From positions 682,001-746,000 of the forward strand of contig NZ_JACOFZ010000001.1 of NCBI RefSeq assembly GCF_014284155.1: a DNA stretch of 64,000 nt, read 5' to 3'. A model generated the notes under the pieces. That model did not search any database, was not told the origin of the DNA, and saw nothing but the letters and a program-made list of their open reading frames with translations. The position numbers and the translations under genes are program-made. This stretch comes from Affinundibacterium nitidum. Lineage in GTDB: Bacteria > Pseudomonadota > Gammaproteobacteria > Burkholderiales > Burkholderiaceae_D. Within the stretch, counting starts at the first letter, position 1, and each line of letters opens with the position of its first letter. Below, piece by piece: positions 1 to 64,000 of the stretch.

Positions 1-2161
1 AAGCTAAATCACGGGTCACCGCTTGGAATTTCGAAATTTCGCGGTGACTTGGCAAACTCACGGCTTGCAAAGCATCGGCAGCAACTTCGAACACGATTGG
101 TGCTAAAGGCAAATCGTATTTCTGTTGTAAGCGCGGGTGCAGTTCACCGATCAAACCGATTACATTGCCATCACATTCGACTGTTGCAGCACGTCCTGGA
201 TGCAGTGCAGGATGATCAATCTTGTTAAAGCGTAAAACCTTCGGTGCAAACAGATTTTCTAAATCAGCCTTCACGTCGAAGAAGTCGACATTGCGTGTTG
301 GCATACCCCACTGCTCTTCCGCAACAGGACCGTAAGCGAGTGCAGCCAAACGTTTAGGTTGAGCGTAGCCCGAAACGCTCAAAGGGCCATCTTGTACTTT
401 TTCATCACGCAAATAGACCGCAGCCAATTCAAAAATACGAACGCGATTAATTTTACGATTCAGGTTATAACGCGCATTGGCAACCAAGCTTGCGATCAAA
501 CTTGTACGCATCACACTCATTTGACTGGCAATTGGGTTTTGCAACTTAATTGGTTGGTCGTTGTTGCAGAAGTCTTTTTCCCAGGCTTCTTCGACGAAGC
601 TATAGTTGACGACCTCTTGGTAATCCATATCCGCGATTTGACGGCGCAAGGTGAATGCCGAACGCGTATTCTCTGGCGCGATCAACATCGCATTTGGTGC
701 AACCGGCGGCAAGGAAGGAATGTTTTCAAAACCAAACACGCGCACAACTTCCTCGATCAAATCTTCTTCGATCTCGATATCGAAGCGATATGAAGGTGGA
801 GTCACAGAAAACAAGCCTGGTTCTTGCGTGAACTGCAAACCAAGACGGGCAAAGATATCCGCGATCTGAGCATCAGTGAAAGGCACACCAATTACTTTAT
901 TGGCGCGCTCGGTGCGCATTTTCACCGGTAAGCGTTGTGGCAGATTCACGATATGATCGTCGATCGGGCCAACCTTCACGTGCTCTGGGCCACCACAAAT
1001 TTCAACGATCAAAGCAGTAATGCGCTCAACATGCTCAACCACAGAGGCGAAATCCACGCCACGCTCGTAGCGATGCGCTGCATCAGTAGAGAAATTATAT
1101 TTGCGTGCGCGGCCTTGGATCGCCTGTGGCCACCAGAACGCCGATTCCAAATAAATGTTTTCAGTATCGAGTGTGACGGCTGTGGAATCACCGCCCATGA
1201 TGCCAGCGAGCGATTCGATCTCTTTTTGATCTGCAATCACGCCAACCCATTCATCAACTTCGATGGTGTTGCCGTTTAAGAGTTTTAAGCTTTCGCCTTT
1301 TTTACCCCAACGCACATCCAATCCACCGTGAATTTTTTCGAGATCAAATACGTGGCTTGGACGGCCCATTTCCAACATCACATAGTTAGAAATATCAACC
1401 AATGCGGAAATCGAACGTTGGCCACTGCGCTCTAGACGTTGTTTCATCCAATCAGGTGTCGGTGCTTTCGCATTCACGCCGCGAATCACACGTCCAACAA
1501 AGCGACCACACAGATCAGGCGCACTAATTTTGACTGGCAATTTTTCAGTCAGCGCCACTGGCACCACGTGCGCTTCAGGGAGACTCAATGGTGTACCGGT
1601 CAGAGCGGAAACTTCACGCGCCACACCTAACACAGAGAGGCAGTCTGCCTTATTTGGCGTCAGCTTAATCGTGAATTTCAAGTCGTTGAGTTGATAATAA
1701 TCACGGAAGTTTTGACCAACGGGTGCATCTGCAGGCAAGTCCATCAAACCGCCATGATCTTCAGATAATTTCAACTCACGTGCGGAACACAACATACCTT
1801 GTGATTCAACACCACGCAGTTTACCGACTTTAATCAAGAACGGTTTACCGTCTGCACCTGGGGGCAACACAGCGCCTGCCATCGCACATGGTACTTTCAT
1901 CCCTACTCGTACGTTGGGGGCACCACAAACGATATTCAACAAGGTACCAGTACCCACATCTACTTGGCAGACATTCAAACGATCTGCGTCTGGATGTTTC
2001 GCGATCTCGCGGATCTCTGCGACAACCACATTGCTAAATGGAGGAGCAACAGGTTCTACCTCTTCCACCTCAAGCCCTGCCATTGTCAACATATGAGACA
2101 ACTCGTCCGAAGTCATCTTCGGATCGACCATAGTACGTAACCAGTTTTCAGAAAATTGCAT
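1..2161 (-). CDS. pheT: Phenylalanyl-tRNA synthetase beta subunit, 3' end outside window
   Basis: Beta subunit of the (alpha-beta)2 enzyme that charges tRNA-Phe in the cytoplasm. I read an open frame of 720 codons from ATG at 2161 ([20 protein letters not shown]) to the window edge without a stop. The N-terminal part (about residues 40-150) has the tRNA-binding OB-fold character, and the last residues visible ([13 protein letters not shown]) match the start of the C-terminal FDX-ACB anticodon-binding domain. Roughly the last 80-90 residues are therefore missing because the window ends, not because the gene is broken. It follows pheS by 86 bases on the same strand, the usual pheST operon. Confidence 0.96.
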
Positions 2162-2247
2162 AATTCAACCGTGATGTTGATGGTGTACTTTAAAGTACAA
2201 AAAAATTGAGTCTACTTTTGACGAATCAAAGATCGCAGATGGAGCTA

Positions 2248-3264
2248 TTAGTTAAACTGCTTCAGGAATCGCAAATCGCCTTCATAGAACAGGCGCAAAT
2301 CGCTAATGCCATAACGCAGCATCGTTAAACGCTCTAAACCAGAACCAAACGCAAATCCAATGTATTTCTCTGGGTCTAATCCCATGTTCTTAATTACCGT
2401 TGGATGCACTTGACCAGAGCCAGACACTTCTAACCAACGTCCTTTTAATGGACCACTACCGAAGGCAATATCAATCTCGGCAGATGGCTCGGTGAAAGGG
2501 AAATATGATGGTCGGAAGCGTACTTGCAAATCGTCTGTTTCGAAAAATGCTTTCACAAAATTCAAATACACACCCTTGAGATCAGCAAAACTAATATTTT
2601 CGGCAATCCACAACCCTTCCACTTGATGGAACATTGGCGAATGTGTTGCATCGCTGTCGACACGATAAGTACGACCGGGTGCGATCACCTTAATTGGCGG
2701 CTTATTCATGCGCGCAAAACGTACCTGCATTGGGCTGGTATGTGTACGCAACAACAAAGGCTTACCGGACGTGTCATTACCTTCAACATAGAAGGTATCT
2801 TGCATCGAACGTGCTGGATGATTTTCTGGCGAGTTGAGTGCTGTGAAATTGGTCCAATCATTTTCGATTTCAGGGCCGTCGGCCACATCAAAACCAATAG
2901 AGCGGAAGATTTCTTCGATACGCTGCCAAGTACGCATGACAGGATGAATGCCACCCATGCCACGACCGCGACCGGGCAAGGTCACGTCAATCGCTTCTGC
3001 ATTTAAACGGGCTTCCATTTGTGCATTGGCGAGCGCATCACGACGTGCTGTCAAAGCATTTTCAATTTGCTCTTTAGCGACGTTAATCACAGCACCTTGC
3101 GCTTTGCGTTCTTCAGGAGCCAGCTTACCTAAGCCCTTCATTTGTTCAGTGATCTGGCCAGACTTTCCGAGGTAAAGCGCTTTTGCATTTTCTAAAGCCG
3201 CAGCGTCAGGCGCCGCAGAAAAATCAGCAATCGCTTGAGCAACAATTTGATCTAAGGGATTCAT
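2248..3264 (-). CDS. pheS: Phenylalanyl-tRNA synthetase alpha subunit
   Basis: Catalytic alpha subunit that activates Phe and transfers it to tRNA-Phe together with PheT. The protein has 338 residues, the normal bacterial length. It begins with a charged coiled-coil arm (about 1-95) followed by the class II core. FHQVEGLW is the motif 2 region, and [14 protein letters not shown] near the C-terminus is motif 3. It lies between rplT (205 bases upstream) and pheT. The upstream gap carries a strong intrinsic terminator, so pheST either has its own promoter or is reached by read-through or attenuation. Confidence 0.98.
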
Positions 3265-3387
3265 GCGATATTTCCCACAAGGTGTGGATGATAAAAGTTA
3301 ACTTGAAATTGGATTTGGTAAAGACTTACACGAAATAGAGGTTCTATGAGGACAAAGGAACACTCACTTTCGCGTAAATCCTCAAGC

Positions 3388-3423
3388 AAAAAAAACGGGG
3401 CAGTGGAATCAACCTCTGCCCCG
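3388..3423 (-). terminator. Intrinsic terminator between rplT and pheS
   Basis: An 8-bp GC-rich stem (CGGGGCAG / CTGCCCCG, 3396-3403 with 3416-3423) and a 12-nt loop are followed on the minus strand by eight T residues (3388-3395). It lies after rplT and before pheS, so it can end the ribosomal transcript or serve as an attenuator for pheST. A second hairpin (3431-3457: TGCA-ATTCGC / GCGAAT-TGCA arms) lies just upstream in transcription. Confidence 0.85.
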
Positions 3424-3469
3424 CTCATCATGCAGATTCGCGAATGGCGAATTTGCAGACTATGTCTGA

Positions 3470-3829
3470 TTACGCAGCCAAAGTCGCTTTTACTTGATTA
3501 ACAATCGCAGCAAATGCTGGCTTGTCAGTCACTGCCATATCGGCCAACACTTTACGGTCGAGTTCGATGTTCGCTTTTTTCAAGCCGTTCATGAACACGC
3601 TGTAAGTCATACCGTGTTGACGGGATGCAGCATTGATACGAGTAATCCACAATGCGCGGAATACACGTTTTTTGTTACGACGATCACGGTATGCATATTG
3701 GCCAGCGCGCATAACTGCTTGCTTAGCAATACGGAATACCTTACTACGACGACCACGATAGCCTTTGGCTAAATCGAGAACTTTCTTATGGCGGGCACGA
3801 GCGGTAACCCCACGTTTTACTCTAGGCAT
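3470..3829 (-). CDS. rplT: 50S ribosomal protein L20
   Basis: Large-subunit protein that binds 23S rRNA early in assembly. It has 119 residues with the typical start [16 protein letters not shown] and the basic RNA-binding N-terminal half. In E. coli, L20 also represses translation of its own operon by binding the rpmI leader. The same infC-rpmI-rplT order is present here, 28 bases after rpmI, and the unusual rpmI leader described separately would be its expected target. Confidence 0.99.
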
Positions 3830-3857
3830 AATAACTCCTTAAAATAGTGAGTAGAGG

Positions 3858-4055
3858 TTAAGCTGTTGGCATCATGCGCATGACTGATGTTACGTCAGAC
3901 GCGTTGATGTTACGGGTGCCACGCAATTGGCGTTTGTTCTTAGTGGTTTTCTTAGTCAAGATATGGCGCTTGAAAGCGTGACCACTCTTAACTGTTCCAC
4001 CTGGGCGTACACGAAAGCGCTTCTTTGCAGAGCTCTTTGTTTTCATTTTAGGCAT
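3858..4055 (-). CDS. rpmI: 50S ribosomal protein L35
   Basis: Small basic large-subunit protein, 65 residues ([20 protein letters not shown]), normal family length. The start is fixed by the conserved N-terminus. Its ribosome-binding site is odd: the only good Shine-Dalgarno (AAGGAG) is 23 nt from the ATG, and the spacer can fold into a 5-bp hairpin. A second upstream dyad and a palindromic repeat separate it from infC. Confidence 0.98.
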
Positions 4056-4083
4056 AACATCTCTGTCTTTTACGACAGCTCCT
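4056..4083 (-). promoter_or_regulatory. rpmI ribosome-binding site with hairpin spacer
   Basis: On the minus strand AGGAG (4083-4079) is followed by CTGTC-GTAAAA-GACAG (4078-4063), a perfect 5-bp stem, then 7 nt (AGATGTT) and the ATG at 4055. Linear spacing is 23 nt, which is too long. If the hairpin forms, the effective spacing is 7 nt, which is optimal. A further dyad (GTAGG ... GTGAC / GTCAC ... CCTAC, about 4096-4132) lies upstream in the leader. Confidence 0.6.
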
Positions 4084-4247
4084 TTTTATATGATGGTAGG
4101 TGGTGACAATGACGTCACTCTTGGATGCCTACTTCTCACTTAGCTTGGGCTTGAAATCGAGTTCAATACCCTTTGTCGAAATCGCGATTTTTACAAATTT
4201 TGACTTCTACAAATTCTTTTTTGCGTCTCATCATTTCAAGACCGCAA

Positions 4248-4367
4248 GGTGGGTTCAGAAATCTAATTTTAGGGGTGCAGTACTAGGCGTTTCCCGCAGC
4301 ATTACCGAGGTAATGCGAGGACAAACAACAACGTAATGCGCCCTACAATTAAATTTATGGGCTCACC
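4248..4367. repeat. Structured palindromic repeat, copy 1 (infC-rpmI gap)
   Basis: A 120-base palindrome lying 2 bases after the infC stop. The outermost arms GGTGGGTTCA / TGGGCTCACC pair over 10 positions if G-U pairs are allowed. Inside are the family-specific AAATCTAATTTTAGGGG and CGCCCTACAATTAAATTT arms, and in the centre the perfect hairpin GCATTAC-(4 nt)-GTAATGC. It aligns along its length with the copies at 7079-7196 (opposite orientation) and 9107-9224. The remainder of the 314-base infC-rpmI gap is the rpmI leader. Confidence 0.8.
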
Positions 4368-4369
4368 GA

Positions 4370-4891
4370 CTATTTTTTCTTCTTAGGCGCCAAGATCATA
4401 ACCATCTGGCGTCCTTCCATCTTCGGAAACTGCTCGACTTGACCGTACGGATCCAAATCGACCTTCAAGCGTTCCAACATGCGCATACCAATTTCTTGGT
4501 GAGCCATCTCACGACCACGGAAACGCAAAGTAATTTTGGTTTTATCTCCGTCTTCCAAGAACTTCACGAGATTACGCAACTTAATGTTGTAATCACCGTC
4601 ATCAGTACCTGGACGGAATTTTACTTCCTTCACCAAAATAACCTTTTGCTTCAGCTTGGCTTCATGCGCCTTCTTCTGCTCTTGGTATTTGAACTTGCCG
4701 TAATCCATCAATCGGCAAACTGGTGGTTGCGCTGTTGGCGCGATTTCCACCAAATCCACTTCGGCCTCTTCGGCTAAGCGAAAGGCTTCACCCAGTTTTA
4801 CGATGCCCAACGGCTCGTTATCAACGCCTGACAAGCGCACTTCTGGCGCTGTAATTTCACCGTTGATACGATGTGACTTTTCGGTAGCTAT
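4370..4891 (-). CDS. infC: Translation initiation factor IF-3
   Basis: IF-3 binds the 30S subunit, prevents subunit joining and rejects non-AUG starts. The N-domain ([15 protein letters not shown] ... [12 protein letters not shown]), the lysine-rich linker and the C-domain ([20 protein letters not shown] ... [16 protein letters not shown]) are complete, at 173 residues. I place the start at ATA (4891-4889): AAGGA lies 7 nt upstream of it and the protein then begins (M)[13 protein letters not shown]. An in-frame TTG at 4906 has no Shine-Dalgarno in front. A non-standard infC start is the family's known autoregulatory device. It lies about 60 bases after thrS. Confidence 0.95.
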
Positions 4892-4950
4892 TGCAGTTTC
4901 CTTCAAAAAATTAAATCAACAAGCGGTGCATTTCTGCGGGCAAAAGCTGG

Positions 4951-6858
4951 TTAAGCCTTGGTTTCCAAGTCGTTTTTGAGGCGATCCAAGAAGGCTTCCT
5001 GAGTCATTACACCCAGATCCAGATTACCGCGCGTACGCACAGCCACTGTGTTTGCATCCCGTTCTTTATCACCGACTACGATGATATAAGGCAACTTTTG
5101 CATGGAATGTTCGCGTATTTTATAGGTAATCTTCTCATTACGCAAATCTGTATGCACTCTAAACCCTTGTTTTTTCAGGTTTTCAGCCACAGTTTTTGCA
5201 TATTCAGCCTGAGATTCAGAGATATTGAGTACGGCGACTTGCACTGGTGCCAACCAAGTTGGCAAAGCGCCAGCATGATTTTCAATCAAGATACCAATAA
5301 ATCTTTCCATTGAACCAACAATTGCACGGTGCAACATCACCGGCACTTTACGTGAATTATCGTCAGAGACGTATTCCGCACTTAAACGACCCGGCATAGA
5401 GAAGTCCACCTGCATCGTTCCTACCTGCCATGGACGACCTAAACTATCTTTCAAATGGTATTCGATCTTAGGACCATAGAACGCACCTTCACCTGGCAAC
5501 TCTTCCCAAGTCATGCCGCAATTACGTAAAGCAGCACGCAGAGTATCTTCTGCCTTATCCCAAATTTCATCGGAACCGATGCGGTTATCTGGACGCAAAG
5601 CGATCTTGATTTGGATATTTTCGAAACCAAAGTCATCGTAAACTTTCATCGCTTGTGGATGGAAAGCCATCACTTCATCTTGAATCTGATCTTCGGTACA
5701 GAAAATATGGCCGTCATCTTGTGTAAAGCCGCGGACGCGCATGATGCCGTGCAAAGCACCAGAAGGTTCATTGCGATGACATTGACCGAATTCACCGTAA
5801 CGCAATGGCAATTCGCGATAGCTGCGCATATTCGAATTAAAAATCTGCACGTGACCTGGGCAGTTCATTGGCTTCAATGCGTAATTACGGTTTTCAGACT
5901 CGGTGCTGAACATATTCTCGCGATAGTTCTCCCAATGACCTGTTTTTTCCCACAAGGTACGATCCAAAATTTGTGGCGCTTTTACTTCTTGATAGCCGCA
6001 ATCTTGATAGACTTTACGCATGTATTGCTCAACTTGTTGCCAAACTGTCCAACCTTTTGGGTGCCAGAAGATCAAGCCAGGAGCTTCGTCTTGGAAGTGG
6101 AACAAATCCAAAGATTTACCAAGCTTACGATGGTCGCGCTTCTCCGCTTCTTCCAGCATATGCAAGTATTGCTCTTGATCTTCTTTCTTCGCGAACGCTG
6201 TACCATAAACACGTTGCAGCATTTCATTTTTAGAATCACCACGCCAGTACGCGCCGGCCAACTTCATCAACTTAAATACTTTCAATTTTCCTGTTGATGG
6301 TACGTGTGGGCCACGGCACAAATCGGTGAAGTTACCTTCTGTGTAAAGGGAAACATCCTGATCCGCAGGAATCGATTCGATGATCTCGGCTTTATAGTTT
6401 TCTCCAATAGACTTGAAGTAAGCAACAGCTTCATCGCGCGGCACAACTTTGCGTACGACTTGCTCGTCTTTCTTCGCCAACTCCGTCATTTTCTTTTCGA
6501 TGGCAGCCAAGTCGTCCGGCGTAAATGGGCGCTTGTATGAGAAATCATAGTAAAAGCCATTTTCGATCACAGGACCAATGGTCACTTGTGCATCAGGGAA
6601 CAATTCTTTGACGGCATAAGCCAGCAAATGAGCTGTGGAGTGACGAATTACCTCTAAGCCATCCGCATCCTTATCAGTCACAATCGCCAAATCAGCATCT
6701 GCTTCAATCAGATGTGAGGTGTCGACCAACTTACCATTGACCTTACCAGCCAAGGCAGCTTTTGCTAGGCCCGTGCCGATACTGGCGGCGACTTGCGCCA
6801 CTGTGACAGCGGACTCAAATTGTCGTTGCGAACCATCGGGCAAGCGAATTGAAATCAT
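4951..6858 (-). CDS. thrS: Threonyl-tRNA synthetase
   Basis: Class II synthetase that charges tRNA-Thr and edits Ser-tRNA-Thr. Domains in order are TGS (about 1-62), the editing domain with [16 protein letters not shown], the catalytic core with MNCPGH (zinc cysteine) and [18 protein letters not shown], and the anticodon-binding domain. I choose the start [10 protein letters not shown] at 6858 because GGAG lies 6 nt before it. An upstream in-frame ATG at 6870 would add MEMN with a poorer site. The protein is about 635 residues, normal for the family. It is the first gene of the thrS-infC-rpmI-rplT block and is preceded by a 360-base leader region. Confidence 0.98.
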
Positions 6859-6932
6859 ATTCATCTCCATACGGGCCTAAGCCAAAAAAATTACCAGTTT
6901 AAAATCTCAAAAACTTCAACAAAATTGATAGA

Positions 6933-6960
6933 CGAAAAAAAAACGCGGGCTAGCCGCGTT
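6933..6960 (-). terminator. Terminator or attenuator in front of thrS
   Basis: A perfect 7-bp stem (AACGCGG / CCGCGTT) with a 5-nt loop is followed on the minus strand by nine T residues, about 75 bases before the thrS start. It may end the tRNA-Val transcript or act as an attenuator of thrS. On the plus strand it is followed by TTTT, so it could work weakly in both directions. Confidence 0.8.
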
Positions 6961-6996
6961 TTCTCATCATTACATCTTTTCTTTCAGACGAAAAAG

Positions 6997-7045
6997 CACC
7001 TCGACTAGCGTCGCTCACATTGGAATGTGATCGTAGTTCGCGGTG
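6997..7045. repeat. Imperfect hairpin in thrS upstream region
   Basis: A 49-base dyad with outer arms CACC / GGTG, then CGACTA / TAG-T-TCG, and an inner perfect TCACAT-(4 nt)-ATGTGA. There is no T tract on either side. It sits between repeat copy 2 and the thrS terminator/attenuator, in the direction of thrS transcription. Function unknown. Confidence 0.5.
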
Positions 7046-7078
7046 TCATAACCAAATGCCTTTCTCGCTCTTACTAAA

Positions 7079-7196
7079 GTATCCCTACAAATCCAATTCT
7101 AGGGCGCATCTCTTTGTTGAAAAGCCTCGCAATACAAGAGTATTGCTATGTTTTTCGCCTCAATCTGCATCCCTATAATTGAATTTTTAGGGATAC
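7079..7196. repeat. Structured palindromic repeat, copy 2 (tRNA-Val / thrS gap)
   Basis: A 118-base palindrome. Outer arms GTATCCCTA / TAGGGATAC are a perfect 9-bp pair. The inner family arms are AAATCCAATTCTAGGGCGCA and TGCATCCCTATAATTGAATT, and the central hairpin is GCAATAC-AAGA-GTATTGC (7 bp). It is oriented opposite to copies 1 and 3 and is not attached to a gene end. In the tRNA-Val to thrS gap (6859-7225) I see only this copy, the hairpin at 6997 and the terminator at 6933. Confidence 0.85.
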
Positions 7197-7225
7197 CTAG
7201 CCTTCTTTGTAGATTTTTTGAATTC

Positions 7226-7302
7226 TGGTGGGCGGTGAGGAATTCGAATCCCCGACCCCTTGGATGTCGACCAAGTATTCTAACCAGCTGAACTAACCGC
7301 CC
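7226..7302 (-). tRNA. tRNA-Val (anticodon GAC)
   Basis: A 77-nt cloverleaf with encoded CCA. Acceptor arms GGGCGGT / ACCGCCC, D arm GTTC-AGCTGGTTA-GAAT, anticodon stem CTTGG / CCAAG, and T arm GGGGA-TTCGAAT-TCCTC are all well paired. The anticodon loop reads TCGACAT, which gives GAC at 34-36 and therefore valine, but position 33 is C where nearly all tRNAs have U. A good promoter lies just upstream. Confidence 0.9.
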
Positions 7303-7313
7303 GAAGAGCCGAG

Positions 7314-7342
7314 ACTATAGCAAATACAATCTCTTTCGTAAA
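7314..7342 (-). promoter_or_regulatory. Sigma-70 promoter of tRNA-Val
   Basis: On the minus strand TTTACG (-35), a 17-nt spacer and TATAGT (-10). The -10 ends 11 bases before the tRNA 5' end, so transcription would start a few bases upstream of the mature tRNA. Confidence 0.7.
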
Positions 7343-7496
7343 GTGCTTTTTCTTCTACGATCAAAACCAGCGACTCACCATCACCATATCGGATGCGACT
7401 TGCAGATTTCAATGAATCTAGAAATGTGGCTGTCACGCAAATACTTTACAATGAGCACATCACTGATTGCCGTACCCCTAGACATACCAAAAAGAC

Positions 7497-8459
7497 ATGC
7501 CACACGATACTCATTCGCACGATCCTAAAACCGCCCACCTTCACGCCCATCGTCATGGCGATGCAGAGCATCAGCATTACTTTGCAGATCGTAGTCAATC
7601 AGTGTTGGCGTGGGCGCTCGGTCTCACACTATTTTTCGCAGGCGTCGAAGTGGTATTCGGTTTCGTCTCAAACTCACTTGCCCTAATTTCGGATGCTGGC
7701 CACATGGTGACCGACTCCGCCGCCTTAGGTTTAGCGCTCTTAGCGCAATTGATTGCGAAGCGCCCACCCACGGCAAAACATACCTTTGGCTTTGGTCGAT
7801 CAGAAGCCTTAGCTGCCTTCGTCAATGGCTTAGTGATGCTCGGCGTGGTTGCATGGATTAGTTATGAAGCCATTCAGCGCCTCTTTAAGCCAGAACCCGT
7901 GCAAGGCGGAATGGTAATGGTAGTAGCCGCAATTGGGCTCGCGATCAACATGATCGTCGCTTGGGTGCTTTCTCACGACAAAGAAAGCATGAATACCAAA
8001 GCAGCACTGATTCACGTCATGGGCGATCTTTTGGGTTCAGTGGCAGCAATCATTTCAGGCGCCATCATTGCTTACACAGGCTGGATGCCAATCGATCCTA
8101 TTCTCTCGATATTCGTTTCACTGTTGATTTTGAAATCGACGTTCGCCGTAATCAAAGACTCTTTCCATTTCTTAATGAAAGGCGTGCCACATCACATCGA
8201 CTTCGTCAAAATCGGTGAAGACTTGGAGGCCACACCAGGCGTAGCGTCAGTGCACGATCTCCACATCTGGGACATGTCACCAGGCCAACCTGCATTGATA
8301 GGTCACCTAGAAATCGACGACCTCCTAGCTTGGCCGAGAATTTTAGAGAGCATTAAGAAAATGCTGTTGGACAAACACGGCATCGATCACATTACGCTGC
8401 AAGCGGAAGTACTAAGAGATGAGGAATTCGAGCAGGTTGAGTGCAATCATCAGCATTAA
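7497..8459 (+). CDS. Cation diffusion facilitator, zinc-type exporter
   Basis: Inner-membrane metal/H+ antiporter of the CDF family (CzcD/ZitB-like), 320 residues. A histidine-rich N-terminus (MPHDTHSHDP...HLHAHRH) precedes six predicted membrane segments. The transport site is H69-x3-D73 in helix 2 (DAGHMVTD) and H173-x3-D177 in helix 5 (HVMGD), the HD-HD pattern known for Zn2+/Cd2+ carriers. A cytoplasmic C-terminal domain (about 215-300) follows, ending CNHQH. It stands alone with no metal-responsive regulator next to it. The substrate is inferred from the motif only. Confidence 0.93.
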   Translation: MPHDTHSHDPKTAHLHAHRHGDAEHQHYFADRSQSVLAWALGLTLFFAGVEVVFGFVSNSLALISDAGHMVTDSAALGLALLAQLIAKRPPTAKHTFGFGRSEALAAFVNGLVMLGVVAWISYEAIQRLFKPEPVQGGMVMVVAAIGLAINMIVAWVLSHDKESMNTKAALIHVMGDLLGSVAAIISGAIIAYTGWMPIDPILSIFVSLLILKSTFAVIKDSFHFLMKGVPHHIDFVKIGEDLEATPGVASVHDLHIWDMSPGQPALIGHLEIDDLLAWPRILESIKKMLLDKHGIDHITLQAEVLRDEEFEQVECNHQH

Positions 8460-8630
8460 AAATTTATATCGGCACGTCGAACTCGATCTCAAAGAAGAAA
8501 ATGTGACACAAATTCAATTTCGTCTAATGAGGCGAGCAATAATTTGCAAGAAATGATTTGATTGTATTTTTCACGACCCGGCAAAAAAGTTAAACCAACT
8601 TACTCTTACCCCACCTTGAATAAAAACGAT

Positions 8631-8954
8631 TTATTCGCCATGGATAAACGTCATTTTTCTGGTCTTGTTATCTAAAAGAACCGCGCAATGATCACCTAGA
8701 ACGTTATTTTGTCCCTCAAATCTAACGAACCAAATACCGCCGTTTAAGTTAGCTGTTGTAGAGCGATAATGTGACAGCTTCAATCCTCTCGCTAAAATAA
8801 CTCGTTTCGCCTCTTCTATCGCTTCAATTTTTGAGTAACATCCACTTTAAGCACATTTCGCTTTGACGTCCCACATCTGAGCATGCGAGTCCTTTACCTC
8901 TAAAGCTATTGCAGTGGCGAGCAAGAGGTAAACAACTAATTTTGGAAAAGTCAT
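8631..8954 (-). pseudogene. Broken small secreted-protein gene (in-frame TAA)
   Basis: From ATG at 8954 one uninterrupted frame of 108 codons runs to TAA at 8631, with a single internal TAA at codon 36 (8849-8847). The N-terminus MTFPKLVVYLLLATAIALEV looks like a signal peptide with a cleavage site near SHAQ. After the stop the frame continues protein-like (SGCYSKIEAIEEAKRVILAR ... GGIWFVRFEG ... DHCAVLLDNKTRKMTFIHGE). One base change would restore an approximately 107-residue protein. I do not recognise the family. In the surrounding gap (8460-9106) I see only this gene and a decayed repeat copy. Confidence 0.65.
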
Positions 8955-9019
8955 AATGAATTTAGGCGGCAAATTTATTCAAAATCTTACATCTATCGAC
9001 ACTCAGATCGTAACCTCTT

Positions 9020-9090
9020 TAAAAATTGATCGTGCAGCTAAATATCAGTAAGGCGAGCATTTGCAACGCTGAAATGCGCCCGAGTTTGGA
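9020..9090. repeat. Decayed or partial copy of the palindromic repeat
   Basis: GGCGAGCATTTGCAAC at 9052-9067 and TGCGCCCGAG at 9075-9084 repeat almost exactly the right half of copy 3 (9172-9204). The left part (about 9020-9050) shows only faint similarity to the left arm, so this is a half-copy or an old copy that has lost its palindrome. Confidence 0.55.
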
Positions 9091-9106
9091 ACACCACAAC
9101 AAAAGG

Positions 9107-9224
9107 ACTTGCTCAGAAATTCAATTCTCGGGATGCAGATCGCGACGCAAAGCACAGACGTATGTCGATACGGCGAGCATTTGCAACAAAGAGCTGCGCC
9201 CGAGAATTGGATTTATGAGCAAGT
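9107..9224. repeat. Structured palindromic repeat, copy 3 (behind relA)
   Basis: A 118-base palindrome ending one base before the relA stop codon. Outer arms ACTTGCTCA / TGAGCAAGT are a perfect 9-bp pair. The inner family arms are AAATTCAATTCTCGGGATGC and GCGCCCGAGAATTGGATTT, and the central hairpin is CGTAT-(4 nt)-ATACG. Same orientation as copy 1. It could act as the relA transcript end. Confidence 0.85.
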
Positions 9225-9225
9225 A

Positions 9226-11463
9226 CTAAGAGCGACGAACCTCTTGAACCCCACTCACCTCACGAATAATATTCAATGACTTCTGCAACTGCGTCGTGCC
9301 ATTAATCTCCACCGTAAATGACATTTTCGCTTGGCCTTTAGCACTCTGAGTATTGACACCAATCACATTAATTTTTTCACGCGAAAAAATCTCCGAGATA
9401 TCGCGCAATAAGCCTTGACGATCCTGCGCCATAACAAAAATGTCGACGGGATAAACGGTATCGCGTCCACCGTCTCCCCATGTCGTTTGAATCAAGCGCT
9501 CAGGCGCCTTACTTCGCATCTCCGCAAAGTTTTTACATGTCAGACGATGGATAGAAACCCCTTTGCCACGCGTAACGAAACCAACGATATCATCGGGTGG
9601 TGCAGGTTTGCAGCAGCGTGCAAGTTGCGTCATCAAGCCGTCGGTTCCGACGACTAACACACCAGATTTCGCGCCTTGAATCACACTTGAAGCGCGGCTC
9701 TTATTCGCGATGACAAACTCGGGGGCAACTTCGCTTTCAGGATTGTCACGCAACGCCGTTTCGACTTGACGCAAACTAAACTCTTCCTTGCCAACCGAGA
9801 GGAATAATTCATCTACGGTGGCAAAACCGAGCTTACGCGCCAACTCTTCTAAGTTGACCGAAGTCTTACCTTCACGCTGCAACGTTTTCTCGATCATGCC
9901 ACGCCCCGTGTTGAGCGTTTCTTGCTGATCGATGGCATTAAACCATGCACGAATCTTAGTTCTGGTACGAGTACCAATGGAATATTCAGGATTCAACCAA
10001 TCACGCGACGGCCCTGCCTGAATCGAACCAATTTTTAGCGTAATAATTTCAACGGTTTGGCCATTTTTAAGGCGAGTATTGAGCGGCACCATCACACCAT
10101 CGACGCGCGCCCCACGGCAGCGATGTCCAACGTCGGTATGCAGTTGATACGCGAAATCGACTGGCGTCGCGCCGCTTGGCAATTCAATCACCCTTGCTTG
10201 CGGCGTCAGCACATAAATACGGTCATCTAAAGTCGCCGCTTTAACCTTCTCTACCCATTCACGCTGCAACTGTTCTTGATCAACAACCACATCCGAGACT
10301 TCATTTTTCCAGGCAAGCAGTTGGCGTAGCCATGCGATTTTCTCGTCATATTCTTGCGCTGAAAAATTTGAGCCACCTGTCTCTTTATAACGCCAGTGAG
10401 CGGCCACACCAAACTCTGAAAACTGATGCATTTCCTTGGTACGAATTTGCACTTCGAGCGGACGTCCATCATCGACGATGACGACCGTATGCAAAGATTT
10501 ATATCCGTTGGGCTTGGGGCGAGAAATATAATCGTCAAACTCTTTCGGAATCGGTGTCCAAAGATTATTAAGGATACCTAAGACCGTATAACAATCCTTA
10601 ATGTCATCGACAATGACGCGGAAAGCACGCACATCGTAGAGCTCATCGAAGTCGACCTTCTTACCCTTCATCTTTTTCCAAATACTGAAGATGTGCTTGG
10701 GACGACCACTCACTTCTGCTTTAACGTCGACAGCGGCGAGTTCTTTTTCAAGCCGAGCAATGGCAGAGACCACAAAGCTTTCCCGTTCGACCCGCTTTTC
10801 CTCGAGCATCTTGGCAATTTTCTTATATTGCTCTGGCTCTAAAAAGCGGAACGACAAATCCTCCAATTCCCACTTCAACTGCCACACACCAAGACGATTC
10901 GCCAACGGCGCATACAAATCCATGGTTTCGCTAGCGTACTGTTGAACTGCACCGTCATCACGTTTGCATTCGGCGAAGTAACGTAAAGAGGTAAGGCGCG
11001 ACGCAAGGCGCACCAACACGACGCGCATATCATTTGCCATCGCTAACACCATTTTACGCAAGACTTCCATCTGCGAAGCGGTGCGTTCTGCTTCATCTTT
11101 CCCTCTACCGACATCGTGTTGGGTGAGCGTCGCTTCGCGTAGGCGCAGCAAACGACGTACACCTGCCACGAGCTCACTAATTTCTTTACCGAATCGGGCT
11201 TCGATTTTTTCTGCAGCCAAAGGATTTGCTTCAGTCAATTCAAACAACAAAGCTGCAATTCTGGTATCGACATCCGTCTTTAACATGGCCAGCGTGGAGG
11301 CGACGCCAACAGCAAACTGCAATGCATTTTGCTCAGTGATGATTGCGTGATTTTCGTAATACGGAGTCACGAACTCAAGCGCCTGTTTTACACGCTCAGC
11401 ATCAGCGGCAGACAAACCCTCAACCAGTTGTGCTTCATTAATAGATGCGGACAAAGAAACCAT
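9226..11463 (-). CDS. relA: (p)ppGpp synthetase RelA, synthesis-only type
   Basis: Ribosome-associated stringent-response enzyme that makes (p)ppGpp from ATP and GDP/GTP; 745 residues. The N-terminal hydrolase-like region lacks the metal-binding HD pair (LLFELTEANP at the place of the HD motif), so only synthesis is expected. The synthetase domain carries FDELYDVRAFRV, EFDDYISRPKPNGYKSLHT and EVQIRT. The TGS domain (RIYVLTPQARVIELPSGATP) and C-terminal ACT domain (DIFVMAQDRQGLLRDISEIF) are intact. It follows a RidA-like gene and ends next to repeat copy 3. Confidence 0.95.
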   Translation of the reverse strand: MVSLSASINEAQLVEGLSAADAERVKQALEFVTPYYENHAIITEQNALQFAVGVASTLAMLKTDVDTRIAALLFELTEANPLAAEKIEARFGKEISELVAGVRRLLRLREATLTQHDVGRGKDEAERTASQMEVLRKMVLAMANDMRVVLVRLASRLTSLRYFAECKRDDGAVQQYASETMDLYAPLANRLGVWQLKWELEDLSFRFLEPEQYKKIAKMLEEKRVERESFVVSAIARLEKELAAVDVKAEVSGRPKHIFSIWKKMKGKKVDFDELYDVRAFRVIVDDIKDCYTVLGILNNLWTPIPKEFDDYISRPKPNGYKSLHTVVIVDDGRPLEVQIRTKEMHQFSEFGVAAHWRYKETGGSNFSAQEYDEKIAWLRQLLAWKNEVSDVVVDQEQLQREWVEKVKAATLDDRIYVLTPQARVIELPSGATPVDFAYQLHTDVGHRCRGARVDGVMVPLNTRLKNGQTVEIITLKIGSIQAGPSRDWLNPEYSIGTRTRTKIRAWFNAIDQQETLNTGRGMIEKTLQREGKTSVNLEELARKLGFATVDELFLSVGKEEFSLRQVETALRDNPESEVAPEFVIANKSRASSVIQGAKSGVLVVGTDGLMTQLARCCKPAPPDDIVGFVTRGKGVSIHRLTCKNFAEMRSKAPERLIQTTWGDGGRDTVYPVDIFVMAQDRQGLLRDISEIFSREKINVIGVNTQSAKGQAKMSFTVEINGTTQLQKSLNIIREVSGVQEVRRS

Positions 11464-11510
11464 GATTCTTTACAAGTGTTACAAGCCCTAAAGCCTGGAC
11501 ATCGACAATA

Positions 11511-11855
11511 TTATTTTTGTGCAGCAGTCACAACAATTTCAACTAACCAACCTGGATTTGCTAACGCCGCTTGTACAGTAGCACGTGGTGGCGTATTACC
11601 TTGCGGAACCCACGCATCCCAGGCTTCATTCATACCTGCCATATTTGCCATATCGGTGATAAAGATTTGGCACATCAAAATGCGCGTCTTGTCGCTACCC
11701 GCTTCTTCTAACAGGCGATCGATTTGCGCAAGTACGTTTTGCGTTTGACCAACGATATCTTGACTTGGATCTTCAGGCACTTGCCCAGCGAGATAAACGA
11801 CTTTATTAAAAATAGCGTACTCAGACAAACGTGGACCGACGTGAAAGCGTTGCAT
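11511..11855 (-). CDS. RidA / YjgF-family protein
   Basis: Small trimeric RidA-family protein that in characterised members hydrolyses reactive enamine/imine intermediates. I place the start at MQRFHVGPRLSEYAIFN (11855), where AGGTGG lies 8 nt upstream. This gives 114 residues, while the longer open frame to 12044 has no domain sequence in its N-terminal part. Family features are VYLAGQVPED, a central QIDRLLEEAGS helix and NTPPRATVQAALANPGWLVE with the conserved Arg that contacts the substrate carboxylate. It lies between an alpha/beta hydrolase gene and relA. Confidence 0.88.
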   Translation of the reverse strand: MQRFHVGPRLSEYAIFNKVVYLAGQVPEDPSQDIVGQTQNVLAQIDRLLEEAGSDKTRILMCQIFITDMANMAGMNEAWDAWVPQGNTPPRATVQAALANPGWLVEIVVTAAQK

Positions 11856-11919
11856 AAAAAAAACCCACCTAAATAAACAAAATAAACAACCTAGAAAACC
11901 AACAATTCGAGATAGTGAC

Positions 11920-12789
11920 TCAAGCCTTGCCCATAAAGAAATCTTGAGCGATCGCAATCTGATCAGCATGCACAAACGTTGGGGCATGACCAACCGCAGG
12001 TATTTCAATCGATCTTGCTTTCGGGCCCCGCTTTTGCATTTCAAGAACCGCGTCGACTGTCAGCAAATCAGAATCAGACCCCCGTACGACCAGAGTTTCG
12101 GCTTGGATCGCGTCATACATCCCCCATAACATCGCCTGCCCCATCGCTGCCACTTCTTGTGTCGTTGCTTTGACGGGGATAGATAACTTCAAATCATAGT
12201 GACGCATCCATTTTCCCTCGGCATTTTGCTTTAAGACGTCACGTGCAAGCTTTTCCCATTGCGCGTCGCTGTGCTTACCAAAAGAAGCGGAAATTTCGCG
12301 AATAAATTTCACTGCATCGTCAAAATGATCGAAGCGAACGTCTTCACCAATGTATTGGCCGATTCTTTGCAGTGCTTCAAAATTTAAACTAGGGCCAACA
12401 TCGTTCAACAATAATTTGCGAATCGGGCTCTCTTTCATCGCCGCCAAGCCGATACCAATCAAGCCACCCATGGACGTACCAAACCAATCGACCGTTGTCG
12501 CATTCAAGCGTGCCAATAGCGTCACCATATCACTCACGTATTGTGGAATCTGATATGACTGCGGATTAGCCAGCCAATCGGAGCGACCGCGCCCCACTAC
12601 ATCGGGGCAAATCACGCGATACTCATGTTCCATCGCTTGCGCTAGCGCGTCGAAATCGTCACTGACGCGCGTCACGCCATGCACGCAAACCAGAACTTTT
12701 TGATTGCTAGGATCGCCCCATTCTTTATAGGCCATTTTATGCAATCCAGCCGGTGATAAACACTGCACGGTCTTGATTTGAACTGGCAT
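11920..12789 (-). CDS. Alpha/beta hydrolase
   Basis: A cytoplasmic alpha/beta-hydrolase fold protein, 289 residues, with no signal peptide. The oxyanion region is CVHGVTR, the nucleophile elbow GTSMGG (Ser), an acidic residue lies in VVRGSDSDLL, and the catalytic His is in VGHAPTF. PDVVGRGRSDW is typical of small-molecule ester or C-C hydrolases, but the substrate cannot be told from sequence. Same strand as, and 64 bases before, the RidA-like gene; possibly cotranscribed with it and relA. Confidence 0.88.
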   Translation of the reverse strand: MPVQIKTVQCLSPAGLHKMAYKEWGDPSNQKVLVCVHGVTRVSDDFDALAQAMEHEYRVICPDVVGRGRSDWLANPQSYQIPQYVSDMVTLLARLNATTVDWFGTSMGGLIGIGLAAMKESPIRKLLLNDVGPSLNFEALQRIGQYIGEDVRFDHFDDAVKFIREISASFGKHSDAQWEKLARDVLKQNAEGKWMRHYDLKLSIPVKATTQEVAAMGQAMLWGMYDAIQAETLVVRGSDSDLLTVDAVLEMQKRGPKARSIEIPAVGHAPTFVHADQIAIAQDFFMGKA

Positions 12790-12915
12790 AGCGAATTACT
12801 TTCAAAATAGTCTGCAATACACACCATTTTAACGAGTGTTTGACATAAAATCGTCAATGATTTGAATTTTCTTCGCACTTATTACCTCAAACTGTTTTCA
12901 ATTAAGGAAAAAAGC

Positions 12916-13710
12916 ATGTCAGCACGTAATTTAGAGGGGAAAACCGCCCTAGTGACGGGTTCCACTTCAGGGATTGGACTTGGTATTGCCCGCTCATTAG
13001 CTGCAGCAGGCGCCAATATTGTATTCAATGGTTTCGGCGATGCGACTGAAATCGCCGCAGTCCGTCAACAAGTCGAAAACGAATTCACAGTAAAGACCAG
13101 TTACAGTGGCGCCGACATGAGTAAGGCTGCTGAGATTGAGGCAATGATGCAACAAGCAGCGAGTGAATTTGGGGGAGTGGACATATTAGTGAACAATGCT
13201 GGCATTCAGTATGTCTCTAGCATCGAAGACTTTCCGGTAGAAAAATGGGATGCGATTATCGCGATCAACCTGACCTCGGCCTTCCACACCACACGTCTAG
13301 CACTACCTTATATGCGTCAACAAAATTGGGGACGCATCATTAATTTAGCTTCAGTGCATGGGTTGGTCGCTTCGGCGCAAAAGTCGGCCTATGTCGCCGC
13401 CAAACACGGCTTGGTTGGCTTCACTAAAACGACCGCATTAGAAACCGCAACCACTGGCGTTACCTGCAACGCAATTTGCCCTGGCTTCGTACTGACCCCC
13501 CTGGTGCAGAAACAAGTCGATGATAGAGCAGCGCGCGATGGCATCAGCAATGAAGAGGCGAAAGTTTCTCTGCTTTCAGAAAAACAACCTTCTCGCGAAT
13601 TTGTCACGCCAGATCAACTCGGTGCCCTGGCGGTATTCTTCTGCAGTGAAGCAGCATCGCAGATTCGTGGTGTTGCTTGGAATATGGATGGCGGCTGGGT
13701 CGCACAATAA
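12916..13710 (+). CDS. 3-hydroxybutyrate dehydrogenase (SDR)
   Basis: Likely D-3-hydroxybutyrate dehydrogenase, interconverting 3-hydroxybutyrate and acetoacetate with NAD; 264 residues. SDR signatures are GSTSGIG (cofactor), NNAG, the catalytic Ser in NLASVHG and YVAAK, plus a C-terminal WNMDGGWVAQ typical of this subfamily. The start MSARNLEGKTALVTG at 12916 is preceded by AAGGA; the open frame from 12862 has no such site. It faces scoBA across a shared terminator. Acetoacetate made here would be the substrate of ScoAB, so the neighbours form a ketone-body/PHB degradation set. Confidence 0.9.
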   Translation: MSARNLEGKTALVTGSTSGIGLGIARSLAAAGANIVFNGFGDATEIAAVRQQVENEFTVKTSYSGADMSKAAEIEAMMQQAASEFGGVDILVNNAGIQYVSSIEDFPVEKWDAIIAINLTSAFHTTRLALPYMRQQNWGRIINLASVHGLVASAQKSAYVAAKHGLVGFTKTTALETATTGVTCNAICPGFVLTPLVQKQVDDRAARDGISNEEAKVSLLSEKQPSREFVTPDQLGALAVFFCSEAASQIRGVAWNMDGGWVAQ

Positions 13711-13726
13711 AATCGAGTTTCACCAC

Positions 13727-13766
13727 AAAAAAAAGCCTGAACTGTTTGCACGGTTCAGGCTTTTTT
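13727..13766. terminator. Bidirectional terminator between hydroxybutyrate dehydrogenase and scoB
   Basis: Stem GCCTGAAC / GTTCAGGC flanked by an A run on the left and a T run on the right, so it serves both converging genes. Confidence 0.9.
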
Positions 13767-13784
13767 ACTGAATAAGCTCAGCGA

Positions 13785-14423
13785 CTAGACCGCAGAGACA
13801 TCCAATTTCGCTTCTGTCTTCGCCAAAATCTCTTCCTTCGTCACACCCGGAGCCAGCTCAATCAACTTTAATCCGTCAGCCGTAATGTCCATCACGCCTA
13901 AATCAGTAATGATGCGATCAACCACGCCTACACCAGTCAAAGGCAAATTGCACTCCTTCAAAATCTTGTGCGCATCACCTTTCGCGACGTGCTCCATCAG
14001 CACGACAACGCGACCGACACCAGCCACCAAGTCCATCGCGCCGCCCATGCCTTTAACCATTTTTCCTGGAATCATCCAGTTTGCTAAGTCGCCTTTTTCA
14101 GACACTTGCATCGCACCCAAGATCGCCACATTGATTTTGCCGCCACGGATCATCGCGAACGAATCGGCAGAGCTGAAAATCGATGAGCCTGCCAAAGTTG
14201 TTACTGTTTGTTTACCTGCATTAATCAAGTCAGCATCAACTTGATCTTCCGTTGGAAACGGACCAATACCGAGCAAACCGTTTTCGGATTGCAACCATAC
14301 TTCCATATGATCAGGTACGTGGTTTGCCACCAAAGTCGGCAAACCAATACCCAAATTCACGTAAAAACCGTCTTGCAATTCTTGCGCTGCGCGTGCAGCC
14401 ATTTCGTCACGATTCCATGCCAT
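13785..14423 (-). CDS. scoB: 3-oxoacid CoA-transferase subunit B
   Basis: Beta subunit of succinyl-CoA:3-ketoacid CoA-transferase, which activates acetoacetate with CoA from succinyl-CoA; 212 residues. The catalytic glutamate lies in SENGLLGIG near residue 45. [14 protein letters not shown] and [19 protein letters not shown] are family blocks. It pairs with scoA, 90 bases upstream. That gap is longer than usual for this pair and holds a short direct repeat. Confidence 0.95.
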
Positions 14424-14465
14424 GATGATGTCCTCTAATTCTGTAAAGTGATTGATCGCTTAATT

Positions 14466-14519
14466 ACACATCGTAAGTTCAAAATATGCTTCAAGATGTG
14501 CTGCAAAATATGCTTAAGC
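14466..14519. repeat. Short direct repeat between scoB and scoA
   Basis: CAAAATATGCTT occurs twice about 25 bases apart, separated by CAAGATGTGCTG, which is itself a degenerate third unit (read on the minus strand as AAGCATATTTTG ... CAGCACATCTTG ... AAGCATATTTTG). The repeat starts at the scoA stop codon. Confidence 0.6.
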
Positions 14520-15212
14520 TGGTGTCGTTGTACGTTGTTCAATGCGTTTTTCTGGATTCGCATTGACCACGATGCGGTGCACGTAAATACCTGGGGTATG
14601 TACTTGATCCGGATCGATTTCACCAATTTCAACCAAATGCTCAACTTCAACCACTGTGATCTTGCCCGCCATTGCAACGTTAGGATTAAAGTTACGTGCG
14701 GTTTTGCGATACACCAAATTACCTGCTTTATCTGCCTTATATGCTTTGACCAATGAAACGTCCGCTACTAAAGAGCGTTCCATCACATATTTTTCACCAT
14801 CGAATTCACGTATTTCTTTGCCCTCAGCAACGATCGTACCGACGCCCGTTTTTGTGAAGAAAGCAGGAATACCTGCGCCGCCAGCGCGCAATTTCTCTGC
14901 CAGCGTTCCTTGTGGTGTGAAATCCAATTCCAATTCACCTGCTAAATACTGACGCTCGAATTCTTTATTTTCACCAACGTAAGAAGAAATCATTTTCTTA
15001 ATTTGGCGCGTGTGCAACAACTGGCCTAGACCAAAACCGTCAACACCGGCATTGTTCGAAATTGCAGTCAATTCTTTCTTACCACTGTCGCGCAGTGCGG
15101 CGATCAAGGCTTCAGGAATCCCACACAAACCAAAACCGCCGACGGCGATTGTTTGTCCATCTTGAACGATGTCTGCTAATGCGGATGCGGCATCTGGATA
15201 GAGCTTATTCAT
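14514..15212 (-). CDS. scoA: 3-oxoacid CoA-transferase subunit A
   Basis: Alpha subunit of the acetoacetate CoA-transferase, 232 residues. The N-terminal glycine-rich CoA/oxyanion segment [20 protein letters not shown] and the block [20 protein letters not shown] are typical. It starts the scoAB operon. The 270-base region upstream is shared with a divergent PAS-LuxR regulator and contains two similar 20-bp boxes, so regulation of scoAB by that protein is plausible but inferred. Confidence 0.95.
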
Positions 15213-15290
15213 ACGTCTCCCTCTAGTGAATGAATGGAAAATAAGTAGTGCAAAAAAATGGAAAGCAAAACAATTTTATATGTCGAACGG

Positions 15291-15310
15291 TCTAGCATAG
15301 AACTGCTAGA
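15291..15310. promoter_or_regulatory. Candidate operator box 1 between scoA and PAS-LuxR gene
   Basis: TCTAGCATAGAACTGCTAGA is a 20-bp dyad with perfect 7-bp arms (TCTAGCA / TGCTAGA). The 20-bp length is the usual footprint of LuxR-type HTH dimers. It shares TAGAACT-R-CTAG with the box at 15321. Confidence 0.5.
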
Positions 15311-15320
15311 GCATGAACGC

Positions 15321-15340
15321 AATACCGTAGAACTACTAGT
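15321..15340. promoter_or_regulatory. Candidate operator box 2 between scoA and PAS-LuxR gene
   Basis: AATACCGTAGAACTACTAGT repeats the core of box 1 exactly 30 bp away, about three helical turns. Its left arm is weaker than that of box 1. Confidence 0.4.
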
Positions 15341-15486
15341 CCACCGAATGCAAAACTAAATCTCACCCATGTCTTCGAAGCAGACTCGCCAAGCGGTCGA
15401 CTTCAAGGTATGCTTCAGCACTCGTCAGACTGACACAACAAAGCATCCGAATCGTTTACCCCAAGCTCATATTGGCTCCTTGGAAC

Positions 15487-16047
15487 ATGAATCCCGAACT
15501 CAACGTCGACTTTGAAGCAATTTTCCGCATGGCACCAGTTGGCATGTGCGTGTCTCAGAATCGACGCATTATTGCCTGTAACGACGCCATGGCGGCCATG
15601 TTTGGCTTTTCTAAAGAAGACCTGGTCGGTGAATCATTCTTGATGTTATACCCTAGTTCCGACGAATTTGAACGTACGGGAGCGCGCATCGTACCGATTT
15701 TGAATACAACCGGTTGGTATTCCGACGAACGCATCATGAAACGAGCAAATCAAGAACTGTTCTGGTGCCATGTTTCTGGACGATCGCTTCACCCCGAAGA
15801 TCCTCATGCAGCTGGTATCTGGACCTTCGATGATCTCAGCGCCAAACGTTCGGTATCGCCCGAAATGACAGCACGAGAACGCGAAATTGCCGCGCTTATT
15901 GTTGATGGTCAAACTAGCAAAATGATCGCACGCCAACTCGCACTCAGTCCAAGAACCGTCGAGATGTATCGTGCTAAGTTGATGAAAAAGCTCAACGCCG
16001 CAAGTTCAAGCGAACTCATCAACAAATTATTGCGTATCGCTACTTGA
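15487..16047 (+). CDS. PAS domain - LuxR-type HTH transcriptional regulator
   Basis: A 186-residue one-component regulator. A PAS fold spans about residues 5-120 (FEAIFRMAPVGMCVSQNRRI ... NDAMAAMFGFSKEDLVGESF), followed by a GerE/LuxR helix-turn-helix (MTAREREIAALIVDGQTSKM ... LSPRTVEMYRAKLMKKLNA). I use ATG at 15487; a TTG at 15472 is also possible. There is no receiver domain. It is divergent from scoAB, the arrangement expected for a local activator. The PAS ligand is unknown. Confidence 0.88.
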   Translation: MNPELNVDFEAIFRMAPVGMCVSQNRRIIACNDAMAAMFGFSKEDLVGESFLMLYPSSDEFERTGARIVPILNTTGWYSDERIMKRANQELFWCHVSGRSLHPEDPHAAGIWTFDDLSAKRSVSPEMTAREREIAALIVDGQTSKMIARQLALSPRTVEMYRAKLMKKLNAASSSELINKLLRIAT

Positions 16048-16215
16048 GCCCTGCTCAGCTCGAATGAATTGACCGCATCATGCAGGCCAATCATTTGCGG
16101 TGTAAATAAAGCTTTGCAGCGAGCCCAAGCCAGGGAGCAAAATCTTCCGTTCCTAGCAATTCACGGCTTTAGTCAGAATGCTGCTACGCACCAACGAAAA
16201 ACTCGACAACCGATA

Positions 16216-16229
16216 TGGAAACGATTCCA
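16216..16229. promoter_or_regulatory. LacI-family-like operator 1 upstream of GH5
   Basis: TGGAAACGATTCCA: perfect TGGAA / TTCCA arms around a central CG, the form typical of LacI-family sugar-responsive operators. Confidence 0.5.
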
Positions 16230-16259
16230 AATTCACAAAAAGCATGCTAATCTCATATT

Positions 16260-16273
16260 TGAAATCGTTTTCA
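16260..16273. promoter_or_regulatory. LacI-family-like operator 2 upstream of GH5
   Basis: TGAAATCGTTTTCA: perfect TGAAA / TTTCA arms around a central CG, 44 bp centre to centre from operator 1 (about four helical turns). Confidence 0.45.
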
Positions 16274-16621
16274 GAAAAGAGACATCTCAGTGATCTGAAT
16301 GGGATTCAGCGCAGTCTGTCGTTTGATTTTGGGTTCGCCCCTACCTCAACAGTAAGAGCGAAATTTGAATCTAACATCGAATGGCGCACGATCTTGAGAA
16401 AGTATTGTCTGACTAATGATTTCGCTTGCCGCCTTGCACAGCACAAGACGGCAGGAAAACAAAGTGCTCAAATTTGCTCGATAGAGTTGTGGCAATGTCG
16501 TCCGGACCGTCATTGCTGGTTTGCTCTATGATGCGCCCCCCGTGTTTGGTCACCACAAGCTTGTAAGGGTTCACAACAGCTGGTTTGTTAATTTTATTTT
16601 CCAATTAAAAAGAGAGACGAT

Positions 16622-18457
16622 ATGAACACGCTTAGCCAACTCCCCTCAATACAGAGTTCGCAATCCGACCTAAGACAAGTCGGTACAACTTTGTGCAAAC
16701 TATTCAAACTCAGTATCTGCAGCCTAGCCCTGATGCAGGGCTTTAACGCTGAAGCAGTACAACCACTGAGCACCAGCGGCAATAAAGTTCTCGCGGGCGG
16801 CCAGGTGGCTAGCTTTGCAGGAAATAGCCTCTTTTGGAGCAACAACAATTGGGGCGGTGAAAAATTTTATAACGCTGGCGTTGTCAGCACCTTAAAACGC
16901 GACTGGAAATCGAATATTGTCCGCGCCGCAATGGGGGTCAATGATGATGGCGGCTACCTGCAAGACCCAGCAAGCAATAAGGCTCGCGTCAAGGCGGTGG
17001 TCGATGCAGCAATCGCTAACGATATGTATGTCATTATCGATTGGCATACCCATCATGCAGAGGACTACCAAGCACAGTCGATCGCCTTCTTCCAAGAAAT
17101 GGCACGTACCTACAAGAACTATCCCAACGTGATTTACGAGATCTATAACGAGCCTTTACAAATCTCGTGGAGTGGCACGATCAAACCGTATGCTAATGCC
17201 GTGATCTCAGCCATTCGCGCTATCGATCCAAACAATCTGATTATCGTGGGTACGCCGCAATGGTCTCAAAAGGTAGATGAAGCATCGCGCGATCCTATCA
17301 CAGGCTATAAGAATATTGCCTATACCCTGCACTTTTATGCTGGCAGCCATGGACAATATTTGCGTGATTGGGCGACCACGGCCTTGAATAATGGCATCCC
17401 GCTTTTCGTTACCGAATGGGGTTCAGTTGGCGCGTCAGGCGATGGTGGCGTAAATGCAGGCGAAACCGCAGCCTGGGTCGACTTCATGAAGCGCAATAAC
17501 ATCAGCAATGCAAACTGGGCGCTCAACGACAAAAACGAAGGTGCCTCTGCCTTAGTGCCAGGCGCTAGTGCGACCGGTAATTGGAGCCCATCACAACTAA
17601 CTGCCTCTGGCAATCTCGCCAAAAACATTATCTCCACTTGGCCGAGTAGCACACCGAGCACTTGCACTACCTTCGCCGCTCCGGGCACACTTGAAGCAGA
17701 AGCATTTTGTAATATGTCTGGTGTGCAAACCGAATCAACCAGCGACGCTGGCGGCGGTCAAAATGTCGGCTATATCGATACCGGCGATTGGATGAGCTAC
17801 AGCGTTGATGTGCCTGCAGCCGGTAGCTATAAAGTCAGCTATCGCGTTGCTAGCCCCAACAGTACTGGGCTGCTCCAGTTGGAACAAGCTGGCGGTACGC
17901 CTAGTTACGGCAGCGTAAATATTCCCTACACCGGTGGATGGCAAACATGGACAACAGTTAGCCACACCGTCAATCTCGCTGCGGGCAAACAAAACTTTGC
18001 CATATCCGCGAAAAGTGGCGGATTTAACCTCAATTGGATTAAGTTTGAATCCGCTTCTATACCGCCGTCTGACGGCATCACGATTCAAGGGGAAGACTAT
18101 CTTGTGATGAGCGGAGTCAAGCTTGAAAACACGAGTGATGCCGGCGGAGGAATGAACGTTGGCTATATCGACGCAGGTGATTGGATGTCTTATCCAGCGG
18201 TAAATATTCCAAGCTCTGGCACTTACCAAGTCGAGTACCGGGTGGCGAGTTTAAGCGGTGGTGGAAATTTGGTGCTGGAAGAAGCTGGCGGCACACCGTC
18301 TTATGGCGCGATCAATATTCCAGCGACAGGAGGATGGCAAACCTGGACCACCATCAAACACAATGTGAGCCTGAGTGCTGGTTCACATAAGTTTGGTATC
18401 AAAGCGAACAACGGAGGTTGGAATTTAAACTGGTTTAGGCTCACGAAAGTGAACTAA
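16622..18457 (+). CDS. Secreted GH5 endoglucanase with two CBM6 modules
   Basis: A glycoside hydrolase family 5 enzyme, probably a beta-1,4-endoglucanase acting outside the cell; 611 residues. An unusually long N-region precedes the signal hydrophobic core (LFKLSICSLALMQGFNAEA, cleavage near 45). In the GH5 domain (about 50-340) the acid/base is E177 (YEIYNEP) and the nucleophile E265 (FVTEWG), with HFYAGSHG between. Two CBM6 modules follow (about 356-478 and 487-611) and are clearly duplicates of each other (both have TSDAGGG, NVGYID, GDWMSY and GGWQTWTT). It stands alone, with operator-like sites upstream and a strong terminator behind. Confidence 0.93.
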   Translation: MNTLSQLPSIQSSQSDLRQVGTTLCKLFKLSICSLALMQGFNAEAVQPLSTSGNKVLAGGQVASFAGNSLFWSNNNWGGEKFYNAGVVSTLKRDWKSNIVRAAMGVNDDGGYLQDPASNKARVKAVVDAAIANDMYVIIDWHTHHAEDYQAQSIAFFQEMARTYKNYPNVIYEIYNEPLQISWSGTIKPYANAVISAIRAIDPNNLIIVGTPQWSQKVDEASRDPITGYKNIAYTLHFYAGSHGQYLRDWATTALNNGIPLFVTEWGSVGASGDGGVNAGETAAWVDFMKRNNISNANWALNDKNEGASALVPGASATGNWSPSQLTASGNLAKNIISTWPSSTPSTCTTFAAPGTLEAEAFCNMSGVQTESTSDAGGGQNVGYIDTGDWMSYSVDVPAAGSYKVSYRVASPNSTGLLQLEQAGGTPSYGSVNIPYTGGWQTWTTVSHTVNLAAGKQNFAISAKSGGFNLNWIKFESASIPPSDGITIQGEDYLVMSGVKLENTSDAGGGMNVGYIDAGDWMSYPAVNIPSSGTYQVEYRVASLSGGGNLVLEEAGGTPSYGAINIPATGGWQTWTTIKHNVSLSAGSHKFGIKANNGGWNLNWFRLTKVN

Positions 18458-18462
18458 AAAAT

Positions 18463-18506
18463 GAGCCTCATGCCCAGTCTTCGGGCGTGAGGCTCTTCTT
18501 TTTTTT
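18463..18506 (+). terminator. Terminator behind the GH5 gene
   Basis: GAGCCTCA-T-GCCC / GGGC-G-TGAGGCTC, a 12-bp stem with one mismatch, followed by TTCTTTTTTTT. Confidence 0.9.
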
Positions 18507-18541
18507 GGATCTTCGACTTCACCTACGCTACTAGCGTGGAA

Positions 18542-19318
18542 TTAGGTTACGCTTAAACCATCGTCAGCAGCAACAATAGAGCCGTTCAAGAAACGAGATT
18601 CTTCAGCAGCTAGCAACAGCAAAAGTCCATCCAAATCCTCTGGTGTACCGACACGCTTGCGCGGCAACATATCGATCAATTTTTTGCCTTGCTCTGTCTG
18701 GAAGTGCTCGGAATTAATTTCCGTTTCAATGTAGCCTGGGCAGATCGCATTGACGTTGATACCGAACTTGCCCCATTCAACAGCCATGGCTTTCGTCATT
18801 TGCACAACAGCTGCCTTGCTCATGCAGTAAATTCCCAATTGCGGAATCACACGCAGGCCTGCTACCGAAGCGATATTGATGATGCGATGCTGTTTCTTTG
18901 GGTCGCCTTTGTAGCGAGTAATCATGCGCTTTGCCGTTTCCTGGGCGACAAAGAATGCACCACGTTGGTTAGTATCCATCACAAAAGCATAATCTTCAGG
19001 TGTGACGTCGACCAATTTTTGCTGAGTTGAGACACCTGAATTATTGATCAAGATGTCGATGGGACCAGCTTCAGTTTCCGCGTGAGCGATCGCAGATTTG
19101 ATGCTGGCATAGTCAGTGACGTCCAAAGCGACTACGTGAGCTGCGCCGCCATCGGCTTCGATCTCCGCACGTAATTCTTTCAAGCGTTCAGTACGACGTG
19201 ATGCCAACACAACTTGAGCACCCGCCATCGCTAAGACTTTCGCGAAACGCGCACCAAGACCGCTCGAAGCGCCGGTGATCAAGGCCACTTTACCTTCGAA
19301 ATTTACTTCTATACCCAT
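18542..19318 (-). CDS. SDR family oxidoreductase
   Basis: NAD(P)-dependent short-chain dehydrogenase, 258 residues. It has GASSGLG near residue 16, NNSG, the catalytic Ser in NIASVAG, YCMSK and a CPGYIETEI loop. Its substrate is not evident. In related bacteria such genes often sit next to ETF-QO, as here, and act on 3-hydroxyacyl or related fatty-acid intermediates. That role is inference from position. It is divergent from the ETF-QO gene. Confidence 0.88.
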   Translation of the reverse strand: MGIEVNFEGKVALITGASSGLGARFAKVLAMAGAQVVLASRRTERLKELRAEIEADGGAAHVVALDVTDYASIKSAIAHAETEAGPIDILINNSGVSTQQKLVDVTPEDYAFVMDTNQRGAFFVAQETAKRMITRYKGDPKKQHRIINIASVAGLRVIPQLGIYCMSKAAVVQMTKAMAVEWGKFGINVNAICPGYIETEINSEHFQTEQGKKLIDMLPRKRVGTPEDLDGLLLLLAAEESRFLNGSIVAADDGLSVT

Positions 19319-19686
19319 GCCAATTCTCCATCTAAATTAGACTACCTTAGTTCATCGACGACACTATAGTCCATCATCCGCCATCGCCTGTTGTGCTGCA
19401 GCATACCACTTCTGAAGCGACAAAGACCATAGGCTTGTCATCAACAATCACTGTCGCGTTTCTGGTCATTTTGGCGCTGACATGCAATTTTTAGCGCCCT
19501 TCCCCCTCTTAATGTGAAGGCAATCTTAGGAAAATCTGGGATAATTCGCTCATATGAAAAACAACAAGCAGCGTGCTTTAGAAATTCACCACTAGTTTCT
19601 CGACTTGCACATTTGTCCGACTGCCCCTAAGATCCGATATTCAAATTAGCACGCTCGTTCCTTTATTTTTGGAAAGCAAAATTATT
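19319..19686. other. Divergent intergenic region, SDR / ETF-QO
   Basis: A 368-base gap without a gene. I see an 8-bp inverted repeat AGCGTGCT (19570-19577) / AGCACGCT (19648-19655) enclosing about 70 bases upstream of ETF-QO, and a GATAAT hexamer near 19540. No complete promoter could be assigned with confidence. Confidence 0.4.
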
Positions 19687-21360
19687 ATGACAACATCCTC
19701 ACAAAAACTGTTAGAAGAATACGGCCCACGTGACGCCATGGAATACGACGTCGTCATCGTTGGCGGTGGCCCAGCTGGCTTATCTGCAGCGATCAAGCTC
19801 AAGCAACTGGCAGCAGAAACAGGCAAGGATGTATCAGTTGTCGTCCTCGAAAAAGGCGGCGAGCCAGGTGCCCACATCTTGTCGGGCGCGATCATGGATC
19901 CCAAAGCATTGACCGAGTTGTTCCCCAATTGGAAAGAATTAGGTGCGCCGCTCAATACCCCAGTCACTGAAGATGAAATCTTGGTATTGACTGAGACGAG
20001 CGCGATACGCACACCAAATTGGTTAGTGCCTAAATGCTTCCACAACGAAGGCAATTACATCATCTCGTTGGGCAATGTCACACGTTGGTTGGCGCAGCAA
20101 GCCGAAGCCTTAGGCGTTGAGGTGTTTCCTGGCTTTACTGCAGCTGAAGTTCTTTACAACGACGATGGCTCAGTCAAAGGCGTGGCGACTGGCAATATGG
20201 GCGTCAATCGCGAAGGCGAAGCATCTCCTTCCTTCCAAATTGGTATGGAGTTGCACGCGAAATATACTTTGTTCGCTGAAGGCGCGCGCGGCCATTTGGG
20301 CAAGCAGATGATTGCCAAGTACGAGCTCGACAAAGGTAAAGATCCACAATCCTACGGTATCGGTATTAAAGAATTGTGGGAGATCGACCCGAAACATCAT
20401 AAACCAGGCTTGGTGGTGCACACGACAGGCTGGCCAATGATGGATCAATATGCGGGTTCATTTTTATACCACCTCGAAAACAATCAAGTCGCGGTCGGCT
20501 ATGTCGTTGGCCTAGCTTATGAAAACCCATATATCTCGCCGTTTGAAGAGTTCCAACGCTTCAAAACACATCCAGCGATTCGCACTTATTTCGAAGGTGC
20601 CAAACGTATTTCCTATGGTGCTCGCGCGATTACTGCAGGTGGTTTGCAGTCTTTGCCTAAGCTCACCTTCCCTGGCGGCGCCCTGATTGGCTGCGATGCA
20701 GGCTTCCTCAACATGAGTCGTATCAAAGGTAGTCACGCTGCAATCAAGACAGGCATGTTAGCGGCAACAGCAGCTTTTGATGCTGTCACAGCAGATCGCC
20801 AACATGACGAGTTGATTGCTTATAGCGCAGCGTTTGAGGCCTCTTGGTTGCACGAAGAATTACATATCGCACGGAACGTTAAACCATTGTTGAAACGCGG
20901 CGCTTACGGTGCGCCTCTGGTATGGATCGATCAGGTCTTGTTGCGCGGTAAAGCGCCATGGACTCTGCATCATTCAACACCAGATCACGCTTGCTTACGT
21001 CCGGCTTCAGAATTCACACCAATTAATTATCCAAAACCAGATGGCAAGTTGACATTTGATCGTCTCTCCTCTGTGTTTATCTCCAATACTAACCATGCTG
21101 AAGACCAGCCAATTCATTTGACATTGAAAGATGCGTCGGTTCCGGTGAACGTCAATTTGGCGAAATATGCGGGCCCAGAAAGCCGTTATTGCCCAGCTGG
21201 GGTGTACGAATTCGTGAAGACGGAAGAAGGTGCTGACCGCTTACAGATCAATGCGCAGAACTGTGTACATTGCAAAACCTGTGATATCAAAGATCCTACC
21301 CAAAACATCGTTTGGGTAACACCAGAAGGTGGCGGCGGTCCAAACTACTCAAGTATGTAG
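19687..21360 (+). CDS. Electron transfer flavoprotein-ubiquinone oxidoreductase
   Basis: ETF-QO passes electrons from ETF (acyl-CoA dehydrogenases, amino-acid catabolism) to ubiquinone at the inner membrane; about 557 residues. The FAD-binding motif VVIVGGGPAGLSAAIKL lies near the N-terminus. EKGGEPGAHILSGAIMDP and SLPKLTFPGGALIGCDAGFL are family blocks. The C-terminal ferredoxin-like [4Fe-4S] site is YCPAG followed by NCVHCKTCDIKDP. I use ATG at 19687 (MTTSSQKLLEEYG); a TTG at 19669 would add six residues. A strong terminator follows. Confidence 0.96.
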   Translation: MTTSSQKLLEEYGPRDAMEYDVVIVGGGPAGLSAAIKLKQLAAETGKDVSVVVLEKGGEPGAHILSGAIMDPKALTELFPNWKELGAPLNTPVTEDEILVLTETSAIRTPNWLVPKCFHNEGNYIISLGNVTRWLAQQAEALGVEVFPGFTAAEVLYNDDGSVKGVATGNMGVNREGEASPSFQIGMELHAKYTLFAEGARGHLGKQMIAKYELDKGKDPQSYGIGIKELWEIDPKHHKPGLVVHTTGWPMMDQYAGSFLYHLENNQVAVGYVVGLAYENPYISPFEEFQRFKTHPAIRTYFEGAKRISYGARAITAGGLQSLPKLTFPGGALIGCDAGFLNMSRIKGSHAAIKTGMLAATAAFDAVTADRQHDELIAYSAAFEASWLHEELHIARNVKPLLKRGAYGAPLVWIDQVLLRGKAPWTLHHSTPDHACLRPASEFTPINYPKPDGKLTFDRLSSVFISNTNHAEDQPIHLTLKDASVPVNVNLAKYAGPESRYCPAGVYEFVKTEEGADRLQINAQNCVHCKTCDIKDPTQNIVWVTPEGGGGPNYSSM

Positions 21361-21379
21361 AGTCTTCGACTACTAAAAC

Positions 21380-21418
21380 AAAAAAAACGCTGAATCGTTT
21401 CGATTTCAGCGTTTTTTT
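21380..21418. terminator. Bidirectional terminator, ETF-QO / Nudix gene
   Basis: Stem ACGCTGAA / TTCAGCGT with an A run on the left and seven T on the right; serves both converging genes. Confidence 0.9.
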
Positions 21419-21445
21419 ATGCCTATCAGTGTTAATTATTTAGGT

Positions 21446-22039
21446 TTAAACCACCCACTCGCCTCGCATTATTTTTTCCAACCAAAATGCACCGATAACG
21501 GTTTTAACGTCGGTGATTTGTCCGGCTCTTACCCACTCAAGCACTTGCGAAACTGGTGCTCTAAAGGTCTCTAAAAACTCTTCAGCATCGAGCTGAGCCT
21601 CGCCCGCTTGTAAGCCTTTTGCGAGATAGATATCAAGATGTTCGTCGGAGTAGGCAATCGCGTTATGGATAGTGCAGACAAAAGACCAATCGCTTGCGGT
21701 ATAACCCGTTTCTTCTTTGAGTTCGCGCTTGGCGCATTCGAGATGGTCTTCACCAGCGTCGATTTTCCCTGCGGGGAACTCGAGAAATACGCGATCAAGA
21801 GGATAACGAAATTGACGCTCCAAAAGTACCGTGCCATCTTCAAATAGCGGCAGAATCACTACAGCACCGGGGTGCTTAATGTATTCGCGGCTCACTTGCT
21901 TACCATCAGGAAGGCGTACTAAATCTTTTTCAACATGTAGAAAACTGCCTTCGAAAGCACGAACAGTTTCCACTTTAACTTCGGCAAGATTGGGGTTCTC
22001 AGCGGCACTCAACTGAAGGTTTGGCGTTTCCTTACTCAT
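21446..22039 (-). CDS. Nudix hydrolase, ADP-ribose pyrophosphatase type
   Basis: Probably hydrolyses ADP-ribose or a related NDP-sugar; 197 residues. The Nudix box is complete: G-K-I-D-A-GE ... CAKRELKEETGY (about 89-111). The preceding VLLERQFRYPLDRVFLEFPA is characteristic of the NudF/ADPRase group. It abuts the DUF2818 gene (its start follows that stop directly), so it is the distal end of the nuo transcription unit. Confidence 0.9.
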   Translation of the reverse strand: MSKETPNLQLSAAENPNLAEVKVETVRAFEGSFLHVEKDLVRLPDGKQVSREYIKHPGAVVILPLFEDGTVLLERQFRYPLDRVFLEFPAGKIDAGEDHLECAKRELKEETGYTASDWSFVCTIHNAIAYSDEHLDIYLAKGLQAGEAQLDAEEFLETFRAPVSQVLEWVRAGQITDVKTVIGAFWLEKIMRGEWVV

Positions 22040-22339
22040 CTATTTTTTCAGATAGCGATAAGTAAAAGCAGGAAAGGCAAAAACAATAAACATGCAAAAA
22101 GTAACGACATAAAACTCTTTGCTTTGTGGGAAAGGATTACCGGTGTTTGCTTCCAAAGCGAAACCGACCAAACCAACTAAGCAATAATAGCTAATCAATT
22201 CAATCAGACGCAGCCAAATCGGCTTTTGCGGAAACGCCTCCAACGCGAAAACAGCGAAGAATCGCTCAGACAGGAACGGGAGGGAGGCAAGTACAAGCGC
22301 CAGACCAATCACCAACCAACTCAAAAGTGATATGTTCAC
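22040..22339 (-). CDS. DUF2818 family membrane protein
   Basis: 99 residues with three hydrophobic segments (SLLSWLVIGLALVLASLPFL, IELISYYCLVGLVGFAL, FYVVTFCMFIVFAFPAFTY), ending YRYLKK. The family is known from betaproteobacteria, typically directly behind nuoN as here, which suggests an accessory link to complex I. No function has been shown that I know of. Confidence 0.85.
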   Translation of the reverse strand: MNISLLSWLVIGLALVLASLPFLSERFFAVFALEAFPQKPIWLRLIELISYYCLVGLVGFALEANTGNPFPQSKEFYVVTFCMFIVFAFPAFTYRYLKK

Positions 22340-22379
22340 TGGCGCTTACCTTATATGCTAATTGATACTGTAAAAAATC

Positions 22380-23858
22380 TTAAGAGGCAAGTGCACTCTT
22401 AATCGCTTCAACACAGCTTGTCAGCAATGGACCTGGAACGATACCAAGCAACAATACTGCCAAGCCATTGACGCTGAGAACAATCTTCATATCTGCACTT
22501 GCTACGATCGCAGATTGATCTTGCGGCTCATCAAAGTACATCACTTTAACGATACGCAAATAGTAGAATGCACCAATCAATGAGAACAACACAGCTGCAA
22601 CCGCCAACCAGATTTGACCCGCTGCAACCACTGAGCTCAATACTGACAATTTTGCGTAGAAGCCCATCAATGGCGGGATACCAGCCAAAGAGAACATCAA
22701 CAACAACATAATGAAGGCGAACCATTTACTACGTTTATTCAAGCCCTTCAGATCAGCGATCTCTTCCGCTTCAAAGCCATTACGAGACAATAACAAGATC
22801 ACGCCGAAGGTACCCAAAGTCGTCATCACGTAAGTGATCGAATAGAACATCGAAGCGCTATAAGCTTCAACAGCCAAGGCTGGATTGGCATTGGATACGC
22901 CTGAAATAAAGCCCAATAACATAAAGCCCATTTGTGAAATCGTCGAATAAGCCAACATACGTTTGAGGTTGGTTTGCGCTATCGCCGTAATATTACCGAC
23001 CGCCATCGACATCACCGCAAGGACCATCAACATTTGCTGCCACTGGATCACTTGTGGGAATAAGCCTTCTGCCAGAATACGATAACAGATTGCGAAGGCT
23101 GCCAATTTAGGTGCGCCACCCAAGAGCAAAGTGACGACTGTTGGGGAACCTTGATAGACGTCGGGTACCCACATGTGGAAAGGTACGACACCTAATTTAA
23201 ACGCCAAACCGGCTACCACGAACACGATACCAAAGGTCAGGATATTTTTATTCGCCGTCAGCTTCGCTGCTTCGGTTGCAATCACATTCAAATTCAAACT
23301 GCCTGTTGCGCCGTAAATCATGGAAATACCGTACAACAAGAAACCAGAAGCTAAAGCACCCAATACGAAGTACTTCATCGCAGCTTCTGTCGATGTCGTA
23401 TTATCACGACGCAAAGCAACCAGAGCATATAAAGCCAAGGACATCAATTCCAGACCGAGGTAAATCACCAGCATATTATTGCCAGAGATCATAATCATTT
23501 GACCGAGCAAAGCGAATAATGCGATTACATAGAATTCGCCACCCAACATACCTTTGGTCATGCCACGGTCGCTTGCATATTGGCGGCCATAAATGAACGT
23601 CACGCCAACTGCGATATACGAGAACAACTTCATTAAGTTGGACATCGCATCTGATACGAACATGTTATTACTCAGGTAGACCGATGAACCGCTCGACGCG
23701 TTCATCGTCAAGATGCCACACACACCAATACTCAACAAACTCAATGCGTAAGTGACATTGCGTTTTTCCTCACCGAGAAACATATCGATCAACAAGATCG
23801 CACAGATCGACAGTAGTAAGAAAACTTCTGGATAAAGTTGTAGTGGTATCAGGTTCAT
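22380..23858 (-). CDS. nuoN: NADH-quinone oxidoreductase subunit N
   Basis: One of three antiporter-like membrane subunits of complex I that translocate protons; 492 residues with about 14 hydrophobic helices. [19 protein letters not shown] carries the conserved Glu of helix 5, and [20 protein letters not shown] carries the conserved helix 7-8 region. Last nuo gene, followed by DUF2818. The 106-base gap to nuoM contains two small hairpins without T tracts. Confidence 0.97.
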
Positions 23859-23964
23859 ATTAGTTATTTCTACTTACATTTATCTTTGCTTCAAGTTGCA
23901 TTTCACTTGGAAGCGATTAACTTCTCTGCTTCCACACCCTCGTGAAAGAAGCAGTAATTCTGTA

Positions 23965-25455
23965 TTACATCGGAATTTTCGATGTCGCGACGTGTTTCAA
24001 CAAATCAGACACTGACACTTGCATCGCATCAGTCACAGGACCTGGGTAGCATCCCATCACAATAACTGCAATTGCCAACACGCCTAACATAAAGAATTCA
24101 CGTTTATTTAGGTCAGTCAGCTTTGCCACGTGATCATGGGTGATCGCACCAAAAATAACGCGTTTCGCCATCCATAATGAATAGGCTGCTCCGAAAATCA
24201 AAGCGGTCGCTGCCAACATACCGATCCAGAAATTGAATTTAACAGCGCCGATAATCACCATGAACTCACCGACGAAACCAGAAGTCGCTGGCAAGCCGCA
24301 ATTGGCCATAGAGAACAAGATAAACAAAGCAGCAAACTTTGGCATAGTGTTCACGACACCGCCGTAATCTGCGATTTCACGGGAATGTACTCGGTCATAC
24401 AAAACACCGATACACAAGAACATTGCGGCAGAGATAAAGCCGTGAGAAATCATCTGCACGACTGCGCCCTGCACTGCCATATCATTGAACATAAAGAAAC
24501 CGAGTGTAACGAAGCCCATGTGTGCAATTGAAGAGTAAGCCACCAACTTCTTCATATCCTTCTGCACCAAAGCGACCAAGCCAATGTAGATCACTGCGAT
24601 TAGAGACAAGGTAATCATCATGCCAGACAATGCATGACTCGCATCTGGAGCGATAGGCAAAGAGAAACGCAAGAAACCATATGCGCCCAGTTTCAACATA
24701 ATTGCTGCCAATACGACAGAGCCACCGGTCGGCGCTTCAACGTGAGCATCTGGCAACCATGTATGGACTGGCCACATTGGAACCTTGACCGCAAACGCCA
24801 TTAAGAACGCAAAGAACAACATGATCTGCACATCCAAAGGCAAAGGCAATTTATGCCATGCCGCGATGTCGAATGAACCGGACTTCATGTAGAGGTAAAT
24901 GATGGCAACCAGCGTCAACAAAGAACCGAGCAAGGTGTACAAGAAAAACTTGAACGCTGCGTATACGCGATTTGGACCACCCCAAATACCAACAATGATG
25001 TACATCGGAATCAAGGTAGCTTCGAAGAACACATAGAACAACAAGCCATCGGTCGCGCAGAATACACCGATCATTAAGCCGGACAAAATCAAAAACGCGC
25101 CCATATATTGAGCAACATTCTTTTCAATTACTTCCCACGCAGCGATGACTACGATAACGGTGATAAATGCTGTCAATGGCACCAACCACATCGCCAAGCC
25201 GTCAACACCCAAGGCATAGAAAGCATTGAAACGAGAGATCCAATTCATCTTCTCGACAAACTGCATACCATGTGCCGCATTATCAAAGTTCGCGATAACT
25301 GGGATCGTCACCAAGAAGCTAATAATGGAACCAACCAAGGACACGAGGCGCACAAAGCCAGGGTTCTTATCGCGGCCCAAGGCTAATACGCAGATGCCAA
25401 ATACGATAGGTACCCAAATCGACAGGCTTAATAAAGGAGAAGTTGACAGCATCAT
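23965..25455 (-). CDS. nuoM: NADH-quinone oxidoreductase subunit M
   Basis: Antiporter-like membrane subunit of complex I, 496 residues. Conserved blocks are VFFEATLIPMYIIVGIWGGP (helix 5 Glu), FAVKVPMWPVHTWLPDAHVE (helix 7 Lys) and AYSSIAHMGFVTLGFF. It lies between nuoL and nuoN with gaps of about 106 bases on each side, longer than the other junctions of the operon. Confidence 0.97.
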   Translation of the reverse strand: MMLSTSPLLSLSIWVPIVFGICVLALGRDKNPGFVRLVSLVGSIISFLVTIPVIANFDNAAHGMQFVEKMNWISRFNAFYALGVDGLAMWLVPLTAFITVIVVIAAWEVIEKNVAQYMGAFLILSGLMIGVFCATDGLLFYVFFEATLIPMYIIVGIWGGPNRVYAAFKFFLYTLLGSLLTLVAIIYLYMKSGSFDIAAWHKLPLPLDVQIMLFFAFLMAFAVKVPMWPVHTWLPDAHVEAPTGGSVVLAAIMLKLGAYGFLRFSLPIAPDASHALSGMMITLSLIAVIYIGLVALVQKDMKKLVAYSSIAHMGFVTLGFFMFNDMAVQGAVVQMISHGFISAAMFLCIGVLYDRVHSREIADYGGVVNTMPKFAALFILFSMANCGLPATSGFVGEFMVIIGAVKFNFWIGMLAATALIFGAAYSLWMAKRVIFGAITHDHVAKLTDLNKREFFMLGVLAIAVIVMGCYPGPVTDAMQVSVSDLLKHVATSKIPM

Positions 25456-25561
25456 GATTATCTTTTTTTAGTCACTTGTTTAGTCACTGATTCGTAACTC
25501 GGTATTGCACTTAAAGTCGTACTGAATGTTTTACTAAATACTTAATCTAAGCGTTTCAATA

Positions 25562-27580
25562 TTATTTAGAAAATGGGAGCGGCATGAAATAAATCAGGAA
25601 ACCAAGTACACCCAAGATCATGACGAACGCATAGTGGTAAATAAAACCTGTCTGGAACAAACGAACGATCTTAGAAAACAAACCAACCAATTTCGCACTT
25701 CCGTTCACAACCAAACCGTCGATCAAACCTTTGTCACCGATGTTCCACAATCCGCCACCGAGCAAGCGAGCGCCCCCCGCGAACACGATCTCATTGAAGC
25801 GGTCCATGTAGTATTTATTATCTAGGATATTGTAAATAACACTTGCCTTCTGTTTGATTGCAGCTGGGATGCTTGGCTTAACCATGTAGAAGAAATAAGC
25901 TAAAGCAACGCCGGACAAGGCCAACCAGAATGGTGGCGTTTGCAAGGCGTGTTTACCCATCGCCTGCCAGCTATGGAATTCATGTGCCAACTCTTCCATT
26001 GCTGGATGGGCGTGGTGGTTAACGAAGATCACATCTTTGAAGAAGTCTCCAAACAACATTGGTTGAATTGTATACAAGCCAATGAATACAGATGGGATAG
26101 CCAATAACACCAATGGCACCCAAACAACCGCCGGAGATTCGTGAGGTTTTTGACCTGGTGCCAAACCATGATGATGATCATCGTGACCATGGTGTGCATG
26201 ACCAAAATTCTCTTTACCGTGGAACACCAAGAAATACATACGGAAAGAGTAGAAAGCCGTCACGAATACGCCAGCCAATACTGCAAATTGCGCAAAGCCT
26301 GATGTTGGCAAATGAGATGCCATCACTGCTTCGATGATTGAGTCTTTTGAGTAGAAGCCAGAGAAAAATGGCGTACCGATCAATGCCAAAGAACCGAGCA
26401 ACGAGGTGATCCAAGTTTTTGGCATGTACTTCCACAATCCACCCATGTTACGGATATCTTGATCATGATGCATGCCGATGATCACAGAACCCGCAGCTAA
26501 GAACAACAAAGCTTTAAAGAAAGCGTGTGTCATCAAATGGAATACAGCTACTGAGTAAGCAGACGCGCCCAAGGCAACCGTCATATAACCCAATTGAGAC
26601 AAGGTCGAATACGCGACGACACGTTTAATATCGTTTTGAATGATGCCGAGGAAACCCATGAACAAGGCTGTGATGGCACCAATTACCATAATGAAGGACA
26701 AAGCTGTATCCGACATCTCAAACAGCGGGGACATACGTGCCACCATAAAAATACCGGCGGTAACCATTGTTGCTGCATGAATCAAAGCAGAAATCGGCGT
26801 TGGGCCTTCCATCGAATCTGGCAACCATACATGCAACGGGAATTGTGCAGACTTGCCCATTGCACCGATAAACAAGCAAATACATGCGACAGTGATCAAC
26901 ATCCAATCGGTACCAGGCAACATGATTGGTGCCAATGTGTCTTTCTTCGCAAATACTTCTGCGTAGTTCATCGAACCAGCATAAGCAACCAGCAAACCGA
27001 TACCAAGAATAAAACCAAAGTCACCAACACGATTCACCAAAAAGGCTTTCATGTTCGCGTAAATAGCGGTTGGTTTTGTGTACCAGAAACCGATCAACAA
27101 GTAGGAAACCAGACCCACTGCTTCCCAGCCAAAGAACAACTGCAAGAAGTTGTTACTCATGACCAGCATCAACATGGAGAAAGTAAACAGAGAGATGTAT
27201 GCAAAGAAGCGGTTGTAACCTTCGTCTTCCGCCATGTAGCCAATCGTGTAGATATGCACCATCAACGACACGAAGGTGACGACGCACATCATCATCGCTG
27301 TCAGGCTATCAACTAAGAAACCAACTTCCAGTTTCATGCCACCCACATTCATCCATTGATACAGGGTGCCATTGTATTTTGCGCCGTCGATGACCTCAGA
27401 AAGGGTCATGCACGATAATACGAAAGCCACCAAGACGCCGAGGATGGTCGCCGTGTGCGACACCTTACGACCAACTAGGTTACCAAAGAACTTTGTACCT
27501 AACAGACCCGCAATTGCGGCACCAGCCAGTGGTGCAAGTGGTACTGCCAGTAATAAATGTGGGTTAAGTTGCCCCGCCAT
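25562..27580 (-). CDS. nuoL: NADH-quinone oxidoreductase subunit L
   Basis: The distal antiporter-like subunit of complex I, with the long lateral helix; 672 residues. FFGWEAVGLVSYLLIGFW has the helix 5 Glu, and KSAQFPLHVWLPDSMEGPTP and AYSTLSQLGYM are family blocks. A histidine-rich loop (HAHHGHDDHHHG, about residues 460-472) precedes GLAPGQKPHESP. Such loops occur in related NuoL proteins and may only be a matrix-side linker. Confidence 0.97.
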   Translation of the reverse strand: MAGQLNPHLLLAVPLAPLAGAAIAGLLGTKFFGNLVGRKVSHTATILGVLVAFVLSCMTLSEVIDGAKYNGTLYQWMNVGGMKLEVGFLVDSLTAMMMCVVTFVSLMVHIYTIGYMAEDEGYNRFFAYISLFTFSMLMLVMSNNFLQLFFGWEAVGLVSYLLIGFWYTKPTAIYANMKAFLVNRVGDFGFILGIGLLVAYAGSMNYAEVFAKKDTLAPIMLPGTDWMLITVACICLFIGAMGKSAQFPLHVWLPDSMEGPTPISALIHAATMVTAGIFMVARMSPLFEMSDTALSFIMVIGAITALFMGFLGIIQNDIKRVVAYSTLSQLGYMTVALGASAYSVAVFHLMTHAFFKALLFLAAGSVIIGMHHDQDIRNMGGLWKYMPKTWITSLLGSLALIGTPFFSGFYSKDSIIEAVMASHLPTSGFAQFAVLAGVFVTAFYSFRMYFLVFHGKENFGHAHHGHDDHHHGLAPGQKPHESPAVVWVPLVLLAIPSVFIGLYTIQPMLFGDFFKDVIFVNHHAHPAMEELAHEFHSWQAMGKHALQTPPFWLALSGVALAYFFYMVKPSIPAAIKQKASVIYNILDNKYYMDRFNEIVFAGGARLLGGGLWNIGDKGLIDGLVVNGSAKLVGLFSKIVRLFQTGFIYHYAFVMILGVLGFLIYFMPLPFSK

Positions 27581-27654
27581 ATCGACCCTTTGTTATCTTA
27601 TTTCTCTAATTCCCAATACATCAAAGTCACTACTCACCAAAAATTTTGGTGATA

Positions 27655-27963
27655 TTAGCCTTTCAATGTACCCAGATCTTCCACATTGATCGTGTCCAAA
27701 TTACGGAACATCACCACCAGAATCGCCAAACCAATTGCAGATTCTGCTGCTGCCACAGTCAAAATGAAGAAGACAAAAACCTGCCCCGCCGCATCACCTA
27801 AATAGTGGGAAAAGGCGATGAAATTCATGTTAACCGCCAACAACATCAATTCTATTGCCATTAACAAGACGATGATGTTTTTGCGGTTCATGAAAATGCC
27901 GACGATAGAAATCGCAAACAAAATCGCGCCTAAAACCAAAAAATGTGTCAATGTTAAAGCCAT
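27655..27963 (-). CDS. nuoK: NADH-quinone oxidoreductase subunit K
   Basis: Small membrane subunit of complex I (MrpC-like), 102 residues, three helices. Two buried glutamates needed for proton transfer lie in [17 protein letters not shown] and [13 protein letters not shown]. Directly follows nuoJ. Confidence 0.98.
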
Positions 27964-28602
27964 TTATACACCTGTATTCTCTGCAGCTTTTTCGCCGGCG
28001 GATGCGCGGTCGGATTCTGCTTTCATATTGACCAAACGTACGCGATCGTTCCGTTTTACTTTCACAGCAGCTGCTGGGTCGAAATATTTACTGTCTTTGC
28101 GACGACGCAGTGTCAGAGCAACAGCAGCAACAATCGCTAACAACAAAATTACCGCTGCAACCTCGAAAGCAAACAAATACTTTGTGAAGATTTCGATGCC
28201 CAAGAACTTCGTGTCACCGATTATTGCAGCGTTTGCAGGTGCTGCATTATCGGGACGCAAAAAGCCTTTCAACAACACGGCAGACATCTCGAAGGCGATT
28301 ACCAAACCTACGATGGCGGCCAATGGTAAACGCCCCCAAAATCCCTCGCGAAGCTTGTCCATATTAATATCGAGCATCATCACGACGAACAGGAACAAGA
28401 CCATGACAGCACCGACATAGACCAACACCAGCACGATGGCCAAAAACTCCGCTTTCAACAACAACCAAATACCAGCAGCGCTGAAAAAGGACAAAACCAA
28501 AAACAATGCCGCATGCACAGGGCTACGCGCGGTGATCACTTGCGTCGCGGCCAACACCAAAATGGCAGCGAACACATAAAATAAAGCAGTTGTAAAATCC
28601 AT
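27964..28602 (-). CDS. nuoJ: NADH-quinone oxidoreductase subunit J
   Basis: Membrane subunit of complex I, 212 residues, five helices in the first 165. VLVYVGAVMVLFLFVVMML is the pi-bulge helix 3. The C-terminal tail (about 168-212: LRRRKDSKYFDPAAAVKVKR ... GEKAAENTGV) is long and charged, as in other betaproteobacteria. Confidence 0.97.
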   Translation of the reverse strand: MDFTTALFYVFAAILVLAATQVITARSPVHAALFLVLSFFSAAGIWLLLKAEFLAIVLVLVYVGAVMVLFLFVVMMLDINMDKLREGFWGRLPLAAIVGLVIAFEMSAVLLKGFLRPDNAAPANAAIIGDTKFLGIEIFTKYLFAFEVAAVILLLAIVAAVALTLRRRKDSKYFDPAAAVKVKRNDRVRLVNMKAESDRASAGEKAAENTGV

Positions 28603-28619
28603 AGCTAAGCTCTTCCAGT

Positions 28620-29108
28620 CTAGCGGTATTTAGCGTCAGCTTGACGGGCTGCCGCAATTTCTGGTTCGTAACGATCACCAACAGCCAGCAGCATCTCTTT
28701 GGTGAAATACAAGTCACCGCGTTTTTCGCCGTGATATTCCAAAACATGTGTTTCAACGATCGAATCCACTGGGCATGACTCTTCACAGAAGCCGCAGAAA
28801 ATACACTTGGTCAAATCGATGTCGTAACGTGTAGTACGACGAGAACCATCTTCACGTTGATCAGACTCAATCGTAATCGCCATTGCTGGGCAAACTGCTT
28901 CACATAATTTACAAGCGATGCAGCGCTCTTCCCCGTTTGGATAACGGCGCAACGCGTGCAAACCACGAAAACGTGGAGATTGCGGCGTCTTTTCTTCGGG
29001 GAATTGCACCGTTATCTTGCGTGCAAACATATAGCGGCCTGTCAGGGCTAAACCCTTGATCAGCTCGCGCAGCATGAGGCTGCCAAAAAAATCTTTAATC
29101 GCTTCCAT
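28620..29108 (-). CDS. nuoI: NADH-quinone oxidoreductase subunit I
   Basis: Peripheral-arm subunit that carries clusters N6a and N6b; 162 residues. Two [4Fe-4S] motifs are complete: [16 protein letters not shown] and [24 protein letters not shown] is preceded by the [16 protein letters not shown] segment typical of the bacterial protein. Confidence 0.98.
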
Positions 29109-29150
29109 TATTTGCTTCCATTTATTCTTAGCTAAGCTGAGCTGAGTCGA

Positions 29151-30236
29151 TTATTTCCAAATGTTCCAAGCGCTTTGCATCCATGCAGCGACGATCACTA
29201 AGTAGACCAAAGTCAAAGGTATGAAGACCTTCCAGCCCAAGCGCATGATTTGATCATAGCGATAACGTGGGAAAGAAGCGCGAGCCCAAATAAACATCGA
29301 CACTACGACGAAAGTTTTGATACCCAACCAGATCCACCCTGGGATGTAAGCTAACAAACCTAGAACTGGAACGTCATGACCTATCGGTGAATTCCAACCA
29401 CCCAAGAACATGATGGAAGCCAAAGCAGAAATCAAAATCATGTTGGCGTATTCAGCCAAGAAGAACATCGCAAATGACATACCGGAGTATTCAACCATGT
29501 GACCAGCAACGATCTCAGACTCGCCCTCAACCACGTCAAACGGATGACGATTTGTCTCAGCGATACCGGAAATCACATAGATCACAAACATCGGCAATAA
29601 AGGCAACCAGTTCCAAGACAAGAAATTCCAGCCATGATCAGCGAAATAGCCTTTCATTTGACCATTCACTACTTCTGTCAAATTCAAACTACCCGAGACC
29701 ATCAAAACGATGACCAAAACAAAGCCCATCGCAATTTCATAGGAAACCATTTGTGCGGAAGCACGCATCGCACCAAGGAACGCATACTTAGAGTTCGAAG
29801 CCCAACCCGCGATGATGATGCCGTAGACTTCCATGGAAGTGATTGCCATGATCAACAACAAACCGGCGTTAACGTTAGCCAATACAACATCAGGACCAAA
29901 TGGCACAACAGACCAAGCTGCAAGTGCCGGCATAATTGTCATGATCGGCGCCAACACGAACAACACTTTATTTGCTTTTGCTGGAACGATGATCTCTTTC
30001 AACAGCAACTTCAAAGCATCAGCAATTGGTTGCAGCAAACCAGCTGGACCGACACGATTTGGTCCAAGACGCACGTGCATCCAACCAATCATCTTACGTT
30101 CCCACAACGTCAAGTAAGCAACTGCACCGAGCAATGGCAATGTGACGCAAACAATCTTGACCAAGGTCCATACCAAAGGCCACAAAGAGCCCAAATACTG
30201 TACGCCGTAGGATTGAATCGTTTCTAAGAAATTCAT
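29151..30236 (-). CDS. nuoH: NADH-quinone oxidoreductase subunit H
   Basis: Membrane subunit at the quinone-binding chamber joining the two arms of complex I; 361 residues, eight helices. [20 protein letters not shown] and [20 protein letters not shown] are the signature quinone-site segments. Its start overlaps the nuoG stop by one base (TAATG), which indicates translational coupling. Confidence 0.98.
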
Positions 30237-32569
30237 TATGCACGCTCCACACTAATTGGGCCGAACATCGCACCCAGTTGATGCGTCGCCAACACACCAG
30301 CGGCAACACGAACTACCGTTGACGGCAATGATTTATCTAAGTTGGCTGGCATCACGATAGAAGCAGCACCTTGCGTCAATTTCACAAAATCACCATTCGC
30401 AATACCTAGACGCGCAAACTCGGCTGCACTTAAACTCACAGTAGTCGCCGCCTTTGCATCTGCAGTACGTTGCAAGGATTCGGAGCGACGTACGACGGCA
30501 TCTGTACTATAGATATTCACATCAGATACGCGTTCCAATCCGGCAGTTGAAGAAGCAGCCGCTATAGAGATCTCTGTAGAATTATTCAACTTACTAGAAC
30601 AATCGGTGACACCTTGGCCGATCACTGCATCACGCACGGCTTCTGAAGTTTCAAACTCAAATTTTTCCAAGCCTAACAGGTTACCCAATACACGCAATAC
30701 TTTCCACGCTGGACGTGTATCACCGAGGGGCTTAACGACACCATGGAAACTTTGTGCACGACCTTCGCAATTGACGAAAGTACCTGCTGTCTCAGTAAAT
30801 GGAGAAACTGGCAACAAAACATCGGCGTATTCGAAACCTTGTTTAAACGGTGACATTACCACCACCATATCAGCTTGAGCTAATACGGCACTTGCTCGGT
30901 TGGCGTCTGCAAAATCATGTTGTGCCTCAGCATTGAGCAACAAGAGTGCCTTGCGTGCATTGCTCAATACTGAGCCAGCCACTTCAGCATTGGCTGGTAC
31001 TGCGCCAGCCAGATAAGCACCAACTGAGTTTGCTGCTTCAGTCAAATAACCAAAGCCAGTTCCTGTTTGCTGCGAAATCCATTGCGCTAATGCGTGAATT
31101 TGGCTTGCATTTGGATGTTGTGCTGCCGTGTTACCGAGGAATACGCCACCTTTGTTTTCGTCATTCGACGATAACAAATTATTGGCAATCGCTTGCGCCG
31201 TTTCGCTCACCACAACTTCGGCGATACCAGCTGGTTTTGCGACTTGTTTTACATTCGCAACCGCTGTTGCGACTTCAGCCAAGAAAGACAGCCATTGAGA
31301 TGGCGCCACCACCGCTTTGTTGGCGACTTTCATCAACAATTCGTCGTCAGTTGCATGCAATACGCTTAGCTTCGTACCACTCTTCACTGCTTGGCGCAAA
31401 CGAGCGGCCAACAACGGATGGTCTTTACGCAAGAAGGAACCAATCACAAACACTTGACGCAATTGCGCGAAGGATGCGATCGACATACCCAACCAAGGTG
31501 TTGCTTTACCTGTTAGACCGAAATCAGACTGACGCAAACGTGTTTCGATGTTGTCGGACCCCATACCACGTACAACACCAGCTAATAAACTCAGTTCTTC
31601 CAACGTGGAGTTTGCTGTCGCTAACGCACCGATGGCATTCGCACCATGTTCATGACGAACATTTTTCAAACCATGAGCGACGTATTCAAGCGCTGTTTGC
31701 CAGTCAGTTTCTTGCCACTGACCGCCTTGTTTCAACATTGGTTTAGTCAGACGATCTTCAGTATTCAAACCTTCATAAGCGAAACGGTCTTTGTCTGAAA
31801 TCCAGCATTCATTGATCTCATCGTTTTCCAAAGGAACAACGCGCAACACTTTGTTATTTTTGACTTGAACGATCAGATTTGAACCCAATCCATCATGCGC
31901 ACTAACCGACTTACGGCGAGACAATTCCCATGTACGGGCAGAATAACGGAATGGTTTCGAAGTCAAGGCACCGACTGGGCAAAGGTCGATCATGTTGCCA
32001 GACAATTCGGAGTCAACTGTTTTCCCAACGAAAGAAGTGATTTCTGAATGCTCGCCACGATTGAGCATACCCAATTCCATGACACCGGCAATCTCTTGGC
32101 CGAAACGGACACAACGTGTGCAGTGAATGCAACGGCTCATTTCTTCCATCGAAATCAATGGGCCTACGTTCTTGTGGAACACAACACGTTTTTCTTCTTG
32201 ATAGCGTGAGCTGGTTTTACCGTAACCCACGGCCAAATCTTGTAACTGACATTCGCCACCTTGATCGCAAATTGGGCAATCGAGTGGATGGTTGATCAAC
32301 AAGAACTCCATCACATCTTTTTGTGCTTTGGTTGCCTTGTCGCTGTTTGAGCGAACGATCATGCCTTGAGTCACTGGTGTGGCGCAAGCTGGCAATGGCT
32401 TCGGTGCTTTTTCTACCTCGACCAAACACATACGGCAGTTGGCCGCAATGGACAGTTTCTTGTGATAGCAAAAGTGGGGAATGTATGTGCCAAGTTTATT
32501 GGCAGCATCCATGACCATGCTTCCCGCAGGGACTTCTACTTTCTTGCCGTCTATTTCAATTTCAACCAT
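30236..32569 (-). CDS. nuoG: NADH-quinone oxidoreductase subunit G
   Basis: The large iron-sulfur subunit of complex I, 777 residues. The N-terminus has the [2Fe-2S] site ([20 protein letters not shown]), then the His/Cys [4Fe-4S] region ([18 protein letters not shown]) and [21 protein letters not shown] molybdopterin-oxidoreductase-like domain without a cofactor role fills the rest. Overlaps nuoH by one base. Confidence 0.97.
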
Positions 32570-32645
32570 GGTGTGCTCTGGGTACGCTAAGCGAATAATT
32601 TTTCAAACTTGAACGGCTCTGTTCAAGCAGACACTAAAACTTTAA

Positions 32646-33941
32646 TTACAAATACGTCGGCACTAAGCAATGTTTGTGCTCAATGTGGTACTCAAACTCT
32701 TCTCGGAAATTCTTGACGAATGCACGTACTGGCATCGCTGCAGCATCACCCAAGGCACAAATCGTACGACCTTGAATGCCATCAGCAACGGCGTTGAGCA
32801 TATCCAAATCTTCCGGGCGGCCTTGACCGTTTTCGATACGATGAACGATGCGATACAACCAGCCAGTCCCTTCACGGCACGGCGTACATTGACCGCAAGA
32901 TTCTTCAAAATAGAAGTACGACAAACGCAGCAAGGATTTCACCATGCAACGGGTTTCATCCATCACGATCACTGCACCAGAACCCAACATCGAACCTGCT
33001 TTCGCGATCGAGTCATAGTCCATATCGGTTGCCATCATGACGTCGCCGGTCAACACAGGCATTGATGAACCACCTGGAATAACCGCTTTGATTTTCTTGC
33101 CATCACGCATACCACCTGCCAACTCCAACAAAGTCGCAAATGGTGTACCGAGCGGCACTTCGTAATTACCTGGCTTCGCTACGTCACCGGACATAGAGAA
33201 AATCTTCGTACCGCCGTTATTTGGTTTACCGAGTGCTGCATAAGCTTCACCGCCCATCGCCAATACGAATGGCACAGCAGCAAAAGTTTCTGTGTTATTG
33301 ATCGTCGTTGGTTTACCATACAAACCAAAACTCGCTGGGAATGGTGGTTTGAAACGTGGCTGACCTTTTTTCCCCTCTAAGGACTCCAACAAAGCTGTTT
33401 CTTCACCGCAGATGTAAGCGCCATAGCCGTGGAATGCATGCAATTGGAATGAAAAATCGGAACCATGAATACGGTCACCGAGCATGCCTGCAGCGCGTGC
33501 TTCTTCCAAGGCTTCTTCGAAACGATCGTAGTCGGCGAAAATCTCGCCGTGAATGTAGTTATAACCGACCGTAATACCCATCGCGTAAGCGCCAATAGCC
33601 ATGCCTTCGATCAAAGCATGCGGGTTATAACGAATAATGTCGCGATCTTTAAATGTACCTGGTTCGCCTTCGTCAGTATTACAAACGAGATATTTTTGCC
33701 CAGGGAATTGACGTGGCATGAAGCTCCACTTCAAGCCAGTTGGAAAACCTGCACCACCACGACCGCGCAACGACGAAGCCTTTAATTCAGCGATTACTTG
33801 TTCTGGTGGGATTTTCTCATCCAAAATTCGTTTCAAAGACTGGTAGCCACCGCGCGCTACGTAATCTTGCAAGTGCCAGTTCTTTCCATCTAAGCCAGCA
33901 AGGATCAATGGCTTGATATGGCGATTATGTAGACTCGTCAT
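32646..33941 (-). CDS. nuoF: NADH-quinone oxidoreductase subunit F
   Basis: The NADH-oxidising subunit with FMN and cluster N3; 431 residues. [17 protein letters not shown] is the nucleotide/FMN loop, [17 protein letters not shown] a conserved FMN segment, and [15 protein letters not shown] with a later Cys the [4Fe-4S] site. Starts by a one-base overlap with nuoE (TAATG). Confidence 0.98.
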
Positions 33942-34438
33942 TATTTACCCGCCTCCGCTGTTTGACCTAATTCACTGACCAAAGCATCAATCTTATCGTT
34001 CGACATGAAACTGCACATGCGCTTGTTATTAACCAACATAACAGGTGCATCACCACACGCGCCCATGCACTCCCCTTCCATCAAAGTGAATTTACCGTCA
34101 GCCGAGGTTTCTTTGTAGTCAAGACCTAGCTTTTGTTTCAAATGATGGGCCGCGCGTTCACCACCAGACAATGCACAAGGCAAATTAGTGCACACAGTGA
34201 TCTTGAACTGACCGACTGGCTTGGTGTTATACATGTTGTAGAACGTTGCCACTTCTTGGACTGCCACTGCTGGCATACCGATGTAATCAGCGATAAACTG
34301 CATCACTTCTGGCGACAGCCAATTAGTTTCATCTTGCGCGATCGCCAACGCTGCCATCACAGCTGATTGGCGCTGATCGGCCGGGAATTTCGCGAGTTCG
34401 CGATCAATTTTCTTTAGTGCTTGCTCTGATAAGATCAT
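33941..34438 (-). CDS. nuoE: NADH-quinone oxidoreductase subunit E
   Basis: Thioredoxin-fold [2Fe-2S] subunit (N1a) of complex I. The cluster cysteines lie in [11 protein letters not shown] and [14 protein letters not shown] take the start as [15 protein letters not shown] at 34438, with GAGG 9 nt upstream, giving 165 residues. The open frame begins 13 codons earlier, but that part has no family match. Confidence 0.96.
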
Positions 34439-34528
34439 CGCTCTTGCCTCAAATATTGAGCCGCTGAGCGGCATCAATCATCTATCAATTTACTGTTACG
34501 GGCAAACTATCCCGTCGCCCAAGACCAA

Positions 34529-35782
34529 CTACCGGTCAATTTCACCAAACACGATATCTTGCGTACCAATGATGGTTACAGCATCAGCAATCATGTGGCC
34601 CTTGGCCATTTCATCCAAACCTTGCAAATGAGCGAAACCGGGCGCACGAATCTTCATACGATACGGTTTATTCGCACCATCGGACATCAAATAGATACCA
34701 AACTCACCTTTTGGATGCTCAACAGCGGCATATGCCTCACCAGCAGGAACATGGAAACCTTCAGTGAATAATTTAAAATGGTGAATCAGCTCTTCCATAT
34801 TCGACTTCATATTCACGCGACTTGGTGGCGCTACCTTATGATTCGTCGACATCACTTGACCAGGATTATTACGTAACCATTCGACGCATTGTTTAATGAT
34901 GCGGTTTGATTGACGCATTTCCTCAACACGAACCAAATAACGATCATAACTATCGCCATTGACACCAACTGGGATGTCGAAATCAAGCAAGTCATAAACT
35001 TCGTACGGTTGTTTCTTACGCAAATCCCATTCAACACCCGAACCACGCAACATGGGGCCGGTAAAGCCCATTGCCATCGCACGCTCAGGAGAAACTACAC
35101 CAATACCGACCAAACGCTGCTTCCAGATACGGTTATCAGTCAACAGAGTTTCATATTCATCGACGTATTTCGGGAAACGGTTCGTAAAATCTTCAATGAA
35201 ATCGAGCAAGGAACCTTGACGATTTTCATTCAACAAACGCATCGCTTTTTCATTTTTCAAAATGGATGCTTTGTGCTTCGGCATCTCATCTGGCAAATCA
35301 CGATATACACCACCTGGACGATAGTAAGCCGCGTGCATACGGGCACCGGAAACGGCTTCGTAGCAATCCATCAAATCTTCGCGCTCACGGAAAGCGTAGA
35401 GAATGACAGCCATCGCACCAACGTCTAGCGCGTGTGCACCAATCCACAACAGGTGATTCAACAGACGTGTAATTTCATCGAACATCACTCGGATGTACTG
35501 CGCACGCAAAGGCACTTCAAGACCCAGCATACGCTCAATCGCCATGACATAGGCGTGTTCATTGGACATCATCGACACATAATCGAGCCTGTCCATGTAT
35601 GGCACTGATTGCAAGAATGTCTTTTGCTCTGCTAACTTTTCAGTCGCACGATGAAGCAGACCAATGTGTGGATCTGCTCGTTGAATTACTTCGCCATCCA
35701 ATTCCAATACCAAGCGCAAAACACCATGCGCAGCTGGATGTTGAGGACCAAAGTTTAAGGTGTAATTTTTAATTTCAGCCAT
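34529..35782 (-). CDS. nuoD: NADH-quinone oxidoreductase subunit D
   Basis: 49-kDa subunit of complex I, related to the large subunit of NiFe hydrogenases; 417 residues. It forms the quinone head-group site ([20 protein letters not shown] with the conserved His). [14 protein letters not shown] and the C-terminal [15 protein letters not shown] are intact. Separate from NuoC, not fused as in E. coli. Confidence 0.98.
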
Positions 35783-35792
35783 CGAGATGCCT

Positions 35793-36392
35793 TTAACCCT
35801 TTATCCCGTAGTTTTCTTCACGAATAATACGTGGCGTATTTTCACGCGGCTCAATCGTCACAGGCTGATAGACCACACGTTTTTGATCTGCGTCATACCG
35901 CATTTCAACATATCCAGAGACTGGGAAATCTTTGCGGAATGGATGACCGATGAAACCATAGTCGGTCAAAATACGACGCAAATCATTATGACCTTCAAAC
36001 AGAATACCAAAGAAATCAAAGGCTTCGCGCTCATACCAATTTGCCGTATTCCACACATCAACCACGGAAGGTAAGACAGGAAATTCATCATCTTCAGCGA
36101 ATACACGCACACGCAAACGCCAATTATTCTTGATCGACAATAGGTGAGAAACCACTGCAAAACGCTTACCATCCCAAGCGCCATCTCCATAAGTGGAGTA
36201 GTCAACACCACACAGATCAATCAACTCTTCAAAATGCGTCTCAGCACGATCACGAAGGTCCAGCATTACCTGCAAATAGTCTTTTGCAGACACCACAACA
36301 GTCAACTCACCAAGCGCCAATTGCGACTGCACGAGTCGCTCGCCGATGACCGCCTTTACTGTTGCATCAAGATTTTCTAATTTGGTAGTCAT
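35793..36392 (-). CDS. nuoC: NADH-quinone oxidoreductase subunit C
   Basis: 30-kDa peripheral-arm subunit, 199 residues, contacting NuoD and NuoB. The signature [20 protein letters not shown] followed by [19 protein letters not shown] is complete. Ten bases before nuoD. Confidence 0.98.
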
Positions 36393-36428
36393 TTTGCTCT
36401 ATTTTATTAAGGTCGCGACCAAGAACGA

Positions 36429-36905
36429 TCAACGCGCGATCGTGTTATTACGCTTAATCTTGTTTTGCAATTGAATAATGCCGTAAATCAGAGCCTCTGC
36501 AGTAGGAGGACAGCCTGGAACGTAAATATCAACCGGCACAATACGATCACACCCACGCACCACCGAGTAAGAATAGTGATAGTAACCACCGCCGTTTGCA
36601 CAAGAACCCATGGACACAACCCAGCGCGGCTCGGCCATCTGATCATAAACTTTGCGCAAGGCTGGCGCCATCTTATTACACAAGGTACCAGCAACGATCA
36701 TCACGTCAGATTGACGCGGAGAGGGACGAAACACAATACCAAAGCGATCCAAATCATAACGAGAACAACCGGCATGCATCATTTCAACCGCACAGCAAGC
36801 AAGACCAAAAGTCATAGGCCACATAGACCCGGTCTGCGTCCAGTTAATCAGCTTGTCGAGACTTGTAGTTACAAAGCCTTCGCTTAATACGCCTTCAATT
36901 GACAT
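36429..36905 (-). CDS. nuoB: NADH-quinone oxidoreductase subunit B
   Basis: Carries cluster N2, the last electron carrier before quinone; 158 residues. The four ligand cysteines lie in [13 protein letters not shown] (the adjacent pair), [11 protein letters not shown] and [12 protein letters not shown]. Confidence 0.98.
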
Positions 36906-36924
36906 ACGCTTTTCCTAATCAAAG

Positions 36925-37284
36925 TCATTCCCAATCAAGGGCGCCTTTTTTCCAGATATACCAAAAACCGACCGCAAATTCCAAGATAAAGCCTAGCATT
37001 ACCAAGAAACCCGTCCACCCCAATTCCTTCACGGATACCGCCCAAGGAAAAAAGAATGCCGTTTCAAGATCGAACAAAATAAACAAAATTGCAATGAGGT
37101 AGTAGCGCACATCGAACTTCATACGTGCATCTTCGAACGCTTCGAAACCACACTCATAAGCTGAAGTTTTTTGACTATCTGGACGATGCGGCGCAATTAA
37201 GCGACCCAACACTTGCGGCACAACACCAACCGCAATACCGACCAAAATAAAGAGAAGAACTGGGAAATAATTTTCGAGGTTCAC
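36925..37284 (-). CDS. nuoA: NADH-quinone oxidoreductase subunit A
   Basis: Small membrane subunit of complex I with three helices, 119 residues. I place the start at GTG 37284 ((M)[19 protein letters not shown]), which gives the standard family N-terminus. The open frame extends 33 codons further upstream without family sequence. The conserved loop [20 protein letters not shown] is present. First gene of the nuo operon, 120 bases after tRNA-Leu with no terminator between. Confidence 0.95.
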
Positions 37285-37403
37285 GTTAGGTATCCGTATA
37301 AAAACGCAACATTGAAATGTTAATTGCATGATTGAGTGATTGCTCAAACCATTACCGCAACCACTTCCTCGATGAATCAGCAAGAAGAGCTGATTAAAAA
37401 CTT

Positions 37404-37488
37404 TGGTGCCGACGACGAGACTCGAACTCGTACAGCTTTCGCCACTACCCCCTCAAGATAGCGTGTCTACCAATTTCACCACGTCGGC
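37404..37488 (-). tRNA. tRNA-Leu (anticodon GAG)
   Basis: An 85-nt class II tRNA with encoded CCA. Acceptor GCCGACG / CGTCGGC, anticodon loop TTGAGGG (GAG at 34-36), a long variable arm (TGGCGAAAGCTGT) and T loop TTCGAGT. It lies between secG and nuoA, the position typical for this order of bacteria. Confidence 0.96.
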
Positions 37489-37499
37489 ATAAGCACAGC

Positions 37500-37528
37500 A
37501 TTTTACTCTCTTCAGAGCAATTGTTCAA
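37500..37528 (-). promoter_or_regulatory. Sigma-70 promoter in front of tRNA-Leu / nuo
   Basis: TTGAAC, 17-nt spacer, TAAAAT on the minus strand; the -10 ends 11 bases before the tRNA. With no terminator between the tRNA and nuoA it could also drive the nuo operon. Confidence 0.65.
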
Positions 37529-37573
37529 CGCACAATTGCATCAATTCAAGATATTTTTACTGTGATAGATCAA

Positions 37574-37945
37574 TTATTTCGGGATATCCGATGATTGACC
37601 CGCAGCACTTGCAGGCGCAGCAGAAGTAACTGGTGCAGAAGCTGGCGCTGTGGTTGTTGTTTTAGGCGCAGCCAAGTTATCCATCACACCGCTGGCTGGC
37701 GTCTTGCCCGCACCAAAACCAGTCAAAACCAAAGTCGCAACAAAGAAAATCGCAACAGCAACCGCTGTCGACTTAGAAAGAAAATTGGACGAGCCTGTTG
37801 CACCAAAGAGACTACCAGAAGCACCCGAACCAAACGACGCCCCCATGTCAGCACCTTTACCGTGCTGCAACAACACCAAACCTACGATCACCAAAGCAGA
37901 AACAACCTGCACTACACTTACCAACAATGACAAAGAAGTATTCAT
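37574..37945 (-). CDS. secG: Preprotein translocase subunit SecG
   Basis: Small inner-membrane subunit of the SecYEG channel, 123 residues from ATG at 37945 (MNTSLSLLVSVVQVVSALV). Two hydrophobic helices (about 5-25 and 54-74) flank the conserved LLQHGKGADMGASFGSGAS loop. The C-terminal 45 residues are Ala/Pro/Thr rich, as in other betaproteobacterial SecG. It follows tpiA on the same strand. Confidence 0.95.
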   Translation of the reverse strand: MNTSLSLLVSVVQVVSALVIVGLVLLQHGKGADMGASFGSGASGSLFGATGSSNFLSKSTAVAVAIFFVATLVLTGFGAGKTPASGVMDNLAAPKTTTTAPASAPVTSAAPASAAGQSSDIPK

Positions 37946-38012
37946 TTCAACATCCAATTAAAAATATCCCGCACTACATAATTCAATTCAAATACCTATC
38001 CGATTTACAAAA

Positions 38013-38783
38013 TCAGGCAGCATTCACAATCGCTAAAAAATCTATCGCCTTCAAAGAGGCTCCACCAATTAAGCCGCCGTCAATATCAGGCATTGCCAAC
38101 AGTTCTTTGGCATTATCTGGTTTCATGCTACCACCATACAGAATACGCACTTTTGTCGCCGCAAACTCACTACGCTCTGCCAATGTGGCGCGCAGCACAG
38201 CATGAACATCCTGCGCCATTTCTGGTGTCGCTGTTTTACCAGTACCGATCGCCCATACCGGCTCATATGCAACAACAATACGAGCTAAAGCACCATCATC
38301 CAGCACATCCATCACCGCACGCAATTGAGTGACCACAACCTCATTCGTTTTACCCGCCTCACGCTGCTCCAAAGTTTCCCCCACACAGACGATAGGGAAA
38401 ATACTAGAACGCAAGGCCTGCAATGCTTTTTGCGCGACTAACTCGTTAGACTCATGGTGATAAGCGCGGCGCTCAGAATGACCAACGATAACGTACTGAC
38501 AGGAAAAATCTGCCAACATTGAAGACGAAATCTCACCTGTATATGCACCAGATTGATGCGCAGATACGTCCTGAGCACCAATTGCAATACGCGAAGACTT
38601 TACCGAAGCTTCAGCTTGCGCGAGATAAACGGCTGGTACACAGACCAGAACTTCCGGCGAACCAACTGGATCGAGCGAAGCTAAGGACAAACCCTCAAGT
38701 AAATGAGCATTTGCGGCCAAGCCACCATTCATTTTCCAGTTACCGGCAATAAGTGTGCGTCGCTGTTGTGACATAGCATTCAA
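38013..38783 (-). CDS. tpiA: Triosephosphate isomerase
   Basis: Interconverts dihydroxyacetone phosphate and glyceraldehyde 3-phosphate; 256 residues. The substrate Lys lies in AGNWKMNGG, the catalytic His in VIVGHSERR and the base Glu in [15 protein letters not shown]. The phosphate loop is [11 protein letters not shown] and [10 protein letters not shown]. The start may be ATG 38774 ([11 protein letters not shown]) rather than 38783; neither has a strong Shine-Dalgarno. Upstream of secG. Confidence 0.97.
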
Positions 38784-38900
38784 AATTTGATTAACTGTCT
38801 ATTGTATCGCGCCAGAGCGATGAGGGTCAATTTTCCACCGATGATTTCAATTGCGACAACGTCGTTTTTACACATTCCCCCGTTAAATTAGTGCCAAAAA

Positions 38901-39878
38901 CTAAACAACAAGCACAATTTTCCCAACATGCTCACCACTTTGCATCAGCGCATGCGCCTCTTTTGCTTGTTCCAACTCGAAAGTCTTGAAAATTACAGGC
39001 TTTATTGCATCACATTCAAACAAAGGCCAAACATTCTTTTGTAGGGCGTTAGCAATTTCTGCCTTAAACGCAATCGAACGTGGCCGCAAAGTTGAACCGG
39101 TTAGGTGCAATCGACGGCGCAAGACCTGCGATAAATCGAGCTCCGCCTTTGCACCACCAAGCAAGGCAATAACCACTAGGCGACCATCATCAGCCAAAGC
39201 ACTGATATTGGCCGACAAGTATTTAGCAGCCACCATATCGAGGATGACATCCACCCCTCGCCCACTCGTTTCAGCTTTGATGATCTCTTCAAAGTTTTCT
39301 GTCCGATAATTGATTGCGCGATTGGCACCAATTCCGATCGCAGCAGCACATTTCTCATCCGACCCGGCAGTAACGAACACGCGCGCGCCAAATGCTTTGG
39401 CTAGCTGAATCGCAGCAACACCGATTCCTGATGTCCCACCGTGAATCAAGATTGAGTCCCCCGACTTCAATCCACCGCGATCAAAGACATTAGACCAAAC
39501 AGTGAAGTAAGTTTCTGGCAAGGAGGCCGCCTCAACTAAGCTGAGCCCTCTAGGTACCGGCAAACATTGACCCACAGGGGCTACACAATACTCAGCATAC
39601 CCACCACCCTGCACCAAGGCGCAAACTTCGTCACCAACCGAGAAAGATGCTCCCTCCAAATCCCCATCCACAACATAGCCAGCCACTTCTAGACCCGGTA
39701 AATCAGACGCTCCTGGAGGTACAGGATATTGCCCCATACGTTGCAACACATCCGGTCGATTGATACCAGCAGCAACCACCTTGATTAATACCTCGCCTAC
39801 ACCCGGCACTGGCATATCTCGCTCACATAGCTGCAAAACCTCTGGTCCACCAAATTCTCGAATTTCTATTGCTCGCAT
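38901..39878 (-). CDS. NAD(P)H quinone oxidoreductase, zinc-independent MDR family
   Basis: A quinone reductase-like (QOR/PIG3 type) member of the medium-chain dehydrogenase superfamily, 325 residues. The N-terminal GroES-like domain lacks the Zn cysteines. HGGTSGIGVAAIQLAKAFGA is the NADPH-binding motif. FGGPEVLQL and PVPPGASDLPGLEVAG are typical of this group. GGAG lies 6 nt before the ATG. Adjacent to tpiA, same strand. Confidence 0.92.
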   Translation of the reverse strand: MRAIEIREFGGPEVLQLCERDMPVPGVGEVLIKVVAAGINRPDVLQRMGQYPVPPGASDLPGLEVAGYVVDGDLEGASFSVGDEVCALVQGGGYAEYCVAPVGQCLPVPRGLSLVEAASLPETYFTVWSNVFDRGGLKSGDSILIHGGTSGIGVAAIQLAKAFGARVFVTAGSDEKCAAAIGIGANRAINYRTENFEEIIKAETSGRGVDVILDMVAAKYLSANISALADDGRLVVIALLGGAKAELDLSQVLRRRLHLTGSTLRPRSIAFKAEIANALQKNVWPLFECDAIKPVIFKTFELEQAKEAHALMQSGEHVGKIVLVV

Positions 39879-39912
39879 GCTTTTCTCCGATCTCGCTCAA
39901 ACACAATCCCAT

Positions 39913-39950
39913 AAAAAAACCGCGCGCAGTTTCCCGAGCACGGTTTTTTA
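39913..39950 (-). terminator. Terminator behind pnp
   Basis: AAAACCG-T-GC ... GC-G-CGGTTTT imperfect stem ending in a T run on the minus strand, after the pnp stop and before the next gene. Confidence 0.8.
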
Positions 39951-40017
39951 CATCCACTGAAACTCACCCGCGATTGCAAGCGAGCACAAGACTCACCAGC
40001 AATCGCGAAGGCAGAGA

Positions 40018-42171
40018 TTAGGCCTCAGGCGTTGCTTCCGCCGCCGGCGCAGCTTCAGCTGCTGGCGCAACCGCTTCAGCAGCAGCCTTCATCGACAATT
40101 TGAAGCGACCGCGATCGTCTGTTTCCAAGACTTTCACACGCACTTGCTGACCTTCTTTAAGGTAATCAGCAACTGCATTCACACGCTCATTCGCGATTTG
40201 GCTGATATGCAACAGACCATCTTTGCCTGGCATGATTTGAACGATGGCACCGAAGTCCAACAACTTCAATACGGTACCTTCGTAAATCTTGCCAACTTCA
40301 ACTTCTGCAGTCAATTCTTGAATACGACGTTTTGCTTCTTGACCAGCAGCAGCATCAACAGAAGCGATCGTGACCACACCCTCATCACTGATGTCGATTT
40401 GCGTACCAGTCTCTTCGGTTAAAGCACGAATTACCGCACCACCTTTACCGATAACATCACGGATTTTCTCAGGATTAATCTTGATCGTGATCAAACGTGG
40501 CGCAAAGTCAGACAACTCAACACGACCCGTTGGCACTGCTTCTTGCATCTTACCAAGAATGTGAATGCGACCCTCTTTAGCTTGCGCCAAAGCGACCTGC
40601 ATAATTTCCTTAGTGATACCTTGAATTTTGATATCCATCTGCAAAGCGGTGATACCTTCAGCTGTACCTGCGACTTTAAAGTCCATATCACCGAGGTGAT
40701 CTTCATCACCCAGAATATCTGTCAAGACAGCAAATTTATTGCCTTCTTTGATCAAACCCATGGCGATACCTGCCACGTGCGCTTTCATCGGCACACCCGC
40801 ATCCATCAAAGCTAAGCAACCACCACACACAGATGCCATGGAAGAAGAACCGTTGGATTCTGTAATTTCAGAAACCAAACGAACAGAGTAGCTAAATTCT
40901 TCTGGAGAAGGCAACGCTGCTTGCAAAGCACGTTTTGCGAGACGACCGTGACCAATTTCACGACGTTTTGGCGTACCAACACGACCAGTTTCACCAGTCG
41001 CGAACGGTGGCATGTTGTAATGCAACATGAAGCGATCAGAGTATTCACCCATCAAGGCATCAATTTTTTGCTCATCACGGGCAGTCCCCAAAGTCGCGAT
41101 CACCAAAGCCTGCGTTTCACCACGCGTGAACAACGCTGTACCGTGAGTACGTGGCAATACACCAGTACGGATTGAGATAGGACGCACAGTGCGCGTATCA
41201 CGACCGTCAATACGTGGTTCACCATCCAAGATTTGCGAACGAACAATCTTAGATTCCAAGTCAAACATAATATTGCCGACTTCAGATGAATCTGGAGTAT
41301 CAGCCCCAGCAGCTGCGGCTTGCTCCGCCAACGCAGCAGAAACCGCTGCACTCGCCGCTTTCAATTGATCCGTACGTGCTTGCTTTTCTTTAATTTGATA
41401 GGCTGCACGCAACAATGGCTCAGCCACTGCTGTCACCGCTGCAATCAAAGGCTCATTCTTAGCAGCCGGTGCCCATTGCACTTCTGGTTTACCACCATCA
41501 CGCACCAAATCATGAATCGCATCGATCACCGTCTTCATTTGCTCGTGACCATACACAACCGCGCCCAACATCACTTCTTCAGACAATTGTTGCGCTTCAG
41601 ATTCAACCATCAACACTGCTGTCTCTGTACCAGCCACAACCAAATCCATCGCAGAAGATTTCAATTGTGTTGCAGTTGGATTCAATACATATTGACCATC
41701 AATATAGCCAACGCGCGCCGCGCCAACTGGACCATTGAATGGAATACCAGACAAGCAAATCGCTGCAGAAGCACCGATCATGGAAGCAATATCTGGATCG
41801 ATTTCTGGGTTCACTGACAATACATGAACAATAACTTGAACTTCGTTTAAGTAACCTTCTGGGAACAATGGGCGAATCGGGCGATCAATCAAACGAGAAG
41901 TCAACGTTTCCTTCTCTGATGGACGACCTTCACGTTTGAAGAAACCACCAGGAATACGACCTGCTGCGTAGCTCTTCTCCATGTAGTCCACGGTCAAAGG
42001 AAAGAAATCCTGACCTGGTTTTGCATCTTTTTTTGCAACAACGGTCGCTAAAACGACTGTGTCATCTACAGACACGATGACTGCACCTGATGATTGACGA
42101 GCGATCTCGCCTGTCTCCAAAGTCACTGTATGTTGACCGTATTGGAATGTTTTTGTAACTTTATTAAACAC
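40018..42171 (-). CDS. pnp: Polyribonucleotide nucleotidyltransferase (PNPase)
   Basis: Phosphorolytic 3'-5' exoribonuclease of the RNA degradosome, about 717 residues. Two RNase PH domains with an all-helical linker are followed by KH ([20 protein letters not shown]) and S1 ([20 protein letters not shown]) domains, and an Ala/Pro/Glu-rich tail. I place the start at GTG 42171 ((M)[11 protein letters not shown]): AAAGGA is 6 nt upstream and this is the standard N-terminus, while ATG 42186 would start inside the Shine-Dalgarno region. It lies behind rpsO across a terminator. Confidence 0.96.
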
Positions 42172-42352
42172 AATGTGTCCTTTCACTATTTACTACTAAT
42201 GCCGACAGATTTCCAGGTGCTGTCGTTCACCTCACCGCAAGCGATGCAAACTGACATCGCCCTACTCTTTACTACATCTTCTACATCAAAATACTGCAAC
42301 AACGTCAGATCGACACTACTGCATGCCGACTGAATTACATCCGCTTAAAGAC

Positions 42353-42393
42353 AAAAAGCCTGCGGCAGTATAACTGACGCAGGCTTTTTGTTT
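42353..42393 (-). terminator. Terminator between rpsO and pnp
   Basis: AAAAAGCCTGCG / CGCAGGCTTTTT, a 12-bp stem, then TGTC on the minus strand. In E. coli pnp is partly transcribed by read-through of the rpsO terminator; the same layout is seen here. Confidence 0.9.
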
Positions 42394-42433
42394 AATTCTT
42401 TGCTAAGCTCAGCAAAATATTCGCAAGAATAAA

Positions 42434-42703
42434 TTACTTACGCAAGCCGAGTTTCTCGATCAATGAACGGTAACGGTTCAAGTCTTTCTTTTTCAAGTAA
42501 GACAACAAACTCTTACGACGGTTAACCATCATGATCAAACCACGACGTGAGTGGTGATCTTTAGAGTGAGATTTGAAATGACCGTTCAAGTCATTGATAC
42601 GTGCAGTCAACAAAGCAACTTGCACTTCTGGAGAACCTGTGTCATTTTGACCACGGGCGTTATCCGCAACGATAGCGGCCTTTGCACTTTTTTCGATAGA
42701 CAT
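42434..42703 (-). CDS. rpsO: 30S ribosomal protein S15
   Basis: Primary 16S rRNA-binding protein of the central domain, 89 residues. [20 protein letters not shown] followed by [20 protein letters not shown] is the conserved RNA-binding core. AAAGGAAG precedes the ATG. It has its own promoter upstream and a terminator behind. Confidence 0.98.
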
Positions 42704-42807
42704 AATCTTCCTTTACATGCGATATCAAGAGTGAGATTAAATAATCAAAACCTTCGATATCGTGAAAAATACATTAATAAACCCCATCAAATTTTGATGA
42801 GACCGCG

Positions 42808-42837
42808 ACTATAGCATGGAATTGCGTCAACGCTCAA
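42808..42837 (-). promoter_or_regulatory. Sigma-70 promoter of rpsO
   Basis: TTGAGC, 18-nt spacer, TATAGT on the minus strand. The transcript would begin with a CATCAAAATTTGATG dyad, about 90 bases before the rpsO start. Confidence 0.6.
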
Positions 42838-42952
42838 GCATCAGAGTGATGCTGCACCCAAGAAATCGATGCAAAATCACCCGAAACATCCACAAGTTCA
42901 AGATCAAGGCTCCATCTTGTCAATTAAGCAAGCAACACTCAATTTGGGTGCC

Positions 42953-44491
42953 TCAAACCTGAGGGTTTAATTTTTCCACCTTCGAATGTAGTTTATTTAA
43001 TGCGGAAAGGTAGGCCTTTGCGGAAGCAACCACGATATCTGGATCAGCTCCCACTCCGTTGACAATACGTCCAGCTTTACCAAGTCGAATGGTTACCTCA
43101 CCTTGAGATTGCGTACCCGCCGTAATAGCGTTAATCGAGAACAACAATAGTTCAGCCTCACTCTTTACTTCTGATTCAATTGCATTAACAATCGCATCGA
43201 CTGCACCATTACCTTGAGCAATACAAGATTTTTCTTTATCGCCTATGGTTATGACCACCACCGCAGATGAACGTTCGCCGGTTTCGGAGTGTTGGCTGAT
43301 CGACACCAAACGATAATGATCTGCATCGTGCGAATGTTCTTCTTCAGCTACTACCGCCATAATGTCTTCGTCGAAGATTTCTGATTTTTTATCAGCCAGA
43401 TCTTTAAAGCGAGCAAATGCTGCATTCACTTCAGTTTCAGATTCGAGCGCAATACCCAATTCTTGCAGGCGCTGCTTAAAGGCATTGCGACCAGACAATT
43501 TACCAAGGACGATTTTATTTGCGCTCCACCCCACATCTTCAGCACGCATAATCTCGTAGGTGTTTCTAGCCTTCAAGATACCATCTTGATGAATACCAGA
43601 GGCGTGAGCGAAGGCATTTGCACCCACGATTGCTTTATTTGGCTGGACGGCGAAACCGGTGATTTGTGAGACCATTTTAGAAGTCGCCACGATCTGGGTC
43701 GTATCGATTCCCACATCAAGATTGAAATAGTCTTTGCGCGTTTTCACTGCCATAACCACTTCTTCAAGGGCAGTGTTGCCCGCCCTCTCGCCAAGACCAT
43801 TGATCGTACATTCCACTTGTCGGGCTCCACCAATCATCACACCCGCCAAAGAGTTGGCCACCGCCATCCCTAAGTCATTATGGCAATGTACGGACCAAAT
43901 CGCTTTATCTGAATTCGGAATCGTTTCACGCAAGCGTTTCAAGGTACTTCCATACAACTCAGGCACACCATAACCAACTGTGTCTGCGAAGTTAATTGTC
44001 GTCGCACCTTCTTTGATTACTGCTTCAATCACACGACACAAGAAGTCAAAGTCTGAACGACTGGCGTCTTCCGGGCTAAATTCAATATCATCGGTGAATT
44101 GACGGGCGAAGCGCACTGCCTGAATTGCCTGCTCCAATACTTGATCAGGACTCATTCGCAACTTCATTTCCATATGCAAGGGCGAAGTTGCAATGAAAGT
44201 ATGGATACGTTTGCGCTGGGCTTTTTCCAAGGCTTCCGCGGCGCGTGAGATATCTCTGTCATTTGCACGCGACAAAGAGCAAATAATTGGCTCACGTACC
44301 GCTGCCGCAATTGCCTTAATCGACTCGAAGTCTCCAGGTGACGCCGCAGCAAAACCTGCCTCGATCACATCAACTTTTAATCGCTCTAATTGACGTGCAA
44401 TACGCACCTTTTCATCGCGAGTCATAGAAGCGCCTGGCGATTGTTCGCCGTCGCGCAAAGTTGTATCAAAAATGATGAGTTTATCTGCCAT
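42953..44491 (-). CDS. leuA: 2-isopropylmalate synthase
   Basis: First committed step of leucine synthesis: condenses acetyl-CoA with 2-oxoisovalerate; 512 residues. The TIM barrel begins with [16 protein letters not shown]. The metal-binding HxH is in SVHCHNDLG, and [15 protein letters not shown] is a family block. The C-terminal allosteric domain (about 390-510) is complete, so leucine feedback inhibition is expected. CCGGAG precedes the ATG. A Leu-rich small frame with its own promoter lies upstream, suggesting control by leucine supply. Confidence 0.97.
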
Positions 44492-44569
44492 GTTTTACTC
44501 CGGGTCTACCTAAGAAAAATCGATTAATCTGAACGAGTGAAATGCGTTACTTACGTTGCCAAACGCTGA

Positions 44570-44661
44570 ACTTGAATAGACTTTTCCCGACCCTTGCAAG
44601 ACACACATGGGTGAGACACTACTCAAGTTGTGGGGATATAGGGATTTAGCGCGCGAGCGCT
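44570..44661 (-). promoter_or_regulatory. Structured leuA leader RNA
   Basis: On the minus strand the end of the candidate leader peptide holds TAGCGC-TCGC-GCGCTA (44661-44646). Just before it lies CGCTA-TCTT-TAGCG, and because the CGCTA/TAGCG segments are interchangeable, two hairpins can exchange partners. Further on, ACTTGAGTAG (44628-44619) pairs with CTATTCAAGT (44579-44570). No T tract follows, so it is not a simple intrinsic attenuator. Confidence 0.45.
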
Positions 44662-44807
44662 AGTAGGTTCGCTAAAGATAGCGTTAGTTGAGACAATAGA
44701 GCTGCCAAGGTAGCGGCAACTGGCAATACCAACGACGAAAGCAGGCCTGAGCGGTCTGCTTTTGTAAGTGCATTGTGTGCACCGAATGTCGTGGAAATAG
44801 AGTTCAT
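44646..44807 (-). CDS. Leu-rich candidate leader peptide of leuA
   Basis: A 53-residue frame from ATG 44807. The last 32 residues contain 13 leucines (LLSSLVLPVAATLAALLSQL followed by TLSLANLLALAR), five of them encoded by CTA. It ends 154 bases before leuA and overlaps alternative hairpins, as expected for a leader peptide sensing leucyl-tRNA. No Shine-Dalgarno is seen, but a promoter places the transcript start at about the A of the ATG. It could instead be an unrelated small membrane protein; I do not know a homologue. Confidence 0.45.
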   Translation of the reverse strand: MNSISTTFGAHNALTKADRSGLLSSLVLPVAATLAALLSQLTLSLANLLALAR

Positions 44808-44814
44808 ATCGAAG

Positions 44815-44843
44815 ACTATAAGCGGCTTTCTAGAAAAGCGCAA
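44815..44843 (-). promoter_or_regulatory. Promoter of the leuA leader
   Basis: TTGCGC, 17-nt spacer, TATAGT on the minus strand. The -10 ends 7 bases before the ATG of the Leu-rich frame, so the message would be leaderless. Confidence 0.55.
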
Positions 44844-44857
44844 TAGCACTTCCTCAA

Positions 44858-45727
44858 TTATTTCTTAAGGTCGCCTCGATCCCCTTCATATGCTTCTTCC
44901 TCCGCTGAGATTTGAACAATACTCACAGGGCGACCATTGCGCCAACGCCATAGCAATAAGACATAACCAGACAAGGCATAAATCACAAACAAAGAAAACA
45001 AAACTTTCGGCGGATCACTCACGACCGCAACATAACCCAGCACAATTAAGAATGGTGCGACAAATGGCACAGAGCGCTTTAAATTCACATCTTTGAAACT
45101 GTAAAAGGGGACATTCGTCACCATCGTTAAGCCCGCAAACAAGGCCACGCTCCACGCATACCAACGAACATCTATTCCCGCGATACCGAGATCGTCCATC
45201 AACAAAATAAAGCCTGCAACCAGAGCCGCTGCGGCCGGACTCGGCAACCCTTGAAAATAGCGCTTATCGACGACAGTGATGTTTGCATTAAAACGTGCCA
45301 GTCGCAAAGCCGCGCCAGCACAATAAACGAACGCTGCTAACCAACCGAGCTTACCCATGCCTTTGAGTGCCCACTCATAGGCGATCAAAGCTGGGGCGAC
45401 ACCGAAAGACACCATATCCGACAAGCTGTCATATTGCGCCCCAAATTCACTTTGTGTATTGGTCATACGCGCTACACGTCCATCGAGACTATCGAGCACC
45501 ATAGCGACGAAAATAGCCAAGCCAGATTGCTCGAACTTTTGATTCATGGCCATAACGATGGCATAAAAACCGCAAAATAAAGCTGCTGTAGTGAACGCAT
45601 TCGGTAGCAGATAAATACCACGGGATGGAGTACGTTTTACAGCAGCCGTCTCTGCATTCGCTTTTCTAGCGCCACGCGGAAATAACTTAAAACTGCCCTT
45701 AGGCTTACGATCTTTAACTGGAGTCAT
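44858..45727 (-). CDS. pssA: CDP-diacylglycerol-serine O-phosphatidyltransferase
   Basis: Inner-membrane enzyme of phosphatidylethanolamine synthesis, making phosphatidylserine. The CDP-alcohol phosphatidyltransferase motif is complete: DSLDGRVARMTNTQSEFGAQ followed by YDSLSD. Several membrane helices follow. I prefer ATG 45727 (MTPVKDRKPKG, 289 residues); the open frame reaches 45817, but the extra 30 residues lack family sequence. It precedes leuA, as in other Burkholderiales. Confidence 0.93.
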   Translation of the reverse strand: MTPVKDRKPKGSFKLFPRGARKANAETAAVKRTPSRGIYLLPNAFTTAALFCGFYAIVMAMNQKFEQSGLAIFVAMVLDSLDGRVARMTNTQSEFGAQYDSLSDMVSFGVAPALIAYEWALKGMGKLGWLAAFVYCAGAALRLARFNANITVVDKRYFQGLPSPAAAALVAGFILLMDDLGIAGIDVRWYAWSVALFAGLTMVTNVPFYSFKDVNLKRSVPFVAPFLIVLGYVAVVSDPPKVLFSLFVIYALSGYVLLLWRWRNGRPVSIVQISAEEEAYEGDRGDLKK

Positions 45728-45923
45728 GCCGGTTTCAATAAAAATTGCCAAGGAAGGCCACAAACATTCAACTTGGAGAAAAACAAAGACGAAGAAGAAA
45801 CTTCGGATTGGGCCCAAGTATACCCCTGTTTATATGATGGGAAAACTTTAATGAGACATCACTCTAAGCAAATGAGAAAAAAAAGCGATCGCTCAAGACC
45901 CTAAAGAATTGCAAATATATGAT

Positions 45924-45962
45924 GAAAAAGCGCCGCCAAGAGCAGGAACTCTTAACGGCGCC
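45924..45962 (-). terminator. Terminator behind acs
   Basis: GGCGCCG-TT-AAGAG / CTCTT-GG-CGGCGC stem followed by TTTTT on the minus strand. The rest of the acs-pssA gap shows nothing recognisable. Confidence 0.9.
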
Positions 45963-45979
45963 TTATTGCACTCACTTCT

Positions 45980-47959
45980 TTATTGGGCTTGCTTCAACTG
46001 CTCAAGAATCGCTGGATTTTCCAGTGTAGAAATATCTTGCGTGATTTCTTCACCTTTTGCCAAGACTCTCAATAAACGACGCATGATCTTGCCAGAGCGC
46101 GTTTTCGGCAAATTATCACCAAAGCGAATCTCTTTCGGTTTCGCAATAGGTCCAATTTCTTTTGCGACCCAATTACGCAACTCGAGAGCAATTTGCTTCG
46201 CTTCATCGCCGGTTGGTCGACTACGCTTCAAGACCACAAAAGCACAAATTGCTTCACCGGTCGTATCATCTGGTTTGCCGACCACAGCTGCCTCTGCCAC
46301 CAAAGGATTTGCCACCAACGCTGATTCGATTTCCATCGTGCCCATACGATGTCCGGAAACATTCAAGACGTCGTCAATACGGCCAGTAATCGTGAAGTAA
46401 CCCGTATCTTTGTTGCGAATTGCACCATCACCAGCCAAGTAGGTCTTGCCACCTAACTCTTCAGGGAAATAACTCTTCTTGAAGCGCTCATTGTCACCCC
46501 AAATCGTACGAATCATCGAAGGCCATGGACGTTTCACGACCAAAATACCGCCCTGTCCGTTAGGCAAATCGGCACCAGTTTCATCGACGATCGCCGCCAT
46601 AATGCCTGGCAATGGCAAGGTACATGAACCTGGCACCAAAGGTGTGGCGCCAGGCAATGGGGTAATCATGTGACCACCCGTTTCTGTTTGCCAGAATGTG
46701 TCTGCAATTGGGCAACGCTCGCCACCAATATTTTTGTAGTACCACATCCAAGCTTCAGGATTAATTGGCTCACCAACAGAGCCCAACAAGCGCAAGGAGC
46801 TCAAATCGTATTTATTCGGGTGAATATTGGCATCGCCATCCGCCGCCTTGATCAGTGAGCGAATCGCGGTTGGCGCAGTATAGAAAATGGTTGCTTTGTG
46901 TTTTTGGATCATGTCCCAGAAACGGCCGGCGTTCGGGAAAGTTGGAATACCCTCAAACACGATTTCTGTGGTCCCCATCGCTAATGGGCCATAGGTAATG
47001 TAGGTATGCCCTGTCACCCAACCAATATCAGCAGTACACCAGAAAACATCACTCGGTTTGATATCAAACGTCCACTTCATCGTCAGCATCGCCCACAGCA
47101 AATAACCGCCTGAAGAATGCTGCACACCTTTCGGCTTACCAGTCGAACCAGAGGTGTACAAAATGAAGAGTGGATGATCCGCGTTAACCCATTCTGGCTC
47201 GCATTCAGTCGCTTGATTGGCGACCAAATCGTGCATCCACAAATCGCGTTCTGCATTAAATGGCGCGTTGCCACCTGTGCGTTTATACACAATGACTTTT
47301 GACACTTTTTCGCAATCACCTAAGCCCAATGCTTCATCCACAATCGCTTTCAATGGCAATTGCTTACCACCGCGAACTTGCTCATCAGCGGTAATGACAA
47401 TCGTGGCACCTACGTCGACGATACGTTCCTGCAAAGATTTCGCAGAAAAGCCACCGAAAACCACAGAATGCGTCGCACCAATACGCGCACAAGCTTGCAT
47501 CGCGACCACACCTTCGACGGACATAGGCATATAGATGACGACTCGATCACCTTTTTTCACACCTAAGGAACGCAAACCGTTAGCGAATTGACATACTTTT
47601 GCGTGCAATTCTTTGTAACTGACATTGGTAACATCACCACCATCCGCTTCAAAAATGATGGCGGTTTTATCACCCAAACCTTTTTGAATATTGACGTCTA
47701 GACAGTTGTAGGAAACATTGAGGAGGCCGTCATCGAACCATTTGTACAATGGCGCTTGAGACTCGTCGAGAACCGTAGTGAACGGCTTATGCCAATGGAG
47801 GTTTTCACGAGCCAGCTTGGCCCAAAAGCCTTCATAGTCGGCGGCAGCTTCAGCGCATAGTGCATTGTATGCGTCCATGCCAGAAATAGCAGCGTTTGCC
47901 GCAAATGCAGCCGGCGGTGGGAATACACGTGATTCAGTTTTGACTTCTTGATCCGACAT
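45980..47959 (-). CDS. acs: Acetyl-CoA synthetase
   Basis: Activates acetate to acetyl-CoA through acetyl-AMP; 659 residues from ATG 47959 ([13 protein letters not shown]), where GGAG lies 6 nt upstream. The open frame extends to 48064, but that part has no family match. The adenylate-forming signature is [20 protein letters not shown], with [14 protein letters not shown] and [18 protein letters not shown] also diagnostic. The C-terminal acetylatable lysine lies in [15 protein letters not shown]. Divergent from yqhA across a region with a strong dyad. Confidence 0.97.
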
Positions 47960-48365
47960 AGTTGTCTCCATGCTGTTGTGAATATCAAAAAGCCTCGTCA
48001 CCACCCAAATGCAGCCAAAGACAGAAAAGCAAGCCTTGACGAATATTTGCCGAATCGACTTCAAAGCTTTTTGATATTCACCGCTTCTTATTTTTTGACA
48101 TTGATTCTAAGGCGAGACGCTCAAAAAAGCTATTTTTAAATCACTGGTATTACTACGTAGTCAGACCAGTTTTGTTTGATCTATCGCAAGCAATTGTCAA
48201 ATACCGTTAGGCGCAGACATCTAATGCACATCGGTGTAAAATACTGCTGCAATTTAAGTATCAAAAATCCTATGTAGAGATTGCATTTCTGTCGGAGTTT
48301 TTAGATAGGTGCAATGCTGTCTCAACATGGCAATCAATCGAATTCAATCTAGAGGTTAAACACTC
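47960..48365. other. Divergent intergenic region, acs / yqhA
   Basis: A 406-base gap without a gene. The main feature is the dyad at 48144-48169. I see no complete consensus promoter that I would defend. Confidence 0.5.
48144..48169. promoter_or_regulatory. Candidate operator between acs and yqhA
   Basis: A 26-bp dyad centred on CTACGTAG with outer arms CTGGT / ACCAG; 11 of 13 positions are symmetric. It lies almost midway between the two divergent starts. The regulator is unknown. Confidence 0.45.
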
Positions 48366-48974
48366 ATGTCGGAAACAAAAACTCCACGCCCGCTCTCACC
48401 GTTATCAACGTTGATTTTCGCCAGTCGCTGGATACAACTTCCCTTATATCTCGGTTTAATTCTCGCGCAATGCGTTTATGTCTATCACTTTTGGGTTGAG
48501 CTCGTTGACTTAGTGAGTGCAGCCATGGGTAATCAAGAGGCGCTTCTGCATTTACTGAAAGCTGTCTCCGTCACAGGAGAAGCTGCAAAAGGGGTGACCG
48601 CCCTCAATGAGACAACCATTATGTTAGTGGTATTGGGCTTGATTGACGTTGTCATGATTTCGAATCTTTTAGTAATGGTCATTGTCGGTGGTTATGAAAC
48701 CTTCGTCTCGCGCCTTGGCTTAGAAAACCATCCGGACCAACCAGAATGGCTGTCGCACGTGAATGCTACCGTCCTCAAAGTTAAATTAGCAATGGCTATC
48801 ATCGGCATCTCTTCCATTCACTTATTGAAGACATTCATCAATGCGAAAAACTACGAAGCCAAAGAACTGATCGCGCAAACCGTCATTCACGTTGTATTCT
48901 TATTGTCTGCGCTTGCGATCGCTTACTGCGACCAACTCATGACTAAATCACAGCAAAGTTTGCACAAACATTAA
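48366..48974 (+). CDS. YqhA-family (UPF0114) inner-membrane protein
   Basis: 202 residues with four hydrophobic segments (LYLGLILAQCVYVYHF, MLVVLGLIDVVMISNLLVMV, VKLAMAIIGISSIHLLKTF, IAQTVIHVVFLLSALAIAYC). SNLLVMVIVGGYETFVSRL is the family signature. Function is not established. It leads a plus-strand group with fumarase, murI and a glycosyltransferase, with a 29-base gap to the fumarase gene. Confidence 0.9.
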   Translation: MSETKTPRPLSPLSTLIFASRWIQLPLYLGLILAQCVYVYHFWVELVDLVSAAMGNQEALLHLLKAVSVTGEAAKGVTALNETTIMLVVLGLIDVVMISNLLVMVIVGGYETFVSRLGLENHPDQPEWLSHVNATVLKVKLAMAIIGISSIHLLKTFINAKNYEAKELIAQTVIHVVFLLSALAIAYCDQLMTKSQQSLHKH

Positions 48975-49003
48975 TTCCATTTATATTCCAAGAGAGCCTC
49001 ATC

Positions 49004-50521
49004 ATGACCGTTATTAAGCAAGATGATCTGATTGAATCAGTCGCCGCTGCCCTGCAGTACATCAGCTACTACCACCCTGCGGATTACATTTCTCATTTAG
49101 CGCGCGCTTACGAAATCGAACAAAGTCCAGCCGCAAAAGATGCGATCGCACAAATTCTGACGAACTCCCGCATGTGCGCCGAAGGTAAGCGTCCGATTTG
49201 CCAAGACACTGGTATCGTCAACGTGTTTTTAAAAATTGGTATGGGTGTGCGTTTCGAAGGTTTTACGGGCTCTATCATCGATGCCGTGAACGAAGGTGTG
49301 CGCCGCGGCTATGCATACTCTGAAAACGTCTTGCGTGCCTCTATTGTGGCTGATCCACAATTTGAACGTAAAAACACCAAAGATAATACCCCTGCGGTAG
49401 TCCACATGGAACTCGTCCCGGGCAATACCGTTGACGTGCAATTAGCTGCAAAAGGTGGCGGCTCGGAAAACAAAACGAAGTTCGTGATGTTGAACCCATC
49501 TGATTCCTTAGTGGATTGGGTGATGAAGACGGTTCCAACGATGGGTGCAGGTTGGTGCCCACCAGGCATGCTCGGTATTGGTATCGGTGGTACAGCGGAA
49601 AAAGCAATGTTGATGGCGAAAGAATCCTTGATGGAAGACATCGACATGCACGAGTTGAAATTACGTGGACCTCAAAACAAAACGGAAGAGCTGCGTATTG
49701 AATTGTGCGACAAGATCAATGCACTCGGCATTGGCGCACAAGGCCTTGGTGGTTTGACGACAGTGCTCGACGTTAAGATCAACATGTATCCAACACATGC
49801 TGCCTCTAAACCAGTGGCGATGATTCCAAACTGTGCAGCGACTCGCCATGGGCACTTTGTACTTGATGGTTCTGGCCCTGCTTACATGGAACCACCATCA
49901 CTATCCAACTGGCCAGACGTACACTGGGTTGCCGACACTGAAAAATCCAAACGCATCGACTTGAATACCTTGACCAAAGAAGAAGTCGCCTCTTGGAAAC
50001 CAGGCCAAACTTTACTCTTGAACGGCAAGATGCTCACGGGCCGCGATGCCGCACACAAACGTATTCAAGACATGTTGGCGAAAGGCGAAACTTTACCAGT
50101 CGATTTCACCAATCGCGTGATTTACTACGTTGGCCCAGTCGACCCAGTACGCGACGAAGCTGTTGGCCCTGCAGGCCCAACGACGGCAACGCGTATGGAT
50201 AAATTCACCGACATGATGCTCGAAAAAACCGGTCTCATTTCTATGATTGGTAAAGCGGAACGAGGCCCAGTCGCGATCGAATCCATCAAAAAACACAAAT
50301 CTGCTTATTTAATGGCAGTCGGTGGTGCGGCTTATTTGGTTTCAAAGGCAATTAAACATGCGAAAGTCGTTGGTTTCGCTGATCTCGGCATGGAAGCGAT
50401 CTACGAGTTTGACGTTGTCGATATGCCAGTCACAGTCGCTGTCGACGCAAACGGCACGTCTGTCCATAATACGGGTCCGAAAGAATGGCAAGCAAAGATT
50501 GGTATCATTCCCGTTGCTTGA
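49004..50521 (+). CDS. Class I fumarate hydratase, iron-sulfur type
   Basis: Reversible hydration of fumarate to malate in the TCA cycle by a [4Fe-4S] hydro-lyase related to FumA/TtdAB; 505 residues. The N-terminal alpha domain has RPICQDTGIVNVFLKIG and GAGWCPPGMLGIGIGG; NCAATRHGHF follows. The C-terminal beta domain has GPTTATRMDKFTDMMLE and GLISMIGKAERGP. Cysteines in these blocks are the likely cluster ligands. Class I enzymes are oxygen-sensitive; no class II enzyme is visible in this window. Confidence 0.95.
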   Translation: MTVIKQDDLIESVAAALQYISYYHPADYISHLARAYEIEQSPAAKDAIAQILTNSRMCAEGKRPICQDTGIVNVFLKIGMGVRFEGFTGSIIDAVNEGVRRGYAYSENVLRASIVADPQFERKNTKDNTPAVVHMELVPGNTVDVQLAAKGGGSENKTKFVMLNPSDSLVDWVMKTVPTMGAGWCPPGMLGIGIGGTAEKAMLMAKESLMEDIDMHELKLRGPQNKTEELRIELCDKINALGIGAQGLGGLTTVLDVKINMYPTHAASKPVAMIPNCAATRHGHFVLDGSGPAYMEPPSLSNWPDVHWVADTEKSKRIDLNTLTKEEVASWKPGQTLLLNGKMLTGRDAAHKRIQDMLAKGETLPVDFTNRVIYYVGPVDPVRDEAVGPAGPTTATRMDKFTDMMLEKTGLISMIGKAERGPVAIESIKKHKSAYLMAVGGAAYLVSKAIKHAKVVGFADLGMEAIYEFDVVDMPVTVAVDANGTSVHNTGPKEWQAKIGIIPVA

Positions 50522-50531
50522 GAATCTCTCC

Positions 50532-51404
50532 ATGACTCAGGTTCAACAAGAACCAACTGAATCAGTTCAACACGCCAACAGCCAAGCGCCTGTTGGCGTA
50601 TTTGATTCAGGTATCGGTGGCCTATCGGTCGTTCAACATCTACGCCAAGAATTACCAAACGAAGAATTCCTTTACCTTGCCGACTCCGCCTATGCACCGT
50701 ATGGCGAACGTTCCAATGAAGAACTCATCTCTCGCAGTGTCAAGATTACTGAGTTTTTCTTAAGTAGAGGAATCAAAGCTCTGGTCATTGCGTGTAACAC
50801 GGCAACCGCCGCAGCGGTGGCAGAGTTGCGTCAACGTTACCCGCAATTAATCATCATCGGCATGGAACCAGGTATCAAGCCAGCTGCCGCACGTAGCGAA
50901 AGTAAAGTGGTTGGCGTTTTGGCGACGCGCAGTACTTTGCAGAGTGAGAAATTTCAAAAGCTCAGCTCGCAATTAGCCGACGAGACGCAGACCACGTTTA
51001 TTCCCCAAGCCTGTATTGGTCTGGTCAATCAGATCGAGCAAGGTGATTTAAATTCGCCAGCAATTGTAGAGCTCGTGCGTCAATATGTGACGCCGTTATT
51101 AGAGAAGCATGTCGACACTCTCGTCTTAGGATGCACTCACTACCCTTTCGTGGCACCGCAAATTCGTGCGGTGATAGCGGAGCAATTACCAAACACTGAG
51201 AGGACTATTTATTTGATCGACACGAGTGAAGCCGTCGCCCGACGTCTACGCTCTTTATTGGATCGTGAAGGCCTGTTGAATCTTAAACCGTCAAAACAAA
51301 CGCGACATTTAGCGGCTTGGACCACAGGTCAAAGTCTCACCTTGAAACGCGCGCTCGGTTTTATCAACGAATCAGACAGTTTAGCCAGCGAGCTATCCAT
51401 TTAA
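50532..51404 (+). CDS. murI: Glutamate racemase
   Basis: Makes D-glutamate for peptidoglycan. The start is ATG 50532 (MTQVQQEPTESVQHANSQAP), 10 bases after the fumarase stop, giving 290 residues. The open frame from 50322 lies inside the fumarase gene and is a shadow. The catalytic acid/base pair cysteines lie in VIACNTATAAA and LGCTHYPFVAP, and GVFDSGIGGLSVV is the N-terminal signature. The first 20 residues are a family-variable extension. Confidence 0.95.
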   Translation: MTQVQQEPTESVQHANSQAPVGVFDSGIGGLSVVQHLRQELPNEEFLYLADSAYAPYGERSNEELISRSVKITEFFLSRGIKALVIACNTATAAAVAELRQRYPQLIIIGMEPGIKPAAARSESKVVGVLATRSTLQSEKFQKLSSQLADETQTTFIPQACIGLVNQIEQGDLNSPAIVELVRQYVTPLLEKHVDTLVLGCTHYPFVAPQIRAVIAEQLPNTERTIYLIDTSEAVARRLRSLLDREGLLNLKPSKQTRHLAAWTTGQSLTLKRALGFINESDSLASELSI

Positions 51405-51417
51405 ACTGAGGACAACG

Positions 51418-53472
51418 ATGCTCAAATGGCTCAAATCGGTGATAACACCAAGCGTCGAGACCAAGCCTCCGCTGGCGAACACCGTTACAGTTTCAGATGA
51501 AGAAAAAATTAGCTCTGAACAATGGCGTCAACGTGGCAATCAGTTCCTCGACCAAAATAATCTAGTTGAAGCCCTTAATTGCTACCGTAAGAGTCTGAGC
51601 TTGAACAAAGATGATGTCGCCAGCCTCGTTAACTTAGGCTTTATCCTCGCCCAAACAGGTGACAACGAAGAAGCACACAATTCATTTTCTCGCGCCCTCG
51701 ATTTAGATCCAAGTAACGTCGATGCCCTGTTTAGCCTTGGGAATTTATACAAGCAAAGAAGAGCCTTTCACGAAGCAATTGACTACTATCAAAAGACACT
51801 CACGATTCAAGCGGATTTCGATTTTTGTCGAAAAGAACTATGTGAGGCTCTGGTCCTCGCTGGCACTCCTGCACTTGCCATCACTTGCTTCATCGCACGC
51901 CCATTCTTTGTCGTGAATAGTTTTGAATTTCACGCCTACAAAGCACACTTACATTTACAGGCCGATCAAGAAGATAGCGCGCTGAAAGAATTTCAAGCTG
52001 CTGCAACAATACAAGCATCCAACCCGAATATTCAACTACAACTTGCCTGCCTGTTTTTAAGAAAAAAGAACTTTAGTCAAGCACAACACTTACTCCGGAA
52101 AATTCTAGCGACAGATCCAAAACATAGTGAGGCTTTAAGCTTTCTGGCTGCATCCTATCAGCTTCAAGGACAAACTGCGAAGGCAGTCACATCGTATCGA
52201 CAAGCGATCGAATTAGACCAGAAAAATTTGACTGCGCATCAGAACTTACTCTACGCGCTGAGCTACGATGAACAATGTACGCCTACTGCTTATCTCGAAG
52301 AAGCAAAAACTTTCGCTGCAAAACTTCGCGTTGGAGTCACTCCAGCTGCACGATTCCATTCCCAGAAAAATGAATCGTCTCCGCTCAGACTAGGTTTTGT
52401 GTCTGGTGACTTACGAGGACATCCAGTCGGTCTTTTTCTTGAGTCAGCGCTCGCTGAAATTTCGAGAACCGATTTTCAATGTATCGCCTATGCCAACTAC
52501 CCTGTTGAAGATGCAATTAGCCAACGTTTGAAGAAGCTGTTTTGCGAATGGAATGTAGTAAGTAGCCTCAATGATGACGAACTGAGTGAGAAAATCCAGT
52601 TGGATCGTGTCGACATCTTGATTGATCTCGCTGGCCATACTGAACGAAATCGTCTAGCTGTATTTTGCAGGAAACCAGCACCAGTTCAAGTCGCATGGCT
52701 AGGATACTGGGCAAGTACAGGCTTATCAGAAATCGACTACATCTTGGTCGATGATAAGTCAGTCGAAGATGGGGATGAAGCATACTTCACTGAAAGGCCA
52801 TATCGCTTGCCTGGGTCGCGCTTGTGTATGAGCATCCCTCAGACAACTAGACCTCTAACACCCAATCAAAGTCCAGCATTACAAAAAGGACATATCACGT
52901 TTGGTTCATTTCAGGTGATGAGCAAGATTAATCGCTCAAGTTTACAACTTTGGGCTCAAGTGATGCAGTCCGTCCCAAATTCACGACTGCGTTTGCAAAA
53001 TGCTGCGTTCGATCACGAGGATGCGCGATTAGAATTTTTAGCACGCTTAACGAAAGAAGGGTTCGACACCCTTCGTATCGACTTGTATGGAAGTATGTCT
53101 TACACCGATTACCTCGCGGCACATGCCGAGGTGGATATCATCCTCGACACCTATCCGTTTCCCGGCGGCACCACGACTGCCGAAGCGATCTGGATGGGAG
53201 TCCCGACACTTAGCCTTCGCGGTCGCGATTTACTAAGCCGCCAAGGCGAAAGTATGCTAACTTGTGTTGGCATACCAGATTGGGTAGCCAAGGATAAGGA
53301 GGATTTCGTCGCGATCGCTGTTGCCAAGGCAAATGATCTCAATGGCCTCAGCCAAACTCGACAATGCTTGCGTCAAGCAGCGCTGTCATCCCCCTTATTT
53401 AATGCGCCGCTTTTCTCCAAAAATCTGACAACTGCCTTTAGAGAAATATGGCAAGAAAAAATGAAGGCGTAA
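51418..53472 (+). CDS. TPR-containing O-GlcNAc-transferase-like glycosyltransferase (GT41)
   Basis: 684 residues, no signal peptide. About residues 35-285 hold tetratricopeptide repeats (for example AHNSFSRALDLDPSNVDALF, SLGNLYKQRRAFHEAIDYYQ and AVTSYRQAIELDQKNLTAHQ). The C-terminal half is the SPINDLY/OGT catalytic domain: LGFVSGDLRGHPVGLFLE, VDILIDLAGHTERNRLAVF, APVQVAWLGYWASTGLSEID, ITFGSFQVMSKI and DTYPFPGGTTTAEAIWMGVP. It probably transfers a sugar from a UDP donor to proteins in the cytoplasm; target unknown. GAGGA precedes the ATG, 13 bases behind murI, so it is likely in the same operon. Confidence 0.9.
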   Translation: MLKWLKSVITPSVETKPPLANTVTVSDEEKISSEQWRQRGNQFLDQNNLVEALNCYRKSLSLNKDDVASLVNLGFILAQTGDNEEAHNSFSRALDLDPSNVDALFSLGNLYKQRRAFHEAIDYYQKTLTIQADFDFCRKELCEALVLAGTPALAITCFIARPFFVVNSFEFHAYKAHLHLQADQEDSALKEFQAAATIQASNPNIQLQLACLFLRKKNFSQAQHLLRKILATDPKHSEALSFLAASYQLQGQTAKAVTSYRQAIELDQKNLTAHQNLLYALSYDEQCTPTAYLEEAKTFAAKLRVGVTPAARFHSQKNESSPLRLGFVSGDLRGHPVGLFLESALAEISRTDFQCIAYANYPVEDAISQRLKKLFCEWNVVSSLNDDELSEKIQLDRVDILIDLAGHTERNRLAVFCRKPAPVQVAWLGYWASTGLSEIDYILVDDKSVEDGDEAYFTERPYRLPGSRLCMSIPQTTRPLTPNQSPALQKGHITFGSFQVMSKINRSSLQLWAQVMQSVPNSRLRLQNAAFDHEDARLEFLARLTKEGFDTLRIDLYGSMSYTDYLAAHAEVDIILDTYPFPGGTTTAEAIWMGVPTLSLRGRDLLSRQGESMLTCVGIPDWVAKDKEDFVAIAVAKANDLNGLSQTRQCLRQAALSSPLFNAPLFSKNLTTAFREIWQEKMKA

Positions 53473-53620
53473 AAAAATCGGCTCATCATTTGGAGTTACC
53501 CATTGTTGAACCGATCTTCTTGAATCAAGCGATTAATTTGAGCAATTAACTCAAGCATTTAACTTAAGCACTTATTCGAACCGACACTGAGCTACCATTA
53601 CGGTAGCTCAGAAATTCAAA

Positions 53621-54814
53621 TTAGGCTAATACAGCCGCAATCGCGTTTGCAGTCGCTTCGACGTTACGTGTATTCAAACCTGCCACACACATACGACCAG
53701 AACGAACCAAGTACACACCAAACTCTTCTTTCAAACGATCGCATTGTTCTGCTGTCAAACCAGTGTAGGAGAACATGCCGCGCTGTGTCAGGAAATAGCT
53801 GAAGTCGCGACCAGGAACTTTGGCAGTCAACACATCATGCAATGAACGACGCATTGCTTGAATACGATCGCGCATTGCGACTACTTCTGCTTCCCACATT
53901 GGGCGCAAAGCTGGATCTGTCAAAACCGTAGCAACGATTTGACCGCCGTGCATTGGTGGATTTGAATAGTTGCGGCGAATGCCCGCTTTCAATTGACCCA
54001 AGACATTGACTGCTTGCGCTGCATCAGGGCAAACCACGCTTAACGCACCGCAACGCTCGCCGTACAAGCTCATGCTCTTAGAGAAGGAGTTCGCAACAAA
54101 CGCGCTCAAGCCAGAATCAGCGATCAAGCGAATTGCGTATGCATCTTCTTCAATACCATCACCATAGCCTTGGTAAGCCAAGTCGAGGAAAGGAATCAAA
54201 TTGCGCTCTTTCAACACTGGCACCAATTGTTGCCATTGTTCTTTCGTCAGATCAACGCCCGTAGGGTTGTGGCAGCATGCGTGCAACAAGACTACACTCT
54301 TTTCTTCCGCTTGCTTCAAGCTCGCCAGCATTTCTTCGAAACGCAAGCCACCCGTTGCAGAGTTATAGTATGGATAGGTTTTAACAGCCAGACCAGAACC
54401 TTCAAATACTGCGCGATGATTATCCCACGTTGGATCACTGATCAACATCGTTGTATTTGGGAAGTAACGTTTGATGAAATCTGCACCCACTTTCAAGCCA
54501 CCGCTTGAACCGACTGTTTGCAAAGTCACGACACGACCTGCTTTTACTGCCGCATGTTCTGCGCCAAACAACAGATGTTGAACCGCTGTACGGAAGTTCG
54601 CTGCACCTTCCATCGGCAAATAAGGACGTGCACCGGCCGCTTCAACTACTTTCAGTTCTGCTGCACGTACCGATGGCAACATTGGAATCTTGCCATTGTC
54701 GTCAAAGTAAATCCCAATCGACAAATTGATCTTGTTTGGGCGGGTATCTTTACCGAACGCTTCATTCAAGGAGAGGATAGGATCGCCTGCGTAGGCTTCG
54801 ACGTGCTGAAACAT
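53621..54814 (-). CDS. Aromatic/aspartate amino acid aminotransferase
   Basis: PLP-dependent aminotransferase of subgroup I alpha (AspC/TyrB), 397 residues. The PLP lysine lies in ANSFSKSMSLYGERCGAL, HACCHNPTGVDL carries the conserved Asn, and the substrate-carboxylate Arg is in SNPPMHGG ... LVRSGRMCVAGL. TyrB versus AspC specificity cannot be decided by eye. GGAG lies before the ATG. A 9-bp hairpin without a T tract (about 53590-53612) lies behind the gene. Confidence 0.95.
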   Translation of the reverse strand: MFQHVEAYAGDPILSLNEAFGKDTRPNKINLSIGIYFDDNGKIPMLPSVRAAELKVVEAAGARPYLPMEGAANFRTAVQHLLFGAEHAAVKAGRVVTLQTVGSSGGLKVGADFIKRYFPNTTMLISDPTWDNHRAVFEGSGLAVKTYPYYNSATGGLRFEEMLASLKQAEEKSVVLLHACCHNPTGVDLTKEQWQQLVPVLKERNLIPFLDLAYQGYGDGIEEDAYAIRLIADSGLSAFVANSFSKSMSLYGERCGALSVVCPDAAQAVNVLGQLKAGIRRNYSNPPMHGGQIVATVLTDPALRPMWEAEVVAMRDRIQAMRRSLHDVLTAKVPGRDFSYFLTQRGMFSYTGLTAEQCDRLKEEFGVYLVRSGRMCVAGLNTRNVEATANAIAAVLA

Positions 54815-55377
54815 GTTAAAACTCCAGAGTGAGAAAAATCATAAACAAGTACAAACCAATCTTAACGCTGCAATTCAAAAATCGTTGACATTTACAACGA
54901 TCAAAAATCGCAATTTACGAGAAACCATCCTGCTATCTACACATACTGAGAGGAGGCAAAATCGGCCTCAAACTCTGATCAAGCTGCATTTATTACCGAC
55001 AATTAACAACACATGGCTCTGCCAATTTCATCGAGAAGGAAATGAGTTTTCCTCGCATTTTCCTAGGAGTTTCTATCTGGGATAAAGACAGAAGGCATTG
55101 TCGTCAGCGACAATCGACGACAAAAAGACGAAATAAAGCGTTTTGTTGGACAAGTAGAATTTCGTAAAACCGTTATTTTGACACATTTTTCAGGGCAAAT
55201 CCCGCTGTTTTAGGCATATTTTGCTATGAAATGACCACATAAAACGAGTTTTTATTCGCTAAGTCCATCAAGGATTTAAATTTGACTTGCTTGAATAACA
55301 TCCTCTCCTTACACTGTAATGGCAACTTTGATACCGTCGAGTAACAGCTCCCCCCATTCATAAGGAAGTCATACATC
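54815..55377. other. Divergent intergenic region, aminotransferase / DUF1428
   Basis: A 563-base gap. An open frame from 54813 has no protein-like composition and I reject it. I see a perfect hairpin TTGTCG-TCAG-CGACAA (55098-55113) without a T tract and one good promoter for the DUF1428 gene; nothing else is recognisable. Confidence 0.5.
55287..55315 (+). promoter_or_regulatory. Sigma-70 promoter of the DUF1428 gene
   Basis: TTGCTT, 17-nt spacer, TACACT, ending 62 bases before the ATG at 55378. Confidence 0.55.
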
Positions 55378-55731
55378 ATGAACTACATTGATGGTTTTAT
55401 TATTCCCGTCGCCACCAAAGACAAAGAAGTCTATGCGGAGTATTCCCGCAAAACTGCTACCCTTTTCAAAGAATTTGGTGTTCTGAACATCGTCGAGTGC
55501 TGGGCAGACGATGTTCAGCCTGGCAAAGTGACATCATTTCCACAAGCTGTCTTACTTAAAGAAGACGAAACCGTTGTCTTCTCATGGATGACCTGGCCCT
55601 CCAAAGAAGTACGCGACCTTGCCTGGGAAAAAATGATGGCTGATCCACGTTTTTCACCAGAGAGCATCCCCATGCCCTTCGATGGCAAACGCTTGATTTA
55701 TGGTGGCTTCCAAAAATTGGTTGAATTTTAA
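55378..55731 (+). CDS. DUF1428 family protein
   Basis: A 117-residue protein of the DUF1428 (YbaA-like) family, predicted to be a small dimeric alpha/beta-barrel type fold in the cytoplasm. Diagnostic segments are MNYIDGFIIPVATKDKEVYA, ECWADDVQPGKVTSFPQAV, VVFSWMTWPSKEVRD and the C-terminal PFDGKRLIYGGFQKLVEF. Biochemical role unknown. It precedes a VOC gene by 11 bases, a common pairing, so the two are probably cotranscribed. Confidence 0.92.
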   Translation: MNYIDGFIIPVATKDKEVYAEYSRKTATLFKEFGVLNIVECWADDVQPGKVTSFPQAVLLKEDETVVFSWMTWPSKEVRDLAWEKMMADPRFSPESIPMPFDGKRLIYGGFQKLVEF

Positions 55732-55742
55732 GGAACAAAACA

Positions 55743-56216
55743 ATGAATAAAATTACCCCTTGCTTGTGGTTCAATTTCAACGCAGAAGAAGCTGTCAATC
55801 ACTACACAAGTATTTTCTCCAATAGCAAAATACTCGATGTTTCTCGTTATGGAGATGCCGTACCCGAACTCAACGGTAAAGTCCTAACCATGCGTTTTGA
55901 AATCGAAGGTCAAACCTTCATTGCATTAAACGCTGGCCCACAATTTCCATTTACAGAAGCGATCTCGTTATTTGTCGATTGCGAAACCCAAGAAGAAGTT
56001 GATCATTACTGGGATCGTTTAGTTGAAGGTGGCGCGCCAGGCCGATGTGCATGGCTCAAAGATAAATTTGGCGTGTCTTGGCAAATCGTACCGCGCAGTT
56101 TAGTGAGCATGCTGCAAGACGATGATGTGGAGCGTTCAGCGCGCGTAATGAAAGCGATGATGGAGATGAGCAAGATCGAAGTCGCCAAGCTTGAAGCTGC
56201 TTATCACAACAAGTAG
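55743..56216 (+). CDS. VOC (PhnB/glyoxalase-like) family protein
   Basis: 157 residues of the vicinal-oxygen-chelate superfamily, PhnB-like branch (often labelled 3-demethylubiquinone methyltransferase domain, which is misleading). Typical segments are ITPCLWFNFNAEEAVNHYTS, TFIALNAGPQFPFTEAISLF and CAWLKDKFGVSWQIVPRSL. Substrate unknown. It shares an operon with DUF1428 and ends in a clear terminator. Confidence 0.92.
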   Translation: MNKITPCLWFNFNAEEAVNHYTSIFSNSKILDVSRYGDAVPELNGKVLTMRFEIEGQTFIALNAGPQFPFTEAISLFVDCETQEEVDHYWDRLVEGGAPGRCAWLKDKFGVSWQIVPRSLVSMLQDDDVERSARVMKAMMEMSKIEVAKLEAAYHNK

Positions 56217-56241
56217 AGGTATTTAGCAGCATTTTCAATAT

Positions 56242-56281
56242 CTCACGTTTGCAATCAACTTAGCGCAAACGTGAGTTTTAT
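56242..56281 (+). terminator. Terminator behind the VOC gene
   Basis: CTCACGTTTGC / GCAAACGTGAG, an 11-bp perfect stem with a 12-nt loop, followed by TTTTA. Confidence 0.85.
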
Positions 56282-56350
56282 CTCAAAGCCTTTCGTCTTT
56301 CTTCACCACCCTAAGAATTTTTCGGCAAAAAATCTCGAAGTTCACTCTGC

Positions 56351-56380
56351 TTGACTTTCCAAAAAGCCGAATGCTACACT
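56351..56380 (+). promoter_or_regulatory. Sigma-70 promoter of the hydrolase-BlaI-M56 operon
   Basis: TTGACT, 18-nt spacer, TACACT. The -10 lies inside the first of two operator-like dyads (56372-56403). The start codon is 105 bases downstream. Confidence 0.65.
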
Positions 56381-56403
56381 TGCAGCATGCTACACAAGTA
56401 GCA
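56372..56403. promoter_or_regulatory. Tandem BlaI-type operator dyads
   Basis: Two abutting 16-mers, TGCTACACTTGCAGCA (56372-56387) and TGCTACACAAGTAGCA (56388-56403). The second has perfect 6-bp arms (TGCTAC / GTAGCA). The TAC/GTA half-sites resemble known BlaI/MecI boxes. They cover the -10 and the start point of a promoter leading to a gene group that encodes a BlaI-family repressor, which fits autoregulation. Confidence 0.6.
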
Positions 56404-56484
56404 AATAATTTGAGATAGTTAAATATTGGATTCCCCCAATAGCACTACCGATGTCTAAATGATGAAAAACATCAAAGGAACACC

Positions 56485-57753
56485 ATGAAAAACCTATTCG
56501 CCCTCTTTCTGGTTGCTGCACTCAATGTCATCAGCGTTTCACCAACGTTGGCACAAGGCACCGAAAAAATGATCTCTGTTACCAACGGCCAACTTCACAC
56601 CCTCGAAGCTGGCGATGGTCCTTACACTATCATCTTTGAAGCGGGCTTCATGAGCGATCTTAGTGTGTGGCACAAAGTAGCGCCCGCAGCAACGAAGCAC
56701 GGAAAAATTATCTTGTACTCGCGTGCAGGCGTGGGCAAATCTCCAGCGCGTGCACAGCCGCTAAACTTAATTCAACATACAGAAGAATTAAGACAACTAA
56801 TCGACACAATGCAAATCAAAACGCCAATTATTCTGGTCGGGCATTCTTACGGTGGCTGGGTGGTTCGTGAGTTTGCTGCAAAGTATCCTAAACAAATCGC
56901 CGGTTTCGTCTTGGTCGACCCAGCCAATGAAACTTTGGAAGTCGAACTTAGAAAAATCAATCCTGAAAAAGTCGCGCAAGATCAAAAACGCCTAGAAAGC
57001 ATGGCACCTCCCGTTGCGAAGGCAGACCTGGCGTTGGTGCAAAAAATCTTCGACGAAGCCAAGTTACCTACGAACACCGCAATTCCTGATATGCCGATGG
57101 CGATTTTGAGCTCCATCCAAGTCGCCAGAAACAATCCCTTCTACCAAGAAACCGCACCTGCGCTCGCGATAAAACGTGAATTGCACGCGCGTTTTTTCGC
57201 ACAGTTTAGCAATGGAGTTCATGTTGTTACGAATCAAAGTGGACATCACATTCAACTCGACGAACCGCATTTGGTGATTGATGCGATCAATCTTGTTGTT
57301 ACCAATATCGAAAAAGAAACGCAAAAACGTGAACGTCAAATAGCAAAACAAAAAGCGCGACAGGCGATGATGTTAGAAATTGAGAAAGCCGATGCTTTAC
57401 TCAACGCGAACAAAGTACAAGAAGCTTCAGCCACACTCAATGAGGCGCTCAAAGTTTCGCAATTGACAGAATCTGAAATCAACCAGCTTGGTTTCGATAT
57501 GCTTGAAAAAGCAAAGAAACCACTGCTCGCTGAAATCGTACTTGCCTACAATGTGGCGCGATTCCCTCAATCTGACAATGCTTACGACAGTTATGGTGAG
57601 GCTCTACTTGCGTTGAATAAATTCGAAGAAGCAAAAACACAATTCGAGCAAGCGCTGCGCTTAGGGAAAGCTAATCCACAACGTAGCCCGAAAGCATTGC
57701 TTGGTTACGAAAAAAATTTGAAGAAGGCAGAACAAGGTTTGTCCAAGAAGTGA
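56485..57753 (+). CDS. Exported alpha/beta hydrolase with C-terminal repeat region
   Basis: 422 residues. The signal peptide is MKNLFALFLVAALNVISVSP (cut near TLAQ), so it is probably periplasmic. The hydrolase domain (about 30-275) has the nucleophile in VGHSYGGWVVRE, an acid in VLVDPANE and the catalytic His in QSGHHIQLDEP. A charged helix (about 270-300) leads to a TPR-like region (about 300-410) ending LNKFEEAKTQFEQALRLGKA. The substrate is unknown. It is the first gene of an operon with a BlaI-type repressor and an M56 membrane protease, so it may be the effector of that switch. Confidence 0.85.
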   Translation: MKNLFALFLVAALNVISVSPTLAQGTEKMISVTNGQLHTLEAGDGPYTIIFEAGFMSDLSVWHKVAPAATKHGKIILYSRAGVGKSPARAQPLNLIQHTEELRQLIDTMQIKTPIILVGHSYGGWVVREFAAKYPKQIAGFVLVDPANETLEVELRKINPEKVAQDQKRLESMAPPVAKADLALVQKIFDEAKLPTNTAIPDMPMAILSSIQVARNNPFYQETAPALAIKRELHARFFAQFSNGVHVVTNQSGHHIQLDEPHLVIDAINLVVTNIEKETQKRERQIAKQKARQAMMLEIEKADALLNANKVQEASATLNEALKVSQLTESEINQLGFDMLEKAKKPLLAEIVLAYNVARFPQSDNAYDSYGEALLALNKFEEAKTQFEQALRLGKANPQRSPKALLGYEKNLKKAEQGLSKK

Positions 57754-57801
57754 TTTACCCGCTTAAGCGAATCTCCATCAACCAAACTAAAGAGTAGCAA
57801 C

Positions 57802-58188
57802 ATGGAAAAAGCAAAAATCGAAGATCTGCCTTGGCGCGAACGTCAAATCGTTGAAGTCATTTATCGTTTAGGCGAAGCGACCGCTGCCCAGATTCAAACT
57901 GAACTCACTGAAGAAATTAGTAACTCGGCGATACGAGCGATGCTAGCACGCTTAGAAGACAAAGGCGTACTCAAGCATAGAGAAGAAGCACAACGTTACA
58001 TCTACCAAGCGATCGAGCAAAAACAAGTGGTCGCTGATTCTGCGCTGAAGAAATTAGTCGGAGTTTTTTTTGACAATTCCCCCGCTAGTGCAGCCTCCGC
58101 TTTGTTGGGCATGGCTGATAAACTGAGCACGAAGGACATTAACCAATTGCAAGCCTTGATCGACAAAGCAAGAAAAGAAGGCCGTTAA
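57802..58188 (+). CDS. BlaI/MecI-family transcriptional repressor
   Basis: 128 residues. A winged-helix domain (WRERQIVEVIYRLGEATAAQ ... ISNSAIRAMLARLEDKGVLK) is followed by the dimerisation region (ADSALKKLVGVFFDNSPASA). In the known systems it represses its own operon until cleaved by the partner protease. It overlaps the M56 gene by one base (TAATG), the usual blaI-blaR1 coupling. The dyads at 56372-56403 are its likely operators. No beta-lactamase gene is near, so another signal is expected. Confidence 0.92.
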   Translation: MEKAKIEDLPWRERQIVEVIYRLGEATAAQIQTELTEEISNSAIRAMLARLEDKGVLKHREEAQRYIYQAIEQKQVVADSALKKLVGVFFDNSPASAASALLGMADKLSTKDINQLQALIDKARKEGR

Positions 58189-59801
58189 TGCCAGCCTACG
58201 GAATCGAACACATTAGCCTATTAGATGCCATCAACGCCATCGGGAAAATCAGCTTAGTTCTCGCTATCGTCATTGCATTTCAGGGTGTTGTTCGATTCGG
58301 TTCCGCAGACAAGCGTGCTCTAGTTGTACGCATCTCCTCGCTCTATTTATGTCTCGCCCCATTTGCGATTCTGCACAACTGGGATCTTATTCCGCAGCTC
58401 AAAGTGCAAGCGCCCTTAGCCTTATCTGCGATCAGTGATAGTGCACTCGAGATCCCTAACTTACCGCAATTGGCTTACCAAGCGAGTGAGCTGAAATCTA
58501 CTGCATCATCCTTCAGTTCAATCACTATTTTTCTCACACTATATGGGATCATCGCCTCCTTTCTGGTGTTAAAAATCACGCTAAGCATCGTAAAACTCCT
58601 TCGTTCACAAGACCCACTGCCGCAGTCGATGGATGCAGAATTTCATCTCGCGCGCCATTATCTTTGGGCAGATAGACTGCAACAACTGCAGAGTCAATTT
58701 GGAATTCAGCGACCGATACATTTAGCAGTTTCTGATCGATTCTCCTCGCCTGTTAGCTGGGGCGTATGGCACCACACGATCGTCATTGACACCAATAGCT
58801 TTCACCAATATAAGCCAGATGATATTCTCCGACACGAGCTGGCTCATATCGTGCATCATGATTGGCTGTGTGTGATCGTGATGCGATTTATCTGTGCCAT
58901 TTATTGGTTTCATCCAATGATCTGGCTATTGCAAAAACAATTCCGCTATCAATTGGAATGTGCCGCCGACAATACCGTCTTACGTATGGGTGGAAAAGCG
59001 TCTAACTATGCACAGATACTGATTGAGGTCTCGCGTGCGGAGGATAAGCAAAGAAGTGTAGTGATGAATTTAGCGGCTAAAGGCAGCAGTCTTTATCAAC
59101 GCATCGTCCATATTTTGAGCACAGAACAAGCGCGAACACCGGTCACCAAACGCGATTGGATGGTAGGTATCATTGTTAGCATACTGATGCTCTTCGTCAG
59201 TGCCTCATTGAGTCTCGTGGGTGAACAGATTCAATGGCCAAGACAATTATTCGAGAGTAGCTTGACACATTCCGCAGCACCGAGACACGTTGCCGACGAA
59301 GTGGCGCAGCAACTTGAGACACTAAACAATGACAACTTTCGTGTTCTGGCACAGGCGATACGTCACCGTAATTTCAACGAGCGACGGAGTGAAGGTTCCG
59401 ACAGTTTTAAACAACGTAGCGCCATCCCCATACTAATTTTAGCTTTGCATGACGATGATCCTACGGTCCGTCGTTTAGCATTATGGGGCTTGAGTGAGAT
59501 GCGTTTTTTCGAGACACTTCCGGTGATTTCGATTCTATTGAAAGACCCAGAAGCTCTGGTACGAGCAGAAGCTGTTGGCGCTATCGGTGACTTTGGCGAA
59601 AGATCTTGGGCCGAGAAGATTGTTCCCTTACTCTCTGATCCCTCTCCTATTGTGCGCCAACGGACTGCCCATGCCTTGGGTGATTTAGGCGATGCACAAA
59701 CCCTTCCGATATTAAAACAAGCGCTTAGAAGTGAACGTAATCAAGCGCATCAAGAAGTCTTGAACGAAATTGAATGGGCGATTCGAGAATTCGAGGAATA
59801 A
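58188..59801 (+). CDS. BlaR1-like M56 membrane metalloprotease with HEAT repeats
   Basis: 537 residues. Membrane segments are near 17-35, 45-65, 110-135, 225-250 and 325-345. The M56 zinc-protease site is RHELAHIVHHDW with the third ligand region QLECAADNTVLR. Instead of the penicillin-binding sensor domain of BlaR1, the part after the last helix (about 355-537) carries HEAT-type repeats (DDDPTVRRLALWGLSEM, DPEALVRAEAVGAIGDFGE, DPSPIVRQRTAHALGDLGDA). It should sense an unknown, probably protein, ligand and inactivate the adjacent BlaI. Confidence 0.88.
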   Translation: MPAYGIEHISLLDAINAIGKISLVLAIVIAFQGVVRFGSADKRALVVRISSLYLCLAPFAILHNWDLIPQLKVQAPLALSAISDSALEIPNLPQLAYQASELKSTASSFSSITIFLTLYGIIASFLVLKITLSIVKLLRSQDPLPQSMDAEFHLARHYLWADRLQQLQSQFGIQRPIHLAVSDRFSSPVSWGVWHHTIVIDTNSFHQYKPDDILRHELAHIVHHDWLCVIVMRFICAIYWFHPMIWLLQKQFRYQLECAADNTVLRMGGKASNYAQILIEVSRAEDKQRSVVMNLAAKGSSLYQRIVHILSTEQARTPVTKRDWMVGIIVSILMLFVSASLSLVGEQIQWPRQLFESSLTHSAAPRHVADEVAQQLETLNNDNFRVLAQAIRHRNFNERRSEGSDSFKQRSAIPILILALHDDDPTVRRLALWGLSEMRFFETLPVISILLKDPEALVRAEAVGAIGDFGERSWAEKIVPLLSDPSPIVRQRTAHALGDLGDAQTLPILKQALRSERNQAHQEVLNEIEWAIREFEE

Positions 59802-59820
59802 ATTCGAGCAACAAACAAAT

Positions 59821-59855
59821 GGGGCGCTAAATTTAAACTGAGCGCCCCACTTTTC
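59821..59855 (+). terminator. Terminator behind the M56/HEAT gene
   Basis: GGGGCGCT / AGCGCCCC, an 8-bp perfect stem with a 12-nt loop, then ACTTTTC on the plus strand. It lies between converging genes; the minus-strand T tract is weak. Confidence 0.75.
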
Positions 59856-59888
59856 ATGTGTGTCCTTCTAGAACTGTTACATTCCGGT

Positions 59889-62800
59889 TTAATGGACCTT
59901 CCTTGAAAACCGACGTTTCACAAAATGTTCAAAATCATCGACGTAAGTAAACACCGCTGGCACCACCAACAAACTCAACAAAGTTGAAGTAATCAATCCA
60001 CCAATTACAGCAATCGCCATCGGTGAACGGAAACTTGGATCGGCACCCCATCCTAGGGCCAATGGCATCATGCCAGCCCCCATTGCAATCGTCGTCATAA
60101 TAATTGGACGACTACGTTTATGACAGGCATCAACCAAAGCAGCAAAGCGCTCCATTCCTTCATTGCGGGCAATGATCGCGTAATCAACCAATAGGATGGA
60201 ATTCTTGGTGACGATACCCATCAGCATAATGAGACCTATCATCGAAGGCATCGACAATGCTCGTCCGGTGATCAATAAGGCGACAAAAGCACCACCAATA
60301 CTAAGCGGCAGAGCCGCTAAAATTGTGGCGGGTTGTAAAAAATCTTTGAACAACAAAACCAAGACGCCATAAATACAAAGCACGCCAATCAGCATTGCGA
60401 TGCCAAAGCTGGCAAACAAAGCTTGCATTTCTTGCGCATCACCTAGTTCAGCAATGCTGACCGATGGCGGCAAATTCTTCATGGTCGGCAAAGCACGCGC
60501 CTCTTCATTGACTTCACCTAATTGGCGGCCGCCCAGTTCCACATCCAAAGTCACATTACGGCTACGATTCAAGCGATCAATTTGTGCAGGTCCTGATTCC
60601 ATGGTGACCGTCGCCACGCTTGCCAACATCACCGGTCCATGCTTACCTGGCACGGTTAAACGTTCAATTGCAGCAAGATCAGCTCGAACATCATTGGGAA
60701 GCTTAACGCGTATAGGCAACTGACGTTGCGCGAGATTCATTTTCGATAATGCCATGTCGTAATCACCAGCCGTTGCGACGCGCACGGTTTCACCTATGCT
60801 GTCTGCTGTCACACCAAGATCAGCCGCTTTCGCCATATCAGGGCGGACAATAATTTCAGGTCGCACCAAGGACGCACTCGAACTAATATTGCCGACGCCT
60901 TTTAATGTACGTAATTCCCTCTCTACTTTTTTTGCAGTATCGAGCAAGGCCACCGGATCCTCACTCTTTAGTACCAACTGTAATTTCACACCAGTATCCA
61001 AAGGTCCGACGGAGAAACGTGCACCAGGCAACTCGCTTAATTTTGTTCGAATCAAATTATCAATATCTGACATCGATTCTTTACGCTGATCACGATGCAC
61101 GGCTGTCACAGTTAACACAGCACGACGGGCCTCCGCTGCTGCACCTGGAGCGAACGCATCACCGCTTGAACCACCACCAATCGAGCTAAAGACTCCAGTA
61201 ATACCTTTGACCGACATAATCTGGATCCGCGCTTGCTCCGCGATCGCACTCGTTTCTGCCAAGGTACTTCCTGGTGGAAGTTCGACATTGACTTGCGTCT
61301 GCGCACGATCAGACGGAGGCACAAAACCAGTTGGCAACAAACCTACCAGAGCAATTGAAGCGACAAAAAATACCGCAGCAGATGCGACTGTGGTGAAACG
61401 ATGACGTAAGCACCATTGCATGGTTCGCATATACATTTGCATCATGCGACTATCTTTCGGTGCATGATGAGCGCCGTTTTCACCCGGCCCTACTGCTTTC
61501 AAAATGTAAGCGGCCATCATTGGTGTCAGCAATCGCGCCACCACTAAAGATGCGAGAATCGCGATCACGGCAGTCCATCCAAACTGTTTAAAGAACAGAC
61601 CAGGCACCCCCCCCATAAATGCGGTTGGCAAAAATACCGCTACCAAAGCAAACGTCGTCGCAATGACAGCCATTCCGATCTCGTCCGCCGCTTCAGTAGC
61701 TGCCTGCATCGGTGTTTTGCCCATCTGCAAATGGCGTGCGATATTCTCGATTTCGACAATGGCGTCATCGACCAAGACACCGACAACCAACGCCAATGAC
61801 AATAGAGTAACGGTGTTCAAGGTGTAACCAAAATACTTCAAACCGAGAAAAGTTGGTATCACTGATAAAGGCAATGCGGCTGCCGCCACCAAAGTCGAAC
61901 GCCAGTCGCGCAAGAACCACCACACGACCAATACCGCTAACAGAGCACCTTCGTACAACAACTCCATCGAACCTTTGAAATTCTCTTCTACCGGCTGCGC
62001 ATTATCGATGGCTTGTTTGAACAAGAACTGAGGATGATTTTTCTGTAGCTCGGCTACGGCCGCACGTGCGCCTTGAGCGACATCGACTTCTGAAGCGCCC
62101 TTGGTTCTAAAGATTTCAAAACCAACGACATCACGTCCATTAAAGCTCGCTCTAGAACGAGGCTCGCTCACTGTATCAGTCACAGTCGCGACTTGGTCTA
62201 AACGTAAATGTCGACCGTCAGGCAAGGGAATATCGAGCTGCGCCAATTCTTCTGCCGTCTTGACGGTGGCAATGGTGCGCACCGCTTGCTCCGCTCCGCT
62301 GATATCACCACGGCCACCAGGTGCTTCTTTTTGCACGATTTTGAGACGACGGGATACATCAACAGCAGAAACATTCAGCGCAGCCATTTTGTCCGCATTT
62401 AATTCCACACGGATTTCACGATTGACACCGCCCATGCGTTTGACCGCACCGACACCCGCGACAGAACGCAAGCGTTTAGCCACGGTATTATCAACAAACC
62501 AGCTGAGGTCTTGAACGTCCGGAGTCGAATTCTCACCAGGCACATTCTCGCGTCCTTTTTCTGGTGTTGCTGCCTCGACGGTATAGGTCATGATAACGCG
62601 CCCCGCTGTCGACATTTTAGTCACTGTCGGATCTCGCATTTCGCTCGGCAAGTCTGCTCGCACTGCAGACACTGCATCACGCACTTCATTGACCGCGTCT
62701 GATAATACTTTTTCCAATACGAACTCAACAGTAATCGTCACATTACCGTCGAGGACATTGGTGTAAACATTCTTTACACCTTGTAAAGTCGCCACCGAAT

Positions 62801-63005
62801 CTTCGATCTTGCGCGCGACTTCGGTTTCAAGTTGCGCTGGCGCTGCGCCAGGCAAGCTGGCATTCACCGTCACTAAGGGCAATTCGATGTCAGGAAAATC
62901 TTGAACGATCGTGCTACGAAATGCCAATATCCCTGCCAAACTGAGCAAGGCAAATAGCATGATCGCGGGTATTGGGTTCTTAATTGAAAGCGTAGAAAAG
63001 TTCAT
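59889..63005 (-). CDS. RND multidrug efflux transporter, inner-membrane pump
   Basis: Proton-driven AcrB-type pump of the HAE1/RND family, 1038 residues with 12 helices and two large periplasmic loops. The proton relay Asp pair is in LALVVGVLVDDAIVEIENIA (helix 4), and LMLMGIVTKNSILLVDYAI is the helix 10 relay with the conserved Lys. The N-terminus MNFSTLSIKNPIPAIMLFAL is standard. It is 9 bases behind its adaptor gene. Drug range and outer-membrane partner are not visible here. Confidence 0.95.
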   Translation of the reverse strand: MNFSTLSIKNPIPAIMLFALLSLAGILAFRSTIVQDFPDIELPLVTVNASLPGAAPAQLETEVARKIEDSVATLQGVKNVYTNVLDGNVTITVEFVLEKVLSDAVNEVRDAVSAVRADLPSEMRDPTVTKMSTAGRVIMTYTVEAATPEKGRENVPGENSTPDVQDLSWFVDNTVAKRLRSVAGVGAVKRMGGVNREIRVELNADKMAALNVSAVDVSRRLKIVQKEAPGGRGDISGAEQAVRTIATVKTAEELAQLDIPLPDGRHLRLDQVATVTDTVSEPRSRASFNGRDVVGFEIFRTKGASEVDVAQGARAAVAELQKNHPQFLFKQAIDNAQPVEENFKGSMELLYEGALLAVLVVWWFLRDWRSTLVAAAALPLSVIPTFLGLKYFGYTLNTVTLLSLALVVGVLVDDAIVEIENIARHLQMGKTPMQAATEAADEIGMAVIATTFALVAVFLPTAFMGGVPGLFFKQFGWTAVIAILASLVVARLLTPMMAAYILKAVGPGENGAHHAPKDSRMMQMYMRTMQWCLRHRFTTVASAAVFFVASIALVGLLPTGFVPPSDRAQTQVNVELPPGSTLAETSAIAEQARIQIMSVKGITGVFSSIGGGSSGDAFAPGAAAEARRAVLTVTAVHRDQRKESMSDIDNLIRTKLSELPGARFSVGPLDTGVKLQLVLKSEDPVALLDTAKKVERELRTLKGVGNISSSASLVRPEIIVRPDMAKAADLGVTADSIGETVRVATAGDYDMALSKMNLAQRQLPIRVKLPNDVRADLAAIERLTVPGKHGPVMLASVATVTMESGPAQIDRLNRSRNVTLDVELGGRQLGEVNEEARALPTMKNLPPSVSIAELGDAQEMQALFASFGIAMLIGVLCIYGVLVLLFKDFLQPATILAALPLSIGGAFVALLITGRALSMPSMIGLIMLMGIVTKNSILLVDYAIIARNEGMERFAALVDACHKRSRPIIMTTIAMGAGMMPLALGWGADPSFRSPMAIAVIGGLITSTLLSLLVVPAVFTYVDDFEHFVKRRFSRKVH

Positions 63006-63014
63006 GCTTACCCC

Positions 63015-64000
63015 TTACTTTTTGGCCGCAGTTGAGTTCACTGCGGGCGCCGAATTTGTGGGTGGCGCAGCACTCACTAATTTCACCAAATCGCCATCAT
63101 TTAGGAAACCCACGCCAGTCGCTGCAATTTGCGCACCCGAGTTAATGCCCGATAACACTTCGATCTGCTCCATCCCATTAACCACCATACGGCGTCCTGT
63201 CTGTACCTTCACTTGCGTCACACGCTGATCCGGATTCAACTTGAACACATAACTGAAACCATCGCGCACTACCACAGCTTGTTGAGGGATGGTGATTGCT
63301 TGCGAACTGCCCAATTGGAACTCACCGCGGGCAAACATCCCAGGCTTAAAGGCGTTTGCTGCATTTTTCTCTTTGCTTACGATCACATCGACATACACGA
63401 GACCGGTTCGATTATTTACGTCAACAGTAGGTGCCACCATTCTCACTTTACCTGTGGCTTGATCACCATTGGGTGCATAGACTGTTACGGGCATGCCTGC
63501 CGACAATTTGCTTAATTCAGCGGAAGTTACCTCCGCGCGCCATTCCAGACGACCTTGACGTATCATTCGAAAAAGCTCTGCACCGGCACCGACCACCGCG
63601 CCGACCGTCCCCAAACGCGCTGAAATAGTGCCATGATCTGGTGCCAGTACTTGCGTGTACTTCATACGCAATTGCTGCACGTCGAGTACCGCCTTTGCCG
63701 CATTCACGCGTGCTCTAGCTGTTGTCTCTGCGGTTAAGTATTGACCAATTTGTTGCTTACTGATGGCACCACTGGCTTGCAAACCGCGAGCACGATCTGC
63801 ATTGGTGATCGCCTCACTGGCTGTCGCCTCTGCCTCTGCAAGAGCCGCTTTAGCTTGTGCCAGATCTGCCTGCACCGATTCACTAGCAAAGCTGGCGAGC
63901 AGTTGTCCTTTCTTAACGACATCGCCAACATTCACATAAATTTCAGCAATTCGTAGTCCGTTTGATTCCGAACCTATACTCGCTTCCTGCCAAGCAGCGA
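63015..64000 (-). CDS. RND efflux periplasmic adaptor, 5' end outside window
   Basis: Membrane-fusion protein linking the RND pump to an outer-membrane channel. The frame stays open past 63935 to the window edge (read as AAWQEASIGSESNGLRIAEI then YVNVGDVVKKGQLLASF), so the N-terminus with signal sequence is missing. Visible parts are the lipoyl half, an alpha-helical hairpin (AKAALAEAEATASEAITNAD), the second lipoyl half (YTQVLAPDHGTISARLGTVG) and beta-barrel segments. The C-terminal tail (SAAPPTNSAPAVNSTAAKK) is low complexity. Operon with the pump gene. Confidence 0.93.
   Translation of the reverse strand, partial: AAWQEASIGSESNGLRIAEIYVNVGDVVKKGQLLASFASESVQADLAQAKAALAEAEATASEAITNADRARGLQASGAISKQQIGQYLTAETTARARVNAAKAVLDVQQLRMKYTQVLAPDHGTISARLGTVGAVVGAGAELFRMIRQGRLEWRAEVTSAELSKLSAGMPVTVYAPNGDQATGKVRMVAPTVDVNNRTGLVYVDVIVSKEKNAANAFKPGMFARGEFQLGSSQAITIPQQAVVVRDGFSYVFKLNPDQRVTQVKVQTGRRMVVNGMEQIEVLSGINSGAQIAATGVGFLNDGDLVKLVSAAPPTNSAPAVNSTAAKK

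Follow-up and report, generated by a model that had tools for sequence, protein, structure and literature searches.

The Correia repeat (CREE/NEMIS) of Neisseria is a hairpin of about 100 bp that occurs in many copies and carries an inner core of the form CAAGGCG ... tip hairpin ... GCAACG. A TA target-site duplication and promoter, IHF and RNase III activities are further marks of this element. Strains differ in the presence and absence of Correia elements, according to the portion of PMC2649163 available. REP/BIME/REPIN sequences, which go with RAYT, are likewise palindromic, extragenic and multi-copy, but measure 20-40 bp in the available part of PMC3733652, against 98 bp for the core described below. 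ERIC, RUP, YPAL and other bacterial MITEs are alike in size and yield stable stem-loop transcripts, but the accessible sections of PMC2229807 describe most of them as bearing terminal inverted repeats and ending in TA, and mention neither a stop-codon rule nor a private outer stem. Finally, stems can be both created and repaired by template switching, which can also yield compensatory double changes; the available part of PMC8794818 deals with this process in RNA genes rather than in mobile repeats.

The window, by which we mean the whole 64,000-nucleotide stretch of Affinundibacterium nitidum DNA that was analysed, contains three related hairpins. They probably represent a new, stop-codon-anchored branch of the Correia-type palindromic repeat superfamily, non-coding and MITE-like, that is spread through Undibacterium and some other Burkholderiales and reaches dozens of copies per genome.

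Architecture of the three window copies

The three elements are imperfect hairpins of approximately 118-120 bp, each consisting of a common 98-bp core enclosed by a private outer stem. The original prediction had placed three copies at 4248-4367, 7079-7196 and 9107-9224, with the middle one inverted, and all of them are present. Their parts, with scores from covariance model R1, are as follows.

4248..4257, + strand: copy 1 private outer arm, pairs with 4358-4367 (sequence and folding)
4259..4356, + strand (element strand): copy 1 core, 98 bp (alignment; R1 102.2 bits)
4358..4367, + strand: copy 1 private outer arm, gene side, next to the infC stop at 4370-4372 (sequence and folding)
7079..7087, - strand: copy 2 private outer arm, pairs with 7188-7196 (sequence and folding)
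7089..7186, - strand: copy 2 core, 98 bp (alignment; R1 99.8 bits)
7188..7196, - strand: copy 2 private outer arm, pairs with 7079-7087 (sequence and folding)
9052..9086, + strand: half-copy remnant that keeps just the gene-proximal half, past the far side of copy 3 (by eye)
9107..9115, + strand: copy 3 private outer arm, pairs with 9216-9224 (sequence and folding)
9117..9214, + strand: copy 3 core, 98 bp (alignment; R1 95.6 bits)
9216..9224, + strand: copy 3 private outer arm, gene side (sequence and folding)

Each copy folds into one long hairpin, with z values of -4.7 to -9.6 over both strands that none of 200 shuffles equalled. The outer 9-10 bp on each side are unlike between the window copies, yet paired within each of them (GTATCCCTA/TAGGGATAC, ACTTGCTCA/TGAGCAAGT and GGTGGGTTCA/TGGGCTCACC). 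Alignment of the own-genome copies shows that on the element strand the core starts with AAATTCAATT and finishes with AATTGGATTT. It contains conserved internal loops, with AGGCG opposite CAAC; these loops and the fixed mismatches show that the core is subject to further constraint. The copy 1 core lies 13 nt past the stop codon of infC (4370-4906, - strand) and the copy 3 core 11 nt past that of a RelA/SpoT-family gene (9226-11463, - strand), while copy 2, an exception to the stop-codon rule set out below, lies between tRNA-Val (7226-7302, - strand) and thrS (4951-6870, - strand). The half-copy remnant gave no R1 match when the window was scanned with the model; a similar half-copy is found downstream in L077. 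An Rfam scan of the window at the gathering score returned no match, and at E<=5 the interval 4200-9300 held just the tRNA and an sRNA below threshold, whose span (6934-7012) does not touch the element.

Copy number and distribution

Further copies, which the original prediction proposed to seek with a covariance model in this genome and its relatives, were found in both. In the own genome blastn located 15 places, and R1, after removal of reverse-strand duplicates, located 35 non-redundant places at E<=0.1, with 30 at E<=1e-7, of which 27 are full-length; three of the R1 copies lie in the window. Among 99 genomes, 60 have an R1 match at E<=0.001, comprising 42 of 44 from the same genus (Undibacterium) and 18 of 55 others. 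Matches at E<=1e-18 occur in 31 of the 44 same-genus genomes, and none of the 55 others has a match below 1e-12; copy counts per genome are lower bounds, with 41 candidates scored in each. An exact pattern for the left end found 105 stretches in named records, and among the matches listed (80 of the 105) 41 were Undibacterium by title, 12 other Oxalobacteraceae, 12 Comamonadaceae, 9 unplaced Burkholderiales, 3 Polaromonas and 3 Rhodoferax. In Polaromonas sp. P2-4 (L211) and Rhodoferax (L163), for example, R1 recognized full elements outside Undibacterium, scoring 109 and 109.7 bits.

Copies of 190-195 bp (L137 7134-7323 and L191 3223-3417) hold an extra hairpin of the GGGGTCAGA... type in their inner part, and tandem arrays of the element occur in L049 (1501-1995; five units spaced about 100-110 bp apart), L051, L279, L240 and L324. 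In the literature searched, this family was not described from Undibacterium and the Correia core was not reported outside Neisseria; identity with the Polaromonas MITE that Mattes 2008 is said to describe is possible.

Position behind stop codons

Twenty-one of the 27 full own-genome copies begin between -2 and +15 nt past a stop codon, all in one orientation, with the frame that ends at the element antiparallel to the element strand; the reading frames in this count were picked by length and are not annotated genes. The six that do not fit are window copy 2 next to tRNA-Val (L026), the second members of two tandem pairs (L027 and L039), and L032, L034 and L041. In a second set, from which own-genome copies were excluded, 71 of 92 distinct copies had a frame of 100 codons or more ending within -25 to +60 nt of the element on the gene side, compared with 10 of 92 for the far side (16 of 108 aligned rows were dropped for identity or short flank, and copies related by descent may be among those kept). 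With frames of at least 45 codons, a stop lies within -3 to +20 nt in 151 of 187 distinct copies (36 dropped), and all 63 orthologous elements that R1 detected have their start -2 to +18 nt past the stop.

The distances from stop to element form two clusters, -2 to 4 and 7 to 18 nt. In the 106 copies of the long class (7 to 18 nt) the outer stem occupies the gap between stop and core: pairing at the first nine positions past the stop is 0.66-0.88, against 0.44-0.54 in a permuted control, and falls to control level inside the stop codon itself (0.67, 0.56 and 0.41 against 0.51, 0.51 and 0.40). Some short-class copies at gabD-type and thiolase sites read TAAATY...AATTTA, which long-class copies do not. 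By best NCBIfam name, several of these below the curated cut-offs, the adjacent genes include icd, pyk, a GAPDH gene, murA, guaA, prpC, a parE-type subunit, queA, yebC, infC and genes for a peroxiredoxin, a thiolase and a RelA/SpoT protein.

Kinship with the Correia repeat

Correia sequences for comparison were taken from 16 loci found through the published terminal repeat, putatively of the genus Neisseria. R1 matches Correia elements in 8 of these loci (E 1.6e-5 to 0.0033), while R2, a model of the inner core with 13 pairs, matched none of the 16 at E<0.01. Weak R1 matches in one same-genus and five other-genus genomes have the inner core in common and differ in their arms, among the matches listed (18 of 24 loci). 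One of them, L360, from a genome of the window's family (G048), aligns to the Correia core over 60 bases, and none of 1000 shuffles aligned as well; the same was true of L354, L349 and the Rhodoferax and Polaromonas elements, whereas 11 and 266 of 1000 shuffles did as well as L352 and L353. Compared directly with the Correia core, the window copy W4259 is weakly similar (3 of 1000 shuffles), and W9117 (59) and W7089 (393) are not significant. As judged from these alignments, a conserved Correia-type core is present at the level of the superfamily, mainly through intermediates.

The ends of the two families differ, being AAATTCAATT and AATTGGATTT here and a 26-bp repeat in Correia elements. An exact pattern for one variant of that terminus (TATAGTGGATTAA...) had no match in the own genome or in three other same-genus genomes, and in a search of 399 genomes it matched five, all in one genus of another family. 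The locus-specific outer stems, the anchoring to stop codons in one orientation and the other host groups are further differences. Since ends, hosts and site rule differ, the present family belongs to the same superfamily but lies outside Correia proper. The possibility that stop anchoring is a superfamily-wide trait was rejected: neither side nor distance is constant at 21 loci of other families, or at the neisserial loci in which both repeats are present (11 of 16). Core relatives with long outer arms, nearly constant among the copies listed, were seen in G037 and G095 (L352-L369), and these look more like ordinary MITEs.

Occupancy of orthologous sites and the outer stem

Occupancy of the same stop codon varies between genomes. 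At infC, where 41 genomes matched and 30 loci were fetched, 5 carry the element; at relA (42 matching genomes, 30 loci fetched) 2 do. For 19 further genes in six genomes, picked because the own genome has the element there, 68 of 109 orthologous 3' ends are filled and 41 empty; 63 of the filled sites were detected by R1 and 5, among nine loci outside the R1 scan, by pattern. From this presence and absence at orthologous sites we infer mobility, and the original suggestion of a hairpin-type mobile element is probably right. Comparison of empty and filled sites revealed no clean target-site duplication, whether of TA or otherwise. At one site, the queA 3' end of G017 (L280), the element is missing as if deleted between two ATTCAATCT stretches, which flank the element in the own genome. 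Other palindromic repeats are seen shortly past the same stops in element-free orthologs (AAAACCCCTCAACGC..., REP-like CATTCCTGCGTAGGCAGGAATCC, and GTAGGGCGGGTGAAACCCGC, at L262, L330 and L337; L250 and L275; L307).

Private arms pair with their own partners: the observed mean over 27 own-genome copies was reached in none of 20000 partner permutations. Among 94 pairs of copies whose cores are at least 90% alike, orthologs included, the near arms are unlike in 48 and similar in 38. L175/L326 and L204/L329 are examples of such pairs that sit at different genes and differ in their arms, and the outer stem therefore seems to belong to the site. The element can also sit between a stop codon and another copy, as in L274 and at icd in G000 and G017 (L020 and L278, compared with L243, L256, L283 and L336).

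Covariation and its origin

The compensatory changes reported for the family are genuine. In 14 own-genome copies, 18 of 36 core pairs have changed on both sides, a number reached in none of 500 shuffles, and 93.8% of cells in the core are paired, against 28-43% when the partner is slid by 1-3 columns; the structure, an RNAalifold consensus of the same alignment, is favoured over the slides for that reason. The covariation thus lies above both the shuffle and the slide control, contrary to the second refuting outcome envisaged in the original prediction. One of the causes first proposed, selection on an RNA fold, is unsupported. Across 178 distinct copies, with two mostly-T.G pairs excluded, there are 5511 Watson-Crick cells, 88 G.T, 79 A.C and 150 other mismatches (364 G.T and 81 A.C with those two pairs included). 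Between orthologous copies (one pair per gene, usable in 17 of 21 genes, some pairs being perhaps replacements rather than the same insertion), 42 compensatory and 14 non-pairing double changes were counted, where about 16 doubles of any kind are expected if the sides change independently; single changes gave 20 G.T and 22 A.C wobbles and 53 other mismatches. If an RNA fold were under selection, G.U should be tolerated and A.C should not, and the balance observed therefore argues for a one-step process in DNA and against a one-strand RNA fold. Such a fold had been suggested by two observations: two of the pairs are nearly always T.G, and the strand antisense to the gene has the lower folding energy. 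Overall, the covariation looks like the product of a DNA-level process rather than of classical RNA selection.

At the prpC 3' end of G033 (L253, 1378-1474) the inner part of the element is inverted relative to its orthologs L282 and L322. A near-perfect palindrome results, matched by R1 on both strands, and the inversion is probably a template-switch footprint.

Alternative explanations

The element might instead be a host-functional RNA element of the 3'-UTR, a 3'-end hairpin or RNase III site selected at particular genes and no longer mainly mobile. This account, possible though not likely, would explain the fixed position and orientation at stops, the excess of compensatory changes between orthologs over the roughly 16 doubles expected, and the steady occupancy of some genes: thiolase, yebC, acyl-CoA dehydrogenase and parE-type sites are filled in 6 of 6 relatives and icd, icmF-type and gdh-type sites in 5 of 6 (some names below curated cut-offs). 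It would also accommodate sister genomes that carry quite different members at one stop, for example L021 and L271. Such an element should, however, leave a G.U bias, which is absent. Nor is the stem followed by a T-run: in the 40 nt past the core TTTTT occurs in 7 and AAAAA in 37 of 151 copies, and T, at 0.74 at the conserved second base, never exceeds 0.44 afterwards. An intrinsic terminator was ruled out on the same ground, the lack of a T-run directly past the stem. At gap, moreover, a hairpin resembling an intrinsic terminator lies further downstream in element-free relatives, and its beginning is also seen behind the element in the own genome. Nor are element-free orthologs richer than window genes in hairpins within the 55 nt past the stop: 9 of 41 against 12 of 42 fold at or below -12 kcal/mol.

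That last comparison also tells against a second proposal, in which a hairpin already present past the stop receives the element in its loop, and the stem of that older hairpin becomes the private outer stem. The idea was suggested by infC, where the element-free loci L108, L109, L111 and L112 have a plain hairpin and the outer stem of the filled loci resembles that of L108/L112. Other empty sites lend it no support, as the 55 nt past the stop fold with only -1.3 to -9.1 kcal/mol at gap (L257, L267, L295 and L308) and at murA (L286, L303, L314 and L333), and insertion into existing hairpins is quite improbable.

Integron attC sites, with core sites RYYYAAC...GTTRRRY and an integron integrase to act on them, are located behind stop codons. 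A recombinase that recognises the element as folded single-stranded DNA, in the manner of attC or REP/RAYT sites, would fit this position, the conserved unpaired bases and the one strand with nearly fixed T.G pairs. This reading is very improbable, given that the adjacent genes are ordinary chromosomal ones, that no attC consensus was seen by eye and that, of the 20 Y1-transposase loci fetched, just one lies near a copy, which is an ordinary one. PF01797 occurs in 43 of 44 genomes, including ones without strong copies such as G013, and a RAYT/Y1 transposase as mobiliser was ruled out by the absent neighbourhood link (20 Y1 loci; 44 genomes for PF01797).

Model and implications

We thus return to a mobile, stop-codon-anchored branch of the Correia-type superfamily as the probable reading. 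Several results weigh against it: the Y1/RAYT loci yielded no linked enzyme, the Correia terminal repeat is absent and R2 missed the Correia elements, two of the three window copies lack significant direct similarity to the Correia core, no clean target-site duplication was seen, six of the 27 own-genome copies break the stop rule, and 38 of the 94 pairs with like cores have like near arms as well. The palindromic repeat family of the original prediction stands; its position at stop codons, its Correia-type core and its distribution had been missed. According to this model, copies would spread by some transposition or copying process, with insertion directly past a stop codon tolerated or preferred, and the complementarity of the arms would be maintained mainly in the DNA itself, through template switching within the hairpin, gene conversion or replacement with other copies. 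If co-transcribed with the upstream gene, the element is predicted to give a long 3'-UTR hairpin, which may act on the mRNA 3' end as an RNase III target or as a barrier to exonucleases. A bolder version, which we regard as unlikely, would have a Correia-type element insert precisely past stops in one orientation, coupled to termination of transcription or translation, after which template-switch copying would build the locus-specific outer stem and the covariation would arise from DNA replication alone.

These observations extend to other Betaproteobacteria a Correia-type core that, in the portions of the literature available to us, was known only from Neisseria. The many filled and empty orthologous sites provide material for asking how Correia-type elements move, a question left unanswered in the accessible parts of the Correia literature. 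The family also carries a caution for RNA discovery, since its very strong covariation comes with a mismatch pattern unlike that of RNA selection, and it is a natural system in which to test whether template switching gives rise to compensatory change. The stop-codon rule, in turn, makes the mechanism of targeting or selection behind it directly testable.
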